Origin: Methanomassiliicoccaceae archaeon
Lineage (GTDB): Archaea; Thermoplasmatota; Thermoplasmata; Methanomassiliicoccales; Methanomethylophilaceae
Assembly: GCA_034928305.1 (NCBI GenBank)
Contig: JAYFOZ010000001.1
Coordinates: 237,255-301,254 of the forward strand
Length of the DNA: 64,000 nucleotides
Direction: 5' to 3'
The notes under the pieces were generated by a model. It saw nothing but the letters and a program-made list of their open reading frames with translations. It was not told where the DNA came from and searched no databases. Positions 1 through 64,000 of the stretch are shown here, piece by piece. Numbering within the stretch: position 1 is the first letter of the stretch; every line of letters begins with the position of its first letter. The translations under genes were made by a program, and so were the position numbers.

Positions 1-111
1 AGGGAGTCGAACGAGAATGTGGAAGCGGACTGGCTTTACGTCGCCCTAGCAGGAATAGTCATCCTGTCCGTGATGGAGATGTTCCTCTACCGTCGGAAAG
101 AAAAGTTCTGA
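1..111 (+). CDS. C-terminal end of a membrane-anchored protein (partial)
   Basis: The window opens inside an open frame that ends in TGA at 109-111. The 36 visible residues are an acidic stretch, one hydrophobic segment of about 18 residues (roughly residues 11-28) and a basic tail ending RRKEKF. This is the usual shape of a C-terminal membrane anchor with the basic tail in the cytoplasm, so the missing upstream part is probably outside the membrane. Nothing identifies the family. Confidence 0.6.
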   Translation, partial: RESNENVEADWLYVALAGIVILSVMEMFLYRRKEKF

Positions 112-186
112 AAGTTGAAAAACAATTTACTTCTTTTACATTTTTGAAGCAACATGTTTATTATTGTTTCCCTTATAGCGGAGCAT

Positions 187-1434
187 ATGATCCAATGTCC
201 CCGCGGAACGAGGGATTTCCTTCCAGATGAGATGGAGAGGCGCAGATATTACGAGGGGAACATGAGGTCCGTGGCCCTGAGGTTCGGATTCCGGGAGACG
301 CAGACACCGATATTCGAGGACGCCGAACTTTTCATCCTGAGAAGCGGTCCCAACGTGCTCAATGAACTTTATGCCTTCAAAGATAAGGGGGACAGGGAGC
401 TCGCTTTGCGCCCTGAGATGACCGCCCCTGCCATACGCATGTTCGTCAACAGCATGAGCAACGAGCCGAAGCCCATCAAGCTATTCTATTTCGGCCAGTG
501 CTTCAGATACGAAAGGCCGCAGAGCGGCAGATATCGCGAATTTTTCCAGTTCGGTGCAGAGCTGATCGGTTCGGCAACGCCCGAGACCGATGCGGAGGCG
601 ATAGCTCTCGCCGCCGCCATGATCGAGGCGCTGGGCCTCAGGGATTACAAGATCCGGATAGGTCACATAGGCGTACTGAGACAGAAGCTGGCGGATGCCG
701 GGGTCCCAAAGGAAAAGACTGCCGAAGTTCTACAGAAGCTCGATAAGAAACTTTACGACGAGGCGCGCCCGATGATGGAGGACCTCAACGTCGACCAAGA
801 CGCTATAAACGAGATATTCGAGCTTACAGAAACTGTCGGCGGAACCGATATCGTTGATAAAGTACCGGGCGAGGCCGGGGAATACCTGAGGTCCCTGATA
901 GCTATACTTTCGGCGATGGGGGTGAGAGGCCTCGAGATAGATCTGGGCGTCGTCCGCGGTCTCGATTATTACACGGGGATGGTCTTCGAGGCGGAAGCGC
1001 CTGCGCTGGGGGCGGAGAAGCAGATATGCGGAGGCGGCTCATACACCCTTTCAGAATTGTTCGGGGGGGAGAAGGTATTCTCCACAGGTTTCGCGATAGG
1101 ATTCGACAGGATACTCCTGGCCATGGAGAAGGAGGGAATACCATATGAACAGATGGGCATCGATGTCTATGTAGTTCCGGTGTCCGATGATGTGCGGATA
1201 AAGGCTACCGAGATAACGGCAATGCTCCGCAAAGCCGGAATCTCCTGCGACATGGACATCATGGGGCGCAAGATGGCTAAGGCCCTGAAGTACGCCTCGT
1301 CCGCAAGAGCGAAGTTTGCCGTCATTGTCGGTAAGGCCGAGCTCGAGGCGGACTCCGTGACCCTGAGAGATATGGAGTCGGGTGACCAGGATACGGTCTC
1401 TATCTCGGAGCTCGTAAGCGTAATTCAGGGATGA
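187..1434 (+). CDS. hisS: Histidyl-tRNA synthetase
   Basis: Charges tRNA-His with histidine in the cytoplasm. Class II synthetase signatures are visible: motif 2 with CFRYERP near residue 105, the histidine-specific RGLDYYTG near 257, and motif 3 GFAIGFDRIL near 301, followed by an anticodon-binding domain of about 90 residues. Length (415 aa) is normal. The frame opens at 154, but ATG 187 is preferred: it is preceded by GCGGAG and gives the usual N-terminus MIQCPRGTRDF. The 3' end overlaps the convergent rnhA gene by 10 bases. HisRS in a window with a his operon is coincidental; the two are 53 kb apart. Confidence 0.95.
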   Translation: MIQCPRGTRDFLPDEMERRRYYEGNMRSVALRFGFRETQTPIFEDAELFILRSGPNVLNELYAFKDKGDRELALRPEMTAPAIRMFVNSMSNEPKPIKLFYFGQCFRYERPQSGRYREFFQFGAELIGSATPETDAEAIALAAAMIEALGLRDYKIRIGHIGVLRQKLADAGVPKEKTAEVLQKLDKKLYDEARPMMEDLNVDQDAINEIFELTETVGGTDIVDKVPGEAGEYLRSLIAILSAMGVRGLEIDLGVVRGLDYYTGMVFEAEAPALGAEKQICGGGSYTLSELFGGEKVFSTGFAIGFDRILLAMEKEGIPYEQMGIDVYVVPVSDDVRIKATEITAMLRKAGISCDMDIMGRKMAKALKYASSARAKFAVIVGKAELEADSVTLRDMESGDQDTVSISELVSVIQG

Positions 1435-1829
1435 CTTCTGTCAAGCTCTGCGTTCACGAGCTCGTCCGCCCTCGGCATAAGCAGTTCGTACCTACGGACG
1501 TCCGTGAAGCGGACCTTAGGTATCATCGAGCTCAGGGCGGTCGCATCACGGTGAAGTTCGATAAGTTCAGGGGCCTTTACTCTGTATTCGCCCCTCATCT
1601 GTTTTATGACGAGCTGCGAATCCATAACGAACTCGGCCTCTTCGGCCTCCAGTTCGATAGCCTTCCTTATACCGGCGATCAGACCTCGGTACTCGGCATA
1701 GTTGTTCGTGCGAATGCCCAGATACTCGGATTCTTCATAAATCGTCTTTCCGTTCCGGGTCACCACGAGACCATAAGCGGAAGGCCCCGGATTCCCCCTG
1801 GATCCGCCATCTGAGAAAATCCTCAGCAT
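1425..1829 (-). CDS. rnhA: Ribonuclease HI
   Basis: Degrades the RNA strand of RNA-DNA hybrids. The protein (134 aa) begins with the RNase H fold signature [12 protein letters not shown], and the four catalytic acids can be placed at D7, E46, D70 and D122. It lacks the basic handle seen in some bacterial enzymes, as do most archaeal type 1 RNases H. It starts 7 bases inside the end of panD, so the two are probably cotranscribed, and it ends overlapping hisS. Many archaea rely on RNase HII instead, so a type 1 enzyme is an addition rather than a replacement. Confidence 0.92.
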
Positions 1830-2167
1830 TTTTCTACCACGGGAATGTTGGACCTGTCGACTTTCACGATCCTGGTTTCCACCAGATCGTCGGTCAGTTC
1901 GTACCCCATGATTATTATCAGGTCGCCTACGCTGCAGAGGCGGGCCGCGGCCCCGTTTATAGATATCTCTCCGGAGCCCTTCTCTCCATATATTGTGTAG
2001 GTTTCAAAGCGATTGCCGTTGTTAATGTCGGCTATAGTGACCTTCTCACCCGGCAGTATACCTGCCATATCGAGCAATTCGCCGTCTACAGTGATGCTTC
2101 CCTCATAGTCGAGGCGCGTCTCAGTGACCGTGGCACGGTGTATCTTGCTGCGTAACATCCAACGCAT
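1823..2167 (-). CDS. panD: Aspartate 1-decarboxylase, pyruvoyl type
   Basis: Converts aspartate to beta-alanine for pantothenate and coenzyme A. The protein (114 aa) matches the bacterial PanD pattern: an N-terminal beta chain ending at the self-cleavage site YEG-S (G23-S24, where S24 becomes the pyruvoyl group), then RFETYTIY with the proton-donor Tyr equivalent near residue 57, and NGAAA at 71-75. An internal Met at residue 4 would give a more standard N-terminus (start 2158). Archaea normally make beta-alanine with PLP-dependent decarboxylases, so this small pyruvoyl enzyme suggests acquisition from bacteria; that part is inference. Confidence 0.9.
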
Positions 2168-2261
2168 GGGTGATAGTGTTCGTTACAGGTTAAAGAAACT
2201 TTCCCTCAAACGCCATATGTTTGAGACTTTGTTTTTTTTGACATATCGATTTCATATTTTG

Positions 2262-2323
2262 TAACATTATTATGATTAACATTTTTTATGTTATATAGTA
2301 ACAAGAATATTAAAAAATAACAT
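2262..2323. promoter_or_regulatory. TAACAT half-site cluster upstream of an ABC importer
   Basis: An AT-rich divergent promoter region. TAACAT occurs at 2262-2267, 2277-2282 and 2318-2323, and its complement ATGTTA at 2288-2293. Copies two and four form an inverted repeat TAACAT-T5-ATGTTA (2277-2293). The AT-rich element ATTAAAAAATA near 2309-2319 could be the TATA box of the importer. This layout fits a repressor operator controlling nutrient or metal uptake; the regulator is unknown. Confidence 0.4.
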
Positions 2324-2356
2324 AAACATTATATTATGATGAAACATGGAGGCCGC

Positions 2357-3430
2357 ATGCATAATAAAAAAATCATGATCGTTCTGGTCACATGTTCGAT
2401 GTTGCTTGCGGCATCCCTTATATCGCTTACCGATGAAAACACGGTTTCCGCGACTTCGCCGATAGATATCACGGACTCGGCAGGTCATAATATCGTATTG
2501 AGCGTGCCTGCCGAGCATGTGGTCACGATGGGTTTCGCATTCACTCTGACGGTTATGGAATTGGGAGGCACTGACAAGATCGTCGGCTATGACCAATACT
2601 CTACATACAGCTACACAGAGGACGAAAGGATGCAGGAACTCGACGGAACTGCCATGTTAGGGACCGGATACAATTCTAACAAAGAATCGCTATTGACGGG
2701 ACTGGCACAGTTGGTAGACAATGGAACGTTTATTAAGGCGACCGACGTCGTATTCATAAACAACTTCTCCTCGACGCTCGCTTCCGGAGCAATGTACGAC
2801 AATCTTGTGGCAGAGGGATACAACGTTATCTGCCTGGGAGCGAAAACCTATGATGGATCGATGGATGTCGTAAAGATCATATCGGACGCTATTGGTATGG
2901 ACTCTGCCGGCTCGGTCAAAAAAATGGAAGATACCAGACAGGCCGTTGTCGACAAGGTCTCAGCCGTCCCCGGGGAAGAAAGGCCGAGCGCCATATATGT
3001 ATCGGTCAATGGCGGGAACATCAGGATCTACAACAGCGGGCTGGCAGTATCTCTGATAGAAACATGCGGGGCGACCAACGCAGGCCTCAATGGAGAATCG
3101 GCATACTATGATTCCGATGCAAGCGCATTAATACAGGCGGACCCGGACGTGGTGTTCCTGGACGGCAATTATGATGGGACAGCGGCCGAGTTCAAAGAGG
3201 AGTTCCTTCTGCCTGCGAGCTACAACGTGGTGAAGCTCGACAAAGACTGGAACAATCCGTGTCCCAGCATGGCAGATGGCCTGGAATTCGTGTACATGGA
3301 GCTTTATGAGGCACCGCTTTACGATGATGACGGGCCCTTCATCTCAGAAAACGGTGCACTGATAGCAATTTCTGTTCTGGTACTGATAATAATAGTCGCA
3401 GTAGCAGTTGTACTGGTAAGGCGCCACTAA
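2357..3430 (+). CDS. ABC importer substrate-binding protein, FecB/BtuF family
   Basis: Extracytoplasmic receptor of a siderophore, haem or cobalamin importer. ATG 2357 is chosen over 2336 because GGAGG lies 4 bases upstream. The 357-residue protein has a signal peptide (hydrophobic residues about 5-22), a periplasmic-binding-protein type III body beginning ITDSAGHNIVLSVPAEHVV, and a C-terminal transmembrane helix ending VLVRRH, which replaces the lipid anchor used by bacteria. The permease and ATPase follow in the same direction. The substrate cannot be read from sequence; with extensive corrinoid salvage in this window, a corrinoid is possible, iron chelates equally so. Confidence 0.85.
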   Translation: MHNKKIMIVLVTCSMLLAASLISLTDENTVSATSPIDITDSAGHNIVLSVPAEHVVTMGFAFTLTVMELGGTDKIVGYDQYSTYSYTEDERMQELDGTAMLGTGYNSNKESLLTGLAQLVDNGTFIKATDVVFINNFSSTLASGAMYDNLVAEGYNVICLGAKTYDGSMDVVKIISDAIGMDSAGSVKKMEDTRQAVVDKVSAVPGEERPSAIYVSVNGGNIRIYNSGLAVSLIETCGATNAGLNGESAYYDSDASALIQADPDVVFLDGNYDGTAAEFKEEFLLPASYNVVKLDKDWNNPCPSMADGLEFVYMELYEAPLYDDDGPFISENGALIAISVLVLIIIVAVAVVLVRRH

Positions 3431-3471
3431 ACTTTATACCGAACCTACTGCACTTACAAGAACGTGGAAAT

Positions 3472-4488
3472 ATGGACAGGCGAAAGAAAATAGCGATCAT
3501 TCTGACAGCACTAGTGGTGATGTTCGCCATGCTCCTTTTCCTGGAGCTGAGGTGGGCCCAGCTCTGGCTCCTTTCCCCTCAGGAGGTCTGGGACTCTCTG
3601 ATAGGCAATAACAGGAACTATCGGATCATAGTGATCGATCTCAATCTGACGCGGGTATTGTTCGGGATGATAGTCGGAGCAGGTCTGGCGGTCGCCGGAG
3701 CGGTGATGCAGGCCCTGTTCAGGAACCCGATGGCCTCGCCATATACGTTGGGTCTTTCATCCGGAGCATCCTTGGGCGCCGCAATAGGCATCCTTTTCCC
3801 GCTTTCGTTCGTTCCGGTGGTGGCATCCGTCCCCATATTGGCTTTCTTATTCTGCCTGGGCACTATGTTCCTCGTATACTCTCTGGCCAAGGTAGGCAAC
3901 CAAACGCATATGGAGACTTTATTGTTGGCCGGAATCGCCGTGGCGGCACTGGCCCAGGCCGTCGTATCGTTGCTCACATACATCGCCGGCGAGAACATCT
4001 CGGAAATAGTTTTCTGGGGCATGGGCAGTCTGACGGTCAGTCTTCCCTGGGTAAAGATCCCCATTGTGCTTATTTTGAGCGCTGTCGGTATTTTTGCCAT
4101 GCTCTATTATGCGAAGGACCTCAATGCCATGATGCTCGGGGACGCTCATGCCATGGACCTCGGGATTGACGTAAAAAGGACTAGGCTGGCACTGTTGATA
4201 GCCTCTTCATTGGTTACTGCCGCGGCAGTATGTTTCGTCGGCACCATAGGATTTGTGGGGCTGGTTATACCGCATATACTCCGTATATTGCTGGGCCCTG
4301 ACAACCGTATGTTGCTGCCTATGTGCGTTCTTACCGGAGGGATATATCTGGTGGGTTGCGACTATATCGCACATCTGTTCGCCCAGTCCCTGGGAGTTCT
4401 GCCGATAGGGGTTGTGACGTCGCTGATAGGGGCGCCGTACTTCATATATCTTTTAAGGAGAAGGAAGAGGGAGGTAGGCTGGGTATGA
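3472..4488 (+). CDS. ABC importer permease, BtuC/FecCD family
   Basis: Integral membrane subunit of the type II importer, 338 aa, with about ten hydrophobic segments. Family landmarks are LTRVLFGMIVGAGLAVAGAVMQ near residues 58-80, NPMASPYTLGLSSGASLGA near 86-105, and GFVGLVIPHILRILLGPD in the C-terminal part that contacts the ATPase. It starts 41 bases after the binding protein, with a TATA-like ACTTTATACC between them, so it could also have its own promoter. Its stop codon overlaps the ATG of the ATPase gene (ATGA). Confidence 0.92.
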   Translation: MDRRKKIAIILTALVVMFAMLLFLELRWAQLWLLSPQEVWDSLIGNNRNYRIIVIDLNLTRVLFGMIVGAGLAVAGAVMQALFRNPMASPYTLGLSSGASLGAAIGILFPLSFVPVVASVPILAFLFCLGTMFLVYSLAKVGNQTHMETLLLAGIAVAALAQAVVSLLTYIAGENISEIVFWGMGSLTVSLPWVKIPIVLILSAVGIFAMLYYAKDLNAMMLGDAHAMDLGIDVKRTRLALLIASSLVTAAAVCFVGTIGFVGLVIPHILRILLGPDNRMLLPMCVLTGGIYLVGCDYIAHLFAQSLGVLPIGVVTSLIGAPYFIYLLRRRKREVGWV

Positions 4489-5276
4489 GCCTGGACATCC
4501 GTGACCTTTTTTATAATTACGATGGAAAGCCCGTACTGAAGGACGTGTCATTCCAAATCAAAGAGGGAGAGATCTTGGGCATCTTGGGGCCTAACGGCTG
4601 CGGTAAGACCACGTTGCTTGGGAATCTCAACCGCAACCTCAGTCCTAAAGGCGGATGCGTCATGCTCGACGGCAGAGACCTGGAAGAGCACAAGAAGAAG
4701 GACATAGCCAAGGATATCGCGGTGGTTCCACAGGACAGCCGCGTGGGCTTCTCCTTCACAGTAAAGGAGATCGTCTCTATGGGCAGGATGCCCTTCCAGG
4801 AGGCCTTCCAGGGCGATTCCTCGGAAGATCTGAGGATAATAGATGATGCAATGAAAAAGACCAACGTTCTCGAAATGGCGGACCGTTATGTCAACACGAT
4901 GAGCGGCGGGGAGAGGCAGAAGGTGATAATAGCCAGAGCAATGGCGCAGACGCCCAAGATACTCCTTATGGACGAGCCAACGCTGCATCTCGACATAAGC
5001 GCTCAGTTCGATATATTGGATCTCGTTTATTCATTATCGAGAAACGAGGACCTCACGGTCGTAATAGTCTCCCACGACCTGCCCATGGTCGCCCGCTACT
5101 GCGACAGGATCATGATGATCCATGACCATACGATACATGCGTTGGGGAAGACCGAGGATGTACTTACGCCGGAGAACATGCGCACGGTCTTCGGTGTCGA
5201 TGCGGAACTGTCCGTCGACTCCAAAACAGGTAAAAACACAATAATCATGCACGGTTCGACAACAAACGAATCCTAA
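4485..5276 (+). CDS. ABC importer ATPase, BtuD/FecE family
   Basis: Cytoplasmic ATPase that powers the FecB/FecC-type importer encoded just upstream. The frame is open from 4323, but ATG 4485 overlapping the permease stop gives the expected N-terminus MSLDIRDLFYNYDG and a normal length of 263 aa. Visible motifs: Walker A GPNGCGKTT near residue 37, Q-loop VVPQDSR, signature MSGGERQ near 137, Walker B ILLMDEPTLHLD near 161, and the switch histidine in VIVSHDLP. Confidence 0.93.
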   Translation: MSLDIRDLFYNYDGKPVLKDVSFQIKEGEILGILGPNGCGKTTLLGNLNRNLSPKGGCVMLDGRDLEEHKKKDIAKDIAVVPQDSRVGFSFTVKEIVSMGRMPFQEAFQGDSSEDLRIIDDAMKKTNVLEMADRYVNTMSGGERQKVIIARAMAQTPKILLMDEPTLHLDISAQFDILDLVYSLSRNEDLTVVIVSHDLPMVARYCDRIMMIHDHTIHALGKTEDVLTPENMRTVFGVDAELSVDSKTGKNTIIMHGSTTNES

Positions 5277-5301
5277 TGTTCCAGCGGAACAAACGAACAA
5301 A

Positions 5302-5377
5302 TGGCGCCCCGGTCGGAATTCGAATCCGAGTCGGAGCCTCGACAGGGCTCCATGATAGGCCACTACACTACCGGGGC
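5302..5377 (-). tRNA. tRNA-Asp (GTC), CCA encoded
   Basis: On the minus strand the acceptor strands GCCCCGG and CCGGGGC pair perfectly. The anticodon stem GAGCC/GGCTC closes the loop CTGTCGA with anticodon GTC, and the T arm TCGGA-TTCGAAT-TCCGA is canonical. The discriminator is G, as usual for Asp, and the 3' CCA is encoded (5302-5304). No intron. A TATA element, read on plus as TATATAA at 5402-5408, lies about 28 bp upstream of the 5' end. Confidence 0.96.
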
Positions 5378-5501
5378 GCATTTCCAGATAATATGAAACA
5401 CTATATAAGGTTATCAGCAATATCGGCCCCAGGACGTCCATGCTGGTAGTTTCATAAGGTTAAATAGAGACTTTGACGCATACATATTCAGGAGATCAAC
5501 T

Positions 5502-6359
5502 ATGCCGGAAGCCGTTGTGGCCGATTATATGGTGAGGGACGTCCTCACAATTACACCAGATATGACTGTCAGCCAGGTCAGGGAGAAGATCATCTCGTCC
5601 AGTTTTCACGGTTTCCCTATAGCCGAAAACGGGTACCTGCTCGGTTTCATAACCTCCAAGGAACTTTTGAGATACATATACACTCCGGACGCCAAGATGC
5701 GGGAGGTCATGAGGCGCGGCACGCTTTGTGCCGTCCCGTCCATGTCTATAGATGACGCCACCAGGATTCTTTTCAGGTATGGCCTCAGGAACCTGCCTGT
5801 AGTAGACGAGAACCGCAAGCTCGTGGGGATCATCTCCAACATCGACATCGTACGCTCGCAGATAGAGAAGTCCAGGCCCGGGAAGGTAATGACGGTCAAA
5901 AACTTCATGGAGCAACAAAACGGCCTTAGGATGCGCATCGTCAACAGAGATATCCCGATGGATCAGTTGCTGCCTACGCAGAAAGAGGTCTACATGGATG
6001 AGTTGATCGGTCGCCAGTATGAGATCAAGAGAGGACTGAACGAACCTATAATCGTAATAGCCAGGCGCAACGGGTATCTGGTGGTCGACGGACATCACAG
6101 GATAATGGCCGCTAAGAAGCTCGGCCTAAAAAGTTTCAAGGCCATCGTACTGGAGCCTAACAAGTTGGATGTGAAGCTCGGTCTCGAGAAGACCGCCGAG
6201 AGATGGAAACTGAAGACCCTGGACGATGTTAAGATAATCGAGGGTTCCAAGCACCCGCTCATGGAGGCGGCGACCATGCTTCTTCCGGATGAGGATGCGC
6301 TGTCGATCAACCGTAGGCTGATAGACAACAGCGATTCGGATTCGGATATGAAATTTTGA
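5502..6359 (+). CDS. CBS-pair protein fused to a ParB/SerK-like domain
   Basis: A 285-residue fusion. Residues about 5-120 are two CBS motifs (VADYMVRDVLTITPDMTV, then REVMRRGTLCAV and LRNLPVVDENRKLVGIIS), which usually bind adenine nucleotides and control an attached domain. Residues about 145-235 have a ParB/sulfiredoxin-type fold with the core VVDGHHRIMAAKKLG. That motif occurs both in ParB-like proteins and in archaeal free-serine kinases of the SerK type, so the activity may be enzymatic rather than chromosome partitioning. A promoter TTAAATAG near 5460 and an AGGAGAT ribosome site 5 bases before the ATG support the start. It stands alone. Confidence 0.75.
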   Translation: MPEAVVADYMVRDVLTITPDMTVSQVREKIISSSFHGFPIAENGYLLGFITSKELLRYIYTPDAKMREVMRRGTLCAVPSMSIDDATRILFRYGLRNLPVVDENRKLVGIISNIDIVRSQIEKSRPGKVMTVKNFMEQQNGLRMRIVNRDIPMDQLLPTQKEVYMDELIGRQYEIKRGLNEPIIVIARRNGYLVVDGHHRIMAAKKLGLKSFKAIVLEPNKLDVKLGLEKTAERWKLKTLDDVKIIEGSKHPLMEAATMLLPDEDALSINRRLIDNSDSDSDMKF

Positions 6360-6378
6360 AAAGAAAGTAAGAGGTTTA

Positions 6379-6392
6379 CCGGCCGTGGCCGG
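6379..6392. terminator. Hairpin between convergent CBS-fusion gene and ppsA
   Basis: CCGGCC-GT-GGCCGG lies between two convergent genes. On the minus strand it follows the ppsA stop immediately and is followed by a pyrimidine-rich run, so it may end ppsA transcription and could act in both directions. Confidence 0.5.
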
Positions 6393-6394
6393 GT

Positions 6395-8713
6395 TTAACT
6401 TTTGCGGGTGAGCTCGTGCAGCTGCCTGAGCATAATTTTCTGCTCCACGGAAGCAATGGCCCTCTTGGTCTTGACTACCGTGTCCGGGTTCAGAGAGATG
6501 GAATCTATCCCGCACTCTACCAGGAATTCAGCGAACTCCGGATAGACGGAGGGGCCTTGGCCGCATATACCTACGGTCTTTCCGTTCTTGTGGGCCACTT
6601 CGATCAGCTGTTTGATCGCCCTCTTTACGCCTTCGTTTCTCTCGTCGAAGTATCCCATCCTTCCGAGGACATCGGAATCGCGGTCTACGCCCAGTACGAG
6701 CTGGGTCAGGTCGTTCGACCCGATCGAGAACGAATCGCAGTATTGGCAGAACTCCTCGGCCATAAAGATGTTGACCGGAACTTCGGCCATCAGATACAGC
6801 TTCAGATTGATTCCTCTTTTGAGGCCGATCTCCCTCATCATCTCTGTTATGTCCTGGACCTCCTCTATGGTCCTTACGAACGGCAACATGATGTTCAGGT
6901 TTTTCAGCCCCATCTCGTCCCTGACCTTCTTTATGGCCCTCAGTTCGCAGATGAACGCGTCCCTGTAATCCGGGGATACATATCTGGAGCATCCGCGCCA
7001 GCCGATCATCGGGTTGTCTTCGTTCGGTTCGTAGTCCGCACCGCCGCGCATATCGCGGTACTCGTTCGTCTTGAAGTCGGATGTCCTAAGCACCACGGGG
7101 CGAGGGTAGAACGCCCTCGCAACCTTAGCTATTCCCTCCGCCAGTTTTTCAATCAGTTCGTCCGAGCGGCCGTCGGCTATGACGGACATCGGGTGTTCTC
7201 CTATGTAGTTGGTGAATAGGAACTCGCTTCTCATGAGGCCTACGCCGTCGCACGGCAATGCTGCCACCTCGTCGGCCTTTGTGGGCATGCTCATGTTCAC
7301 CATTATCTTGGTGCCGGTCACAGGTACATATTCGGCGGCCACAGACTGCGTGTCGGTGTGTTGTGCCGCCGTTTTCTTTCTGATCTCTCCTTTGTAGACC
7401 GTACCTGTCGTCCCATCCACGGTGACGATCATGCCGTCCCTGAGCACGGACGTCGCGTTGCCTGTTCCGACGATGCACGGTGTCCCCAGTTCCCTGGATA
7501 TTATGGCGGCGTGGCACGTCATTCCTCCTTCGTCTGTGACTATCGCCACGGCCCTGGACATCGCCGGGACCATATCGGGCATGGTCATGGTGGTGACCAG
7601 GACATCGCCGTCCTTTATCACGTCCAGGCTCATGCTGACATCATAGACTACAACGCGTCCCGTGGACAGTCCGGGGCTCGCGCCCATGCCCGTGGTGATG
7701 ATGCTCTCCTGCGATACGTCGTTGCCGGCGGACTCGTTGGTCTTGGAGTCGCCGACGGCGGTGATCGGTCTGGCCTGTACTATGAAAACTTTTCCGTCCT
7801 CTATGCACCATTCCATGTCCATAGGCTTTTGGTAGTGGATTTCTATCTGTCTTCCTATCTCGGCTATCTCGAGTATCCTGTCGTCAGGGATCTTCTGGGC
7901 GCTCTCCAGTTCGGGAGCGACGTCCTTTTTGACGGCCCCGCCGTTTTTCCCTCTGACGTACTTCCATTTCTGCGTAGACCTTCTGGTCTTTTCTTTGATG
8001 ATCTTCATCTCGGTTTTGTCGACGACGTATGTATCGGGGGTGACCTCTCCGCCGACGATAGCTTCCCCGAGACCGTAACCGGCCTCGACGATTATGTTGT
8101 TGGCCCCGCTGTTGGGGTCCACGGTGAACATTATGCCCGAGCATTCGGAGTTGACCATCTTCTGGACGACCACGGCGAGCTTGATCTCCTCGCTGGCGTA
8201 TCCGCGCTTCTGGCGGTATGAAATCGCCCTCGCGGTGAACAGCGAGGACCAGCATTTCCTGACCTTATCTAAAAGGTCCTCCTCCCCCATGACGTTGAGA
8301 TACGTCTCCTGCTGGCCGGCGAAACTGGCGTCCGGCAGGTCCTCGGCCGTAGCGCTCGACCGTACGGCGACGAATCCCTTCTTTCCCTTCGGGAACAGGA
8401 CGTTGTACTTGGACAGGATCTCCGACCTCAGGTCATCGGGGATCTCCCCCGTTTCGATCAGCTTTCTGATACGGTCGGACGCTTCGGCCAGATTCTGGTC
8501 CGAACTATCATCGATCGTCATCAGCTCTTTTTCGACAGCCTTCGTCAGAGTATTCTTGTTAAAGAAATAGTCATAAGCGTTAGTTGTCAGAACAAAAGCC
8601 CCCGGAACCGGGAAACCGGCAAAGGTCAGTTCTCCAAGGTTTGCTCCTTTACCACCTACCAGCGGAATGTCCTCGACACGCAGCTCATTGACATCTACAA
8701 TTCTATTTTCCAT
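6395..8713 (-). CDS. ppsA: Phosphoenolpyruvate synthase
   Basis: Makes PEP from pyruvate and ATP (AMP and phosphate released), the entry to gluconeogenesis. The 772-residue protein has the N-terminal ATP-grasp region beginning VGGKGANLGELTFAGFPVP, the mobile phosphohistidine domain GGMTCHAAIISRELG with the swivelling His at 401, and a C-terminal PEP/pyruvate barrel ending in CGQGPSVYPEF with the catalytic Cys at 717. Length matches bacterial PpsA (about 790). It is transcribed divergently from porCDAB across 278 bases, so pyruvate made by Por can pass directly to PEP. Confidence 0.95.
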   Translation of the reverse strand: MENRIVDVNELRVEDIPLVGGKGANLGELTFAGFPVPGAFVLTTNAYDYFFNKNTLTKAVEKELMTIDDSSDQNLAEASDRIRKLIETGEIPDDLRSEILSKYNVLFPKGKKGFVAVRSSATAEDLPDASFAGQQETYLNVMGEEDLLDKVRKCWSSLFTARAISYRQKRGYASEEIKLAVVVQKMVNSECSGIMFTVDPNSGANNIIVEAGYGLGEAIVGGEVTPDTYVVDKTEMKIIKEKTRRSTQKWKYVRGKNGGAVKKDVAPELESAQKIPDDRILEIAEIGRQIEIHYQKPMDMEWCIEDGKVFIVQARPITAVGDSKTNESAGNDVSQESIITTGMGASPGLSTGRVVVYDVSMSLDVIKDGDVLVTTMTMPDMVPAMSRAVAIVTDEGGMTCHAAIISRELGTPCIVGTGNATSVLRDGMIVTVDGTTGTVYKGEIRKKTAAQHTDTQSVAAEYVPVTGTKIMVNMSMPTKADEVAALPCDGVGLMRSEFLFTNYIGEHPMSVIADGRSDELIEKLAEGIAKVARAFYPRPVVLRTSDFKTNEYRDMRGGADYEPNEDNPMIGWRGCSRYVSPDYRDAFICELRAIKKVRDEMGLKNLNIMLPFVRTIEEVQDITEMMREIGLKRGINLKLYLMAEVPVNIFMAEEFCQYCDSFSIGSNDLTQLVLGVDRDSDVLGRMGYFDERNEGVKRAIKQLIEVAHKNGKTVGICGQGPSVYPEFAEFLVECGIDSISLNPDTVVKTKRAIASVEQKIMLRQLHELTRKS

Positions 8714-8740
8714 CTATGTCCCCCGTAGGAAAGAATTTGG

Positions 8741-8755
8741 GTGCACCAGATGCAC
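8741..8755. promoter_or_regulatory. Inverted repeat at the ppsA transcription start
   Basis: GTGCA-CCAGA-TGCAC is a perfect 5-bp inverted repeat. Read on the minus strand it lies about 25-35 bases downstream of the TATA-like AATATTAAAAAG near 8780, that is, at or just after the expected ppsA start of transcription. That is a typical repressor position in archaea. A second palindrome, TTCGTACGAA (8919-8928), lies further into the same divergent region. Confidence 0.35.
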
Positions 8756-8957
8756 TGTTCGGAATAAGGCCTTCTTTTTAATATTGTTTGCCCTAACTAA
8801 CAACAATTCTGGTAAGTCTGCTACACATTTGGATAGTTTATAACTATGTTCGATATTCGTATATATTACTACAGTTTTCGTAGAAATAAGGCGGAAAACT
8901 AAGAATTTCGCCATAAAATTCGTACGAAAGTGGAATTTCATCATAGTTCAAAGCGGA

Positions 8958-8970
8958 AGGGTTTAAATCA
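8958..8970 (+). promoter_or_regulatory. TATA box of the porCDAB operon
   Basis: GGTTTAAATCA is centred near 8965. Transcription would begin about 25 bases downstream, at or next to the ATG at 8992, so the first gene is probably translated from a leaderless message. Confidence 0.5.
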
Positions 8971-8991
8971 GATGTCGCTTTGACGTAACTG

Positions 8992-9558
8992 ATGGTCCCC
9001 ATGGATATGGAAATAGTTTGGCATGGTAGGGGCGGGCAGGGTGTCGTCACCGCGAACGAGATCCTCGCCGAAGCAGCTATCAGTGCCGGAAAGTATGTGA
9101 AAGCATTCCCTGAGTTTGGGCCGGAGAGGATGGGAGCTCCGATCAAAGGGTTCACCAGGATTTCCGATAAACCTGTCAGGGTGCACAGCCAAGTGTACGA
9201 GCCTGACATAGTGATCGTGTTGGACGGCACTCTTATCGGCAAGGTCGACGTGGCCGCCGGACTGAAAGAGAACGGTTTCATATTGGCCAACTACGACGGT
9301 ACGCCGGCCGAACTTCGAGCCGCGATCGGAACGGATCTGGAGTGTCACACGGTCAATGCCACCAAGATCTCTATCGAGGAGATCGGGAGGCCCATGGCCA
9401 ACACGTCCATGCTGGGCGCCCTCGTCAAGTTAAGGCCTATCGTGGAGTTCGACATGATAGCCGAACATGTTATCAGCAAGCTCGGAGCAAAGCTTTCCGA
9501 GAAGGTCATCAACAGCAATCTTTCAGCTCTCAAGAGGGCATACGAGGAGGTGCAGTGA
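8992..9558 (+). CDS. porC: Pyruvate:ferredoxin oxidoreductase, gamma subunit
   Basis: Part of the four-subunit enzyme that reversibly oxidises pyruvate to acetyl-CoA and CO2, reducing ferredoxin. The 188-residue protein carries the family opening WHGRGGQGVVTANEILAEAA and the FGPERMGAPI motif near residue 45. An internal ATG at 9001 is an alternative start, but the TATA position favours 8992 as a leaderless start. Stop and next ATG overlap (TGATG). The order C-D-A-B is standard for archaeal POR; a related 2-oxoacid substrate (isovalerate) cannot be fully excluded. Confidence 0.9.
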   Translation: MVPMDMEIVWHGRGGQGVVTANEILAEAAISAGKYVKAFPEFGPERMGAPIKGFTRISDKPVRVHSQVYEPDIVIVLDGTLIGKVDVAAGLKENGFILANYDGTPAELRAAIGTDLECHTVNATKISIEEIGRPMANTSMLGALVKLRPIVEFDMIAEHVISKLGAKLSEKVINSNLSALKRAYEEVQ

Positions 9559-9833
9559 TGGCAAAGATAAAGATCAAGGACATGCCGATCGGGGCCAGAG
9601 TCTGCAATCCCGGAAGCTCCGAGGCGATTCTCACAGGCGACTGGAGATCTTACACCCCCGTGGTCGACAAGGAAAAGTGCATCAACTGCCTGAACTGCTG
9701 GATGTTCTGCCCTGACAACTCGGTTATAATCAAAGAAGGCAAGCTCGAAGGATTCAAGATGAGCCACTGCAAAGGCTGCGGCATATGCGCCCAGGTCTGC
9801 CCTAAGAAAGCTATCAAAATGACGGAGGCGTGA
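9558..9833 (+). CDS. porD: Pyruvate:ferredoxin oxidoreductase, delta subunit (ferredoxin-like)
   Basis: A 91-residue electron-transfer subunit of the Por complex. Two complete 4Fe-4S motifs are visible: C41-x2-C44-x2-C47-x3-C51 and C71-x2-C74-x2-C77-x3-C81. The N-terminal 35 residues before the first cluster are typical of PorD and absent from free ferredoxins. It overlaps porC by one base and is followed by porA after 2 bases. Confidence 0.95.
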   Translation: MAKIKIKDMPIGARVCNPGSSEAILTGDWRSYTPVVDKEKCINCLNCWMFCPDNSVIIKEGKLEGFKMSHCKGCGICAQVCPKKAIKMTEA

Positions 9834-9835
9834 GT

Positions 9836-11011
9836 ATGGCAAAGAAGAAACTGGAAGATATAGCGATAAACGGCGACGGAGCCGTCGCATACGCATGGAA
9901 GCAGATCGATCCCGACGTGTGCGCCGCATACCCCATCACCCCTCAAACCATCATCGTCGAGGACTTCTCCAAGTTCGTCGCGAACGGGGAAGTTAAAACC
10001 GAGTACGTCTGCGTCGAGTCGGAGCACAGCGCCCTGACCCTCTGCGCGGCGTCCTGCTCGGCAGGCGCTAGGACTTTCACAGCCACGGCGTCCCAGGGAC
10101 TGGCGTACATGTGGGAGATGCTCCCCATAACGTCGGCAATGAGGGTTCCGGTCGTCATGGCCGTAGCCAACAGGGCGGTCAGCGGTCCGATAAACATCAA
10201 CAACGACCACGGCGACGCCATGGCTGCGAGGGACACGGGCTGGATACAGATGTTCGCCGACAATGTCCAGAGCGCTTATGACAACGCTATCATAGCGCCC
10301 AGGATAGCGGAGCATCCGGACGTGCAGCTTCCGATAATAACGAATCTGGACGGTTTCATCCTGACCCATGCGGTCGAAAGGATGACCCCGATCGATACCG
10401 AGGACGTCAAGAAGTTCGTCGGCGAGTTCGAACCGGTCTGCCCGTTGCTTGACTATAAGCACCCAACATCCCACGGGATGCTGGACGGGCCGGACTTCTA
10501 CTATGCGCACAAGCACCAGCAGGTCGAGGCTATGGACAAGGCACTTGAGGTCTCCGAGCAGGTGTTCAAGGAATTCAAGAAGCTGACCGGCAGGGAATAC
10601 CACCTTGTGGACGAGTACAGGTGCGACGACGCAGAGTACGTCGCCATAATCCTCGGATCATCCTACGGGACGATGCAGGAGACCGTCGACCAGATGCGCG
10701 AAGCTGGCATCAAGGTCGGGGCGGCAATGCCCCACATATACAGACCTTGGCCGGAGAAAGAGCTTGCCAGGATAATGAAGGGCAAGAAGGCGGTCGCAAT
10801 ATTCGACAAGCACGTGAGCCTTGGAGCATATGGGCCCATGTACTCGGAGGTGGTCGCTGCGGCGGCCGACCTTGAAAAGATGCCGAAGATGTACAATTTC
10901 ATATACGGCATCGGAGGAGCGGACACAAGCGTGTCGATCCTCAAGGGCGCGATGGAATCGATAGTCAAGGGTACTGCAGACAAGATCAACTATGCGGGGA
11001 TGAAATTATGA
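9836..11011 (+). CDS. porA: Pyruvate:ferredoxin oxidoreductase, alpha subunit
   Basis: Binds the 2-oxoacid and forms part of the TPP site with PorB. The family signature AYAWKQIDPDVCAAYPITPQT sits at about residues 18-38, followed by EHSALTLCAASCSAGARTFTATASQGL. A GTG at 9830 would extend the protein by two residues, but GGAGG at 9824-9828 is 7 bases from ATG 9836 and only 1 from the GTG, so ATG is used. The protein is 391 aa. Its stop overlaps the porB ATG (ATGA). Confidence 0.95.
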   Translation: MAKKKLEDIAINGDGAVAYAWKQIDPDVCAAYPITPQTIIVEDFSKFVANGEVKTEYVCVESEHSALTLCAASCSAGARTFTATASQGLAYMWEMLPITSAMRVPVVMAVANRAVSGPININNDHGDAMAARDTGWIQMFADNVQSAYDNAIIAPRIAEHPDVQLPIITNLDGFILTHAVERMTPIDTEDVKKFVGEFEPVCPLLDYKHPTSHGMLDGPDFYYAHKHQQVEAMDKALEVSEQVFKEFKKLTGREYHLVDEYRCDDAEYVAIILGSSYGTMQETVDQMREAGIKVGAAMPHIYRPWPEKELARIMKGKKAVAIFDKHVSLGAYGPMYSEVVAAAADLEKMPKMYNFIYGIGGADTSVSILKGAMESIVKGTADKINYAGMKL

Positions 11012-11955
11012 TGAGCACATCGCTAAAAAATCTCAATCAACTGCCTGTCAAGCTGACGAGCGGGCACAGGCTCTGCGCCGGATGCGGCGAACCTCTTCTC
11101 GTCAAGCAGATACTGATGGGCACCCAGAGGCCGCTCGTGGTCTCTCTCTCCACCGGATGCTTCGAAGTTTCCACGACCGTGTATCCGTATACGTCGTGGA
11201 ACGTGCCCCTGATACACACCGCGTTCGGAAACGGTGCGGCAACATGCGCAGGGGTCGAGGCTGCATATCAGTCCCTCAGGAAGCAGGGAAAGATCAAAGA
11301 GGAGATGGATTTCGTCAACTTCGCAGGGGACGGTGCCACTTACGACATCGGCCTCCAGGCGCTCTCCGGAGCGATGGAGAGGGGACACAAGATGCTGTAT
11401 GTATGTATGAACAACGAGGCGTACATGAACACAGGCATCCAGAGATCTAGCGCTACCGGTATGGGGGCCGACACCACCACCTCGCCCGCGGGGTCGGTTT
11501 CCCCGGGAAAGCAGGAGTATTCCAAAGACCTAACGGCCATAATGGTCGCACACAACATCCCGTACGTCGCACAGGCGTCCCCCCACAACTGGAGGGACAC
11601 AGTCGAAAAGGCCAAGAAGGGATTCAACTGCGGAGGCCCCGCGTTCATCAATGCGATAACTCCTTGCCCCAGGGGCTGGAGGACTTCTCCCTCGATGACC
11701 GTGGACATGGCGCAGCTGGCCGTGGAAACCTGCGTCTGGCCTCTCTACGAGGTCGTCGACGGCAAGTACGCGCTGACAGCCGAAAGCCTCAAGATCGCCG
11801 AAGGGAAGATCGAGAAGAAGCCGGTAACCGACTGGATCAATGCCCAGGGAAGATACAGGCACCTCAAGGAAGAGCGCTGGGCCCACGTCGTTGACAAGAT
11901 GCAGGCCAACATCGATAAGAGATGGGAAAAGCTCATCCGCCTTTCTAAGGATTAA
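11008..11955 (+). CDS. porB: Pyruvate:ferredoxin oxidoreductase, beta subunit
   Basis: TPP-binding subunit carrying one 4Fe-4S cluster. The 315-residue protein shows LCAGCGEPL near residue 27 (cluster cysteines) and a TPP/magnesium motif that starts GDGATYDIG and ends NNEAYMNTG about 25 residues later. Two adjacent ATG codons at 11008 and 11011 are both possible starts. It is the last gene of the operon; a hairpin follows the stop directly. Confidence 0.95.
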   Translation: MMSTSLKNLNQLPVKLTSGHRLCAGCGEPLLVKQILMGTQRPLVVSLSTGCFEVSTTVYPYTSWNVPLIHTAFGNGAATCAGVEAAYQSLRKQGKIKEEMDFVNFAGDGATYDIGLQALSGAMERGHKMLYVCMNNEAYMNTGIQRSSATGMGADTTTSPAGSVSPGKQEYSKDLTAIMVAHNIPYVAQASPHNWRDTVEKAKKGFNCGGPAFINAITPCPRGWRTSPSMTVDMAQLAVETCVWPLYEVVDGKYALTAESLKIAEGKIEKKPVTDWINAQGRYRHLKEERWAHVVDKMQANIDKRWEKLIRLSKD

Positions 11956-11963
11956 ACCACAAA

Positions 11964-11978
11964 GGGGGCTTTGCCCCC
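11964..11978 (+). terminator. Terminator of the por operon
   Basis: GGGGGC-TTT-GCCCCC forms a tight 6-bp stem 8 bases after the porB stop, followed by the pyrimidine-rich CTTCTTGTTT. Confidence 0.6.
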
Positions 11979-12026
11979 GCTTCTTGTTTCAATATCGCCC
12001 GGCGTGATGCTGGATTTTTTAATTAC

Positions 12027-12112
12027 ATAATAATTTAATTATTATTAACATTTAATAACAACAATTTAATAATAGTATGCAGTAACACGAATTCGGGTAA
12101 ATGTACCCGGAG
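12027..12112 (+). promoter_or_regulatory. AT-rich promoter and Shine-Dalgarno hairpin before a small membrane-protein pair
   Basis: A near-palindrome with arms ATAATAA and TTATTAT (12027-12045) sits in a very AT-rich stretch. Further down, CGGGTA-AATG-TACCCG (12094-12109) can fold into a 6-bp hairpin whose last base is the first base of the ribosome site GGAG (12109-12112), 8 bases before ATG 12121. Folding could partly mask translation initiation. Confidence 0.4.
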
Positions 12113-12120
12113 ATAAAGAA

Positions 12121-12441
12121 ATGTGGTTGGTAATTTTTGCGATCTCGGCCCTCATAGCGACCGGAATATACCTGTTCCAGACTCAGAAATACTACACGGG
12201 ACAACTTTCCCTTGGCCTCTGGGCGCTGACGGCATGTGTGTTCGCGGACCATGTGATGGGATGGTTCGCAGATGGTGCCGAGGGACCGTTCCTGGAGATA
12301 GGCGCCGAGCCTCTGGTCCTGAGCATCTGCATGCTGATTCCCGTATTAGTCGTGTGGGAGCTCGCTGTGATGGTGCAGAGAATGCGCGCTCACGCCACAA
12401 TAGTCGCAGAACAGAAAGAAGATACAAAGGAGATATGTTAA
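12121..12441 (+). CDS. Small three-helix membrane protein, unknown (pair member 1)
   Basis: I do not recognise the family. The 106 residues contain three hydrophobic segments (about 2-20, 29-48 and 65-86) and a charged C-terminal tail rich in Arg, Glu and Lys. Helix two ends in ADHVMGWFADGAEGPFL: an acidic residue followed by His at the membrane boundary. The next gene encodes a similarly built protein with EH in the same place, so the two look like diverged paralogues. The stop TAA is directly followed by the ATG of the partner, implying coupled translation and perhaps a heteromer. A good GGAG ribosome site supports the start. Confidence 0.7.
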   Translation: MWLVIFAISALIATGIYLFQTQKYYTGQLSLGLWALTACVFADHVMGWFADGAEGPFLEIGAEPLVLSICMLIPVLVVWELAVMVQRMRAHATIVAEQKEDTKEIC

Positions 12442-12771
12442 ATGGCTTGTTTTTTAGTACTCGCGGCCGCCGCAATCATAACGACGGTTTGTGCAAGATG
12501 GATACCTGAGAAATATCATGTCAATTGGCTTAACATCATGCTATGGACGGCAGTCGGAGCGTTGGCGGTCGAGCATCTCTGGAGCGGCGAGGTCGTTCCC
12601 TGGTTCCCGTTCCTTACGGCAATGGCTACGCCGGGGGACACCATGGTAATGCTGAACGAGATGGCTATGGTCGGCGGAGCCATGCTCATAATCGTCGTGG
12701 CGATCTGGGCAGCACTGGTGTTTTTAAACGGCAAGTATGCCGGGGCATCGAAGCCCCAGGCAATCGCCTGA
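12442..12771 (+). CDS. Small three-helix membrane protein, unknown (pair member 2)
   Basis: A 109-residue partner of the preceding protein, starting on the base after its stop codon. Hydrophobic segments lie at about 2-18, 30-46 and 72-95. The second helix contains AVEHLWSGEVVPWFPFL, aligning with ADHVMGWFADGAEGPFL of the first protein: acidic-His, a Gly, then Pro-Phe-Leu. The third helix region is Met-rich (GDTMVMLNEMAMVGGAM). No known domain is apparent. Ion, metal or redox transport is conceivable from the buried acid-His and Met residues, but that is speculation. Confidence 0.7.
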   Translation: MACFLVLAAAAIITTVCARWIPEKYHVNWLNIMLWTAVGALAVEHLWSGEVVPWFPFLTAMATPGDTMVMLNEMAMVGGAMLIIVVAIWAALVFLNGKYAGASKPQAIA

Positions 12772-13041
12772 TTTGCAGAGGTGCGTGCTTGTTTCAAACT
12801 TTTTACCTAATTTATTATTTTAACAATAATGTGACAATACGAAGCGTATACTATTTTATAATTAGTATGTAATTATACGATTAAAACATAATAAGTCCAG
12901 CATTTTTTGGCTGTGTAAATTATGTCTCCGTTCAAATCCTTTACCGGCGCCGATGCCGCCGGGATCATTTTTATAAGGTGAATTTCGGTTTTCCGTTGTC
13001 ACGGCTCAAAACATGGCCGACGCTAACAAGTAGAAATGAAA

Positions 13042-13169
13042 AGTGGCTGACAGCGTTTCTGTGTTCCCGTACGCTTGCGCAGTACAGTACAGACAGAGAC
13101 GCAGGCGAGCTTTACTTCCGGGTTCGGAATGGGACCGGGTGTTTCCCCGCCGCTGTGGCCGTCAGACCA
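13042..13169 (-). rRNA. 5S ribosomal RNA (isolated gene)
   Basis: The minus strand contains the universal 5S core CCCATTCCGAACCCGGAAG and GGCGGGGAAACACCCGG. The ends pair as GG(T)CTGAC with GTCAGCC, giving helix I with one bulged base. A TATA box (plus TATAAAAA, 13191-13198) lies 25 bp upstream of the 5' end. No 16S or 23S gene is anywhere in the window, so this 5S gene is transcribed alone. End coordinates are good to a few bases. Confidence 0.95.
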
Positions 13170-13226
13170 ATTCATAGGATATATGTAAAGTATAAAAACA
13201 TTTCGGAATAAAGCTCCGATATGCAC

Positions 13227-13946
13227 TTAAAACTGCATGTAGAGGACTGCGGCCAGCACAGCTCCCGCTCCCCCGGTTATGAAATTATTTGTATATTTCG
13301 ATATAAGGCGATCCTCTATCGTGGCACCGAAAAAACTGTCCAGAAGATTTCCGGCCAAACCTGCGACGACAGGTATGACGATCAGCCAGCTCAGATTGCG
13401 GAAAAGAAGCGTCCATCCGATCAGCGAAACCATTATGGCCGCCGCCAATGATACGTACATTCCCAGCAATGACACTCCACCGTTCGTCCCTGCCTCCACT
13501 CTTTTAAAAGTGGTTATGAGCCATACGCGTTTGTCCCTTACTCCGATCTCGCTCGCCACGGTGTCGGACGCTGCGACCGCAATAGAGCCTATGTAGGCGA
13601 TTATGAACATATTGTCGTAACCGGCGACCGCAAAATCAGCGATGGCCACCACAGCGGGCGCAAGGGCCACGCCGGCGATGTTCTTCCAGCCCCTCTCGCC
13701 GTGCCTTCCCTCTTGGAGACCTTCCTCCTTCTTTTTCTTGAATGCGAACCTGGTTGCAGCAAAACCTATCGCCGCGAAGATCACGAGCATGATAAGCCAG
13801 TATAGGTCCCCCATGAGCCCGATGACCAGCAGCACCGCGGCGGCCGCAAGCGCGCCGTCCGTGGTGAGCATTCCAACCTTCCATGCCACGAAAGAAAGCG
13901 CTACCGAAAGCAAAACTGTCAACGTGGCCTGCAACAGGGGGTCCAT
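13227..13946 (-). CDS. DUF92 family membrane protein
   Basis: A 239-residue protein of about seven hydrophobic segments. Landmarks of the DUF92/TIGR00297 family are ASDTVASEIGV near residue 145 and EAGTNGGVSLLGMY near 171. In plants a relative (VTE6) phosphorylates phytyl phosphate, so a CTP-dependent polyprenyl-phosphate kinase in archaeal isoprenoid metabolism is possible, but no archaeal member is known to me to be proven. It follows the 88-residue gene by about 50 bases and is probably the last gene of the pyrBI transcript. Confidence 0.8.
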   Translation of the reverse strand: MDPLLQATLTVLLSVALSFVAWKVGMLTTDGALAAAAVLLVIGLMGDLYWLIMLVIFAAIGFAATRFAFKKKKEEGLQEGRHGERGWKNIAGVALAPAVVAIADFAVAGYDNMFIIAYIGSIAVAASDTVASEIGVRDKRVWLITTFKRVEAGTNGGVSLLGMYVSLAAAIMVSLIGWTLLFRNLSWLIVIPVVAGLAGNLLDSFFGATIEDRLISKYTNNFITGGAGAVLAAVLYMQF

Positions 13947-13996
13947 GGACGCAGGAATTGATAGGGCGGTTATTAATGATGTGCCGAAAGCGTTAA

Positions 13997-14263
13997 TTAC
14001 ATAATGCTCTCGAGGACCGAGGTAGCGTACTCAATGCACTGGGACTTGTTCTCGAGCGGGAAGAACATGACCTTGCCCTGAACGTACAGCGTGGCTTCCA
14101 TATCGTCCCACATGAAGATTATCATCATTTCATCTTTCTGTTTGATGAGGTGCCCCTTCTGCCCGATGACCTCTGCGGCCTTTGCCATATCGAGTTCGAT
14201 CTTGTCCTGCGGGACGGCCATAAGCGCCGCGCCGCCGCACAGGCGGGCGATCGTGAACTTCAT
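13997..14263 (-). CDS. Conserved-looking 88-residue protein, unknown
   Basis: A soluble 88-residue protein; I do not recognise a named family. It has an alpha/beta pattern with a helix at about 24-40 and a strand-rich middle (MMIIFMWDDMEATLYVQGKV) followed by FFPL and a C-terminal helix. Its start codon overlaps the stop of the UPF0200 kinase-like gene by 4 bases, indicating translational coupling and suggesting the two products act together. Confidence 0.7.
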   Translation of the reverse strand: MKFTIARLCGGAALMAVPQDKIELDMAKAAEVIGQKGHLIKQKDEMMIIFMWDDMEATLYVQGKVMFFPLENKSQCIEYATSVLESIM

Positions 14264-14790
14264 ACCCTGATTTCCTCCAAGGCCTTCTGCACATCACTGT
14301 GGAAGTCCTCGAGCGTCGATTCGTTGATGAACATTATGTCGGCGAGGGCTATTACCTCCGCCTGTCCCCAGGATATCTCCCGGGTATCGCGGTCGGCGAA
14401 CTCCACCCATTCTCTGGGGGCATCCTCCCTCCCGCGCCTGACAAGCCTCCCGTACCTCGTGTCCGGGCTCGAATGTATCGCGATGATATACACATCCTCG
14501 CTCAGTGTCCTGAAGGCGTCGACCTCTTCCATGCTCCTGCATCCGTCGACCAGGAAGATATTGCCGGCCATCTTCTCCATGGCCATCTTGGCCCATATGT
14601 CCTTACCCTTCTTTTTCCTGGCCTTGTCGGCGAACTCGCCGATCGTAAGGCCCTTTTCGGAATGGTATTTCGCGTATTGCTCGCGTACGATGTCCCCCAT
14701 CCTCAGGAACGGGATATTCATGTCACGAGCTACTGTGAGCAGTTCCTCCTTGCCCGATCCGGGCATTCCGGTGACGATGAATATTTTCAT
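14260..14790 (-). CDS. UPF0200 family nucleotide kinase-like protein
   Basis: A 176-residue P-loop protein related to adenylate and dephospho-CoA kinases. From ATG 14790 the protein begins MKIFIVTGMPGSGKEEL with the Walker A loop at residues 8-14; a frame extension to 14838 is unlikely because 14790 overlaps the pyrI stop in ATGA fashion. DGCRSMEEVDAFR near residue 79 is the expected family motif for the product side of the site. The substrate of UPF0200 proteins is not established. Its place between pyrI and the 88-residue gene hints at nucleotide metabolism. Confidence 0.85.
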   Translation of the reverse strand: MKIFIVTGMPGSGKEELLTVARDMNIPFLRMGDIVREQYAKYHSEKGLTIGEFADKARKKKGKDIWAKMAMEKMAGNIFLVDGCRSMEEVDAFRTLSEDVYIIAIHSSPDTRYGRLVRRGREDAPREWVEFADRDTREISWGQAEVIALADIMFINESTLEDFHSDVQKALEEIRV

Positions 14791-15260
14791 AGTAGGTTGT
14801 CCGAGATGTTGCACAATGCCCTGTCGCAGTAGGAGCACCTGAGCTTGGTGGGGCGCCTGCTGATGACCACAAACTCGGTCTCGATAGGCTCGTTCTTATT
14901 GGTGATGCAGTTGGGGTTGCAACACTTAGCAAGCCCCATGACCCGGTCGCCCAGCGTTACCGTGAATTTCTCTGCAACATAGTAGTCCCTGATTATCGAA
15001 ATGGTGGCATCAGGCGCGATCAGAGCGATCTTGTCCACAGTTTTCTGGTCGAGTTCGCAGTCTTCGATCTTGACGATGTCTTTCCATTCGGCCGATTTCC
15101 TGGACGACACGTGTATGCCGACGCTTATGGTCGAATCCATATATTCGTTGACGCCGAGGATCTTCAGCACGTTCAGCGCCTGTCCCGTGGCTATATGGTC
15201 TATCACGGTGCCGTTCCTTATGGGTGCAAGTTTGATCTCTTTTATGGTTTTGACATCCAT
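14787..15260 (-). CDS. pyrI: Aspartate carbamoyltransferase regulatory subunit
   Basis: Confers CTP feedback inhibition on PyrB. Starting at 15260 (MDVKTIKEIKLAPI), the 157-residue protein has the nucleotide-binding N-terminal half with NGTVIDHIATGQALNVLKIL and a C-terminal zinc domain whose ligands are C-x4-C (CCNPNC) and C-x2-C (CSYC). Its ATG shares a base with the pyrB stop. An upstream ATG would add nine residues but lies deep inside pyrB. Confidence 0.95.
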   Translation of the reverse strand: MDVKTIKEIKLAPIRNGTVIDHIATGQALNVLKILGVNEYMDSTISVGIHVSSRKSAEWKDIVKIEDCELDQKTVDKIALIAPDATISIIRDYYVAEKFTVTLGDRVMGLAKCCNPNCITNKNEPIETEFVVISRRPTKLRCSYCDRALCNISDNLL

Positions 15261-16189
15261 CAGAGCTCGCCTCCCAATATTGCGCATAGCAGGGCCATCC
15301 TTACCGGCACCCCGTTGAATGCCTGTTGGAAATACTTTGCGTGCTCCGATGCATCTACCTCGGGCGCGATCTCGTCGATTCTGGGTAGAGGATGCATAAT
15401 GACCATGTCTCTCCTAGCCTCTCTCAGCATTGAATTGTTGATACGGTAGGTCCCGGCGACCTTCTTATATTCGGCAGGGTCCGGGAACCGCTCTTTCTGA
15501 ATTCTCGTTACGTAAAGCACGTCCGCCTTGTCCATGACCTCTTCCAGGCTTGTGGTCTTCACAGGCCGGCATCCCTTCTCCTTGATGTGGTTGACTATGT
15601 CGTCGGGCATCTGCAGCGTGTCGGGGGCTACGAGTGTAAGTTTTGCACCGAACATCGTTAGGGCCTCGGCGAGGGAATGGACGGTCCTTCCGTACTTCAG
15701 GTCGCCTACTAGCACTACATTCAGACCGTCGAGGGACCCCTTCGCCTGGCGCATCGTGAAAAGGTCTAGGAGGGTCTGGGTCGGGTGCGATCCGGCGCCG
15801 TCGCCGGCATTGATCACAGGGTTTATCGAGAAATTGGCGGCCAGACGGGCGGCGCCCTCGTAGGGGTGCCTGAGGACGATCAGGTCGCAGTACGCGTCGA
15901 CCATCCGTATGGTGTCCGCGAGCGTCTCCCCTTTGGAGATGGATGTCATTGACATTTCAGATACATCTATGACGTCGCACCCGAGCCTGTACGCGGCGCT
16001 TTCGAACGATAACTTTGTACGGGTAGAAGGTTCGAAGAACAGGTTGCCCAGTATCTTTCCATGAAGAACCCGGTTGACCTTTTCGCCGGTAGCGTACGGC
16101 ATCATTTTTTCAGATAGGTCGAGAATAGATTCGATCTCTTCCCTCGTCAGGTCCCTTATGGAAACGACGTCCCTGTCATAGAAGTCCAT
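15260..16189 (-). CDS. pyrB: Aspartate carbamoyltransferase catalytic subunit
   Basis: Catalyses carbamoyl phosphate plus aspartate to carbamoyl aspartate, the committed step of pyrimidine synthesis. The 309-residue protein carries the carbamoyl-phosphate loop EPSTRTKLSFESA near residue 52, HPTQTLLDLF near 135 and HPLPRIDEI near 266. A TATA-like TTATAT at 16211-16216 places the transcript start near 16190, so ATG 16189 (MDFYDRDVVSIRDL) as a leaderless start is preferred to an upstream ATG at 16207. The final part of carB, which makes its substrate, is at the far end of the window. Confidence 0.94.
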   Translation of the reverse strand: MDFYDRDVVSIRDLTREEIESILDLSEKMMPYATGEKVNRVLHGKILGNLFFEPSTRTKLSFESAAYRLGCDVIDVSEMSMTSISKGETLADTIRMVDAYCDLIVLRHPYEGAARLAANFSINPVINAGDGAGSHPTQTLLDLFTMRQAKGSLDGLNVVLVGDLKYGRTVHSLAEALTMFGAKLTLVAPDTLQMPDDIVNHIKEKGCRPVKTTSLEEVMDKADVLYVTRIQKERFPDPAEYKKVAGTYRINNSMLREARRDMVIMHPLPRIDEIAPEVDASEHAKYFQQAFNGVPVRMALLCAILGGEL

Positions 16190-16266
16190 AATGGCTAATC
16201 CTGCCATAGTGATATAACCCTTCGCTCGCGCGTACCAACATTAATTAACGGGGGGGCGCTCACTGA

Positions 16267-17967
16267 ATGCAGATGCTGGATATTATCACTAGGTCCCATA
16301 GGGGAAGGGTCTGCGAATACAAGGACGGAGAAAACGTCCTGGTCACGCCTGCGGCCGTAACTCTGGGCAGGTCTGCCGGACCCTACATATCTCTGGAATC
16401 CGAGGGCAGGGTATTGCATTTCATGGGCACGGACGTGCCGCTCGACGGGGGTATGCTCACAACGGCTTCGTCAGGCCGCGGAGGCGTACGCGGGGTTTAC
16501 GGGAAGGTATGTGTGCTGAGGCTCCCGGTCGACGGCACCGAGGAGATTCCGGAAAACTGCGATATGGTGGTCGTTCCGAACGCTTTCGAGCTAAGACGAG
16601 ACGCCAGAAAGCTTCTGGACGCCGTTATGAAGGTAAGGGGGCTCGCGGGCTTCGGGCGCCTGGTATACATGTCCGGGATAGCTGAACCCTCCACCGTATC
16701 TCTGCTGAGCTACATGGGCGTCGATATTTTCGACGATGTACTTCCGAACGCCGCCGGACTCATGGGCATGAGGACGATCCCGGAGGGCGAGTTGGCCGTG
16801 GGAGCCGACATGTCCAGGGAGAACGCGAAGGAGCTGAAGAGCGAGATCGAGAAGGTATCGATGTTCATCGCGTCGGGACGGTTGAGGGAGCTTGTGGACC
16901 AGAGGTCAGCGGCCTCGCCGTCCTCCGTTGCGCTTCTTAGGCTGTACGACAGCCAGGGCTACGACTATCAGGAGGAGGCTTGCACTCTCGCAGGAGGGAG
17001 GTTCTGCAGCAACACCGTCCAGGCCCTACGCAGGCCGGACGTAGAGCGCTACCGCAGGGCGATAGTCGAGCAGTACAGAAAGCCGGACCACAAAAGGATC
17101 TTGTTGCTTCTCCCATGTTCCGCAAGGAAACCCTATCACACTTCAAAATCCCACAAGGCCTTCTCATCGGCCATACACACGGGCGACCACGACACGCTGG
17201 TGCACGAGGTGATACTCACATCGCCTCTGGGACTGGTGCCCAGGGAGCTGGATGTTTTCTATCCCGCCAATGCGTATGACATACCGGTCACGGGCGAGTG
17301 GAACTGCCAGGAGAAGCAGATGATCAGGTCCATGCTTTCAGGGCTCCTGGAACAGGGATATGACAAAGTGATATGCCACTTCCCGGACTTTGATATGATA
17401 AAGGACCTGGCAGACATGGAATATACCGTGGATAACGGGGACCCGACATCGTTCGGATCGCTCGGGCGGCTTGACGCAGCCTTGAGGGAGGCTGCGAGAG
17501 GCATGGACCTTCCGGGGTACATGGTCGACCGTAAGGAGACAGTACGTTCGGTCCTGCAGTTCCAGTTCGGGCAGGGGTGCGCAGACGCGATAATGGACGA
17601 GAACACGTTCGCAACGGGCAAATTCCCTTATTGGAAGATAATAAGGGAGGACCCAGAAGACCGGACCAAAAAAACCCAGCTCGGGATGCTCACGCCGGAA
17701 AGAGGCATGATTTCCCTGACCATCGAGGGTGCGGAAGTACTGTCCGGGACCGGGACATTCATTGTGAATATGAACGATTTCGACCTGAAGGGCAATCTGT
17801 TCGCGGTCGGTGCGGTAGATGCGGATCCAAATATAAGGATAGGCGGCGAGGCCGTTATACTGCGTAACGGAAAGGTCGCAGGCGTCGGCGTTGCCGAGAT
17901 GTGCGGCAGGGAAATGGTCCAGTTGAGCCGTGGCATGGCGGTGCGCGTTCGCCACAAGTCAAAATAA
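16267..17967 (+). CDS. arcS: Archaeosine synthase
   Basis: Completes archaeosine at position 15 of tRNA after TgtA inserts preQ0. The 566-residue protein has a degenerate TGT-like N-terminal half, the hallmark LPCSARKPYHTSKSH at about 281-295, TSPLGLVPRELDVFYPA near 319-335, and a C-terminal PUA RNA-binding domain over the last 75 residues (GMISLTIEGAEVL to AVRVRHK). A start two codons downstream (MLDIITRS) is equally plausible. The gene is divergent from pyrB across 77 bases. Confidence 0.92.
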   Translation: MQMLDIITRSHRGRVCEYKDGENVLVTPAAVTLGRSAGPYISLESEGRVLHFMGTDVPLDGGMLTTASSGRGGVRGVYGKVCVLRLPVDGTEEIPENCDMVVVPNAFELRRDARKLLDAVMKVRGLAGFGRLVYMSGIAEPSTVSLLSYMGVDIFDDVLPNAAGLMGMRTIPEGELAVGADMSRENAKELKSEIEKVSMFIASGRLRELVDQRSAASPSSVALLRLYDSQGYDYQEEACTLAGGRFCSNTVQALRRPDVERYRRAIVEQYRKPDHKRILLLLPCSARKPYHTSKSHKAFSSAIHTGDHDTLVHEVILTSPLGLVPRELDVFYPANAYDIPVTGEWNCQEKQMIRSMLSGLLEQGYDKVICHFPDFDMIKDLADMEYTVDNGDPTSFGSLGRLDAALREAARGMDLPGYMVDRKETVRSVLQFQFGQGCADAIMDENTFATGKFPYWKIIREDPEDRTKKTQLGMLTPERGMISLTIEGAEVLSGTGTFIVNMNDFDLKGNLFAVGAVDADPNIRIGGEAVILRNGKVAGVGVAEMCGREMVQLSRGMAVRVRHKSK

Positions 17968-18090
17968 TGCTGTTTTCGTACTTTCGGTCATTTTCAGCGA
18001 CCTCCTCCGATTCGGTTCATATACTATATGGTCGATGATTGTGTAAGAAGACATGAAATGCATCCCCCGACGCATCTAATGATCTTCCAT

Positions 18091-18138
18091 CAGAGGCAGG
18101 GACAATTTTTCGCATCCCATCCAACCACCTTGCCTCTG
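18091..18138 (+). terminator. Inverted repeat with T-rich tail after arcS
   Basis: CAGAGGCA (18091-18098) and TGCCTCTG (18131-18138) pair perfectly over 8 bp around a 32-base loop and are followed by TTTTCATTTTTC. It lies in the 174-base gap between convergent arcS and the Sel1 gene. A long loop makes it an unusual terminator. Confidence 0.4.
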
Positions 18139-18141
18139 TTT

Positions 18142-18708
18142 TCATTTTTCAATGTCATTGCAGCCTTTAAAAGAAAGGTCCTCTAGTTTGGAAATAGCCT
18201 CTTCGTTTCTTTTTTCTGCGGCCATTTTAAGATATTCGATAGCTCTTCCCATATCGCAATCCGTGCCGCAACCGTCCCTGTACATGTAGAATAAGGCCAT
18301 CTGCGCCTGGTCGAACCCTCTGCAGGCGGCATCGGTTATCAGTATCAGGGCGGCAGCCATGTCCTGGGGGACGCCCTTGCCGTCCCTGTACATCAGGCCC
18401 ATACGGTAAGTTCCGGCGGCAAGTCCGCCGTCCGATGCTATTTTGAACAGCTGGAATGCAACATCGAAATCGGCAATCCTCTGGCCGTCATTGTTTATGA
18501 AACCGTGCTCCAGCATGTCTCCGAGGGTCAGCGCAGCGCCTGGCGAACCGTTCTCGGCGCCCATTTTGAAGAATTCTACGGCCCTGTCCGCGTCCTTGTC
18601 GACGCCTATGCCGTTCAGATAGCATGCCCCGACCTCGAACGCGGCCTCGCAGTCCCCGGATTTGGCCGCTCTCTTGAGCTTCCACAGGCTTCCTTCGCGA
18701 CCGAACAT
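18142..18708 (-). CDS. Sel1-like repeat protein
   Basis: A 188-residue solenoid of Sel1-type helical repeats. Units such as AAFEVGACYLNGIGVDKDADRA, GTYRMGLMYRDGKGVPQDMAAA and AQMALFYMYRDGCGTDCDMGRA follow the LGxxYxxGxGVxxDxxxA consensus at about 36-residue spacing. There is no signal peptide, so it is cytoplasmic. Such proteins are adaptors; the partner is not visible from the neighbours. Confidence 0.85.
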   Translation of the reverse strand: MFGREGSLWKLKRAAKSGDCEAAFEVGACYLNGIGVDKDADRAVEFFKMGAENGSPGAALTLGDMLEHGFINNDGQRIADFDVAFQLFKIASDGGLAAGTYRMGLMYRDGKGVPQDMAAALILITDAACRGFDQAQMALFYMYRDGCGTDCDMGRAIEYLKMAAEKRNEEAISKLEDLSFKGCNDIEK

Positions 18709-18764
18709 GGATGCCCATGGGCCTGGAATGCTAAATCAATTGCGCCGCACCTATGAGCAAAGGG

Positions 18765-19628
18765 TCATTCCTGCAGTTCATCGGAATATTTTTTGCTGAT
18801 TCTCGAAAGGAATACGCTGAGCGCAAGTCCCAAGATAAGCGCCGCGAACCCTCCCAGCGCCTCGATCCAGGTGTCGGTCGCGGTCAAGGTGCTGTAAGCC
18901 ACTATCAGTGTGGAACCCACTGTTAGGCCGAATATGAGATAATATGTCGATTTACGATAGGATCTGAGGGCCCATGTTACGATTTTTGCGAAGAGGACGA
19001 GCCCTACGACCAAACCTATCCCGAAAAGCACGATTACGACGATGTCGAAGTTTGTGAAGGAGTTGATCAGGGGTTTGTAAAGGCCCATCGCCAACAATAT
19101 TGCGCTACCGCTGACTCCCGGAGCTATCTTGGAAGCGGCTATTATCAATCCTGTTACGATTAGCACGATATACATAATCGCTCCGTGGGCGATCTCCGTG
19201 TCGGCGCCTGTTTCCTCCACTGTACCGGCGAACATAAGCAGGACCGTTATGGCGATACCGGCTACTAGCGCGAGATAATTCAGAGCGGAACCTTTCTTTT
19301 CGTCCTCGCGCGTCATCTTGTAGACGTCAGGGAACTGCCCCACAATCAGTCCTGTGAAGAAGAACATGGCCGGGACCTCCAGATTTGCCAGAAGCCAGTC
19401 CAATCCGAAGGCGGTGACGATCATTCCGAGGCCCATGCCTCCGACGACGAAAAACAGGAACCTGAAATCAGTTCTCCATTTGTGGAAGATATCTCCGAGG
19501 TCCTCCATGAGTCTCTCGTATATTCCGAACACTACGGCCGCAACGCCTCCGCTGGCACCCGGAAGGATGCTCAGAACGCCTATGAACGCTCCAACAAGAC
19601 CGTTCTTTATATCGGCGACCCTGCCCAT
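18765..19628 (-). CDS. DUF368 family polyprenyl-phosphate translocase candidate
   Basis: A 287-residue membrane protein with about eight helices. The paired family motifs LPGASGGVAAVVFGIYE (near residue 22) and APGVSGSAILLAMGLY (near 167) show the two-fold repeat typical of DUF368. Bacterial DUF368 proteins have been shown to recycle undecaprenyl phosphate across the membrane. In an archaeon the analogous cargo would be dolichol-type phosphate used in N-glycosylation; that transfer of function is inference. Confidence 0.85.
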   Translation of the reverse strand: MGRVADIKNGLVGAFIGVLSILPGASGGVAAVVFGIYERLMEDLGDIFHKWRTDFRFLFFVVGGMGLGMIVTAFGLDWLLANLEVPAMFFFTGLIVGQFPDVYKMTREDEKKGSALNYLALVAGIAITVLLMFAGTVEETGADTEIAHGAIMYIVLIVTGLIIAASKIAPGVSGSAILLAMGLYKPLINSFTNFDIVVIVLFGIGLVVGLVLFAKIVTWALRSYRKSTYYLIFGLTVGSTLIVAYSTLTATDTWIEALGGFAALILGLALSVFLSRISKKYSDELQE

Positions 19629-19815
19629 GGAACAATGTCATCGAGTGTCTGTATATAATAAGGCGCAGGTGGAAAAACGCTGCGGAAATATCGATGGTCC
19701 GGCTCCCGGCCATTCGTTACAAACGGGAGAAGGAATTGAAAAACGGACGGTGCGCCCGCATGTGTATCGGTATTTTTGGTCTATCTTAGATATTTGCCTC
19801 ATATTTTTCTAATTA

Positions 19816-19891
19816 TAAATCATTTGTCGGTAAATTGATTTTAAATTAGACATTTGTCAAATTATTAATATATGATTAGACATTTGTCTAA
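19816..19891 (+). promoter_or_regulatory. Three 30-bp-phased operator-like repeats and TATA box of amt-glnK
   Basis: A perfect inverted repeat TTAGACA-TT-TGTCTAA occupies 19876-19891. A second, TTAGACA-TT-TGTCAAA, occupies 19846-19861, and a weaker copy with core CATTTGTC is centred at 19823-19824. The three centres are exactly 30 bp apart. The TATA element ATTAATATATGA (19863-19874) lies between the last two, so bound protein would cover both TATA box and transcription start. The sequence differs from the NrpR operator pattern GGAA-N6-TTCC. Confidence 0.6.
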
Positions 19892-19951
19892 TTAGCCTCA
19901 ATCGCAATGAATAGATTGATCGAAAATGAGGCGAACGGATGGAGGTTTAAG

Positions 19952-21289
19952 ATGAAATTGGGAATAATGATCGCGATCGTCGCAGTTGCAATCACATCGG
20001 TGTCGCTCTTCCTTTTACCGGAGGTGTCAGCGGAAACCGCTGGAATACTGGCGGAGGATGCCGCGGGCGTACTGGACCATACCGATATGACGTGGGTGCT
20101 CGTAGCGACCATATTGGTATTCATGATGGCTCCCGCCTTGGCGTTGTTCTATGGAGGGATGCTCAGGAAGCAAAGCATGACCTCCACCATCGCCCAGTGC
20201 ATTATGGGGGTCGCGCTGGTTTTCGTCATATGGGTGTTCGTAGGATACTCTTTGGCCTTCAGCGGGGACTTCGGCGGCTTCATAGGGGACCTGGGTTTCG
20301 CACTCATGTACAACGTACCGTACGATTCGAGTTCTTTGGGCCTGACGATACCCGATATGGAGTTCCTGATGTTCCAGGGAATGTTTGCAGGGGTGACCGC
20401 ATGCATCGTGATCGGCGCCAGCGCAGAGAGGGCGAGGTTCTCGGCCATAATGCTGTTCCTGGCCCTCTGGTCCGTCCTGGTGTACGCCCCTATGGCGCAT
20501 ATGGTATGGGGAGGCGGGCTGCTCTCGACGGCGGGAGGCCATATCGTATCTCTCGATTACGCAGGAGGAACGGTTGTCCACATATGTGCGGGAATAACCG
20601 GCGTTGCGATCGCGATGGTCCTCGGAAAGAGGAGCAGCAGGACGATTAAGGACAGGCCTCACAGCATCCCCTGGATGTATCTCGGGGCAATACTGCTGTG
20701 GCTGGGATGGATCGGTTTCAACGGAGGGTCCGGGCTAGCGGTCAACGAGACATTGGTGATCGTCATCGCGACGACCATCATCAGCTCGATGGTCGCAATG
20801 CTGGCATGGGGCGCGGTGCAGGTGTTGCACGCGGGGCGCGTTAGCGTTTCGGGCATGTGCGCGGGCTTCCTGTCGGGATTGGTCGCCATCACTCCGGCAT
20901 GTGCGTTCGTCAGTCCGGCGTCCGCCGCACTCATCGGCGCTGTGGCTGCGATCATATGCTACTTCGGAGTGATATTCATGAGAAAGAGATCGGGAGTGGA
21001 CGATGCGCTGGACGTGTTCGGGATACACGGCATCGGAGGCATATGGGGGGCGATCGCCACAGGCATATTCGCATCTTCCATGCTGACCGACACTCCCGGG
21101 CTCATCGACGGAGGGGTCGATCTGTTCGCGGGGCAGCTGGTAGCCGTAGGGTTCACGCTGGCGTACTGTTTCGCAGTCTCCTTCGTGATAATGAAGGCCA
21201 TTTCCCTCGTGATGAGGATACGTTACACCGAGGACGAGGAACTGATAGGCGGAGATATCGCAGAGCACGGAGAGTCTGCGTACAACTGA
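19952..21289 (+). CDS. amt: Ammonium transporter
   Basis: Membrane channel for ammonium uptake, 445 aa, about eleven transmembrane helices after a cleavable signal peptide (MKLGIMIAIVAVAITSV to about residue 27). The twin pore histidines are in YAPMAHMVWGGG and DVFGIHGIGGIWG. ATG 19952 is preferred over 19907 because GGAGG is 6 bases upstream and it begins the signal peptide directly. GlnK follows after 9 bases and is expected to plug the cytoplasmic pore when nitrogen is sufficient. Confidence 0.95.
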   Translation: MKLGIMIAIVAVAITSVSLFLLPEVSAETAGILAEDAAGVLDHTDMTWVLVATILVFMMAPALALFYGGMLRKQSMTSTIAQCIMGVALVFVIWVFVGYSLAFSGDFGGFIGDLGFALMYNVPYDSSSLGLTIPDMEFLMFQGMFAGVTACIVIGASAERARFSAIMLFLALWSVLVYAPMAHMVWGGGLLSTAGGHIVSLDYAGGTVVHICAGITGVAIAMVLGKRSSRTIKDRPHSIPWMYLGAILLWLGWIGFNGGSGLAVNETLVIVIATTIISSMVAMLAWGAVQVLHAGRVSVSGMCAGFLSGLVAITPACAFVSPASAALIGAVAAIICYFGVIFMRKRSGVDDALDVFGIHGIGGIWGAIATGIFASSMLTDTPGLIDGGVDLFAGQLVAVGFTLAYCFAVSFVIMKAISLVMRIRYTEDEELIGGDIAEHGESAYN

Positions 21290-21298
21290 GGTGATGAC

Positions 21299-21616
21299 AT
21301 GAAAATGATAGTGGCGATAATCCGCCCGGAAAGGCTCCAGAACGTAAAGGATGCGCTCAGGTGCAACGGCATAATGGGCATGACAATGGTCCAGGTGAAG
21401 GGAAGAGGTTCCCAATCGGGGATAAACATCTCCACCAGGACCGGAATCTTTCGTGTGGACGAGATAGAGAAGGTCATGCTGGAGATAGTCGTGGAGGACG
21501 ACCAGAAGCAACTGACCATAGATACCGTAAAGGAGGCTGCGCTGACGGGACACATAGGCGACGGGCGCATATTCGTAATACCGGTCGAAGAATCGATAAA
21601 AGTTCACGATGAATGA
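21299..21616 (+). CDS. glnK: PII nitrogen regulatory protein
   Basis: Senses ATP/ADP and 2-oxoglutarate and regulates Amt. The 105-residue protein has the PII core VKGRGSQSG (T-loop start), the T-loop base RVDEIEKVMLEIVV and the nucleotide-binding TGHIGDGRIFVIPVEE. The tyrosine that bacteria uridylylate in the T-loop is absent (the loop reads INISTRTGIF), so control must be by ligands alone, as usual in archaea. A hairpin terminator follows. Confidence 0.95.
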   Translation: MKMIVAIIRPERLQNVKDALRCNGIMGMTMVQVKGRGSQSGINISTRTGIFRVDEIEKVMLEIVVEDDQKQLTIDTVKEAALTGHIGDGRIFVIPVEESIKVHDE

Positions 21617-21657
21617 GCGGCGATTTCCTCCAAACCACTTACAACCTTTTAAAAATA

Positions 21658-21679
21658 ATCCGGCCCCCGCGGGCCGGAT
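21658..21679 (+). terminator. Terminator of amt-glnK
   Basis: ATCCGGCCC-CCGC-GGGCCGGAT forms a perfect 9-bp stem 41 bases after the glnK stop, followed by TTT. Confidence 0.6.
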
Positions 21680-21681
21680 TT

Positions 21682-21719
21682 CCCGGGCGCGACCGAAGCC
21701 GCCGGTCAATGCGCCCGGG
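21682..21719. other. Long GC-rich two-part hairpin
   Basis: Immediately after the glnK terminator, CCCGGGCGC (21682-21690) pairs with GCGCCCGGG (21711-21719), and inside it GACCG pairs with CGGTC around a 7-base loop, for 14 bp in all interrupted by a 3-base bulge. It lies between convergent glnK and the DUF6951-like gene and could terminate the latter or be part of a small RNA. No gene is visible in 21617-21798. Confidence 0.45.
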
Positions 21720-21798
21720 CAAACATACTGCGGTCCGACACAATAGGATACAGGGACGACCGTCATCATGGTCGGCCCCCGTCCGACGATGGGCGCGG

Positions 21799-22155
21799 TC
21801 AGTCGTCTATAAGTTCGTCGGAGTCCCTTTCAGTGAAGCGTACGCAGTTGGCATGGACATGCTTCGCCCGGGACTTGGACAGCATACCCAGTTCCAGCCA
21901 AGTGGCGTTTATGACGCCGGAGGGCACAAGACATGTTGACGATGAAGCAGAACATATCTCGGGGTCGTAAACCCTGCTGCCGTGCCAGTCCGTGACATCT
22001 TTGACCGTGACGATATTGCCGAGCTTCTCGGCGTATTCCCTAATGTGCATGCAATCTGTGGCGATATGGATGTCGAGGTCCCCGTCTTCTCTGAGTTTCG
22101 CGGTGATTTTGTGCTTCTTATCACAGAATGCCATATCGACGATCACGGTAGCCAT
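21799..22155 (-). CDS. Small Cys-containing protein, probably DUF6951-like
   Basis: A 118-residue soluble protein starting MATVIVDMAFCDKKHKITA. A strand-rich N-terminal half is followed by ATDCMHIREYAEKLG, and a later CLVPSGVINATWLE. This pattern of a short Cys-bearing beta domain, a TSDC-like motif and a P-S/A-I-L-type helix resembles a small family common in methanogens (I believe DUF6951), whose role is unknown. A frame extension to 22182 adds nine residues without a better ribosome site. It stands alone. Confidence 0.55.
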   Translation of the reverse strand: MATVIVDMAFCDKKHKITAKLREDGDLDIHIATDCMHIREYAEKLGNIVTVKDVTDWHGSRVYDPEICSASSSTCLVPSGVINATWLELGMLSKSRAKHVHANCVRFTERDSDELIDD

Positions 22156-22294
22156 GTCGCTCGGAACGGCATGTGAGTACAAAAAACATTCTCGTTACGT
22201 TATGTTGCCAAACTATTATTGCAACCGTTGAATTTCGACCTCAAGGAAGCGGGCTTACGCGGCCTTTTTTAAAGTAAAGAGAAAAGGGAACAAT

Positions 22295-22381
22295 ATGTCT
22301 CGCGGACAATACGAATTGGAAGCAAATTATCGAAAAAGAATTGGTTTGTTATGTGGTATTTTTGTAGATTACGATCCTTGA
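22295..22381 (+). pseudogene. Short ORF, left copy of a flanking repeat (MSRG copy A)
   Basis: A 28-codon frame beginning MSRGQYELEANYRKR behind AAAGGGAACAAT. Its first 50 bases and upstream purine-rich tract match, at about three of four positions, the sequence at 24217-24300. Both copies begin ATGTC-CGCGGAC-ATACG. The two flank the DUF1638/MarR island. Best read as a remnant of a duplicated gene start; it could also be a genuine small peptide. Confidence 0.3.
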
Positions 22382-22419
22382 ATATGACTGGTAAATTTCA
22401 CTCGCTCATCGGTGTTCCA

Positions 22420-22439
22420 TATAGTGTATATACACTATA
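22420..22439. promoter_or_regulatory. Perfect 20-bp palindrome at the DUF1638 promoter
   Basis: TATAGTGTATATACACTATA reads the same on both strands. It abuts the AT-rich TATAATTATATAG (22435-22448), the likely TATA box, 25-30 bases before the ATG at 22465. It has the size of a MarR-family operator, and a MarR gene lies 1 kb away. Confidence 0.6.
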
Positions 22440-22464
22440 ATTATATAGCCGCGGGCACATCCTT

Positions 22465-23325
22465 ATGAATATGGCTTCTGGAATTCTTGGCATAATTGCG
22501 TGTCCAATGCTCGAGGACGAGTTGATATACTCTGTGAAGAACGACTCTGAACCAAAGATGGTATATGTTTTGGACACTAAGCATTGTGGAAATTTAAAGA
22601 CAAAATTAAATGGAGAGGGAGTGCCCTACGAAGTCCTTTCAGAAACCGATTTTGATCTAGGTAGAGTAAAAATCAATGAAGATTCTTTCAACATAGTCAT
22701 AAAGATGAATGATCTGGGACTTCATGCCGAGCCCAAGGACCTTAGGGCCCTTGTAGAGAAGCAGATTGCAGAGATACAGTCCGATGTCGATGCATTGGGC
22801 ATTTATTATGGACTTTGTGGAAACATAGGTTGGGATCTTTCTGTCTGGTGTAAAAGTATGGGGTATAAACCTACAGAAGTTTTCCGTGATTTTGAAGGGC
22901 ACGTCTGTGATGATTGCATAGGGGTGTGCGTAGGCGGCGGTCCGAGATATCTAGACCTTGTGAAAAAATATACGGGGATGCTTTATGCTACTCCGGCCAC
23001 AGCCTCCAATTGGAGGGACGCTCTTGGCGCGGGGGTCGCGGGCGACTATAAAAAGATAATAAAATCCATGAACAGTATCGATTCCCTCCGGGAATTAGGA
23101 ATTAATACGCCCGAGGAGTACATGAAGTGGCTTTTAAATGTCTGCGGGTACAAGAATATTTTGAAGATAGATAGCGGTCTGGCAGATATGGATGAATTCG
23201 ATAAGAATTTGGAAGAAATGTCAAACAATTTGGAACTAAAAATCAAAGAAGCAGAGCCAGGATGGGCGACCCTTCAACCCGCTGAGGACATATATGCCGC
23301 ATGCAAGAGAAATATGAGGTCATGA
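22465..23325 (+). CDS. DUF1638 family protein
   Basis: A 286-residue soluble protein. DUF1638 is recognised from IIACPMLEDEL at the N-terminus, YYGLCGNIGWDL near residue 115 and the Cys-rich GHVCDDCIGVCVGGG near residue 145. The family is frequent in methanogens and other users of corrinoid methyltransferases, where it often neighbours methylamine genes, but its biochemical role is not established. The cysteines suggest metal or cluster binding. There is no clear ribosome site and the TATA position puts transcription start near the ATG, so a leaderless start at 22465 (or 22471) is likely. Codon use is more AT-rich than neighbouring genes. Confidence 0.8.
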   Translation: MNMASGILGIIACPMLEDELIYSVKNDSEPKMVYVLDTKHCGNLKTKLNGEGVPYEVLSETDFDLGRVKINEDSFNIVIKMNDLGLHAEPKDLRALVEKQIAEIQSDVDALGIYYGLCGNIGWDLSVWCKSMGYKPTEVFRDFEGHVCDDCIGVCVGGGPRYLDLVKKYTGMLYATPATASNWRDALGAGVAGDYKKIIKSMNSIDSLRELGINTPEEYMKWLLNVCGYKNILKIDSGLADMDEFDKNLEEMSNNLELKIKEAEPGWATLQPAEDIYAACKRNMRS

Positions 23326-23506
23326 GGCATCCGATTCAAGGGGCGTTCGACTAATTTTTTAGTAGTGAATACCTCAAAGATGGATGTATGAGTCAGAGTT
23401 AACAGCGATTGACAAATTGTTAACCCATGTTAATATCCCGACGTGACCAAACGGGCCAAATTACAATGTTTTTATTGCTAGATGTTAACATTACGTAATA
23501 TCTGAT

Positions 23507-23935
23507 TTATGTGCAATCGTCGGAACAGGCATCCTCTACTTTTAGCAGTATATCTGTGAGTGCGATTAAGTTCGATTCACCGGTGGACGATTTTATATAT
23601 TCTTGAGCTTCGAGCCACAATGTTTCTGCAAAATCTAATTTCTCCCTACCGAGATCTGTCAACAAAAGTTGTCTTTTTCGCACTCCCGTTTCGGAAATAT
23701 CGGAAACATAGCCGCTATCTTCAAGCGATTTTAAATTTCTAACCAGAGTAGTTCTGTCTAATTGACATCTGATTGCCAATTGGCTGACTGTGACAGGAGC
23801 TAACGTAGTGAGGTGTTCCATCAGTGAGAATTGCGAAACACTTATTCCGCTCGGCGATAAGTATTTGTTATATGTTTTTGTGATAGCATTCGAGGCTCTG
23901 CGCACCTTTGAGCAATGACATATATTTTCTTCCAT
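23507..23935 (-). CDS. MarR-family transcriptional regulator with cysteine-tipped ends
   Basis: A 142-residue winged-helix regulator. The DNA-reading region is VTVSQLAIRCQLDRTTLVRNLKSLEDSGYV, and the wing follows with RKRQLLLTDLGREKL. Unusually both termini carry cysteines: C6-H7-C8 at the start and C137-x3-C141 at the end, which in a dimer could form a metal or thiol sensor. A strong ribosome site AAGGAGAT precedes the ATG. The gene is markedly AT-rich. It converges on DUF1638, whose promoter carries a MarR-sized palindrome, so it is the obvious candidate regulator. Confidence 0.88.
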   Translation of the reverse strand: MEENICHCSKVRRASNAITKTYNKYLSPSGISVSQFSLMEHLTTLAPVTVSQLAIRCQLDRTTLVRNLKSLEDSGYVSDISETGVRKRQLLLTDLGREKLDFAETLWLEAQEYIKSSTGESNLIALTDILLKVEDACSDDCT

Positions 23936-24241
23936 ACAATCTCCTTTGCTAATGAAATCAGAGATTGAATAATTTTTCCTTCATTGCAGATATTAATCAA
24001 GACAATTCGATACTTGAACTCCGCCCACTTGCATCTTCTTCGTCATCTGACCTTGAAGCCCTCGAAGGCCGGAATTCTATCTCCGTCCTATAGTATCCTA
24101 AGCCGTTGCCTTTTTTTCGAATGCCTCTCGTTCATCTCTCTTTTTGCTATGCTCTATTTCTTCAGAAGGGGCTTTACTCTCGAATGGGAACCGCAAGGGA
24201 GCGACCTGAGTTGCCTATCAGACAAAGGAAGAAAAGGAACG

Positions 24242-24337
24242 ATGTCCCGCGGACGATACGGAATCGAAGATAAAGCACCGAAAAAAGAGTCGACCGGTTC
24301 GCCATTTATATCTGCCACCGCCCGGCTTTGGTTCTAG
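24242..24337 (+). pseudogene. Short ORF, right copy of a flanking repeat (MSRG copy B)
   Basis: A 31-codon frame starting MSRGRYGIEDKAPKKEST behind GAAAAGGAACG, homologous in its 5' part to 22295-22381. It ends in TAG, a stop used by no other gene in the window. A longer frame from 23984 contains it but has no protein-like upstream part. The rest of the gap 23936-24425 shows no recognisable gene. Probably a decayed gene start. Confidence 0.3.
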
Positions 24338-24425
24338 TTTTCAATATTCATCCGATATGCGGCATATGATGCACTCAAAAAGAGAAGGTTGCACCGTCAA
24401 AAGTGTCCAGATATAGGAAAATAAG

Positions 24426-24498
24426 TGCAGCCGCCGGGATTCGAACCCGGGCGACGAGCTTGGAAGGCTCGAATCCTAACCAGCTAGATTACAGCTGC
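24426..24498 (-). tRNA. tRNA-Gly (TCC)
   Basis: Minus strand: acceptor GCAGCTG/CGGCTGC (one G-U pair), anticodon stem CGAGC/GCTCG with loop CTTCCAA giving anticodon TCC, T arm CCGGG-TTCGAAT-CCCGG, discriminator A. The 3' CCA is not encoded, unlike tRNA-Asp in this window. No intron. A TATA element (plus TATATA, 24525-24530) lies about 29 bp upstream. Confidence 0.96.
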
Positions 24499-24684
24499 AC
24501 CAGGTTCCCTTAATTTTTCACTGGTATATAATCATGATGTAAGGTCCGTCCGTTTTAGGCCTCGTTCATCGTCCCCGGTCCGCGGGCACCGGACACGCGG
24601 CAAAGAGCCAGCCGGAATAGCGGTCAGGCTTCGTATTCTTCTCCTCTGCCTACTTTTATTTACTGAATCCTTCATACCATTCCG

Positions 24685-27600
24685 ATGGGTTCAGGGCCGG
24701 TATTCCAGAGTTCCTCCGATTTAGCGATGTGGAGAAGGCTTTCGGGGTCTGGGTCTGCTAAGTTTGCACTCGGGAAGAAAGGCGACGCGGCCGAAGCGGT
24801 CGCCAATGAGGTGCTAGCCTCCAAAGGCTCCGTGAATTCCGCGGTACTTGTCAGGCTCATGGACACCCTCTTCGATGGGGGCAGCGGACGCCTCGCGTCC
24901 ATCCTGCCGGATATGGTAGCAAAGCGTCGCTCTACAGACTGCGCCCCGGCGCTGGAGGCGGCGGTCCTCTATCAGAGGATGGGCGATTCCGAGATGGCCG
25001 CCGAGATGTTCGAAACAGTCCGTGACGGGCTGGATATACCTCTCAGGAGCAGCGTCCACGCACGGTTGCTGTTGGACAGGGGGGATAAGCCGTCGGCGAA
25101 GAAGGTCCTGTTGCACGGCAGGTGCAGCGACCCCCTCGATCAGCGCATCTATAAACTTCTGGAGGAGGCCGACCCGGCCGGCGGGTGGATGTTCTATAGA
25201 AATATAGAGCTGCTTTACGCGGGAAGGTCCACCGTGGCATGCGGGGCCGAAGAGGAAGATACCCCCCAGCGGAGATTATATCACATCTATTCGGACTGGT
25301 TCGGCGGCGCTCGCGATGCCGCGACCGATGCGCTGGTAGGCTCGAAAGAGTACAGCGCTAAGTATTCCGATTACATGCTCGCTGCCGCCCGGATGGCCGC
25401 GGACGAAAAGGATTGGTTTTCGGCCGAGGTCCTATATGACGGTCTCGTGAAACAAGGCTGCACTCATATCACATGCGAGGCCGCCCGGGTGTGCCTGAAC
25501 GGCGGAAAGATCGACAAGGCGCTTTCTTTATACAGGGACGCCGAGGCGTCCGACCCGCATTCTCCAATGGTGATGGAGGGCCTTACCGACGTATACACCA
25601 AGATGGGCCGCAGAGACGACGCCGCCCAATGTATGCTCGATTTTCTGGACACCGAGAGGGCGGACCTCGACGCATACCTCATCTGCGCCGAGCGGCTCGT
25701 CTCCGGCTCCATGAACGCTCATGCGGAGCCAGTGGTCAGAAAGATCCTGATGAATTATCCCGAGAATACAAAGGCCAATATTCTCAAGTCCAAGAACGAC
25801 GCGGTCAAAGGAGACTACCCCGGGGCCCTGGACGCCGCGACGGCAGCCGTCAAATCGGACCCCAAGGACCCGGACGCCCGCCTTCAGCGCGCAAAAGTAC
25901 TCTTCTCTATGAGTAGGTCGGAAAAGGCCATGAAGGAGGCTCAGGCGGCGCTCAAACTTTCCCCGTCCGACACAAGCATCATGGTGTTGATCAAGGACAT
26001 ATACGCCGCGCAGGGGAATAACCGCGCATCTCTGGAGATGTGCGAGAGGATACTCAAGCTGGACCCCGAGAATGCCGACATAATGCTGGATTCGTCGGAG
26101 GTTATGATGGCGATGGGCGATACCGAAGGCTCCCTCTCGTCATATCGCAAGGCGATCAGGGCCGACCGCAGGCCGGAGAATTTTATCACTGTAGTGGAAT
26201 CCCTTATCAGGGACGGCATGTACAAAGAGGCCGCCCTTTTGTGCGAGGAGATGGATGCGGAATATGGCAGCATAGCGCTGGTCCGCAGGCTCAGGGGCAA
26301 TGCCGAATATTCCCTCGGGGAATACCTGAAAGCATCCGTCTCGTTCGCCGCCGCCGCCGCTGCGGATCCGTTCTCGCCGGTAATTTGGCACTCCAAAGGC
26401 ATGGCCGATGAGGCCGCCGGAGACCTGGACTCGGCCGAGGAAGCCTACAACCGTGCGGTGCTTATGGACCTGGACGAACCGGAGTTCTGGATGTCCAAAG
26501 CCTCTGTGCAGGAGAAGAAGGGAGACCTTCACGGGGCGATCGAATCGCTGAACCGCGCCATAGAGCTGAATCCGGAAAGCGCATATGCACTTGTGAAAAA
26601 GGGAATGATATTTGCCCGCGCGGGAAAGTACAAGGAAGCTCTCTACTTTATCGATATGGCGATCATGGTAGATGTCTGGGACAAAGATATCTATGTTGTA
26701 AAGAAGGAAATATGCATGCACGCCGGGATGTACGAAGAGGCCATCGGCGTATGTTCGGACATATCCATCATCGACCCCAAGGATACATATGCGATAACCG
26801 ATGCGGCGGACTGCATGATGAAACTGGGAAACCGCAGCGGTGCCCTTTCATTCATAAATTCCAAGCTCGCCAAGGACCAGTCGTCGATTCCTCTGTTGCT
26901 GTCCAGAAAAATCATTCTCACGTCCATGGGCAACTATCCGGAGCTAATTGCGACATGCTACCGCATACTCGAAAAAGACCCGAAGAACCGTGCCGTCAAG
27001 AACGACTTAGCCCATGCGTTCCTCTCCAACGGCGATAAGGTCTCCGCCGAAAAGATATTCGCCGAGCTCGAAGAAGAGGCCGAAGCCGTTGCGAAGGTTG
27101 CAAAGGAACCTGTAGCCAGCGCTGCGGAAGAAAAACCAGAGGCAGAGGAGGTCGATGATTCCGATGACGACAAGGCGCTTTTCGACATCGCTAACTCGCT
27201 TTATTCCACCGGCGATCTGAGAGGCGCGGCGAGGATGGCGGACCGCGCTCTGGAACTGGAGCCCGGAAATACGGAATATGTCCTTTTCAGGTCGGAGGTG
27301 TATTCCGCCGACGGTGACGTCAGAGGTGCTGAGGCCGTAGTGGCCGAAGGCCTTAGGATATCGCAGGAAGACCCGGTCCTCTGGGAAAAGGACGGGGACC
27401 TAAGGTCTTCGCTCGGCGACATACCCGGCGCGCTCGCAGCCTATCAGAACGTAATGAAGTATGCGGACGGCGGAAACTGCACCGTATACATCAAACACGG
27501 GGACCTAAGGTCCAAGATCGGCGACGTAGAGGGCGCAATATCCGATTATTCGATAGCAGTATCGAAATGCGGCTCCGATAACACCGCACGCAACCGTCTT

Positions 27601-28410
27601 GCATCGGCACATTATATGAACGGAGACATAAAAGATGCCGACAAGGTCGTCGATACCGTGCTCTCTGAGGAGCCCGACAATTCCGAGGCGCTTGTTACCA
27701 AGGCAAGGATATTCTCCGAGCGCCGCAACCAGCCCGGTGTGCTGGAGATGTACAAGAGGCTTCTCAGGACCAGTAACCCGGACCCGAAGCTCCTGGAGGA
27801 GATGTCCGACATACTTTCAAGGAGCGGCCGTTCCCAGGAGGCCACGGTCCTGTCCCAGAGGGCCGCGACCAAGTCAGACACGGAAGGAGATGAGGAAATG
27901 GCTCCTGACTCTGTCAAAAGATATGCGGAGAGACTGTTGCGCAGGGCGTACGTAAGCAAGCGCTCACTGGACGATCCGGGCATAGAAAACATGCTGGAAC
28001 TCGACCAGGCGACGTCCGAGGCCGTGATGTCATATCTGTCAGATATAACCGATTACGGAGAGATCATTCCTGGAACACCGGAGTTCTTCAGGATGGAGGA
28101 GCTTTCTCACAGCGCAGTGATAAGGGCGGCCCTTACAGACATAGATACCGATCCCATCATCACCATACCTTGCGCGTTCGTGGCCGGAGGTGCCAAAGAC
28201 GCGGACGAGGCAAAGATCCTGGTTTCATACATTTATTCAGCCATTAACGGAAAGATGAGCATCGAGATGCTGTCCGACGATGTTAAGAACCTGGCTTCGA
28301 AAACTGCAACCGACATGTCAGTTTTCGACATAATGAAGGAGCACGAACTCGGAGTATATAGTGCCAGAGCAGTTAAGTTGCTCAGTAATTCATCATCTGG
28401 GACTTCATGA
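24685..28410 (+). CDS. Giant tetratricopeptide-repeat protein
   Basis: A 1241-residue protein made almost entirely of TPR-type helical hairpins, for example DPDARLQRAKVLFSMSRSEKA, DPENADIMLDSSEVMMAMGD and NPESAYALVKKGMIFARAGK at 34-residue spacing. An Ala/Glu/Asp-rich linker (about 795-832) separates a long first solenoid from a shorter second one. Residues about 1070-1241 are helical but not TPR and match nothing I know. No signal peptide or membrane segment, so it is a cytoplasmic scaffold. The TATA-like CTTTTATTTA near 24655 suggests a leaderless start. The 3' end overlaps truD by 29 bases on the opposite strand. Confidence 0.85.
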   Translation: MGSGPVFQSSSDLAMWRRLSGSGSAKFALGKKGDAAEAVANEVLASKGSVNSAVLVRLMDTLFDGGSGRLASILPDMVAKRRSTDCAPALEAAVLYQRMGDSEMAAEMFETVRDGLDIPLRSSVHARLLLDRGDKPSAKKVLLHGRCSDPLDQRIYKLLEEADPAGGWMFYRNIELLYAGRSTVACGAEEEDTPQRRLYHIYSDWFGGARDAATDALVGSKEYSAKYSDYMLAAARMAADEKDWFSAEVLYDGLVKQGCTHITCEAARVCLNGGKIDKALSLYRDAEASDPHSPMVMEGLTDVYTKMGRRDDAAQCMLDFLDTERADLDAYLICAERLVSGSMNAHAEPVVRKILMNYPENTKANILKSKNDAVKGDYPGALDAATAAVKSDPKDPDARLQRAKVLFSMSRSEKAMKEAQAALKLSPSDTSIMVLIKDIYAAQGNNRASLEMCERILKLDPENADIMLDSSEVMMAMGDTEGSLSSYRKAIRADRRPENFITVVESLIRDGMYKEAALLCEEMDAEYGSIALVRRLRGNAEYSLGEYLKASVSFAAAAAADPFSPVIWHSKGMADEAAGDLDSAEEAYNRAVLMDLDEPEFWMSKASVQEKKGDLHGAIESLNRAIELNPESAYALVKKGMIFARAGKYKEALYFIDMAIMVDVWDKDIYVVKKEICMHAGMYEEAIGVCSDISIIDPKDTYAITDAADCMMKLGNRSGALSFINSKLAKDQSSIPLLLSRKIILTSMGNYPELIATCYRILEKDPKNRAVKNDLAHAFLSNGDKVSAEKIFAELEEEAEAVAKVAKEPVASAAEEKPEAEEVDDSDDDKALFDIANSLYSTGDLRGAARMADRALELEPGNTEYVLFRSEVYSADGDVRGAEAVVAEGLRISQEDPVLWEKDGDLRSSLGDIPGALAAYQNVMKYADGGNCTVYIKHGDLRSKIGDVEGAISDYSIAVSKCGSDNTARNRLASAHYMNGDIKDADKVVDTVLSEEPDNSEALVTKARIFSERRNQPGVLEMYKRLLRTSNPDPKLLEEMSDILSRSGRSQEATVLSQRAATKSDTEGDEEMAPDSVKRYAERLLRRAYVSKRSLDDPGIENMLELDQATSEAVMSYLSDITDYGEIIPGTPEFFRMEELSHSAVIRAALTDIDTDPIITIPCAFVAGGAKDADEAKILVSYIYSAINGKMSIEMLSDDVKNLASKTATDMSVFDIMKEHELGVYSARAVKLLSNSSSGTS

Positions 28411-29686
28411 ACTCGCGCATAAGCGTTGTTGCATAGTTGCCCTTGGGGAGCGAGAACTCTGCATCGTAATAGTCCTGGCCCATGGAATATCCTATGTCTT
28501 CTATGGGACACAGTATCTCGCGCCTGCTGCCTCTGGAACTGCATCTGGGAAGTCCGGGTACTATAAAATCCGAAGCTTTGAGTTTTTCTTCTTCCAGTAC
28601 GGAAGATTCGATCTCTCCCATCTCTCCGTCCTGCGTAACGCTGTCGCTTCCAAACAATGTTATTGAAACGAAGGCCCGCCTGGACCTAACCTGTGCGGCC
28701 ACAAGGTCTAGATTTTTCGGTGTGGCACATACGGGATGATCGTGATCCGGCGTGCCTTCAGCCGAAATAGGGATGACGACATCGCCGGTAACCGGTAGGT
28801 TGAGAGGCAACCCCTTTCCCATTCTTTTGCTGAGCATCATGTTGAAAAGATATGACTGATAAGCGTGGACAAGCATCATTTGCAGGTTGTTCGGCAGAAT
28901 CCCGATCGCACCAACCCAGTCGCCTGGTGCCTCTATAAGGTGTCCGACCATGGACTTCTCGAATCCCATTGATTCGGGCATGATTTTTATGAGCGAATTC
29001 CAGTCATCACGATGTGCCAGCTCTTCCCTTGCAAGTGAAACTTCCTCATTCTCAAACTCAGAAGGCGCCGCCAGATAGGTTCTCACCGCGCTCTCGATGT
29101 TGCCGCGAACAAGTTGCTCCCCCACAAGGTGGGTGACCGGTCGGACGACCCCGAACCGCTGAACTCCGAAATAATTGGGAAAACCTCCGGCCGCGCGGAC
29201 GTCAGATATCACGCTGTCCAATGTGCCAGGTATATCTTCTATCGGCATCTGGGAATCTTTGACCCTTATCGAGAAACGGTTTCCTATAAGGTCGCCGATC
29301 TTCATAGGACGTTTGGACCTGTATACATCTGATATTTCAAGGTCTTTCAGGCCAATGGTCTCTAGCCTGTCGGGGGAGCATTCGAAGGACATAAGCTGTG
29401 ATGTGATGGCACGTTTGTCTTTCGTTCCCGCGAAACCTATTTTCTCGCGTGAAATGCCCAGGCTTCTCGATAGGAGGCGTACCATGCGGTTGGTCTCCCA
29501 ATTGGTGCTTGTGACCTTTGCGATGGTAAATTTTCCATTCGGGTCTTCCGGCGGACCCTGGGATATCTCCGTTACAAGGAAATCTTCCGGGAGGACCTTA
29601 ATGCGGCCCCCTGTTCCTTCGGCGCCGCTCAGATAGTAGAGCATACCGATTTTCGTCTCGTCGGTATTACAGGGCCTGTAGCTCAT
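28382..29686 (-). CDS. truD: tRNA pseudouridine synthase D
   Basis: Forms pseudouridine 13 in tRNA. The 434-residue protein has the catalytic motif GFAGTKDKRAITSQ with Asp90, followed by NRFSIRVKD, the family landmark NYFGVQRFG near residue 193, and the TRUD insertion domain. Archaeal TruD is longer than the bacterial form, as here. An internal Met at residue 15 is another possible start. Rpo11 lies 1 base upstream, so it is cotranscribed with rpo11 and probably lig. Confidence 0.93.
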   Translation of the reverse strand: MSYRPCNTDETKIGMLYYLSGAEGTGGRIKVLPEDFLVTEISQGPPEDPNGKFTIAKVTSTNWETNRMVRLLSRSLGISREKIGFAGTKDKRAITSQLMSFECSPDRLETIGLKDLEISDVYRSKRPMKIGDLIGNRFSIRVKDSQMPIEDIPGTLDSVISDVRAAGGFPNYFGVQRFGVVRPVTHLVGEQLVRGNIESAVRTYLAAPSEFENEEVSLAREELAHRDDWNSLIKIMPESMGFEKSMVGHLIEAPGDWVGAIGILPNNLQMMLVHAYQSYLFNMMLSKRMGKGLPLNLPVTGDVVIPISAEGTPDHDHPVCATPKNLDLVAAQVRSRRAFVSITLFGSDSVTQDGEMGEIESSVLEEEKLKASDFIVPGLPRCSSRGSRREILCPIEDIGYSMGQDYYDAEFSLPKGNYATTLMREFMKSQMMNY

Positions 29687-29687
29687 C

Positions 29688-29942
29688 TTAAGAAACGATC
29701 TCCGAGAAGTATCCGGCGACGTTGTCCGCCGCCTTCTTCACGGCTGCCAGAGCATCGCCCTTTCTGACCTTTACAAAAAGCTTCGCGTCATCCAGGTCCG
29801 GGTGCTGCTCCTCATACCTCACGATGAGAACATCCTTGTTGTCGTACAGGGCATTCATGAGTGGCTGTAAAAGTGTCATGTCTGCTTCTTTGAGTCCGAT
29901 GGTGACTGAATCTTCGGTCTTCTCGGCAACATAGGTCTTCAT
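29688..29942 (-). CDS. rpo11: DNA-directed RNA polymerase subunit Rpo11 (L)
   Basis: Small alpha-like assembly subunit that pairs with Rpo3. The 84-residue protein contains LLQPLMNALYDNKDV (dimerisation helix) and DDAKLFVKVRKGDALAAVKKAA, matching the Rpo11 consensus. ATG 29942 (MKTYVAEKTEDS) is preferred over 29960 from homologous N-termini. It sits between lig and truD in one direction. Confidence 0.88.
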   Translation of the reverse strand: MKTYVAEKTEDSVTIGLKEADMTLLQPLMNALYDNKDVLIVRYEEQHPDLDDAKLFVKVRKGDALAAVKKAADNVAGYFSEIVS

Positions 29943-29993
29943 GCGCTCCCCAACCTTCACTCATATCTTAAACTTTGTGTGCCCGAAACGCAG

Positions 29994-31757
29994 TTAAACC
30001 AATCCGTTCGAATCATGCTCTTGCAGAGCATATATGTCTGCGAGCTCCGAATACGTCGTGCATTCGGTCGGGTCTTTGTCGTCACGCACCCTTCCCGTGA
30101 AACGGGGGAACCTTATTCCAAGTCCGGAATCGTCCTTGGCGTAACCTACGGCCGCCGTGTGTATGGGGCTTATGCTTATCTCTGCGCCTGTGACCTCAAG
30201 GACCATGTACGGGTCGAACCAGACGTCCGGTATCATCTGCGCGTCCACAGACGGGGGCCTATCCTGGCTGATGTAAGGTTCAAGCATCTTGGGCAGCTTT
30301 TCCAGGAACTCGTCGTCGAACCCCGTGCCAAGTTTGCAGGCAGTGCCGAACCGGTCGGCGTCCTGGTCGTAGGCGGCCATGAGCAGCGCCCCGTACTTTC
30401 CCGCTCTCTTGCCCATCCCGTAGAAAGCACCTACCACGGCAAGATCGAAGGAATCTACCAAAGCCTGCTGGTAATCTTTCTTGTATTTTATCCACAGGAA
30501 TCCTCTGGACCCGGCCCTGTAAACGGAATCTTCGGAGATGGATTTGGCCATTATCCCCTCGCATCTTGCCGTAACGGCCTCATCGAAGAACTTCTGTCCC
30601 TCCTCGGGGGAAGATATTATCTTCATCGCGGTCATCTGGATATTATCGGAAATTTTGAAATTCGATTCGATCGACGAGCGCCTCTCGAGGTACGTTTCGG
30701 AGGTCATGTCCTTTCCGTCGGCGTATAGCATGTCGAACATGAACATACGGACCGGATAATCCTTTACGGCGTCGGAAATGCCATGTTTCTTCCTGCGGTG
30801 GGTGACCTCCTGGAATGGCAGCATGTTCCCCGTTTGGGTGTCGACGGCGACGCATTCCCCCTCGACTATGGCCTCATCGATTTTGCAGCGCTCTCTAAGA
30901 GAAAGCGCTACGTCCGGGAAGTTAGGCGTAAGGTCCTCCAGCCTTCTGGAGTACAGCTTCACCGAATCCTTCGTTATGTGCGCTTGTACTCTGATGCCGT
31001 CGTACTTGTATTCCATCGCGCATTTTCCGCCGAGCCTTTCAACAACCTCGGGGATCGAGCGCAATCTCTCCGCAAGCATGACCTTCAAAGGGCTGCCTAC
31101 GCTTACTTCGATCTTCCGTACGGCATCCATTCCGCCCTTATCTATGGTTTTGGCTACAAGGCCCAGATCGCAAGTTATGTTGAATGCCCTCTCTATCTCG
31201 GGCCTGTCCTCCTTGCTGGCGAACGCTTCCGCCAGAGCATCCAGGATAGTCATGGTCCCCGCGCCGACCCTCATCCTGCCGGTTACTATCCTGCAAAGGT
31301 ATCTGGCCTCTATCGGATTGGAATCATGAAGCATATTGGACAGGATCTTTGTTTTTTTATCCTGGGAATCCCTTCCTTCCGCGTTCTCTATCGCAGTCAG
31401 ACTTTTGACGACCCTGTCCAGGGTGAGGGGGTCTGAGAACAGGGTCATCTGTTTTTTATCCTTCACCAGTTTCTCGGCCGCTGTACCAGGGTCCCCCTCC
31501 TTGACCACCATGTCGACTATCTTCGACTCCTTCATACCGACGGTCGCCGCAATCGCTTTGATGACAAGTTTATCGGACATGCCCAGCACCATCGGGTGGA
31601 AGTCAGGGTGCAGCTTCCCTTGGGAAAGATACACCACATAGGGGATATCATCGGAATCTACATTCTTCAGGAACCCGGCCAGTATCGATGTCATTTCAAG
31701 ACGGCTCGGCTCGGCCTCTATTCGGTCGAACGTTCCGGCGAGCTCCGAGAAAAGCAT
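29994..31757 (-). CDS. lig: ATP-dependent DNA ligase
   Basis: Seals nicks in replication and repair. The 587-residue protein has an N-terminal DNA-binding domain, the adenylation motif EYKYDGIRVQ with active Lys251, motif III-like RMFMFDMLYADG, EGIMAKSISEDSVYRAG (motif IV) and the motif V region WIKYKKDY, then an OB-fold domain. Length and order match archaeal replicative ligases. It lies 34 bases downstream of the Hef-type helicase gene, forming a small replication-repair cluster. Confidence 0.95.
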   Translation of the reverse strand: MLFSELAGTFDRIEAEPSRLEMTSILAGFLKNVDSDDIPYVVYLSQGKLHPDFHPMVLGMSDKLVIKAIAATVGMKESKIVDMVVKEGDPGTAAEKLVKDKKQMTLFSDPLTLDRVVKSLTAIENAEGRDSQDKKTKILSNMLHDSNPIEARYLCRIVTGRMRVGAGTMTILDALAEAFASKEDRPEIERAFNITCDLGLVAKTIDKGGMDAVRKIEVSVGSPLKVMLAERLRSIPEVVERLGGKCAMEYKYDGIRVQAHITKDSVKLYSRRLEDLTPNFPDVALSLRERCKIDEAIVEGECVAVDTQTGNMLPFQEVTHRRKKHGISDAVKDYPVRMFMFDMLYADGKDMTSETYLERRSSIESNFKISDNIQMTAMKIISSPEEGQKFFDEAVTARCEGIMAKSISEDSVYRAGSRGFLWIKYKKDYQQALVDSFDLAVVGAFYGMGKRAGKYGALLMAAYDQDADRFGTACKLGTGFDDEFLEKLPKMLEPYISQDRPPSVDAQMIPDVWFDPYMVLEVTGAEISISPIHTAAVGYAKDDSGLGIRFPRFTGRVRDDKDPTECTTYSELADIYALQEHDSNGLV

Positions 31758-31791
31758 ATCACCTTCATATCGGAGAAACTATTAATCGTTT

Positions 31792-33345
31792 TCAAAAATC
31801 GACAAGACGGGTCTGCCCCCGATCGTTATTCGGAGGCACGTGTTCTTTAAGCGTCCTGCTGAGCCCCTCGAGCCGTGTGCGCATGAGCTCCTCCTTCTTT
31901 TTGCTCGACCTCTCGAACACCTCGTCGACGGTTCCGCGTGCGACCAGAACATATACTTCTCCGTCGCCGCTCCTTCCCGTGCGCCCCCTCCTCTGGATCG
32001 TCCGTATTTCCGAAGGCACCGGCTCGTAGAATATCACCGCGTTGGTGCTGGCCACGTCCAGCCCCTCTTCGCCTACGGATGTGGACACAACTACGTTGAA
32101 AACTCCCGAATGGAAGTCGCTGAGCACATTCATCTGCTCCTTCTGTTTCAAACCGCCCCGTGATTGTCCGATGAGCTTTCCCACCCTCGCCCCCGGAATA
32201 GTGGAAAGTTTTTCGATGAGCATGTCGCAGGTGTCGCGATACTGGGAGAAAACAATGATCTTCGACCCCTCGGAAGAATTAAGCACCTGGCTCACGATGC
32301 TCATGACCCTTGAGATCTTAGGGTGCTCGACAGGCGACGTTACGGCGATATGTGCCATATCTTTGAACTCTTTTAGTTCGATAAGCTCTTTTGTTCCCTT
32401 GCTGGCACTTGCTTTTTTCGCTTCGCTGTCTATCTTAAGCAGATATGCACGCAGCGCGCTCATGCCCTGGGTCTCGGCAAGGCTCACGGCATGGAGAAGC
32501 TTGAGGCATATCGCCTGTACGGTCAGTCCTCTGAACACGACCGCCGTCTTTTCCCCGCGTGCGAGCCTCCTCTGGAGGGTCTCGCCCACGACCAGGAGGT
32601 GTTTGGTAGAAGGAGGCCAGTTCGGGTCGAAAAGACCGAGGTGCGTAAGCTCGATTATGTAATGGTCCAGCATGCCCTGCAGAAGAGATATGATGCTGAC
32701 AAGGTCCTTCGGCATGCTTACCTCTATTCTTTTCACATATGTGTCGAAAACATAAGGCGAAACATCGGGATCTTCATCGCTGCGGATATCGATACGGGTA
32801 AGTTCCAGATTTCTGCAGATCTCCGCTATTCTGTTCAGATCTCCGCTCGGGGAGGCGGTCATACCCATCGAAAGTATTCGTTCGCCGCAGTGCTTTGCCA
32901 CAGTGACGTAAGCATAGTTTCCCGTTCCTCTGTGGGCCTCGTCGTAGATGATGAGGCCGAAGTCCCCAAGGTCATACCTGCCGTTCTCCAGGTCGTTGGC
33001 TATGGTCTGCGGGGTCGAGACCATCAGGTCGCATTCTTTCATCATGGCGGTCCGAACATCCGGCTTCGTGTTGCCGTTAACGATTCCGACCTTGGTCCCG
33101 ACCAGGTTCTCTTCGAAGAATGCCCCGTGCTGGTCCGTCAGAGGTTTTGTGGGCGCGACCATCAGAACCTTTTCCCCGCGCTCCAGTACGCACGCCGCAA
33201 CATACAGCGCCACGATGGTCTTTCCTAGGCCGGTGGGCAGGACTATCAACGTGTTTGCGCCCAGACAGCCTTTCGCCATAGTTATCTGGTACTCTCTTTC
33301 CTCTATTTTTCCGGCGGCTATCCTGGGATGGGAGAGATATTTCAT
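31792..33345 (-). CDS. Hef-type helicase without the nuclease domain
   Basis: A superfamily 2 helicase of 517 residues acting on stalled forks and branched DNA. Motif I LPTGLGKT (36-43), DEAH box IIYDEAHRG (135-138), the thumb-like insertion between the two RecA domains, and motif VI QRRGRTGRSG are clear and match archaeal Hef/MPH1. The XPF-like nuclease and HhH part of full Hef (about 750 aa) is missing. Instead the protein ends in QTRLVDF at residues 511-517, which resembles a C-terminal PCNA-binding PIP box (QxxLxxF). Cotranscribed with lig. Confidence 0.85.
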   Translation of the reverse strand: MKYLSHPRIAAGKIEEREYQITMAKGCLGANTLIVLPTGLGKTIVALYVAACVLERGEKVLMVAPTKPLTDQHGAFFEENLVGTKVGIVNGNTKPDVRTAMMKECDLMVSTPQTIANDLENGRYDLGDFGLIIYDEAHRGTGNYAYVTVAKHCGERILSMGMTASPSGDLNRIAEICRNLELTRIDIRSDEDPDVSPYVFDTYVKRIEVSMPKDLVSIISLLQGMLDHYIIELTHLGLFDPNWPPSTKHLLVVGETLQRRLARGEKTAVVFRGLTVQAICLKLLHAVSLAETQGMSALRAYLLKIDSEAKKASASKGTKELIELKEFKDMAHIAVTSPVEHPKISRVMSIVSQVLNSSEGSKIIVFSQYRDTCDMLIEKLSTIPGARVGKLIGQSRGGLKQKEQMNVLSDFHSGVFNVVVSTSVGEEGLDVASTNAVIFYEPVPSEIRTIQRRGRTGRSGDGEVYVLVARGTVDEVFERSSKKKEELMRTRLEGLSRTLKEHVPPNNDRGQTRLVDF

Positions 33346-33445
33346 TCTGTCACAGAATAAGATGGGTCAGGATAAAAGGATAACAGGGAGGTGTCCGAAA
33401 GTGGTATGCAACAATATTCTGCACGCCTTCCTAAAATAAGGGGGC

Positions 33446-33462
33446 GGGGCGTTGAACGCCCC
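33446..33462 (-). terminator. Terminator of the HesB-type gene
   Basis: On the minus strand, GGGGCG-TTCAA-CGCCCC lies 8 bases after the stop and is followed by GCCCCCTTATTTTA. Confidence 0.5.
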
Positions 33463-33469
33463 TTGGGGT

Positions 33470-33796
33470 TTAGTGGCAGCTGCCGCCGCAGGACGAGCAT
33501 CCGCTTGCATTGGGGTCGCGGATGGTGAGCCCGGTCCCGAAGTTCGGGTCATCGATAAACTCGATGACGCATTCCTTCAGGGGATCTGCGGTCTCGTTGT
33601 CGTAGTACATCTTGAAAGCTTCGGCCGAGGTGTCTACGATGTCGCCCTCCGCTTCCTTCTCCTGGAAGGACATTCCGAACTGAGGTCCGGAGCAAGCGAA
33701 ACCGGCGAGGTAGATCTTGATGCCATAGCCCGTCTTGTTGTTTTTGTCCATAAGATCAACTATGAACTTTTCAGCTTCTGGGGTTATTTTTACCAT
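33470..33796 (-). CDS. HesB/IscA-like iron-sulfur protein
   Basis: A 108-residue protein of the HesB fold used in iron-sulfur carriage. It starts VKITPEAEKFIVDLM and has GFACSGPQFGMSF in the place of the first conserved Cys. The usual C-terminal CxC pair is replaced by a denser CSSCGGSCH ending the protein, four potential ligands with the His. That tail may bind a cluster on its own. The gene is monocistronic with its own terminator. Confidence 0.8.
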   Translation of the reverse strand: MVKITPEAEKFIVDLMDKNNKTGYGIKIYLAGFACSGPQFGMSFQEKEAEGDIVDTSAEAFKMYYDNETADPLKECVIEFIDDPNFGTGLTIRDPNASGCSSCGGSCH

Positions 33797-33858
33797 TTGA
33801 TCGCTCCTTGAATCTTATCGAGGTATATAATTCAATCATAGTACTTAACGATTGTTAC

Positions 33859-34242
33859 TCACTCTATATTGACATCGAACAGCTTCGCGAACTCCCTTAA
33901 AGCGTAAGACTGCGATCTGGTGAGTGCCATATATGAGCCGATAAGCATGGCCTCCAATATCTCGTCCCTGGTAGCGCCCGCCTGTATGGCGTGCTCGGCC
34001 TGCACCTTGATGCAGTATTCGGCGCCCTCGGCCGATGCGGCGGAAACGGCGCACAGGAACCTGGTCTTCTTTTCCATGACCCCTCGGCCTTCCAGGGCGG
34101 ATCTCCCCAGGTTAGCCACGGGCACGAAAAGGTCTGGACGTTCGGAAAGGACCTGATTGATTAGAGGTATAGAGCCGTACTGTTTCTTTATCGCCGCTAA
34201 TATCTTATCTGTTATCTCCCTCTGTTTGGGATCTTCTTCCAT
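33859..34242 (-). CDS. Carboxymuconolactone decarboxylase (AhpD-like) family protein
   Basis: A 127-residue all-helical protein. The family core is EKKTRFLCAVSAASAEGAEYCIKVQAEHAIQAGATRDEILEA, shown here in parts: AEYCIKVQAEHAIQAG has the Cys and the relay His, but only one Cys, whereas peroxidase-active AhpD proteins carry C-x2-C. So a redox role like AhpD is doubtful; many archaeal relatives are uncharacterised. It is divergent from the SprT-like gene across 144 bases. Confidence 0.8.
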   Translation of the reverse strand: MEEDPKQREITDKILAAIKKQYGSIPLINQVLSERPDLFVPVANLGRSALEGRGVMEKKTRFLCAVSAASAEGAEYCIKVQAEHAIQAGATRDEILEAMLIGSYMALTRSQSYALREFAKLFDVNIE

Positions 34243-34386
34243 GTACTTTTGTAGAACATGGTTGTAAAAATAGCTGTCGCAGGAAGCGGAGAGCCAGATA
34301 AACTAACTGTACTTTTTCTGTTATATTTCGTCATCCAACAATTTTTCTGCACGCCCCGATGAAAGGGGCCAAAGGAGAAAACAGGT

Positions 34387-35067
34387 ATGGAAAACGACGA
34401 AGGGCTTCGGGAGATGTTCAGGAAAGTTGGGAAGGAGCACGGATATGAGACAGTGAACGCGGAATTTACCCCGTTCAAGGAGTTCAAGGTACGCTGGCAG
34501 CGCTCTTACAAATGGGCGGATTTCAAGGTATCTGATTACATGGCCGATGCGCCCTCCGAGGTCCTCGAGGGGTTGGCATCGACGCTTTTCGCAAGGATAT
34601 GCGGAAAAGGGGACCCTGACTTTTCGGAGGAGATGTGCAAATGGGTGACGTCCCCGGACTTTTCGAAGTACAAGCAACCGATATTCTTGAGAAGAAGCAG
34701 GAACCTCTCAAGGTCCGGACAGGGCGAGCACAGAAACCTGGACGCCTGTTATCAGAGGCTGATCGATGCCGGCCTTGTGGAGAACGACCCGGAGATCTTC
34801 ATGTCATGGACGAAAGAGCCCAACGTGCGGAAGGTCGGATACTGCTCGGTGCTCATGAAGGTGGTAGCAGTATCTTCTGCACTGGACAATTCGGAGATCC
34901 CGGATTTTGTTGCGGACTATGTGATGTACCACGAGCTCTGCCACATCTTGATCGGCTTTGACCCGTCCTCCGAAAAGCACGGGAGCGAGTTCGCAGAGCT
35001 GGAATCCAAATATCCGAGACAGAAGGAAGCCGAAGACTGGCTTAGGAGGTTGTGTATGTATCTATAA
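34387..35067 (+). CDS. SprT/YgjP-like metallopeptidase
   Basis: A 226-residue cytoplasmic protein with a zinc-protease motif HELCH at 182-186 in YHELCHILIGFDPSSEKHGSEF; the third ligand is probably the His in EKHGSEF. The N-terminal 150 residues carry no known motif. A ribosome site AAGGAG is 10 bases before the ATG, with a small hairpin CCCC-GATGAAA-GGGG just upstream. SprT-like proteins cleave DNA-protein crosslinks in eukaryotes; for this archaeal protein that is a possibility only. Confidence 0.75.
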   Translation: MENDEGLREMFRKVGKEHGYETVNAEFTPFKEFKVRWQRSYKWADFKVSDYMADAPSEVLEGLASTLFARICGKGDPDFSEEMCKWVTSPDFSKYKQPIFLRRSRNLSRSGQGEHRNLDACYQRLIDAGLVENDPEIFMSWTKEPNVRKVGYCSVLMKVVAVSSALDNSEIPDFVADYVMYHELCHILIGFDPSSEKHGSEFAELESKYPRQKEAEDWLRRLCMYL

Positions 35068-35075
35068 GAAGAACT

Positions 35076-35098
35076 CCCGGGGGCGGGTGTCCCCCGGG
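35076..35098. terminator. Strong hairpin between SprT-like gene and the 35.1-35.3 kb RNA candidate
   Basis: CCCGGGGG-CGGGTGT-CCCCCGGG forms an 8-bp GC stem 8 bases after the SprT-like stop. On the minus strand it is followed by AGTTCTTC and could end the proposed RNA as well. Confidence 0.55.
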
Positions 35099-35099
35099 C

Positions 35100-35310
35100 G
35101 CTAACACGCCTTTTCATGGTCCGGCGATGACGCCGGCCTCGAAGCACTGACTTACGCCGGGGGTATGTATCGGACCCTGCGTTGTCTTCCGGTCATCGCA
35201 ACGATGACACATCGCATCTCCCGCAAGTTCCCAAATTTAGTACAGGGCCGCTGTTAGCCGGTCCGTGCACATGGCGATCACATATCACGCCCCTTCGCCG
35301 GTCCGGTAAG
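35100..35310 (-). ncRNA. Candidate structured noncoding RNA, family unknown
   Basis: A gap of 356 bases before ferritin holds no protein gene. On the minus strand a TATA box TTTATAAA (35330-35337) is followed about 25 bases later by GGACCGGCGA, which can pair with TCGCCGGACC near the other end (about 35120-35130) over 9 of 10 positions, enclosing about 160 bases; a terminator-like hairpin follows. A local hairpin CCGGCG-TCAT-CGCCGG competes with that closing stem. I could not match SRP or RNase P RNA signatures. Strand and ends are tentative. Confidence 0.4.
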
Positions 35311-35423
35311 GTCGCTACAGTGCCCGTTATTTATAAAGAATTCCACCGGGGCCCCATGTTTTGATTATGTTATATACGCCCCACACAATACATCGTCAGG
35401 CGAAAACGCCGAGGAGTATGAGC

Positions 35424-35918
35424 ATGATTTCTGAAAAAGTAGTTAAAGCCATAAATGACCAGATTAACATGGAATACTATTCCGCGTTCCTGTATCTGGG
35501 GATGTCTAACGAAATGGACGGGAAGGGATATAGAGGCTATGCGAACTGGCTGTTCGTCCAGTACAAGGAAGAAATGGAGCACGCCGAAAAGTTCATGGAC
35601 TTTTTGAAGAGGAGAGGACAGGAGCCGACCCTTGCGACCATAAACGCCCCCGGTAAAGTCCCGACGACGCCTTTGGATGTCGCCAAAGCCGCTTACGAGC
35701 ACGAGATGAAAGTTTCAGCTTCTATCGACAGGATCTACGAACTGGCGGTCAAAGAGGCTGACCACGCGTCGGCATCGTTCCTCAAATGGTTCATAGACGA
35801 GCAGGTCGAGGAAGAAGAGAACACCCGCAATATTATCGACATGTTCGAGGGGGCAGGGAAGGACGTTAGCGCGATCTTCGCAATCGACCACCATCTCGGA
35901 AAGAGAGAAGACGAGTGA
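35424..35918 (+). CDS. Ferritin (non-haem)
   Basis: Forms a 24-subunit iron-storage cage. The 164-residue four-helix protein has the ferroxidase ligands in QINMEYYSAFLYL (Glu near 17) and EEMEHAEKFMDFL (Glu and His near 50), plus the second-site EEEENT near residue 128. ATG 35424 (MISEKVVKAINDQ) is preferred to 35418 or 35361 because GAGGAG is 7 bases upstream. A TATA box TTATATA at 35370-35376 gives a leader of about 25 bases. Confidence 0.93.
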   Translation: MISEKVVKAINDQINMEYYSAFLYLGMSNEMDGKGYRGYANWLFVQYKEEMEHAEKFMDFLKRRGQEPTLATINAPGKVPTTPLDVAKAAYEHEMKVSASIDRIYELAVKEADHASASFLKWFIDEQVEEEENTRNIIDMFEGAGKDVSAIFAIDHHLGKREDE

Positions 35919-35957
35919 ATATCAAGGCCCGGACGGGCAACCAAACGCCTTAATGCC

Positions 35958-35977
35958 CCCTGCCCGTGCTGGCAGGG
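35958..35977 (+). terminator. Terminator of ferritin
   Basis: CCCTGCC-CGTGCT-GGCAGGG, 39 bases after the stop, followed within 10 bases by TTTTTT. Confidence 0.65.
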
Positions 35978-36177
35978 CGCATATACATTTTTTGCCGTAT
36001 CTTCATTGCGTTAAATGCCGTTGTACCCCAAAAATTACTACAATTGACGTAAAATTACCTGTTTTTGCAGAAAATGAGCACTTTTTCTACGATTTCCGAA
36101 TATATAATACTGTAAATCGTACGCCGAAATAAAAAATACAGTAAGGTTTATAGCGAACAATATTTTACTCCCCCCTT

Positions 36178-38271
36178 ATGAGCGACTTTCTCAGTCCCAA
36201 GTCGGTGGCCATCATAGGCGCTTCTACCGACGAGACAAAGCTTGGCGGAATGCTGTTGAAAAACATGATAGGTGCAAAGTTCGACGGCGAACTGTACCCC
36301 GTGAACCCGAAGGGCGGGTTGATACAGGGCGTGAAGGCGTACAAATCCTTTGACGAAATCGGAAAACCCGTCGATCTTGCCGTTATAGCGGTCAAAGCAC
36401 CCTTTGTGAGCGAAGAGATCGAAAAAGTTGGAAAATCCGGTAGCAAGTACGTAAGCATCCTTACGGCAGGTTTCAAAGAGGCGGGACCCGAGGGCGAGAA
36501 ACTCGAAGAGGAGATCAAGGTGACCGCCAAGAAGTACGGCGTCAGGATCTTCGGTCCGAACAGCTTCGGCATAATGAATCCCAAGGGAAAGGTCAACACG
36601 ACCTTCGCACACCTTCTGCCCAGGATCGGTAATGTCTCCGTCATGTCGCAGTCCGGGGCGTTCGGCTCATCGATAATCGATTGGGCTATCGGCCAGAAGA
36701 TAGGGTTCAGCAAGTTTATCACATATGGGAACAAGTGCGATATGAGCGAGGCCGACATGATCCCGATCCTCTCCGAGGACAGGGACACCAAGGTTATCGG
36801 AATGTACATCGAGGGTGTCGACAACGGAAAGGAACTAATGGAGGCAATGCAGAACACGAAGACCAAGAAACCCATCGTGGCCTTCAAGTCCGGAAGGACC
36901 GCCGCAGGTTCCGCAGCGGCATCTTCCCATACAGGCTCCCTTGCCGGGGCCGATTCCGTGTATGATGTCATATTCGAAAAGTTAAATGTCTATAGGGCTA
37001 TGGACGCGGACGAGTTCTTCGATGCGCTCAGCGTCTTCAGCACATGCAGCGAGATGAAGAAGAACGGAATAGCGATTATCACCAACGCAGGAGGCCTCGG
37101 CGTCATGTCCGCGGACGCGACGTTCGATGCACCTAACATCGAGGCGGCCAAACTGACAGAGGCGACTCTCAAGGAGCTGGTAGAAAAAGTGCCGACGATC
37201 GCAGGGCTCACGAACCCCATCGATGTGAGGGGAGACGCCAAGCCCGAATACTTCAAGCACGCAATAGAGACGGTCATCAAGGACCCCAGCGTAGGCGGGC
37301 TGGTAATCATGGGATCGCCCCTGGACTTTGCAGACCTTGAGGCGATAGCCGAAATGCTCGTTGAAATGAGGGACGACATACCCGTGCCCACGACAGTCTG
37401 TTTCGCAGGTGGATTCAAGTGCGAAAAGGCGCTGGACATACTCAGGGACGGGCTTATTCCCACGTTCCCCACTCCCGACAGGGCCGTGCGCGCCCTCTCC
37501 ATACTGAGGGGATACACGCTACGCAAGGAAGCGGTAGGAACCCCGCTCAAGATGCCCAAGGTATCGGGCGGAAGGAAAGCGGTGAAGGATATTTTGGCGA
37601 AGGCCGAGAAGGAAGGAAGGAAAGCTCTCACCGAAGCCGAAGGCAAGCAGATCTTCAAGGCATACGGGGTACCAATTCCCGGAGAGGCTCTGGTCAAGAA
37701 CGCGGAAGATGCGGCCAAGGAGAGCTCCAAGATGGGATATCCCGTCGTCATGAAGATATTGTCCCCGGACATCGCCCACAAGACCGATGTCGGAGGAGTG
37801 GTCGTAGGCGTGAAGAACGATGCGGAGGCTAAGGCGGCATACGAAAAGATCATGGCATCATGCAAGAAGGCCAAACCCGAAGCCAGATTGGACGGCGTAT
37901 CTATCCAGCAGATGGTCTCCGGAGAGGAGGTCATCCTGTCCATGATACGCGATGCCCAGTTCGGCCCCGTCGTATCGTTCGGCCTCGGAGGCATATTCGT
38001 CGAGATAATGGGCGAGATATCCCAGGCCCATGCGACAATGACGGAGGAGCAGATGGACAAAATGATCACGTCCACCAAGGCATACAGGCTCCTGTCCGGT
38101 GCCAGAGGCACGGAGCCGTCGGACATCGAGGCCATAAAGGATGCGGTCAGAAGGATCGCCCTCATAGCCCTCGAGAACCCTGAGATCCACGAGCTGGAGA
38201 TAAACCCGGTCATCGTAGGAAAGAAGGGCAAGGGCTGCTGGGCCGTCGACGCCCTCTGCACCCTGAACTGA
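36178..38271 (+). CDS. acd: ADP-forming acetate-CoA ligase, fused alpha-beta
   Basis: Reversibly converts acetyl-CoA, ADP and phosphate to acetate, CoA and ATP. The 697-residue chain has a CoA-binding Rossmann domain (SVAIIGASTDETKLGG at the start), succinyl-CoA-ligase-like domains with the phospho-histidine H251 in ASSHTGSLAG, and a C-terminal ATP-grasp region (YPVVMKILSPDIAHKTDVGGV, written here only as its core). Alpha and beta are separate proteins in Pyrococcus and fused here. Together with Por it offers substrate-level ATP or acetate activation. The AT-rich 258-base upstream gap probably holds its promoter (TTTATAG near 36148). Confidence 0.9.
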   Translation: MSDFLSPKSVAIIGASTDETKLGGMLLKNMIGAKFDGELYPVNPKGGLIQGVKAYKSFDEIGKPVDLAVIAVKAPFVSEEIEKVGKSGSKYVSILTAGFKEAGPEGEKLEEEIKVTAKKYGVRIFGPNSFGIMNPKGKVNTTFAHLLPRIGNVSVMSQSGAFGSSIIDWAIGQKIGFSKFITYGNKCDMSEADMIPILSEDRDTKVIGMYIEGVDNGKELMEAMQNTKTKKPIVAFKSGRTAAGSAAASSHTGSLAGADSVYDVIFEKLNVYRAMDADEFFDALSVFSTCSEMKKNGIAIITNAGGLGVMSADATFDAPNIEAAKLTEATLKELVEKVPTIAGLTNPIDVRGDAKPEYFKHAIETVIKDPSVGGLVIMGSPLDFADLEAIAEMLVEMRDDIPVPTTVCFAGGFKCEKALDILRDGLIPTFPTPDRAVRALSILRGYTLRKEAVGTPLKMPKVSGGRKAVKDILAKAEKEGRKALTEAEGKQIFKAYGVPIPGEALVKNAEDAAKESSKMGYPVVMKILSPDIAHKTDVGGVVVGVKNDAEAKAAYEKIMASCKKAKPEARLDGVSIQQMVSGEEVILSMIRDAQFGPVVSFGLGGIFVEIMGEISQAHATMTEEQMDKMITSTKAYRLLSGARGTEPSDIEAIKDAVRRIALIALENPEIHELEINPVIVGKKGKGCWAVDALCTLN

Positions 38272-38279
38272 AACAAATT

Positions 38280-38316
38280 CCCCGGCGCGAGCCGGGGAGC
38301 TTACTATTTTTTTTTT
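38280..38316 (+). terminator. Terminator of acd
   Basis: CCCCGGC-GCGA-GCCGGGG hairpin 9 bases after the stop, followed by a run of ten T (38307-38316). Confidence 0.75.
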
Positions 38317-38415
38317 CAGTGATATACAGTCTCCGAGGTTCATCTGTCAGACGCCGGAGGGCAGATGGGAGGCCTTAGCAAGATATTTTTAATCAAGCAT
38401 GCCTACTAAGTGCGA

Positions 38416-38526
38416 ATGTATGGGGCACTTGTGGTAAGCCGCGATTCTAATTTCCTATCTCAGGCTCAGAAATTAATTGCGAACATCAACAGCAATATAA
38501 AAATAGAAACGCTGAACGATGCATGA
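38416..38526 (+). pseudogene. 36-codon remnant of a response-regulator receiver domain
   Basis: MYGALVVSRDSNFLSQAQKL and the following residues up to IKIETLNDA match the first third of a receiver domain: beta strand 1, the acidic pocket position (here R-D), helix 1 and strand 2. The frame stops where the phospho-acceptor strand would begin, and only one of the two acidic pocket residues remains. A TATA-like TTTTTAAT lies about 25 bases upstream. No kinase or other part follows. It is either a truncated pseudogene or a tiny expressed peptide. The rest of 38317-38612 has no gene. Confidence 0.45.
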
Positions 38527-38612
38527 CCGCTCTAAAAAAACTTTATTTTTGTATTTATCGGGAAACATTCCTTCTAGGAACAGTTTAATCGGACAAGCGT
38601 AATGCAGGTCGG

Positions 38613-39410
38613 ATGACTTCCGAACTTGTATTCGTGGGACTCGGCATGAGCGGCACGGACGGGATGACCGTGAAAGCATTGGCCGCTCTGAGAGAGTGCG
38701 ATAAGATATACGCCGAATTCTACACGTCGACACTAATAGGTGCCAAAACAGAGGATCTGGAGAAGGTCGTAGGCAGACACATCGATGTTCTATATCGCTC
38801 GCAGGTGGAAGAGGATGACAGCATAATCGAAGATGCAAAGAAGATGAGGGTCGGTTTCGTAACCGCCGGGGACACGATGCTTGCAACGACGCACGTCGAC
38901 CTCAGGATACAGGCGAAGGAGGCAGGAATACCCGTGCGCATATTTCACGGCGTTTCCATATTCACCGCATGCCCCGCGTCGCTGGGACTACAGCCTTACA
39001 AGTTCGGCCGCACAGTGACGCTCCCCCTCTATGAGATGAACTACCGCCCCAAATCCCCGTACGACAACATAATGGAGAACAAGAAGCGCGGACTTCACAC
39101 CATGATATTGCTGGATATACGGGAGTCGGAGGGCAGGTACATGACCGCCCGCGAGGCCATAGAGTGGCTGATGGCCGGAGAGGCGCAGTGGGGCGAAGGA
39201 CTGATAGGCGATAAGACGCTCCTGTGCGTGGCCTCCAAAGTTGGCTCGCCGGAAGAGAAGATCACCGCAGGATATCCTCGGGACCTGCTAAGCATGGACT
39301 TGGGTTCGCCCCTGTTCACGCTGGTGCTGCCCGGCGATCTGCATTTTATGGAAGCGTATGCGCTGGTGTATTTTGCCGGAGCTCCCGAAGAAATAATCGA
39401 TGAAGAGTGA
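38613..39410 (+). CDS. dphB: Diphthine synthase
   Basis: S-adenosylmethionine-dependent methylation of the modified histidine of elongation factor 2. The 265-residue protein has the tetrapyrrole-methylase-type fold with FVGLGMSGTDGMTVKAL at the N-terminus, GFVTAGDTMLATTHVDLR near residue 89 and GVSIFTACPASLGLQPYKFG near 113. The stop overlaps the GTG start of trm5 (GTGA), so the two translation-related genes form an operon. Confidence 0.95.
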   Translation: MTSELVFVGLGMSGTDGMTVKALAALRECDKIYAEFYTSTLIGAKTEDLEKVVGRHIDVLYRSQVEEDDSIIEDAKKMRVGFVTAGDTMLATTHVDLRIQAKEAGIPVRIFHGVSIFTACPASLGLQPYKFGRTVTLPLYEMNYRPKSPYDNIMENKKRGLHTMILLDIRESEGRYMTAREAIEWLMAGEAQWGEGLIGDKTLLCVASKVGSPEEKITAGYPRDLLSMDLGSPLFTLVLPGDLHFMEAYALVYFAGAPEEIIDEE

Positions 39411-40417
39411 AAGGCGTGCCCAGATGTATCAAGGTCCCGAAAAGAGACGGCGAAGACATCAGGAAGCGCCTCGCCGATTCAGAGCTGTTGGATGCCAAGC
39501 ACAAGATCAGCCGGGACGGAGAGTACCTTAACATACCGGTGCTGTGCGATTCCTTCGAGGGATACGAGGCGTTCGATTCGGCGGCGGATGTACTTGAAAG
39601 TCATTCTACAGATTACAAGACGATACTGGATTTTCCCGACTGGCTCAACGAGGAGCTCCCGAGCTCCTATGATATAATCGGCGATGTGGCGATAATCAAG
39701 ATCTCAGATCTGCTTGTGCCTTATAAGGAAAGCATCGGGGAGGCGATGATGGAAGCGACGCCCAGTCTCCGCACGGTAATGATGGATTCCGGCGTCAAGG
39801 GCGAGTTCAGAGTAAGGGAGCTTGAAAAGATAGCCGGTACCGGAACATCCGAAACAGTACACAAGGAGTTCGGGGTCAGGATAACGGTCGACCCATCCCT
39901 GGTGTATTTCAATCCCAGGCTGGCGACCGAAAGGGCAAGGGTAGCGTTGTCCGTGAAAGGCGGGGAAAAGATAATCGATATGTTCGCCGGCGTGGCCCCC
40001 TTCCCGCTGGTAATTTCAAAACTGGCGCATCCGGAGGTGATCTACGCGATAGATCTGAATCCGGATGCCGAAAGGTTCATGAAGATCAATATCGAGAACA
40101 ATCATGCGAAGAACATCGTTCCCATAATAGGCGACGCACGCGAAGCGGTCAAAGGACTGCCGAAGGCCGACCGTATAATAATGAACTTACCGCAATCGTC
40201 CGACGCGTTTCTCGATTCCGCTCTGGAGGCGGCCAAGAACGGCGCGGTCGTCCATATGCACCGTGTACTGGAGAGGGCCGAGGCGGATGTTTTTGCTTCC
40301 GATCTTGTGGATAGGATGAAATCGGCAGGCTACGACATTCACATAGCGAGGATATCCGAGCTTAAGACCTACTCTCCTACGATGAGCGTCTATGTATTCG
40401 ACATAGTGAAGGATTAA
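39407..40417 (+). CDS. trm5: tRNA (guanine-37-N1) methyltransferase
   Basis: Makes m1G37 (and wyosine precursor) in tRNA, preventing frameshifts. The 336-residue protein starts at GTG 39407, overlapping dphB. Domains: an N-terminal D1/D2 region, EFGVRITVDPSLVYFNPRL, the SAM loop IIDMFAGVAPFPLVISK near residue 190, and NLPQSSDAFL as the NLP catalytic motif near 262. It ends overlapping the convergent dcd gene by 4 bases. Confidence 0.94.
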   Translation: MKGVPRCIKVPKRDGEDIRKRLADSELLDAKHKISRDGEYLNIPVLCDSFEGYEAFDSAADVLESHSTDYKTILDFPDWLNEELPSSYDIIGDVAIIKISDLLVPYKESIGEAMMEATPSLRTVMMDSGVKGEFRVRELEKIAGTGTSETVHKEFGVRITVDPSLVYFNPRLATERARVALSVKGGEKIIDMFAGVAPFPLVISKLAHPEVIYAIDLNPDAERFMKINIENNHAKNIVPIIGDAREAVKGLPKADRIIMNLPQSSDAFLDSALEAAKNGAVVHMHRVLERAEADVFASDLVDRMKSAGYDIHIARISELKTYSPTMSVYVFDIVKD

Positions 40418-40905
40418 TTCTTCTTTACCGGATCGAGGGTGATGCCCGTCTGTCCCTGATAGTTTCCGCTACGCTTGGAGTAGTCTTTGCCGGAATTGGA
40501 AGAAAGGCTCTCGAATATCATCTGGCAGAATCTTTCTCCGATGGGGAGTTCCACTATATCGTCGGTAGCGTTATATGCACCGAGCGTGAGGGTTCCTTCG
40601 AATCCCGCGTCTATCTTCCCGAAAGCGCCCATGATGCCCTTCCTTATCCACGTCGTCCTCAGCCAAAGCTGCGCACAAAGGTCGGGCGGCAGGCGGACCC
40701 TCTCTAAAGTGGACACATAGAACATGGTCCTGGGCGGGATGGCCACAACGCCGTGTGTTTTTACTTCCGGGTCACCTCGGACAGAAATCTCCGAAATCCT
40801 GAGGTCGTAGCCGTTTGGAGTAAGGCCCTTCTCAGAAAAGTCGCTGATGCCGAGGTACCCTGTGCTCAGTCCGTGTGCGATGTCGATGTCCGAAAGCACT
40901 GTCAT
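40414..40905 (-). CDS. dcd: dCTP deaminase (possibly bifunctional dUTPase)
   Basis: Converts dCTP to dUTP for thymidylate synthesis. The 163-residue protein contains PNGYDLRISEI, the catalytic Glu region GKIDAGFEGTLTLGAYN near residue 98 and the nucleotide-binding SGNYQGQTGITLDP near 145. Length is in the dCTP deaminase range; archaeal forms may also hydrolyse dUTP and the sequence alone does not decide. It lies 34 bases upstream of the ABC-2 permease gene but is probably independent. Confidence 0.93.
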   Translation of the reverse strand: MTVLSDIDIAHGLSTGYLGISDFSEKGLTPNGYDLRISEISVRGDPEVKTHGVVAIPPRTMFYVSTLERVRLPPDLCAQLWLRTTWIRKGIMGAFGKIDAGFEGTLTLGAYNATDDIVELPIGERFCQMIFESLSSNSGKDYSKRSGNYQGQTGITLDPVKKN

Positions 40906-40939
40906 AATACATGGAATGCACAGGCAGTATTAATCTCTG

Positions 40940-41734
40940 TTAGAATGAGTCCAGACTGCCTCTTTTTCTAGAAATTCTCTCGAAGAACCCGAAGATGAAC
41001 CAGGCCGCGATCAGATAGACGATTCCGAGTGAGACCATCATGAGCAGAGGCTCTGCCATCATTGTCAAAGCGGACCCGTCGACAGCAGACCTTGTGGCCT
41101 CCACGGCATAGGTGAGGGGCATCCCGTAGGAGAATATCTGAAGCCATTCCGGGAGGTACGATATGGGGAAATTGACTCCGCATATCAGCAGTCCGATGTA
41201 CCCGAAAAGATTGGCCAGGATCGCCGAGGTTCTTAGATATATGCCAATGCTCCCTATGGCGAGCCCCATTCCTGCCAGCGAAAGACAGGTCAGCACGCAT
41301 ACTAGGGCAATGGCACCGATGTTCGCCGAACCGAAGTCCACACCGAACAAGAATGCGGCATATAGGAGCGATACGGAGACCGATACGAATCCAGTGGATA
41401 TGCTGAAAATAGACTTTCCGAAGAAAACGAAGAACAGCCGGGAAGGAGAAGACAATATGGGTTCTAAAGTTCCGGTATGCTTCTCGGTCCCGGAGATGTT
41501 GGTCGCCGAATATAACGTGGAAGTTGACACGCTCTGCACTACGTTACCGATGATCACATACTCGGGACTGACGTTCGGATTGCCCACGTAGGATGCGAGC
41601 AGGAAAAAGAAATACATGCTGAAAAGATTCATGCACATTATCACGACAAGTCTCGTAAGCGGATGGACGATCGTGAACTTCGATATGAAGTCGCTCTTGG
41701 CAGATGTGGCTATTACGGTTAAAGCGCCGCCCAT
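40940..41734 (-). CDS. ABC-2 type exporter permease (second)
   Basis: A 264-residue membrane protein with six hydrophobic segments and the ABC-2 loop GTLEPILSSPSRLFFVFFGKSIF. C-terminal part: GVNFPISYLPEWLQIFSYGMPLTYAVEATRS, of which ISYLPEWLQ is the family mark. It is one of two homologous permeases of the same exporter and begins 1 base after the first permease ends. Confidence 0.88.
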   Translation of the reverse strand: MGGALTVIATSAKSDFISKFTIVHPLTRLVVIMCMNLFSMYFFFLLASYVGNPNVSPEYVIIGNVVQSVSTSTLYSATNISGTEKHTGTLEPILSSPSRLFFVFFGKSIFSISTGFVSVSVSLLYAAFLFGVDFGSANIGAIALVCVLTCLSLAGMGLAIGSIGIYLRTSAILANLFGYIGLLICGVNFPISYLPEWLQIFSYGMPLTYAVEATRSAVDGSALTMMAEPLLMMVSLGIVYLIAAWFIFGFFERISRKRGSLDSF

Positions 41735-41735
41735 G

Positions 41736-42530
41736 TCAATACCTCGTCGCGGTCCCGTCCCTCAGTACCTTGCGTTCTACATAAAGCATTACAAAATATG
41801 CCGCAATAATGAATAAAACTGAAAGTGCCAGACACATTACGATATCGGTAATGAAAGATATGCCCAGCATACCTTCGTATCCGGCCAGGGCGGAGTATTT
41901 TATCGCATCCACTCCCCATGTAGGGGCCAGGGTAAGGGACACCGGCTGCATCCATACCGGCAGCATGGATATCGGTACCAGGGCGCCGCTCATCACATAG
42001 ATCGGATACTCGAGGACAGAGGATATCGTCCCGCCCTTCCTCGTAAGGACGAAAAGCGTCGATATCAGAAGTCCCACGGATGACAGGGACAGCATAGTCA
42101 TAAGGAGCGCCAAAAAGAATAAAATCGGATTATGGATGTTCATTCCGGCACCGAACATCACTTCTGCTATTGCGAAGACAGCGAATGCGTTCAGCAGACC
42201 TATCAGGGTGCTCCAGAGGGACCTGCCTACGAGAATATAGATTATTCTTGTGCCGGAGCCCAACATGGGCTCGAAGGTCCCGTTGATCCTGTCGAAAGAT
42301 ACACTGGAACTCGAAGAGAACAAGGAGTTGGCCCACATGCCGAGCACGCCGCCCCCCAAAACAGCCTGCAGTACGACGGGCCCCTCTATCGAGGTGCCAC
42401 CGGAGCTAAGGAATATCATCACCATGGCAAGAAGGAACGGAGAGACCAAGCTCGGTATTATCCATTGAGGGTCAGCGAAGAACTGCACCGCCTGCTGTTT
42501 GAATCCCGCATATACTGCCCTGATGCTCAT
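41736..42530 (-). CDS. ABC-2 type exporter permease (first)
   Basis: A 264-residue homologue of the adjacent permease, six hydrophobic segments, with GTFEPMLGSGTRIIYILVGRS and the family mark ISMLPVWMQPVS. Two different permeases with one ATPase imply a heterodimeric channel. The stop of the ATPase gene overlaps its ATG. Cargo is not evident; drug or lipid export is typical of the family. Confidence 0.88.
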   Translation of the reverse strand: MSIRAVYAGFKQQAVQFFADPQWIIPSLVSPFLLAMVMIFLSSGGTSIEGPVVLQAVLGGGVLGMWANSLFSSSSSVSFDRINGTFEPMLGSGTRIIYILVGRSLWSTLIGLLNAFAVFAIAEVMFGAGMNIHNPILFFLALLMTMLSLSSVGLLISTLFVLTRKGGTISSVLEYPIYVMSGALVPISMLPVWMQPVSLTLAPTWGVDAIKYSALAGYEGMLGISFITDIVMCLALSVLFIIAAYFVMLYVERKVLRDGTATRY

Positions 42531-43492
42531 TATTCTTCTCCGCCGGTGAGTCTGATGTACGCATCCTCGAGAGTGGGTTCGTCCAGGCCTATGAGCCTGA
42601 TCCCGAACGGACCGAATACGTCTTCATGCGCCCGAAGGTCGCTTTTTCCCGAAACGGACGCGAAACGCGTATCATATCTGCCTCCCACGGTCCTGCTGGA
42701 GACAACGGTGATATCCGGATCCGAGCTAAATGTCTTAAGGGCCTCCGAAGGATCCCGGTCTGTAACGATGTGGATGACCGAGGAGTCCGAAACCATGTCT
42801 TTTATCTCTCCGACCGTTCCCTGACCTACTATTTTGCCATGAGAAAGTATAACCATGCGGTCGCACAGCTCCTCGACCTCGTACATGTAATGTGTAGTGA
42901 GGATAATCGTCTTGCCGGATTTCGAAAGGCCCCTTATCATCGACCTTATGCTTCGGGAGATTTCGGGGTCCAGGCCGATCGTCGGCTCGTCCATGAAAAG
43001 CAGCTCGGGATCGTTAACCAGGGCTCTGGCTATATGGAGCCGCTGCTTCATCCCCCGAGAGAAATCTTCGACCTTGATGTCGGCAGCATTCGAGAGGCCG
43101 ACCAATCCGAGGAGCCTACGGCACATCTCCGGTTGTTCGCGCTTCGGGATCCCATAGAGGTCTGCAAAGAACTCCAGGTTCTGTTTTGCCGATAAACGAT
43201 AGTAGAGTCCCCTGTCGCCGCCGGATACTACGTTAATACGTTTCCTCAGTTGCATGACGGTGCGGTCGTCGGTCACATCATAGCCGAGGACGCGCGCGTT
43301 GCCCGATGTCGGGATCAACAGAGTTGCAAGCATCTTTATCGTGGTCGTCTTGCCGGCGCCGTTCGGACCCAGGAGGCCGAAGATCTCTCCAGGCTTGACA
43401 TCGAATGAAATACCTCCCACTGCTAACTTTGTGGGTCGGCCTCGGGTCGAGAACTCCCTGACAAGGTCGTTCACTTCGATGACATTTTTCAT
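42530..43492 (-). CDS. ABC-2 type exporter ATPase
   Basis: Cytoplasmic ATPase (320 aa from ATG 43492, MKNVIEVNDLVREFS; the frame stays open to 43723 but the extra residues look non-coding). Walker A GPNGAGKTTT near 44, signature FSRGMKQRL near 142, Walker B LLFMDEPTIGLDPE near 161, and the His switch ILTTHYMYE. The C-terminal 80 residues are the DrrA-type extension. It is divergent from cobD. Confidence 0.92.
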   Translation of the reverse strand: MKNVIEVNDLVREFSTRGRPTKLAVGGISFDVKPGEIFGLLGPNGAGKTTTIKMLATLLIPTSGNARVLGYDVTDDRTVMQLRKRINVVSGGDRGLYYRLSAKQNLEFFADLYGIPKREQPEMCRRLLGLVGLSNAADIKVEDFSRGMKQRLHIARALVNDPELLFMDEPTIGLDPEISRSIRSMIRGLSKSGKTIILTTHYMYEVEELCDRMVILSHGKIVGQGTVGEIKDMVSDSSVIHIVTDRDPSEALKTFSSDPDITVVSSRTVGGRYDTRFASVSGKSDLRAHEDVFGPFGIRLIGLDEPTLEDAYIRLTGGEE

Positions 43493-43610
43493 TGCCGAGT
43501 GTAGTCGCATACCAATATGAATTGTTATCTCCTCTGCAAACAACCTGGCGGCCGGTATGGAGGGATGGACCATCCATATTATTATATCCGATACTGGAGA
43601 TACCAAAAGG

Positions 43611-44729
43611 ATGTTCGATCCAGGAGTGGCGGCCCGTAAGGAATTGGCAGTACTTCCCAAAACCGTGCACGGCGGACAGGGTTGGAAGTTGAAGGGCATC
43701 GAAGATTTCAGCCACAATCTCAATCCCTTCGGTCCCCCGGAAGATATAGCCGAAATAATGGCCTCTGCGGCAACAGAGATCGGCCACTATCCAGATGATT
43801 CCTGTTCAGTCCTCAAGGATGCGATATCCGTTGCCTACGGCGTCAGGGCCGACAACATAACGGTGGGGGCAGGTTCCTCGGACATAATCCGAAACTTCCC
43901 CCATACGTTCATATCCCCAGGAGAAACGGCAGTCATACCTAGCCCCTCCTTTGCCGAATACAGCCACCAGTGCCGCATCGCCGGTGCAGACGTAAGGCGC
44001 ATGGCATTGGAACCGGATAATGATTTCAGGATCGACAGGGAGTCCCTAGGCAAGATGATCCCGGCAGCCAAGGCCGTTTATATTTGCAACCCCAACAACC
44101 CTACCGGCAGGATCGAGCCCAGGAAAAAGATATTGGAAGTGGCAAAAGAATGCCTCGACCAAGGGACGATGCTATTCCTGGACGAGACGCTGCTGGAGCT
44201 GGTTCCGAACCATGACGACATATCATGTGTCCGATATGTCGATAAATATCCAAATATGGTGATCGCGGGTTCACTGACAAAATCTTTTGCAATCCCCGGC
44301 ATACGCATCGGATTCGGGTTCGCATCCTCAGATACCGTGGCAGAGATGGATAAAGTGAGGATGACATGGAACGTCGGACAGGTAGAGCAGACCGTTGCCA
44401 CGGTCCTGATGGGCGAAAGGATGGACTACGTGAAGAAGGCAGCGAAGCTGATGGCCGCAGAATCTTCAATAATGAATTGCAGGCTATCGGAGATCGGCTT
44501 TTCGGACGGGAACGTATCGGATTCGTTCTTTTATTTCAGATCCATAGAGCATTTGGGGGTAAAAGCTTCCGAAGTCAATCAAATCATGCAGAAAAAAGGC
44601 GTATCTCTTCGTGACTGCTCTTCTTTCGGCAACCTCTTTGAGGGGTATGTCAGATACAGCGTCAAGGACCGTCAGCGCAACGAACGTTTCATCACAGCGG
44701 CCGAATCCGCAGTGAGGGCGCTAAGGTGA
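43611..44729 (+). CDS. cobD: Threonine-phosphate decarboxylase
   Basis: PLP enzyme making (R)-1-amino-2-propanol phosphate, the linker of the cobalamin nucleotide loop. The 372-residue protein shows FSHNLNPFGPP near residue 30, YICNPNNPTGR near 160 and the PLP lysine K224 in GSLTKSFAIPGIRIG. ATG 43611 is used because a TATA element TATTATTATATC (43577-43588) puts transcription start close to it; the longer frame from 43557 would begin upstream of the promoter. First gene of the cobD-cbiB-cbiS-cobS-cobY operon. Confidence 0.9.
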   Translation: MFDPGVAARKELAVLPKTVHGGQGWKLKGIEDFSHNLNPFGPPEDIAEIMASAATEIGHYPDDSCSVLKDAISVAYGVRADNITVGAGSSDIIRNFPHTFISPGETAVIPSPSFAEYSHQCRIAGADVRRMALEPDNDFRIDRESLGKMIPAAKAVYICNPNNPTGRIEPRKKILEVAKECLDQGTMLFLDETLLELVPNHDDISCVRYVDKYPNMVIAGSLTKSFAIPGIRIGFGFASSDTVAEMDKVRMTWNVGQVEQTVATVLMGERMDYVKKAAKLMAAESSIMNCRLSEIGFSDGNVSDSFFYFRSIEHLGVKASEVNQIMQKKGVSLRDCSSFGNLFEGYVRYSVKDRQRNERFITAAESAVRALR

Positions 44730-44733
44730 TAAT

Positions 44734-45756
44734 ATGTTTCTATGGGCCGACGCTCTGATAATTATTATTCTCGCATTACTGATCGACCGCTTCATAGGAG
44801 AGCTTCCGAACAGATTCCATCCCCTGAGGTGGATGGGCAACGTGCTTGGATGGATCGACCGCCGTCTTAAGAAAAGGAAAGGAGCATGGGCCGTAACTCT
44901 CGGATTCCTTTCATACATATTTATACTCATAATTTTCGGAGGAATCGCAGTATTGGCCACAGCATCGCTCCGCGTATATGTGCCAGACCCGTACGGCGAG
45001 ATATTATGGATCGTCGCCACGGCGTTCCTTATCAAAATATCGTTCGCGGTTTTCTCTTTTAGGAGGCACTGCGACCCGATACGCAAAGACCTCGATGAGG
45101 GAAGGACCGAGGAAGCGGCTTCAAAGGTTCAGATGATCGTCAGCCGCAAGACCAAAGGGATGGATTCGGAACACATCGCCTCATCATGTTGCGAGACCGT
45201 ATCGGAGAACTATGCGGACAGTGTGTGTTCGCCCATGTTCTTTGCAGGTCTGCTCGGAATGCCCGGGGCCTTCATGTTCAGGTGCGCAAATCTAATGGAT
45301 GCCATGTGGGGTTACAAGAATGAAAAATATGGCGATCTCGGTCATTTTCCCGCAAGGTTAGATGACGTTCTGGGGTTCCTGACGTCCAGAGCATCTATCA
45401 TATTCATCGCTCTGGGGGCGATGCTTCTCGGTATGAACTGGCGCGATTGCGTGCCGACCGCCCGCCGGGAGCATGGGATGACGCCCAGCCCCAACAGCGG
45501 ATGGCCCATGACCTCGACCTCGGCAGCGCTGGGGATAAGCATGGAAAAGAAAGACGTATATATCATGAATCCCGGAAAGCCGCTGCCTACCACGGACGAC
45601 GTTAGGAGATGCCTGCGGCTTATCGAACTTTCGTCTATTCTTTTTCTTTTGATCGTGACGGTACCGCTGTACATATTTGCCGGGATCCATGTACAGGTGT
45701 TCGCAGAGGACCTGATAATAAGAGGCATAGAATGGATGGCGGAACTAATATCGTGA
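44734..45756 (+). CDS. cbiB: Adenosylcobinamide-phosphate synthase
   Basis: Membrane enzyme that attaches aminopropanol phosphate to adenosylcobyric acid. The 340-residue protein has several transmembrane helices and the family marks DRFIGELPNRFHPLRWMG near residue 14, SEHIASSCCETVSENYADSVCSP near 150 (core CETVSENYADS) and GMTPSPNSGWPMTS near 250. It starts 4 bases after cobD and its 3' end overlaps the frame of cbiS. Confidence 0.94.
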   Translation: MFLWADALIIIILALLIDRFIGELPNRFHPLRWMGNVLGWIDRRLKKRKGAWAVTLGFLSYIFILIIFGGIAVLATASLRVYVPDPYGEILWIVATAFLIKISFAVFSFRRHCDPIRKDLDEGRTEEAASKVQMIVSRKTKGMDSEHIASSCCETVSENYADSVCSPMFFAGLLGMPGAFMFRCANLMDAMWGYKNEKYGDLGHFPARLDDVLGFLTSRASIIFIALGAMLLGMNWRDCVPTARREHGMTPSPNSGWPMTSTSAALGISMEKKDVYIMNPGKPLPTTDDVRRCLRLIELSSILFLLIVTVPLYIFAGIHVQVFAEDLIIRGIEWMAELIS

Positions 45757-46889
45757 ACACTGTGCCAGACTGCGAAATATTGAGCTACGGCGGCTATGAT
45801 GTGGCGGTTATTCGCCTCAAGGACAAGATGGAGGTCCTCAGCTCTGCCGTCCTGAACGGAGGGGAAAGGCTGTCAAGTTGCCTTTTCATCATGGAAGTAT
45901 CAAAAAACTACAACTGCGAAGACCCTGCCGGGCACGCCGAATCTGTAAGAAAAGGCCTGGGGTTCCCTCCTGATGCGGTGGGATTCATGACGGCCGCAGA
46001 AGTGCGTTATGTTTTCAACACCAAACTGACAGAATTTTCAGGGGCTTCGGCCTTCGCTGCCGTAACTGCCGGGCTGAGCAATCAGGTAGTCGCAGGAGAA
46101 CTGCTTGAAGACTGGGAGAGGCGCTCTAAACTATCTCGTCAGAGGTCGGAGGCCCTTCATGCAGGAACGATAAACATAATAGGAATATCCCCGATTCCTA
46201 TGACCCAGGCAGCAAAGGTCAACATTGTGATAGCTATGACCGAGGCGAAAACCGCCGCCCTAGGTTCTTTGGGATACAGAGAGACCGGTACGACCTCGGA
46301 CGCTATAGCGATAGTTTCCCCGATCGGAAGCCCAAGAGAGAGATACGCCGGAACCGGCACGCCCATCGGAATAGCCATGGCAAGATCGGTCAGGGAATGC
46401 GTGAGGACCGCACTGATCCGCCGGGGGGACGATTCCCACGGAACATATGTGGATATGCTTGCCGAAGAGGGCGTAGGCGTAGGCGATATAATCCATAATA
46501 TATCCATGGAATTGGAACTCGACGATGAAGGAAAGGAGAAACTCTCCGATATGATGGAATCTCTCAAAAGCAACGCAAGGTTTTCGTTGCTGATACAATG
46601 TGCCATAACAGCAGAAAACCTTGGAAAGAAAGGTCTGCTCTTTGGAGTCGAGGTGAGTGATTATCCTACAAATGCAGAAGTCGAAAGGATCGCCGGCGAC
46701 TTGTCAGAAAACATCGCCGAAGCAGTCTCTGGGCAAATAGGTATTAATCTATTACGGCAATCTAACAGATGCGATTTACGGACAATGGATGGGGTGGGAC
46801 CCTTCCTCAGGGGGGCTTTGACGGGCCTTGCCGCTGGTTTTGCTGTGTCAATAGCCACCCAGTTGTCCAGTGAGGAGGCGCCAAAATGA
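45732..46889 (+). CDS. cbiS: Bifunctional adenosylcobinamide hydrolase / alpha-ribazole phosphatase
   Basis: Two domains in 385 residues. The N-terminal 235 match CbiZ, which hydrolyses adenosylcobinamide to adenosylcobyric acid in corrinoid salvage: AFAAVTAGLSNQVVAGE, INIIGISPIPMTQAAKVN and TTSDAIAIVSPIG. The C-terminal 140 match the PgpA-like CobZ phosphatase (LLIQCAITAENLGKKGL), acting on alpha-ribazole phosphate. This fusion corresponds to CbiS known from Methanopyrus. GTG 45753 is an alternative start that would overlap the cbiB stop as GTGA. Confidence 0.85.
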   Translation: MDGGTNIVNTVPDCEILSYGGYDVAVIRLKDKMEVLSSAVLNGGERLSSCLFIMEVSKNYNCEDPAGHAESVRKGLGFPPDAVGFMTAAEVRYVFNTKLTEFSGASAFAAVTAGLSNQVVAGELLEDWERRSKLSRQRSEALHAGTINIIGISPIPMTQAAKVNIVIAMTEAKTAALGSLGYRETGTTSDAIAIVSPIGSPRERYAGTGTPIGIAMARSVRECVRTALIRRGDDSHGTYVDMLAEEGVGVGDIIHNISMELELDDEGKEKLSDMMESLKSNARFSLLIQCAITAENLGKKGLLFGVEVSDYPTNAEVERIAGDLSENIAEAVSGQIGINLLRQSNRCDLRTMDGVGPFLRGALTGLAAGFAVSIATQLSSEEAPK

Positions 46890-48259
46890 CAGACGAAGAA
46901 GGAAGAGAAGATATTCCCAAATTGAAGGTGATGTCTTCATCCGATGCCGCTAAGGCAAGGGCAAATGCCATATCGGATGAGGAGAACGCCGGCGAAAAAA
47001 CAGGACCCTCCGAGGGACAGAATGAAGAGAAAGATTATCAGTCGGAACTCCCGATGCCCGAGGCGAAAGCGGAAGAACCCGTCTGGTACTATCAGCCCAA
47101 AGGAAATTCTGAACCCAGGACTTCGGGAGGTATCGAGCCCTCAGGGAGCTGGTCCGAACCCGAACCCAAGACTTCGGGAGGTATCGAACCTTCTTCCAAT
47201 TATGGGCCGGAACCTGAAGCCGAACCTGCGATAAGCTCGTCTGGCACATTCGAGCCATCCACTGGTTATCATTCTGAAACTCAGGATGCGACGGCCCCCG
47301 TTGCAGAGCCTAAAAAGAAGAAAGAGAAGAAGCAGAAATTCAGCACGGGCCCCTCCGGTTCGTTCAGTGCGGCCTTCAAGGGCATGATTTCCTTCTTTAC
47401 AATCAAGAAAGAGGATGTGGGACAGGCCGAGATGGACGCGATGGAGAAAAATTTCCATTTCATTCCGGCGATCGGCGCCGTATATGGGCTGGTACTGTTC
47501 ATAGAGATGCTCATACTGTATCTGCTCAATTATTTCGTAAACTTCCCGCTGGGGCCGGTGGTCGGAATTACCGTTCTGGCAACAGTATTGCTGGGTAGCA
47601 AGTTCCTCCACTTCGACGGACTGGTAGACTTCGGCGACGGTATAGTGGCCTCCGGAGATAGGGATAAGCACATTGCGGCGATGAAAGATACGAGGGTCGG
47701 TGCAGGCGGCATAGGTTTGGCGCTAGTGGTCACATTGATGACGCTGGCAATATATTCGGCCGCAAACGACTGGGACGACGATCTCTTCTTTGCGCTGTTC
47801 TTCATAATCCCCGCGACGGAGGTATTGGTCAAGAACGCGATGGTCAGCGCCGCATCCACGGGGACCGCCGGAGAAGGAATGGCAGCCAGACAGGTATCCA
47901 ACGCAAATACCGACACCATGCTGAAATCGACCGTAGTATCGGCAGTTATATTGGTCATAGGCATCGCAATAACGACGGTCTCCATATGGGCCATGAACGC
48001 AGTACATACCAGTTACTGGAATGGCGATCTGATGGATTGGAGCCTCGGATTCTACGCAGTATCGATGTTCATAGCATCCATCGTAGGAGCTTTGGTTTCG
48101 ATGGGCGTAGGCAAGATGATGTCACAGTTTGCCGACAATACGTTCGGTGCCACCACCGGGGATACTCTCGGAGCAACCAACGAGATAGCCCGCCCGATCG
48201 TTTCGGCGACGATGCTGGCATTCTTCCTCATATTCGTTACTATCCTCATGAGGGTATGA
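46886..48259 (+). CDS. cobS: Cobalamin synthase with a long disordered N-terminal extension
   Basis: Joins adenosylcobinamide-GDP to alpha-ribazole (phosphate), the last assembly step, in the membrane. Residues about 160-457 are an ordinary CobS: FKGMISFFTI, then FLHFDGLVDFGDGIVASGD near 233 with the metal-binding Asp residues, and six or more helices. The first 160 residues are new to me: acidic, Pro/Ser/Gly-rich, with a repeated unit EPxTSGGIEPS near 74-83 and 91-102, ending in a Lys-rich block KKKKEKKQK. The ATG overlaps the cbiS stop, so the extension is genuinely in frame. Confidence 0.9.
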   Translation: MTDEEGREDIPKLKVMSSSDAAKARANAISDEENAGEKTGPSEGQNEEKDYQSELPMPEAKAEEPVWYYQPKGNSEPRTSGGIEPSGSWSEPEPKTSGGIEPSSNYGPEPEAEPAISSSGTFEPSTGYHSETQDATAPVAEPKKKKEKKQKFSTGPSGSFSAAFKGMISFFTIKKEDVGQAEMDAMEKNFHFIPAIGAVYGLVLFIEMLILYLLNYFVNFPLGPVVGITVLATVLLGSKFLHFDGLVDFGDGIVASGDRDKHIAAMKDTRVGAGGIGLALVVTLMTLAIYSAANDWDDDLFFALFFIIPATEVLVKNAMVSAASTGTAGEGMAARQVSNANTDTMLKSTVVSAVILVIGIAITTVSIWAMNAVHTSYWNGDLMDWSLGFYAVSMFIASIVGALVSMGVGKMMSQFADNTFGATTGDTLGATNEIARPIVSATMLAFFLIFVTILMRV

Positions 48260-48870
48260 TGAAGTTCGAGGCGCTCATCAACGCCGGGGGCAAAGGCTCC
48301 CGGATGATGAACGGCGGAATAGAGAAGCCGATGCTGGCGGTGGGCGGAAAGCCCACCGTCATGCACGTAGTATCGGCGCTGGAAGGCTCAAAACACATTT
48401 CCTCCATTCTTGTTTCTGTCAGTTCCAATACTCCGCAGACCGAGCGATACCTCAATGATATGGGTATCGAGACAGTAAGGACCAGCGGAGATAGTTACAT
48501 GAACGATATACATACGGCTCTGGAGCTCATGTTTTCGAAGTATGTGCTCACATCTCCTTGCGACATACCTCTTCTTTCTGCGAAGGCTATAGACATCGTT
48601 ACCGAGACTTTCGAACCGAAGATGCAGTCCATGATAACTGTGGTCGATGAAGAGGTGGTGACCAGGTTTGGAATAGTACCTTCCTACACTATCGCCTTGG
48701 ATGGAAGTACCTGGGTCATGTCAGGCATAAACATCATGGACAGACAGCGCACGCTGGATGGCGATTACCTGCAAGAGTATTACTGCAAGTGCTCATGCAT
48801 AGATTTGGCGGTCAACGTCAACACTGTGCAGGAGCTCCAGATGGCCAGATGGCTTATTGGATACCCATGA
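48256..48870 (+). CDS. cobY: GTP:adenosylcobinamide-phosphate guanylyltransferase
   Basis: Activates adenosylcobinamide phosphate with GTP; the archaeal replacement of CobU. The 204-residue nucleotidyltransferase starts EALINAGGKGSRMM, with LTSPCDIPLLSAKAID near 96. Two ATG codons (48256 and 48259) overlap the cobS stop. The 3' end overlaps the convergent cobT by 17 bases. Confidence 0.93.
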   Translation: MMKFEALINAGGKGSRMMNGGIEKPMLAVGGKPTVMHVVSALEGSKHISSILVSVSSNTPQTERYLNDMGIETVRTSGDSYMNDIHTALELMFSKYVLTSPCDIPLLSAKAIDIVTETFEPKMQSMITVVDEEVVTRFGIVPSYTIALDGSTWVMSGINIMDRQRTLDGDYLQEYYCKCSCIDLAVNVNTVQELQMARWLIGYP

Positions 48871-49972
48871 TTCCGCGGTAAATGCTGTGGACCCTGTCAA
48901 GGATGTCGTCGCAGGTTATTTCTCCCTCGCTGCCGATCACGGCCGCTACGGAAGCCGCTCCGCATCCTACTCCTTCCTTGATATAGCCCCACTCATAGGC
49001 TTGAAGACCCTCGTACGGGCTTTTATTGTAATCCATGTTTATGTAAACGATCGGAATCTTGTCTGAAATGGAGCCCATGAGCTTCACCATGCTGGAGTTC
49101 GGGTCGTTCATGAGCCATCTCGTGGTTCCCTGGAATATTCTTCCCTGTACCGAAGGTTCAACGGCGACCGCCGCCGCCATGACTGCCGCCATCTGGGTCC
49201 CTCCGCCGATTATGACGGGGATTCCCGCTTGCGTAGCGCCGACGATCATTCCGACGTTGGCAGGCATCATAGGGTCTCCGACGCATTCGATGGCGCGCAT
49301 AGGGTCGTCCTTCAGCTCGCCGGGCTTTATTCCGGCCGCGTCGAGCCCCTGCATGACCGTTTTAGTCTTCAGCTCCTTCGGATTATTTGGGGAGCTGCTG
49401 CTGACCAGGTTTTCCTTAACGGTGCCCATCGCCATGAGGACAGCAAGGGCCGTCGTCGTACCTCCGGCGCAGCTTTCGCTGACCACGATGTAATCATAAC
49501 CGCGTGCGAGAGACTCGCCGAGCATCTTTCCTTTTTCGAATTCGATTTTTACGTTAGAAACGGAGTCGCCGGTCGTGATATCTCTTCCGCATTCCCCTCC
49601 CATATCGAAATACGGGACGTAAGGAGTGATCTTGGTTCCTCCGTTAACGATGTAGTAAGGCATCCCGGACAGTTCCAAAGCGGCTTTGGTCAGGGTCGCC
49701 GGAGTGGGTATCCCTCCGGGGTTTATCGGTATTCCTTTCATGCAGGTCGTTTTGCCGCTGACAAGCAGCTCGGCGTCCGCCGCAGGCGTGAACAAAGTGA
49801 GTTCGGGTGTATCTCCGGCATCGGAGATCCCCGGTCGCACGGAAGTCATGGTATTGGCGACAGTGCATGTGAACGCACCTCGTTTTCCCCATGTCTCGCC
49901 CAATAGCTGGTCAGCGATCTTTCTGTTTCCCCAAACGCTCAGTGACTCTGGAATCTCCCCGTTGTATGCCAT
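48854..49972 (-). CDS. cobT: Archaeal CobT-like nicotinate-nucleotide:base phosphoribosyltransferase
   Basis: Predicted to activate the lower-ligand base as its ribotide. The 372-residue protein belongs to the archaeal CobT/UPF0284 family: YIVVSESCAGGTTTALAVLMAMG near residue 160, VGATQAGIPVIIGGGTQMAAVMA near 246 and EGVGCGAASVAAVIGSEG near the end. It completes the nucleotide-loop set encoded convergently. It begins 11 bases after the phosphoglycerate-mutase-like gene. Confidence 0.88.
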   Translation of the reverse strand: MAYNGEIPESLSVWGNRKIADQLLGETWGKRGAFTCTVANTMTSVRPGISDAGDTPELTLFTPAADAELLVSGKTTCMKGIPINPGGIPTPATLTKAALELSGMPYYIVNGGTKITPYVPYFDMGGECGRDITTGDSVSNVKIEFEKGKMLGESLARGYDYIVVSESCAGGTTTALAVLMAMGTVKENLVSSSSPNNPKELKTKTVMQGLDAAGIKPGELKDDPMRAIECVGDPMMPANVGMIVGATQAGIPVIIGGGTQMAAVMAAAVAVEPSVQGRIFQGTTRWLMNDPNSSMVKLMGSISDKIPIVYINMDYNKSPYEGLQAYEWGYIKEGVGCGAASVAAVIGSEGEITCDDILDRVHSIYRGIMGIQ

Positions 49973-49983
49973 TCGATCTCCTC

Positions 49984-50979
49984 TTAACCTAATAATCCTT
50001 GAATCACTCTGTTCAGGGGTATAAGCTCCCCGTCCCTGAATTCAGATTCGAACGTGGTCCAGACGGGCACATTGGTAATAATGTGTTCGCCTGTCACGCA
50101 TGATGTGCCGTGGTCCGCAAAGTATACTATCCGTTCAGCATCCGAGAAGTATTCCTTCATAAGGTCATCTGTATGCTCCAGCACCCAGATCTTCTTGAAC
50201 GGGTCCTTCTGATGGCTGTATTCGTCCACCTCGTCTATGTGCAGGAAAACATTCCCGTGCTTCAACGCCTCCGCCGCCACAGGGAATCTGGCATCGAGGT
50301 CTTTTATAAGTTCGATCTTGTGGCCGAGGGACGCGCAGACGCCCAGCGACGTCGGGCTATCGGATATCGCGGTCATGCCCCTCAGGGACCTGAAGCCCGG
50401 ATAGATATGTCCGAGACGTCCGCATCCCCATGGATAGTCGGTGATCCCATCCATAATGTCCGCTACACGCATCACCAGTCTGCCAAGATCTCCCGGCACT
50501 TCGACGAAAGGTGCATTTACAGGAGGCCCGGGCAAGTCCGGCACCTCGTCGCATTCCATCGTCAGAACGGCGCGCCCATTTAGGAAGAAATTGATATCCG
50601 GCGAGTAAGGCTCCAGAATGCCTAAGTTATCCATGACGTTCCTTTCGAGGGCATCGCGGAAATTGTCCGTGTTATAGGACCATATTATCATGTTTTCCCT
50701 GATTTCGGCGGGGCTCAGCCTGTATGCTGTCCTGTTGCTGCCCATGTTAAGGCCGAGTCCCAGCGCCTCGATGGCGGCCCTGGGGCTCTCCGGGGGATGA
50801 CCGGTGAAAAATTCATTGAGGAAGAGATGGGTGTACGCGCGTCCAGTGGTCTTGTGGTGACATGTGGCCCTGGATCTGAGGAACGGCATCTTTGCTACTT
50901 CGATGGGTTTTTTTCCACCGAGGAGCGGATTAGGGTCGTCTTCGGCCCCGTCAAGGAGTACGAAAAGAGTGTTATTCAT
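49984..50979 (-). CDS. Phosphoglycerate-mutase-like (ApgM-related) metalloenzyme homologue
   Basis: A 331-residue member of the alkaline-phosphatase superfamily. It resembles archaeal cofactor-independent phosphoglycerate mutase: LLDGAEDDPNPLLGGKKPIEVAKMP at the start, EALGLGLNMG near 70, HIDEVDEYSHQKD near 245 and YFADHGTSCVTGEH near 286 as metal ligands. It is about 70 residues shorter than ApgM, and where ApgM has its phosphorylated Ser (GSDTAH) this reads GRAYTH. So metal binding is likely but mutase activity is doubtful. Sitting between cobT and hypF, a role in cofactor phosphate chemistry is an open possibility. Confidence 0.65.
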   Translation of the reverse strand: MNNTLFVLLDGAEDDPNPLLGGKKPIEVAKMPFLRSRATCHHKTTGRAYTHLFLNEFFTGHPPESPRAAIEALGLGLNMGSNRTAYRLSPAEIRENMIIWSYNTDNFRDALERNVMDNLGILEPYSPDINFFLNGRAVLTMECDEVPDLPGPPVNAPFVEVPGDLGRLVMRVADIMDGITDYPWGCGRLGHIYPGFRSLRGMTAISDSPTSLGVCASLGHKIELIKDLDARFPVAAEALKHGNVFLHIDEVDEYSHQKDPFKKIWVLEHTDDLMKEYFSDAERIVYFADHGTSCVTGEHIITNVPVWTTFESEFRDGELIPLNRVIQGLLG

Positions 50980-53159
50980 CCTATCATCATCTGTGCGATG
51001 GCGGCCTGGCCTGTAGATATTCCGCCGTCACCATTTGGTACTCTGTTGTGGAATATTAATTCATGGTCTGACTTCTGGCCTATTTCCTCGAAGATTCTGG
51101 ATATTACCGAGTTGTACGAGACTCCTCCGGTTATTCCGATGTATTTGTAACCGTTCCTGTCCGTGGCGTCGGCGGCTGCTTCCATCAGTTTACCCATCAC
51201 ATTATATACGATCGAATAGGCGATGTCCTCCGGCCTGTCCGAGCGCCCCATTCTGTCGAACAGGTGTACCGTTCTTATGGTTCCGTTGATCAGGTCCGTC
51301 TCGTATCCAGATATCAGTTTTCCACGTGCTAGCAGAGGCTCCAACTTCATTGCCGGCTCGCCGTCGTACGTTCTTAACGAACAGACTCCCAGTGTGAATG
51401 CCAAGGTATCCAGCAGTCTGCCCATGGATGAGGTCTTCACGCTGGTGCGCATTAGTTTCCTCATAACGGAAGCTTCTTGATCGGAAAACAGTTCGTTATC
51501 TCTGCCGTTCATGACGTCCACCGCGAACTTCAGTCTCTTAAGGTCGTAAAGGGCCTTTTCCGAGCCGAGAAGCGGTATGTATTCCAGATGAGCTTCGCGG
51601 GCATATTTTGTCAGGTCCGTGGAGATGACCTCTCCGCCCCACGCGTTTCCGTCGCTGCCGTAGCCTGTTCCGTCCAGGGACAATACTGTGCCTGCCATTT
51701 TTTTGTTATCCGCGAGCAGGGATGCCGCATGGGCCCAGTGGTGTTGGATGTCCACATAAGGTATGTCGTACTCTTCCACGAGTTTTCTGCTGACCCTGCG
51801 GTTCGAATACCCCGGATGGAGGTCGCCGGCCACTATTTCAGGGGTAGCACCAGTCAGGTCTATGAGGTTCCTGACCGAACTTTCAAGATACTCGGGGACG
51901 CCGATGCTGGCGCCGTGGCCGATGTACTGTGTCTGATATATCCTTGAACCTTTGGAGACGGCGCCTGTCAGATTCTCTTGCGCGCCTATGCCGATGACGT
52001 TGCCCCGAAGCTCCGGGTTGGTCTCTATGAACGATGGGATATTCCCCCGCGATTTGCGTATGAAGTAGGAATGGCCCTTGTAAATGCGCAACACGCTGTC
52101 GTCCGCGCGGTTGATTATCTTCTGATTGTGAAGAAGATACATGTCGGCGCCCATTTCTAAAATCTCGGAATCGTCTGTGATCATAGGTTCGCCCGAAGGG
52201 TTGGCAGACGTCATCACCAGCGCATCTTCTTTCATATTGTCGAAGAGCATATGCTGCATCCCGGTGTAAGGCAAGAAGATACCGATGTTGTCCAGTCCCG
52301 GGGCGACATTCTCGGGCACATTGTTCTTGTCCACCAGGACGATAGGGCGGTGCGGGGACACGATCTCACGTATCTCGTCATCGTTCGGTCTGCCGTATTT
52401 TTTCAAGGCGTCCATGTCGCGGGCCATTATCGCAAAGGGTTTCTGCGGTCTGTCGTACCAATCTCTGAGACGGTCTATGTTGTCCAGGGTGCAGCATATG
52501 TGCATTCCCCCCCAGCTCTTGGCGATACCGATATTTCCGCCGGAGAGCATGCCCGCGAAAGTCGGGATGGGATCGCCCCGGACAGAGCCGCCGTGACGGT
52601 CAAGAAGGCGGTAGGAAGGGCCGCATGCAGGGCAGCATATCGTCTGATGATGGAACCGCCTCTCTTCAGGGTCATCGAACTCTTTCCCGCATTCCGGACA
52701 GACATGGAATTCCGATATCGACGTATTCTGTCTGTCGTAAGGCAGAGCGGATAGCAGGGTGAAGCGCGCTCCGCAGTCGGTGCAAGATGTGAAAGCATAC
52801 CCTGAACGCCGTCCGGGGGACCTGATCTCATGGAGGCATGCATCACATATCGCTGTATCCGTAGGAATGGACACGCTCTCACCGCCAGACGAAGATCCGG
52901 CAATGGAAAACCCCTCGAAATGGGGCATCTCTATCTCTGTGACAGAGATGTCCTCTATCACGGCAAGCGGAGGCAGATCATCATACAGTTCCTTTAGCAG
53001 GTCGCTGCCGCGTTCAGCTTCTATTATGACATCGGAACCGCTGTTCCATACCCTGCCCCGGATACCCAGTTTGGACGCCGCACGGTATACCGCGGGACGG
53101 AAGCCGACGCCTTGAACGGTTCCTCTGATCAGTATGCGTACTCCGCTCGATTTCGTCAT
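50976..53159 (-). CDS. hypF: Carbamoyltransferase HypF, [NiFe]-hydrogenase maturation
   Basis: Transfers carbamoyl to HypE, leading to the cyanide ligands of [NiFe] hydrogenase. From ATG 53159 (overlapping the upstream stop) the protein is 727 aa with the full domain order: acylphosphatase (RGTVQGVGFRPAVYRAA), two zinc fingers (CDACLHE...CTDCG and CPECG...CCPACG), a YrdC domain (RPQKPFAIMARD near 255) and a Kae1-like domain (HHWAHAASLLADN, SLDGTGYGSDGNAWGGE). Presence implies a [NiFe] hydrogenase encoded elsewhere. Confidence 0.95.
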   Translation of the reverse strand: MTKSSGVRILIRGTVQGVGFRPAVYRAASKLGIRGRVWNSGSDVIIEAERGSDLLKELYDDLPPLAVIEDISVTEIEMPHFEGFSIAGSSSGGESVSIPTDTAICDACLHEIRSPGRRSGYAFTSCTDCGARFTLLSALPYDRQNTSISEFHVCPECGKEFDDPEERRFHHQTICCPACGPSYRLLDRHGGSVRGDPIPTFAGMLSGGNIGIAKSWGGMHICCTLDNIDRLRDWYDRPQKPFAIMARDMDALKKYGRPNDDEIREIVSPHRPIVLVDKNNVPENVAPGLDNIGIFLPYTGMQHMLFDNMKEDALVMTSANPSGEPMITDDSEILEMGADMYLLHNQKIINRADDSVLRIYKGHSYFIRKSRGNIPSFIETNPELRGNVIGIGAQENLTGAVSKGSRIYQTQYIGHGASIGVPEYLESSVRNLIDLTGATPEIVAGDLHPGYSNRRVSRKLVEEYDIPYVDIQHHWAHAASLLADNKKMAGTVLSLDGTGYGSDGNAWGGEVISTDLTKYAREAHLEYIPLLGSEKALYDLKRLKFAVDVMNGRDNELFSDQEASVMRKLMRTSVKTSSMGRLLDTLAFTLGVCSLRTYDGEPAMKLEPLLARGKLISGYETDLINGTIRTVHLFDRMGRSDRPEDIAYSIVYNVMGKLMEAAADATDRNGYKYIGITGGVSYNSVISRIFEEIGQKSDHELIFHNRVPNGDGGISTGQAAIAQMMIG

Positions 53160-53953
53160 GGCAGTAGTTTCAGATGCTTTAGGGACCCTGCGGCCTCGGC
53201 AACGTCCGAGCATCCGCACTTGCCCGCTATGATCTGGGGGAGCCCGGTCTCAAGCAGCTTGGAGATGTAGTTCAGGCATTTTGCCATAGTTTCCGAGACC
53301 ATCTTTATGTCGACCGGCTCGTCCTTCCACATGTCATAATCGGTGACGGTCGCGAGGCTGCAGTAGCACATGCCCAGCTCCTTGGCTAGCTGGCACTCCG
53401 GCACGAGGGTCATTCCTATTATGTCGGCATAGTTTCTGAACATGTTGCTCTCTGCCTTGGTAGAGAACCTGGGACCCTCGATGCATATGTAAGTTCCGCC
53501 CATGTGGCATGTTATCCCGAGATCCTTCGCGGTGTCTGCAAAAACCTCGGACATATGTGGGCAGAAAGGCTCCGGCAGGCTGATGTGGACCGCAGCGTCG
53601 TCAATGAAGGTCAGATCGCGTTTCTTTGTAAAATCTATGAAGTCGTCAACTATCACGAGGTCTCCCGGAGCATATTCCTCCTGGAGGGACCCTACGGCGC
53701 ATGCCGATATGACCATCTCGACGCCAAGCTTCTTCAGCGCCCACATGTTCGCCCTATATGGCACCTCTGTCGGGTTGAAGCGATGGTCTTCCCCGTGACG
53801 GTAGAGGAATGCGACCTCTACGCCGTTCATTTTTCCAATGCGGACACCGTCTGCAGGCTTGCCGTAGGGCGTGTCAGGATATTCTACGGAGTCGACTTTG
53901 AAGGTATCTTTGCTATAGATTCCCGTGCCGCCGATGATTGCAATTTTAGGCAT
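53156..53953 (-). CDS. mtnP: S-methyl-5'-thioadenosine phosphorylase-type enzyme
   Basis: Phosphorolyses methylthioadenosine (or its deaminated form) for methionine and purine salvage. The 265-residue protein begins IAIIGGTGIYSKDTFKV, with YRHGEDHRFNPTEVPYRANMWAL (core HGEDHRFNP) near 53, SACAVGSLQEEY near 82 and CIEGPRFSTKAESNMFR near 157. Inosine versus adenosine preference cannot be decided here. Its stop overlaps the hypF start. Confidence 0.9.
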   Translation of the reverse strand: MPKIAIIGGTGIYSKDTFKVDSVEYPDTPYGKPADGVRIGKMNGVEVAFLYRHGEDHRFNPTEVPYRANMWALKKLGVEMVISACAVGSLQEEYAPGDLVIVDDFIDFTKKRDLTFIDDAAVHISLPEPFCPHMSEVFADTAKDLGITCHMGGTYICIEGPRFSTKAESNMFRNYADIIGMTLVPECQLAKELGMCYCSLATVTDYDMWKDEPVDIKMVSETMAKCLNYISKLLETGLPQIIAGKCGCSDVAEAAGSLKHLKLLP

Positions 53954-54017
53954 ACTTATGCATTATAATTAAAGTATAAATCAACGCAGTATCGGCGACG
54001 CCAGTCGTCCAAAATGG

Positions 54018-54665
54018 TTACAGGTTCCTTATGACATCATAAGGCGTCACGCGGATGGCCTTGTTCGCCTCTTCCATCGTCAGGCCTGCGCCGAGGGCGA
54101 CCTTCATCGCCATCTCCTCGGTCATAAGATTTCCGGGCGAATGCGCGTCCGAATCGACGACCATCATCGCCCCGACCTTTCTCGCCATACATGCGACGTG
54201 ACCGTTGGTGATATTGTGCCACATGCGACCGGTTATCTCCAGTATGACGTCGTTGTCAGCGGCGGCCTGTGCCTCTTTTTCGGTGATGAGTCCGGGGTGT
54301 GCAAGAATGTCGATATCCGGATTCATTGCCGCGGCGAGGTTGGTACCTTCGGCGACTGGTTCGGAGACGGTCTCGCCGTGGACAACGATCCACTGTGCAC
54401 CCAGCTTCCTTGCTCTTCTTGCAATTTCGGCTATCTTCGAAGGTGGCACATGGGTGATCTCGACCCCCGGGATGACTTTTATATAATCGTCGCTGAGGTC
54501 GATCGCCTTGACAAGGTTCGTAACGACATATTCTAAATTTGTCATGTCTACATGGTCAGTGATCGCAATGGCGTCATGTCCGAGGAACATCGCCCTTCGT
54601 ACAAGCTCTGCGGGAATCAGTTCCCCGTCGCTGAAAACTGTATGGCTGTGAAGGTCCACTCTCAT
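54018..54665 (-). CDS. PHP-domain phosphatase, likely histidinol-phosphatase
   Basis: A 215-residue PHP-family metallophosphoesterase. Ligand motifs: DLHSHT (4-9), AITDHVD near 34, VHGE near 94, LAHPG near 121 and VDSDAHSPG near 170. Its ATG-side position is the end of the his operon, overlapping hisIE by 4 bases, and no other histidinol-phosphatase is present, so that role is inferred from context. Related PHP proteins without this role exist. Confidence 0.8.
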   Translation of the reverse strand: MRVDLHSHTVFSDGELIPAELVRRAMFLGHDAIAITDHVDMTNLEYVVTNLVKAIDLSDDYIKVIPGVEITHVPPSKIAEIARRARKLGAQWIVVHGETVSEPVAEGTNLAAAMNPDIDILAHPGLITEKEAQAAADNDVILEITGRMWHNITNGHVACMARKVGAMMVVDSDAHSPGNLMTEEMAMKVALGAGLTMEEANKAIRVTPYDVIRNL

Positions 54666-55264
54666 TGTCTCCTCTCCGAAAGTTCTTCGTACGTCTTTTC
54701 GATCGGCAGTTCTTTTGCCTCCGCCAAAACCATTATGTGGTATATCAGGTCCGCAAGCTCCTTTGACGCTGAATCTACGTCCCCGTCTTTAACACTGAGT
54801 ACGAACTCGGCCGCCTCCTCAACGACCTTTTTACACATCTGGGTCTCATTGTTCATGAGTTTACAGGTGTAGCTTTCGTCAGAGGGGTTCTCTTTTCTAT
54901 CCTTTATAACCCTGGCAAGCTCCGGAATGACGGCCATGGTGCCGTCTGTGGTTCCGTAGAGGACCTCGTCGAAGCAGGAAGGCTTGCCGAGGTGGCACGC
55001 GACGCCGGTCTGATCGACCCTGACCAGCAGCGTATCTGCATCGCAGTCCGTCTGTATCGACACTATCTTCTGTACGTGACCGGATTCCTCTCCCTTTTTC
55101 CAGAGCTTTTGTCTGCTTCTCGACCAGAAATGCGTGTAGCCCGTACTCTTCATGAGTCCAACCGCCTCTGCATTCGCCCATGCGACCATCAGTATCTCGT
55201 TGGTCCTTCGGTCCTGTACCACAACGGGTATCAGTCCATTGGCGTCGTATTTCAGGTCGGTCAT
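54662..55264 (-). CDS. hisIE: Phosphoribosyl-AMP cyclohydrolase / phosphoribosyl-ATP pyrophosphatase
   Basis: Fused enzyme for histidine steps 2 and 3 (200 aa). HisI part: [18 protein letters not shown] near 14 and the zinc ligands in [19 protein letters not shown] and [10 protein letters not shown]. HisE part from about 110: [27 protein letters not shown] (core [10 protein letters not shown]) and [12 protein letters not shown]. It overlaps hisF and the PHP gene by 4 bases each. Confidence 0.94.
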
Positions 55265-56013
55265 CTTACTGCGACCCCCCTGTCCCTGAGGTATTCTTTG
55301 ACCTCCGAGACAGTGAATTCCTTGTAGTGGAACACCGAAGCGGCCAGGGCGGCGGCCGCACCGGTCTGCGTAAGAACTTCATAGATGTGTTCCATCGACC
55401 CGCAACCGCCTGATGCGATTACAGGGACGGATACGGCATCGGCCACCGCGGCCGTCAATGGAACGTCGTACCCGGTCTTGGCGCCGTCGGCGTCCATGGA
55501 TGTGAGGAGTATCTCCCCGGCTCCGAGGTCTGCGGCCCTCTGAGACCATTCGACCGCATCAAGTCCGGTCGACCGTGTTCCGCCATGGGTGAAAACTTCC
55601 CATGTGCCATTGTTCAGTTTTGCGTCTATTGCTACGACCACGCACTGCTTCCCGAACTTTTTTGCACATTCCGTTATTACATCGGGATCGGATATGGCGG
55701 CAGAGTTCATCGACACCTTGTCGGCTCCGGCTTTAAGAGCCGATCTCATATCTCCAGCGGTCCTTATGCCTCCGCCCACGCATAGCGGTATGAACAGGTT
55801 CTTGGCGGTTCTCGAAACCACGTCCAGCATCGTAGCCCTCGATTCGAGCGATGCCGATATGTCCAGGAAAGCCACTTCGTCGGCCCCTTGTTTTTCATAT
55901 TCCGAGGCCATCTCGGGAGGACTTCCTACATCTCTCAGATCTTTGAAGTGTATGCCTTTCACGACCTTCCCGTCCTTCATGTCAAGGCATGGAATGATCC
56001 TCTTCTTCAGCAT
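55261..56013 (-). CDS. hisF: Imidazole glycerol phosphate synthase, cyclase subunit
   Basis: Barrel enzyme forming imidazole glycerol phosphate with ammonia supplied by HisH. The 250-residue protein shows [16 protein letters not shown] (catalytic Asp near 11) and [15 protein letters not shown] (catalytic Asp near 130), plus [22 protein letters not shown] precedes two adjacent ATG codons; the second (56013) has better spacing and overlaps the hisB stop. Confidence 0.95.
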
Positions 56014-56561
56014 CATTTCACCTCCGCTCTGTCCTTGGTGCTAAGCTCTGTTTTACGAGGGACGGTAGCCTTGTGGAGGGCTTTACCCAGGGATTTGAAT
56101 GAAGCTTCGACGATATGATGCTCGTCGAATCCTCGAAATACATCGATATGCAGTGTCAGCCCGGCCGACATAGCGAAGCTCCTGAAGAAGTGTGCATAGA
56201 GGTCATCGGGGCAGTCTATATCGGCGAAAGGCCTGTCCACAATATCCACGGACACCATAACCAGTGCGTCGTCCATAGGTATGAATTCTGTTGCGACCCT
56301 CTCGACCGGTCCGTTTCCCAGAGCCTTCTTGAAAGCGTCCCCCAGTGTTATGGCGACATCCTCTGTGATGTGATGATCGTTATCTCCTTCTGCGACAAGC
56401 TTGAGATCGAACGAGGCATATCTGGCCAGTGTTTCGACCATATGTTTCAGAAATTGGATGCTACAATCGACTTGGAACACTCCGGTACCGTCAAGGTCCA
56501 GCTCCGCTACGACCTTGGTTTCCCTTGTACCGCGCTCCACTTTCGCCCTTCTTCCAGTCAT
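56013..56561 (-). CDS. hisB: Imidazoleglycerol-phosphate dehydratase
   Basis: Dehydrates imidazole glycerol phosphate. The 182-residue protein has the metal motifs [12 protein letters not shown] and [21 protein letters not shown], and in the second repeat [38 protein letters not shown] (core [11 protein letters not shown]). It is a monofunctional dehydratase without the bacterial phosphatase part. The HTH regulator gene ends 45 bases upstream. Confidence 0.95.
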
Positions 56562-56606
56562 CGTTTCTGAGAGGGCTTGGCCCTATAATAATTGTTGCGG
56601 GCGCGC

Positions 56607-56999
56607 TCAGGTAATGCTAATATTGAAGCGCGGACACTCTAAGCATGCAGCGGGCAAACCGTGGCAGCCTCTTGCGCTGTAAAGTTCTTGGATCATGCCG
56701 CTTTTCTTCACAAAACCGCAGATCGAACAGAGGACCTCGGTCACATTGTAGCCCTCAGCTATCATAGCGGCCGCTTTTTCGATCATTTTGTAGAATCCTT
56801 CGCAGTTGGGGCTGTTCTCGATAAGTTCGCTACCGCCTCTGGTTCCCTTGAGGTATTGCGAAACCGCCGATCCGGTAACGCCGAACGCTTCTGCGACACG
56901 GACCTGTGTATAGCCGTGTTCTTCAACGAGGCACCTGGCTATTGCACCTCTGGCAGTGGGTAGAATGTCTGCAACGATAAGTTCGCACGGTAGGAACAT
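56607..56999 (-). CDS. HTH regulator with a Cys-rich C-terminal domain, inside the his operon
   Basis: A 130-residue protein starting MFLPCELIVADILPTARGAIA (ATG 56999; an ATG at 57014 is also possible). The HTH is HGYTQVRVAEAFGVTGSAVSQYLKG at residues 28-52, of the archaeal XRE-like type (COG2522-like). After it come eight-cysteine spacing C66, C91-x2-C94, C112 and C119-x2-C122, which could hold an iron-sulfur cluster or zinc. It lies between hisA and hisB with 51- and 45-base gaps, all in one direction, so it is a candidate regulator of histidine synthesis, unproven. Confidence 0.85.
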   Translation of the reverse strand: MFLPCELIVADILPTARGAIARCLVEEHGYTQVRVAEAFGVTGSAVSQYLKGTRGGSELIENSPNCEGFYKMIEKAAAMIAEGYNVTEVLCSICGFVKKSGMIQELYSARGCHGLPAACLECPRFNISIT

Positions 57000-57050
57000 G
57001 ACAAAAAGTTGCATTGAATCCTGGTATATTTATAATTGGTGTTTATCGAA

Positions 57051-57764
57051 TCATACGTTCCACGGCGTCTTCCATTCCCATGGCCTTATTTCGAAAGTGT
57101 ACAGTGCCAGACCTACAACGGCTGCAACTGCGCCCGCATCCCTGAGTATCTCGGCATCCCTCTGTTCGGTGACACCTCCAGATGCGATCACTTTGTGTGG
57201 ACAAGCGGAAATGAAATCCCTCACTTGTCTCTCGTCGACGCCCTTCTTTTTACCTTCAACGTCTACATTGGTGTTGAGAACTCCCGCTAGAGGAAGGCCC
57301 TCGATGATCTTGAACATCTGTGCTACGGTCACCGAGACGGATTCCTGCCATCCTTTCACCACTATCTTGTTTCCGCGGGTGTCCATTGCAAGGGCGATGC
57401 GGCCGGGATACTTTAACGATATATGTTCCAGCCACTCGGTTTCCTTTATAGCTTTGGTGCCTAGTACGACCCTGTCGACCCCTGCGCGGATGAGAGCATC
57501 TACGGTACCTTCGGACCTTATGCCGCCTCCGGCCTCCACCGGAACGCCCGACATACGGGCTATTTTTTCGATGGACGTCAAATTATCGCCCCTCCCGAAA
57601 GCCGCGTCCAGATCTACAAGGTGCAAATATCCGGCCCCCTTGGAGACCCAGGACATCGCCGTCTGGAAAGGATCGGGTATCTTGACCTGCTCGCTGCCCA
57701 GTTCTCCTCCGACAAGCTGGACCACTTGCCCGTCGAGCATATCTACGGCCGGAATTATTATCAT
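57051..57764 (-). CDS. hisA: ProFAR isomerase
   Basis: Isomerises the ribosyl intermediate of histidine synthesis (phosphoribosylformimino-AICAR ribotide). The 237-residue barrel starts IIIPAVDMLDGQVVQLVGG with the catalytic Asp, and has LVDLDAAFGRGDN and GGIRSEGTVDALI. ATG 57764 is preferred: AGAGGA lies 7 bases upstream and it overlaps the hisH stop; ATG 57770 would add two residues. Confidence 0.93.
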   Translation of the reverse strand: MIIIPAVDMLDGQVVQLVGGELGSEQVKIPDPFQTAMSWVSKGAGYLHLVDLDAAFGRGDNLTSIEKIARMSGVPVEAGGGIRSEGTVDALIRAGVDRVVLGTKAIKETEWLEHISLKYPGRIALAMDTRGNKIVVKGWQESVSVTVAQMFKIIEGLPLAGVLNTNVDVEGKKKGVDERQVRDFISACPHKVIASGGVTEQRDAEILRDAGAVAAVVGLALYTFEIRPWEWKTPWNV

Positions 57765-58363
57765 TGGCATTCCTCTGCAAATTCAATGAAGTTCTTTAGC
57801 ACCCTCATACCGGACATGCTGCTTTTTTCGGGGTGGAACTGCACGCCGTATGTGTTGAACCTCCGGAATATCACAGGAATGTGCCAGCTCTCGTATTCCG
57901 TGGTCCCGGTTATTGTTGTTTGGTCGTCTGGGCGGCCACGATAGGAGTGAGCGAAATAAAAATCCCTGTCCGGTGTTCCGTCGAGTAACGGATCATCGGA
58001 TTCAACGGTGTTCCAGCCCATATGGGGCAGTCTTTCGGCCTCTAGTGCGACTACCGGTCCCTTGAAAAGACCCAGTCCTTCTTTTTTTCCCTCTTCGCTG
58101 GAGTCGAATAGAATTTGTGCGCCTATGCATATCCCAAGTGCCGGCACCCCGCTCTCAAGATGTTTCAATATTTCTTTTCTGTAGGGGGCGATGCGTTCTA
58201 TCGTGCTGTCGAAGGCCCCCACCCCGGGAAAAACTATGCAGTCGGCATCAGCCAGTTTGTACATGTCGGTAACAGTTTCAACGCTGGCACCGCAGTTTTC
58301 CAATGCGTTCTTTACCGAATGAAGGTTTCCGACCCCGTAGTCGGTAAGGTATATCAGCGGCAT
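57761..58363 (-). CDS. hisH: Imidazole glycerol phosphate synthase, glutaminase subunit
   Basis: Supplies ammonia to HisF. The 200-residue class I amidotransferase has VFPGVGAFDS near 46, the nucleophile Cys in PALGICIGAQILF near 80 and the His-Glu pair in GVQFHPEKSS near 177. It overlaps hisC by 10 bases and hisA by 4. Confidence 0.95.
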   Translation of the reverse strand: MPLIYLTDYGVGNLHSVKNALENCGASVETVTDMYKLADADCIVFPGVGAFDSTIERIAPYRKEILKHLESGVPALGICIGAQILFDSSEEGKKEGLGLFKGPVVALEAERLPHMGWNTVESDDPLLDGTPDRDFYFAHSYRGRPDDQTTITGTTEYESWHIPVIFRRFNTYGVQFHPEKSSMSGMRVLKNFIEFAEECQ

Positions 58364-59409
58364 TCCTCGATCACCTCGGCGGCCTTGTCCAGGAGCATTG
58401 CGTTGAGCTCTTCGCTGCCGACGGTGATACGGACGCAGTTCTCGGTCCTGCGCCTGGAGCCGAAGTCCCGTATCATCACTCCTTTCTTTTTCAGGCGGGA
58501 TACCAACTCTGCGTGGTCCACCGGCGACCTGGCCAGTATGAAATTGGAATCTGACGGATATGTTTCAAAACCGAGTGCCCTCAGTCCCGCGTCCAATTTC
58601 GGGCGCTGCTCGCTGACAAGGGCATGGCTGCGTCTTATGAAATCCTGGTCCTTCACAGCGGCTATGGCCGCTTTCTCGCTGAGCATGTTCAGGGAATACG
58701 GTATCTTTACGCAGTTCATCATGCCTGCGATGCTTAGGTTAGATACGGCATACCCTACTCTGAGGCCCGCCATGGCGTAGGCTTTGGAGAAAGTCCTGAC
58801 CACGATCAGATTATCGAACTCGTTGACCCTGCGTATCATGGAGCGGTCGCTGTATTCTCCATATGCCTCGTCCACTACGACCACGCCTTTAAAATCAGAA
58901 AGTATCTCTTCCAGGTCTTTCTCGTGGAACGAGTTTCCGGTAGGGTTGTTGGGAGAGGGCATTATGGCGACCCTCGCTCCGGACTTCAGAAACGCGTCAA
59001 CATCCAGCTGGAAATCGTCCGTAAGATCGATTTCCACAGTGTTGCCTCCGTTTATTTTGACAAAAAAGTCATACAGGACATATGAGGGGACGGGTACAGC
59101 GCATTTTTCTCCAAACTCGGTGAAGGTCTTGAATGCAACATCGATCACTTCATCGGAACCGTTGCCTGCTACGAAGTTTTCTCTTTCGAGACCGTAAAGG
59201 TCCGACAGAGCGTCGCGGAGGTCGTCCGAATACGTGTTCGGATATCCGTTGATGTCGCCCTTCCAGCCCGAAAGGAAATTCATGGCTGCAGGGTTGGAAC
59301 CGAGAACGTTAACATTGGTGTCCAATCTGATTTCATTCCCGATCTTCGGGTTGTAGTATCTCTCGAATTCTCTGGTAGAACTTCTCATTATGTCTTTTGA
59401 CACCATCAC
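58354..59409 (-). CDS. hisC: Histidinol-phosphate aminotransferase
   Basis: PLP enzyme for the transamination step. The 351-residue protein carries ENFVAGNGSDEVIDVAF near 79, PSPNNPTGNSFHE near 150, and the PLP lysine in VRTFSKAYAMAGLRVGYA near 209, then the RRTENCVRITVG tail. Several Met codons near the start (59409, 59406, 59388) are possible; the first overlaps the hisG stop. Confidence 0.94.
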   Translation of the reverse strand: MMVSKDIMRSSTREFERYYNPKIGNEIRLDTNVNVLGSNPAAMNFLSGWKGDINGYPNTYSDDLRDALSDLYGLERENFVAGNGSDEVIDVAFKTFTEFGEKCAVPVPSYVLYDFFVKINGGNTVEIDLTDDFQLDVDAFLKSGARVAIMPSPNNPTGNSFHEKDLEEILSDFKGVVVVDEAYGEYSDRSMIRRVNEFDNLIVVRTFSKAYAMAGLRVGYAVSNLSIAGMMNCVKIPYSLNMLSEKAAIAAVKDQDFIRRSHALVSEQRPKLDAGLRALGFETYPSDSNFILARSPVDHAELVSRLKKKGVMIRDFGSRRRTENCVRITVGSEELNAMLLDKAAEVIEECR

Positions 59410-60269
59410 TCCACCAGCCTCTCCATCGAGAGAGTCAGTATCCCTGTGGCGCCGATTTTTCTTAGATTGTTTATTGCATCGTAAAGCTGCGAGTACGATA
59501 CAACGGCCTGAACCGCGACCATATCCTTATTACCCGCGATCTCAAGGACGGTGGGGCCGCCTATGCCGGGAAGGAACTTCTCCACCTCTGCGATCATAGA
59601 CCTAGGTACGTTGGCCATGAGGTACTTGCGGTTCTCTGCGGCAATGACGCTGCGGATCGCCTCGGTCACCTCGAGCATGGCTTCTTTCTTCTCGTTTAGC
59701 GCCTGTGAGCTGGCGACGACCGCTGCCTGCGACTGGAATAGTACTTCGGTCTCTCTAAGGCGGTTCATCTTGAGCGTAGAGCCGGTCGATACCAGATCCA
59801 CTATGCAGTCCGCTACGCCCAGGTAGGGCATGATCTCTGCAGCGCCGGAAATGACGATGATATCCACGTTTTTATCAATAGAATCGAAGAAACGCTTAGT
59901 GACTTTCGGGAACGAAGTGGCTATGCGACTTCCGTCCTTGAGGTCCCTTCCCGATTTTATGTGCGATCCGTCCGGAACGGCGAGCGAAAGGCGACAGTAT
60001 CCGAACTCCAGGTTAAGCATGTTCTCGAGGGCGTATCCCGACTCTTCGACCTGGTCCAGACCGGTGATGCCGAAGTCTATCGCTCCAGAATAAACGAACT
60101 CGGGAATGTCCTGGGCACGGACCAGCATGACTTCTATGTCGCGTCCCTTCACGTTGACGTAAAGTTTGCGTCCCCAATCCTCTCCTATGTCCAGGCCTGC
60201 TTTCGAGAGCAGCTCCACAGACCTCTCGCTGAGCCTTCCTTTATTCGGGATAGCTAATTTCAGTGTCAT
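59406..60269 (-). CDS. hisG: ATP phosphoribosyltransferase, long form
   Basis: Commits PRPP to histidine synthesis. The 287-residue enzyme has KLAIPNKGRLSERSVELL at the start, VQASDIPEFV-like AQDIPEFVYSGAIDFGITGLD near 52, and the phosphate loop VDLVSTGSTLKMNRL near 162. The last 80 residues are the ACT-like regulatory domain, so it is the long form inhibited by histidine and needs no HisZ. First gene of the operon; hisD is not present. Confidence 0.94.
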   Translation of the reverse strand: MTLKLAIPNKGRLSERSVELLSKAGLDIGEDWGRKLYVNVKGRDIEVMLVRAQDIPEFVYSGAIDFGITGLDQVEESGYALENMLNLEFGYCRLSLAVPDGSHIKSGRDLKDGSRIATSFPKVTKRFFDSIDKNVDIIVISGAAEIMPYLGVADCIVDLVSTGSTLKMNRLRETEVLFQSQAAVVASSQALNEKKEAMLEVTEAIRSVIAAENRKYLMANVPRSMIAEVEKFLPGIGGPTVLEIAGNKDMVAVQAVVSYSQLYDAINNLRKIGATGILTLSMERLVE

Positions 60270-60302
60270 CTTCAGCCTCGTTTATCAGTGACGGAAATCG
60301 TT

Positions 60303-61367
60303 TTAAAGCAGACCCTTTGCCTTGGCCAGCTCTGCATTGAGGACGGAACCTCCGGCACCGCCCCTGATCGTGTTGTGTGAAAGTACGAACGCCTTGTAAT
60401 AGCCGTTGCTCGACCTGAGCCTTCCGACGCTCACCGCCATGCCCTTTGCACGATCCGGCGTCCCAGCATACACATCGAATACCGGCTGAGGGCGGTTTTC
60501 TTCGCTCCTGACTATTATCGGCACGTCCGGCGCCGATGGAAGTCCCAGCATCTGAGGTTCTCCGCGGAATGCGGAGAGCACTTCGCCGAGCTCGGCCAGC
60601 GACGGTTCATCTCTTAGTGCCAATACCAAGGACTCGGTGTGTCCGTCCACCACGGGCACGCGGGCGCAGTTCGCCATTAACCTGATGTCAGCGAAGCGGA
60701 AGACGTTGCCGTCGAAGACACCGAGCATCTTGCAGAGCTCCGTCTCCATCTTCTCTTCCTCGCCCTTGATGAACGGAACGACATTGCCGACCGCGTCCAG
60801 CGACGGTACTCCGGGATATCCTGCCCCGGAAAGCGCCTGATATGTTGAAACGAAAACTTCTTCGAGCCCGTACTTGGCATAGATCGCCTTCAAAGGAAGG
60901 GCTATTCCAGTGGTCGAGCAGTTTGCGTTGGTGACTATGAAACCGCCGTTCTCCGAGTATGTCTTCTGCTCTTTCACAGACTGAAGGTGCTCCGGGTTGA
61001 CCTCAGGTATCAGTATAGGAACGTTGGGGTCCATCCTGTGTGCTCCGGCGTTGGTGAAAACGGCCACACCCGCTTCGGCGAGGGCAGACTCGGTGTGTCC
61101 CGCCAGCTCGCTGGGTATTCCGCTGAAGGCCACCCTGGTCGTGGCCGAGATCTTGTCGAGGTCCATGACCTCGATCTCTCTGTCGAGGGTCTCGTCTCTG
61201 AAGCTGTAGTCCCTTACCTTTAGGACGTCTCTGAGCTTTTTTCCTCCGGACCTTTCGGATGCATACAGCCCCTCTATCTCGAAGTAAGGGTGGTCTTCCA
61301 GCATCTGAACGAACCTCTGTCCGATCATCCCCGTTGCCCCGAGGACCGCGACGCGCGTCTTGTTCAT
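60303..61367 (-). CDS. asd: Aspartate-semialdehyde dehydrogenase
   Basis: Reduces aspartyl phosphate to the semialdehyde for threonine, methionine and lysine. The 354-residue archaeal/fungal-type enzyme starts VAVLGATGMIGQRFVQML, with catalytic Cys in VTNANCSTTGIALPL near 151, and ALSGAGYPGVPSLDA near 180; the His is in NCARVPVVDGHTESL near 240. It lies 33 bases upstream of hisG and may be cotranscribed with the his genes. Confidence 0.94.
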   Translation of the reverse strand: MNKTRVAVLGATGMIGQRFVQMLEDHPYFEIEGLYASERSGGKKLRDVLKVRDYSFRDETLDREIEVMDLDKISATTRVAFSGIPSELAGHTESALAEAGVAVFTNAGAHRMDPNVPILIPEVNPEHLQSVKEQKTYSENGGFIVTNANCSTTGIALPLKAIYAKYGLEEVFVSTYQALSGAGYPGVPSLDAVGNVVPFIKGEEEKMETELCKMLGVFDGNVFRFADIRLMANCARVPVVDGHTESLVLALRDEPSLAELGEVLSAFRGEPQMLGLPSAPDVPIIVRSEENRPQPVFDVYAGTPDRAKGMAVSVGRLRSSNGYYKAFVLSHNTIRGGAGGSVLNAELAKAKGLL

Positions 61368-61422
61368 ATGTATTGCTCTCCCTGGCTCATTCTGATTCCG
61401 ATGACGTATATAAAACCGCGCG

Positions 61423-61698
61423 TTATTTCTCGAAAAGGTGCTTCTGCCTATCCTTCGAGATACTTAGTATAACCTCGGCTATCTGTTTTGCCTCGCTCTC
61501 CGAAAGGCTCACTTCTTCGCAGAGCTCGTGATATCTCTGTATGACCTCGCGCTCTTTCTCGTTGTTCCAATAGCTCTGAGAGGATTTCTTCTTGGCCTTG
61601 GCCAGTTCGTCACTGATTTCCATACGCGTGGCGATAAGGTCGATTATCTCGGCATCAATGGCCGCTATCTGCTCCCTGAGCTCTTCGGTATCAGGCAT
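61423..61698 (-). CDS. aroQ: Chorismate mutase (AroQ type)
   Basis: Rearranges chorismate to prephenate for phenylalanine and tyrosine. The 91-residue all-helical protein has LREQIAAIDAEIIDLIATRM with the catalytic Arg region near 8 and 28, and AKAKKKSSQSYWNNEKEREVI. ATG 61698 is used; the upstream frame to 61911 overlaps the divergent gene and looks non-coding. It precedes asd by 55 bases. Confidence 0.88.
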   Translation of the reverse strand: MPDTEELREQIAAIDAEIIDLIATRMEISDELAKAKKKSSQSYWNNEKEREVIQRYHELCEEVSLSESEAKQIAEVILSISKDRQKHLFEK

Positions 61699-61814
61699 CT
61701 GAACCACCGAACCCCAGATACGGTTATTTGTATAAAACAACTGACGCCCGCATTCATTCTGTACCAATATTAAAATAAGACAATCAGATTCGGGTCGGAA
61801 AAGGAGTACTCGGA

Positions 61815-63815
61815 ATGGCATACGGATTGGGAATCGACACCGGCGGAACTTATACCGACGCGGCAGTAATGAATATCGAGACCGGGGAAGTTTTGGCGTC
61901 CCATAAATCACCGACTACCCATGAGGACCTCACAATCGGGATAAGGGGGTCCATAGAAGGGCTCAGCGACGAGATTCTGGCCAAGGTGGGCGTGGTATCT
62001 CTGTCTTCGACTTTGGCTACCAACTCGGTGGTCGAGGGAAAGGGTTGCCGCGTCGGACTCGTGGCCATCGGACACGATTTTAACAGCAAGTACCAAGCCG
62101 ACGAAGAGACGGTCATCGAAGGTAGGCACGACCTCTTGGGAAGAGAGACCGAACCTCTCGACGTATACGCAGCCGATAAATTCCTCCGAAGTATAAGGGG
62201 CAAGGTCGACGGTATCGCCATATCGGGATATCTGGGCATTCGCAATCCCGCGCATGAGCTGAAAGTCAGAAAGATGGCATACGAGATACTTGGCGTCCGT
62301 ACGGTATGCGGTCATGAGCTCTCGTCGACCTTGGGGTTCGATGACAGGACCACCACTTGTATCATGAACGCTCGGCTAATACCCGTTATCGACGAGCTCA
62401 TCGTGGCCATGAAACAGGTCATGGCTGAGAGAAACATCCTCGCTCCCCTGATGGTAGTGAAAGGAGACGGTTCAATGATGGGAGAGGCGGAGGCGTCCAT
62501 AAGGCCTATAGAGACGATACTTTCTGGCCCCGCGTCGAGCCTTATAGGCGCCAGGAAGCTGACCGGGATCGATGATGCCATCGTGGTGGACATAGGGGGA
62601 ACGACTACGGACATAGGGATCCTCAGAGGAGGTCGCCCGGATATAGTGGAATACGGAGCCATTCTTGGAGGCATGAGAACCCACGTCAAGGCCGCAGACA
62701 TATCGACCGTCGGCCTGGGAGGGGACAGTCATATCGTAGTCTTAGATTCCGGTATCAGAATATCGACGGTGCGTTGCGTCCCGCTATGCTTTGCGGCACG
62801 GAAATGGCCGGATATCACAGATGCTCTGCGTAAAATATCGACCAAAGGTCCGATGTTCCGCAGCGAGTTCGATGATGATGCCAGGAATTTTCAGGAGACA
62901 GATTTCTTCATCAGGCTCAAGAATAACAAGAACAACATAAAGCTGAGCGCTGAAGAGAATATGCTGATCGAATTCCTCAACAACGGACCGCGTACCCTCG
63001 GTCAGGCCTCCAGAGTTCTAAAGGTTCATCCGTTGCTGTTCAAGGTCAATGAAATTGAGAATATGGGCCTTGTGCAGAGGATAGGGCTGACCCCTACCGA
63101 TATATTGTGTGCCGACGGAAATTACAACGAGTTCGATCCGGAACCGGCAAAGCTCGCCATAAAACATTTCAGCATGGTATACGGCGTATCCGAAGAGAAG
63201 ATAATCTCCATTGTAAAAAAAATGCTCACAGAGAAGATGGCCACCGAGATAATGGGAAAGGTTTTGGACTCCGAAATAGGCTCGCGGGACATGGGTGCCG
63301 CGGGACAGCACCTTCTCAAGACAGCGGTATCCCTCGAACAGCGCAGGGACTACAGCTGCAGCATCAAACTGAACAAGCCGATCATCGGCATAGGTGCACC
63401 TGCCGGTGCGTACCTGCCCGAGGTGTCAAAACGCCTAGGCACAGACTTCATACTGCCCAAATATTCAGATGTGGGTAATGCGGTGGGAGCGGTCACAGGC
63501 GGCATAATCGAGCGCGAAGAGATACTCATAAAGCCCAACGTGGAAAACATGGTGGGCGATATTCCGTGCACCGTTTTCGCCAAGTTCGGGCGTTTCATAA
63601 TGGACAGCATATCCGAGGGGATAGAGTTCGCCAAGACCAGGGGCACAGAATACGTAAGGGAACTGGCACTTAGGGATGGAGCCGAAGACGTCGTCGTCAC
63701 CGATGATGTGAAGATCAGCAAGATACGTGCCAAGAACATGCCCAGCGAGTTCATCGTGATCGACGTAACGGTGACCGTCACGGCGGCAGGGAAGCCCAAG
63801 ATGTTCCAAGTATGA
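61815..63815 (+). CDS. Hydantoinase A/oxoprolinase-like ATPase-fold protein
   Basis: A 666-residue protein of the hydantoinase/oxoprolinase family (ASKHA ATPase fold). LGIDTGGTYTDAAVMN at the start is the phosphate-1 loop, VVDIGGTTTDIGILRGGRPD near 258 the phosphate-2 loop, and GAPAGAYLPEVSKRLG near 530 the adenosine site. No HyuB partner follows, so a 5-oxoprolinase complex is not indicated. In methanogens such single HyuA-like proteins have no agreed function. GGAG precedes the ATG (AAAAGGAGTACTCGG-ATG). Confidence 0.85.
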   Translation: MAYGLGIDTGGTYTDAAVMNIETGEVLASHKSPTTHEDLTIGIRGSIEGLSDEILAKVGVVSLSSTLATNSVVEGKGCRVGLVAIGHDFNSKYQADEETVIEGRHDLLGRETEPLDVYAADKFLRSIRGKVDGIAISGYLGIRNPAHELKVRKMAYEILGVRTVCGHELSSTLGFDDRTTTCIMNARLIPVIDELIVAMKQVMAERNILAPLMVVKGDGSMMGEAEASIRPIETILSGPASSLIGARKLTGIDDAIVVDIGGTTTDIGILRGGRPDIVEYGAILGGMRTHVKAADISTVGLGGDSHIVVLDSGIRISTVRCVPLCFAARKWPDITDALRKISTKGPMFRSEFDDDARNFQETDFFIRLKNNKNNIKLSAEENMLIEFLNNGPRTLGQASRVLKVHPLLFKVNEIENMGLVQRIGLTPTDILCADGNYNEFDPEPAKLAIKHFSMVYGVSEEKIISIVKKMLTEKMATEIMGKVLDSEIGSRDMGAAGQHLLKTAVSLEQRRDYSCSIKLNKPIIGIGAPAGAYLPEVSKRLGTDFILPKYSDVGNAVGAVTGGIIEREEILIKPNVENMVGDIPCTVFAKFGRFIMDSISEGIEFAKTRGTEYVRELALRDGAEDVVVTDDVKISKIRAKNMPSEFIVIDVTVTVTAAGKPKMFQV

Positions 63816-64000
63816 TCAGAGTACGTGGAACTCCTTCATACTGCGGACCTTGAGCTTCTCGCCGCGGCCGACCCTTATCGCGCCTACAGCTATATTTGCG
63901 CCCTGAACGGTGGTCATGAACGGGATCTCCAGTTCCACTGCCAGCCTGCGCATCGTATATCCGTCGCGCCTCGAACCGGATTTCATGGCCGGGGTGTTGA
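63816..64000 (-). CDS. carB: Carbamoyl-phosphate synthase large subunit, C-terminal end (partial)
   Basis: The final 60 codons of CarB, entering from the right edge. NTPAMKSGSRRDGYTMRRLA and IPFMTTVQGANIAVGAI are the hallmark of the MGS-like allosteric domain, and the protein ends KVRSMKEFHVL. It converges on the HyuA-like gene with no base between the two stops. It supplies carbamoyl phosphate to PyrB, encoded 48 kb away. Confidence 0.93.
   Translation of the reverse strand, partial: NTPAMKSGSRRDGYTMRRLAVELEIPFMTTVQGANIAVGAIRVGRGEKLKVRSMKEFHVL

Follow-up and report, generated by a model that had tools for sequence, protein, structure and literature searches.

A perfect 16-bp palindrome and weaker copies of it precede the ammonium transporter gene amt and the adjacent PII gene glnK of a Methanomethylophilaceae archaeon, and the question raised by this locus is which regulator binds them. 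The usual nitrogen repressor of methanogens is NrpR, with the operator GGAA-N6-TTCC. The original prediction, made from the window (the whole 64-kb stretch of DNA that was analysed), was that a nitrogen regulator other than NrpR may act here, in a cooperative manner, but no protein was named. This idea is supported by the comparisons described below, in which the evidence points to the Lrp/AsnC family.

The operator array of the amt-glnK promoter

The features of the promoter and of the two genes that follow it are listed in Table 1. The perfect site, its degenerate copy and a weaker third copy had been recognized at 30-bp steps, with a TATA box between the last two repeats, and all of these match the sequence. 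The array of three was present as described but incomplete in number: a fourth element (11 of 14 positions matched), exactly 30 bp beyond the third, had been overlooked. Among spacings of 17-65 bp, 30 bp scored highest at this promoter, and none of 200 shuffles scored as high. The earlier amt start at 19907 that appears in the list of open reading frames is probably not used.

Table 1. Features of the amt-glnK locus (window coordinates)
Feature	Coordinates	Strand	Remarks
Operator site 1	19876..19891	.	TTAGACANNTGTCTAA; perfect palindrome TTAGACA-TT-TGTCTAA, 0 of 14 mismatches; conserved in genus and family
Operator site 2	19846..19861	.	TTAGACATTTGTCAAA; 1 mismatch of 14; 30 bp 5′ of site 1
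Weak element 3	19816..19831	.	TAAATCATTTGTCGGT; 6 mismatches (8/14 matched); in 30-bp register; kept only in G001
Element 4	19786..19801	.	TTAGATATTTGCCTCA; 3 mismatches (11/14 matched); in 30-bp register
TATA-like box	19865..19872	+	TTAATATA; begins 11 bp before site 1
Shine-Dalgarno-like GGAGG	19941..19945	+	Ahead of the amt start codon (19952)
amt	19952..21289	+	Ammonium transporter, 445 aa; PF00909, E 1.3e-106; TIGR00836 above cut-off
glnK	21299..21616	+	PII nitrogen signal protein, 9 bp past amt; PF00543, E 7.3e-25

The two strong sites are kept in all four aligned amt promoters of the genus, and the two outer elements are discernible only in the closest relative (G001). The third element has as many mismatches as 368 places in the window do and is at chance level by itself; it is therefore counted only as a member of the array. 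It is possible, if somewhat doubtful, that both outer elements are chance AT-rich matches and that amt is occupied by no more than one or two dimers, which would be compatible with regulation by an Lrp protein, and neither element can be made out in G003 or G004. Against a chance origin, the fourth element is the only place in the window with three mismatches and lies in exact register, and in another genome (G050) two perfect sites are found 60 bp apart ahead of amt.

Distribution of the motif and its target genes

The genome set consisted of 41 genomes, the window's own and 40 relatives. The motif occurs with at most one mismatch in 24 of them, and a control with the reversed pattern gave 0-1 matches per genome. 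Just three such places exist in the genome from which the window comes (1.34 Mb, 99% complete), two of them preceding amt and the third preceding archaeal GOGAT; a site with two mismatches lies ahead of the type III glutamine synthetase gene (GSIII). In the relatives, the site adjoins amt, GSIII, GOGAT, gdh, nifH or lrp at 45 of 52 loci inspected (checked with Pfam), and in a further batch, nine of 12 loci with a site were amt, GSIII or gdh. The matrix (PWM) built from 50 sites is a clean 16-bp palindrome with WW at the centre of nearly all 50; weak sites were scored by match counts because a hard-penalty PWM is too strict for them. Conservation of the repeat before amt in relatives, the first of two points on which the prediction of a different regulator was to stand or fall, was thus found, and it extends to GSIII, GOGAT, gdh and nifH. 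Judged by these comparisons of sequence together with those of the following sections, the repeat is very probably a conserved nitrogen-gene operator, bound by a regulator of the Lrp/AsnC family, in Methanomethylophilaceae and in one or more other families of Methanomassiliicoccales.

In several genera, a hypothetical protein of about 308 residues with no NCBIfam match is encoded divergently from GSIII (L042:1367-2290, L048, L061, L066, L072, L192); its gene shares the intergenic region of the operator and may belong to the regulon. One pair of sites (2303-2318 and 2725-2740 of L060, in G015) is located in about 1.3 kb without a clear gene. A comparable pair in G043 (L184) is upstream of amt, and the L060 pair may be a remnant of an amt locus that was lost. 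The possibility that L060 encodes a nitrogen-regulated small RNA was considered and rejected, there being no Rfam match and the G043 pair preceding amt.

Spacing and helical phase

The spacing of the elements was scanned in 32 contexts that remained after thinning by genus and target. Repeats of the core ACANNTGT were found at +31 (z 5.3; none of 300 shuffles reached the maximum) and, symmetrically on either side, at distances of 31 and 62 bp. The step is thus 30 bp in the window's genus, and 31 and 62 bp across genera. Archaeal Lrp proteins bind imperfect palindromes of 13-17 bp that have AT-rich centres and are spaced two or three helical turns apart (PMC2995911). The operator described here has the corresponding attributes of an Lrp/AsnC site, being a 16-bp inverted repeat with a WW centre that recurs in steps of 30, 31 or 62 bp, and the weaker copies at about 31 and 62 bp fit Lrp dimers lying side by side.

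Families f2-f5 carry the Lrp ortholog, and no excess of sites with up to two mismatches was detected in them. In several amt promoters of f2 and f5, three weak sites follow one another at intervals of exactly 31 bp, which is the best of all spacings for L166, L170 and L173. These arrays look like the same system with weaker sites, the least secure step of the analysis. Upstream of the weak arrays, the amt promoters L166, L169 and L170 (f2, f5) contain a second conserved palindrome, GGAATC-NTTT-GATTCC, of which L167 has a half-copy; NrpR is absent from f2 and f5.

The candidate regulator and its alternatives

An Lrp/AsnC regulator appears most likely to be the protein that binds the operator and is the best candidate. 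In the window's genome it is encoded outside the window (G000:C1:102719-103171), and it is 63% identical to the ortholog of G010, in which the N-terminal AsnC-type helix-turn-helix (HTH; PF13404/PF13412) and the C-terminal RAM domain (AsnC_trans_reg, PF01037) all score above cut-off. The DVTG..D and KTNT positions of the RAM domain are nearly invariant among 39 orthologs, with no secure match to D102 and K126 of Sa-Lrp from Sulfolobus acidocaldarius. Searching with the Lrp protein gave named records from Methanomethylophilaceae, Methanomassiliicoccaceae and Thermoplasmata MAGs.

Co-occurrence of the regulator and the motif was evaluated in 102 genomes of the family, with those at least 90% complete as the main comparison. 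Of the latter, all 32 that encode the ortholog have the motif, versus one of 13 that lack it (Fisher p about 5e-10 when genomes are counted as independent, an optimistic value because they are related). In the exception, G006, both hits are inside genes. Across all 102 genomes, four have the ortholog and no site with one mismatch or fewer (G044, G054, G066, G075; two of these have GSIII sites with two or three mismatches), and eight have sites without the ortholog, seven being 61-87% complete and the eighth being G006. Lrp has been lost within genera g4 and g5, other members of which keep both Lrp and motif; therefore, the loss was not a single event. Eight Lrp-less genomes (G064, G079, G081, G082, G086, G087, G090, G092) retain GSIII, and seven of them retain amt, yet their GSIII promoters have no site better than four mismatches. 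Judging from this gene content, the absence of the motif there is not merely due to loss of the target genes.

The presence of the motif next to the regulator's own gene varies among genomes. A strong site is found 14-28 bp ahead of lrp in G010, G015 and G022, genomes in which lrp and an alaX-like gene are divergently oriented. In family f6 (G029, G032, G035, G038), a strong site precedes or abuts the same lrp gene. No motif lies upstream of lrp in the window's genome or in several other genera, so autoregulation is not universal. A site with two mismatches inside the lrp coding region of the window's genome (102792) falls in the HTH codons and was set aside as a coincidence. The alaX-like gene, which encodes alanyl-tRNA editing domains, is divergent from lrp in several genera (L049:2566-3732, L056, L082, L084, L085) and may be co-regulated with it.

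It is unlikely, though conceivable, that the nitrogen operator is bound by another transcription factor that was lost in the same lineages as Lrp. Genes that are lost together cannot be separated by a shared phylogenetic profile, the factors compared were only the neighbouring MarR gene and weaker Lrp paralogs, and the absence of a site ahead of lrp in the window's own genome would be in keeping with a different factor. On the other side are the strong site directly ahead of lrp in several genera and family f6, and the 31-bp phasing, which is an Lrp trait. The two factors compared were both rejected: the MarR gene, the regulator gene nearest amt, occurs in none of the other 40 genomes, and second Lrp paralogs are also encoded by genomes that lack the motif. 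The MarR-family gene itself (23507-23935, minus strand) has no counterpart even in five relatives of the same genus and is probably a recent arrival.

It is highly improbable that the palindrome functions as an RNA hairpin (a leader or attenuator) rather than as DNA bound by a protein. A perfect inverted repeat could fold as RNA, but at GOGAT and some GSIII promoters the site is upstream of the TATA box and should not be transcribed; moreover, the PWM shows base identity to be conserved beyond what pairing requires, and degenerate copies recur in helical phase. Control by NrpR through a variant site is excluded in practice for these genomes, unless its role has passed to a protein lacking PF01995: although the target genes are of the same kind as those of NrpR in other methanogens (PMC3584215), the NrpR domain PF01995 is missing from all 41 genomes in a search that was positive in M. 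jannaschii and M. acetivorans, and GGAA-N6-TTCC is, as originally noted, absent near amt, its two copies in the window (53034 and 60895) being about what chance would give. The second outcome that would have refuted the original prediction, NrpR sites being responsible, was therefore not observed either.

Promoter geometry and a possible mode of regulation

With an Lrp/AsnC protein as the preferred candidate, the position of the operator relative to the TATA box suggests how it may act. About half of eighteen amt promoters, in several genera, have a TATA-like box that begins exactly 11 bp ahead of the site. In all six GOGAT promoters read, such a box begins at +50 or +51, counted from the first base of the site, and in six of 14 GSIII promoters, mostly in the window's genus, it begins at +61; the difference between the two offsets (50 versus 61 bp) is about one helical turn. 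Since the amt site lies between the TATA box and the expected transcription start, binding should repress, whereas the location of the GOGAT and some GSIII sites upstream of the TATA box fits activation, as in Ptr2 and others (PMC2995911).

An Lrp dimer is envisaged to bind each 16-bp site, and adjacent dimers may interact and have the DNA wrapped around them, in the manner of other archaeal Lrp proteins, with a cooperativity that the phased sites would imply. At amt-glnK, site 1 is between the TATA box and the expected start, so that bound Lrp would block initiation and repress transcription; where the site precedes the TATA box, as at GOGAT and some GSIII promoters, this protein may instead act as an activator. 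The C-terminal domain probably responds to glutamine or a similar amino acid, with glutamine the likeliest effector in view of Sa-Lrp and of Grp from S. tokodaii, and amt-glnK would thus be off when nitrogen is plentiful. A broader proposal is that in Methanomassiliicoccales an Lrp-family protein has replaced NrpR as the master regulator of nitrogen, repressing amt-glnK, activating GSIII and GOGAT from helically phased sites ahead of the TATA box and assembling on arrays with a site every 30-31 bp, and that regulator and operators have been lost together several times; this proposal is tentative, and we hold it with a little less than even confidence.

Comparison with known systems

Lrp proteins that act on nitrogen genes are already known (Sa-Lrp, halobacterial Lrp). 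Sa-Lrp binds the promoters of gltB, gdhA and three glnA genes, responds to glutamine as effector, and bends and wraps DNA; its deletion left gltB expression unchanged (PMC3584215). Like the candidate, Sa-Lrp and Grp (ST1022, PDB 2e7w) are archaeal Lrp/AsnC proteins, and Grp aligns over the length of the candidate. In contrast to the degenerate AT-rich stretches bound by Sa-Lrp, the operator described here is a sharp 16-bp palindrome almost confined to nitrogen genes, and its targets, unlike those of Sa-Lrp, include amt-glnK and nifH.

The NCBIfam model nearest to the candidate is the haloarchaeal Lrp NF041396, but its score of 86 bits is below the cut-off of 190; therefore, the candidate does not belong to that family. 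In Halobacterium salinarum, Lrp induces glnA (PMC2894021). A point against a nitrogen role is that the amount of Haloferax Lrp did not respond to nitrogen source (PMC8229911). The halobacterial lrp gene adjoins glnA, whereas here lrp adjoins the alaX-like gene, and amt, a target here, is unmentioned in the H. salinarum study (PMC2894021). Palindromic sites at regular intervals of two or three helical turns are shared with Ptr2 of M. jannaschii and Ss-LrpB of S. solfataricus, which activate from sites upstream of the BRE/TATA elements (PMC2995911), but their site sequences and their targets (ferredoxin and rubredoxin; por genes and permeases) are different. The NrpR regulon resembles the present one in that a single operator precedes amt-glnK, glnA and nif genes of methanogens, but both the operator and the protein family are different.

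A literature search on Methanomassiliicoccales with NrpR, Lrp or nitrogen regulation returned nothing relevant, and in the literature searched no description was found of such a sharp operator, of a compact nitrogen regulon that includes amt-glnK and nifH, or of replacement of NrpR in a methanogen order. For these methanogens, which lack NrpR, the analysis supplies a named candidate regulator, an operator sequence and a list of targets over about 100 genomes, and the Lrp-less genomes constitute natural loss mutants. If the assignment is correct, this would be an archaeal Lrp whose site is sharp and readable, as opposed to the degenerate sites of Sa-Lrp, and whose nitrogen regulon is compact, and one protein family would have taken over from another the control of a single pathway.

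Two minor observations may be added. A search for plasmids gave no match. A gene for a METTL5-like methyltransferase lies across the operator from GOGAT (L003, L036, L044) or gdh (L063), transcribed divergently.
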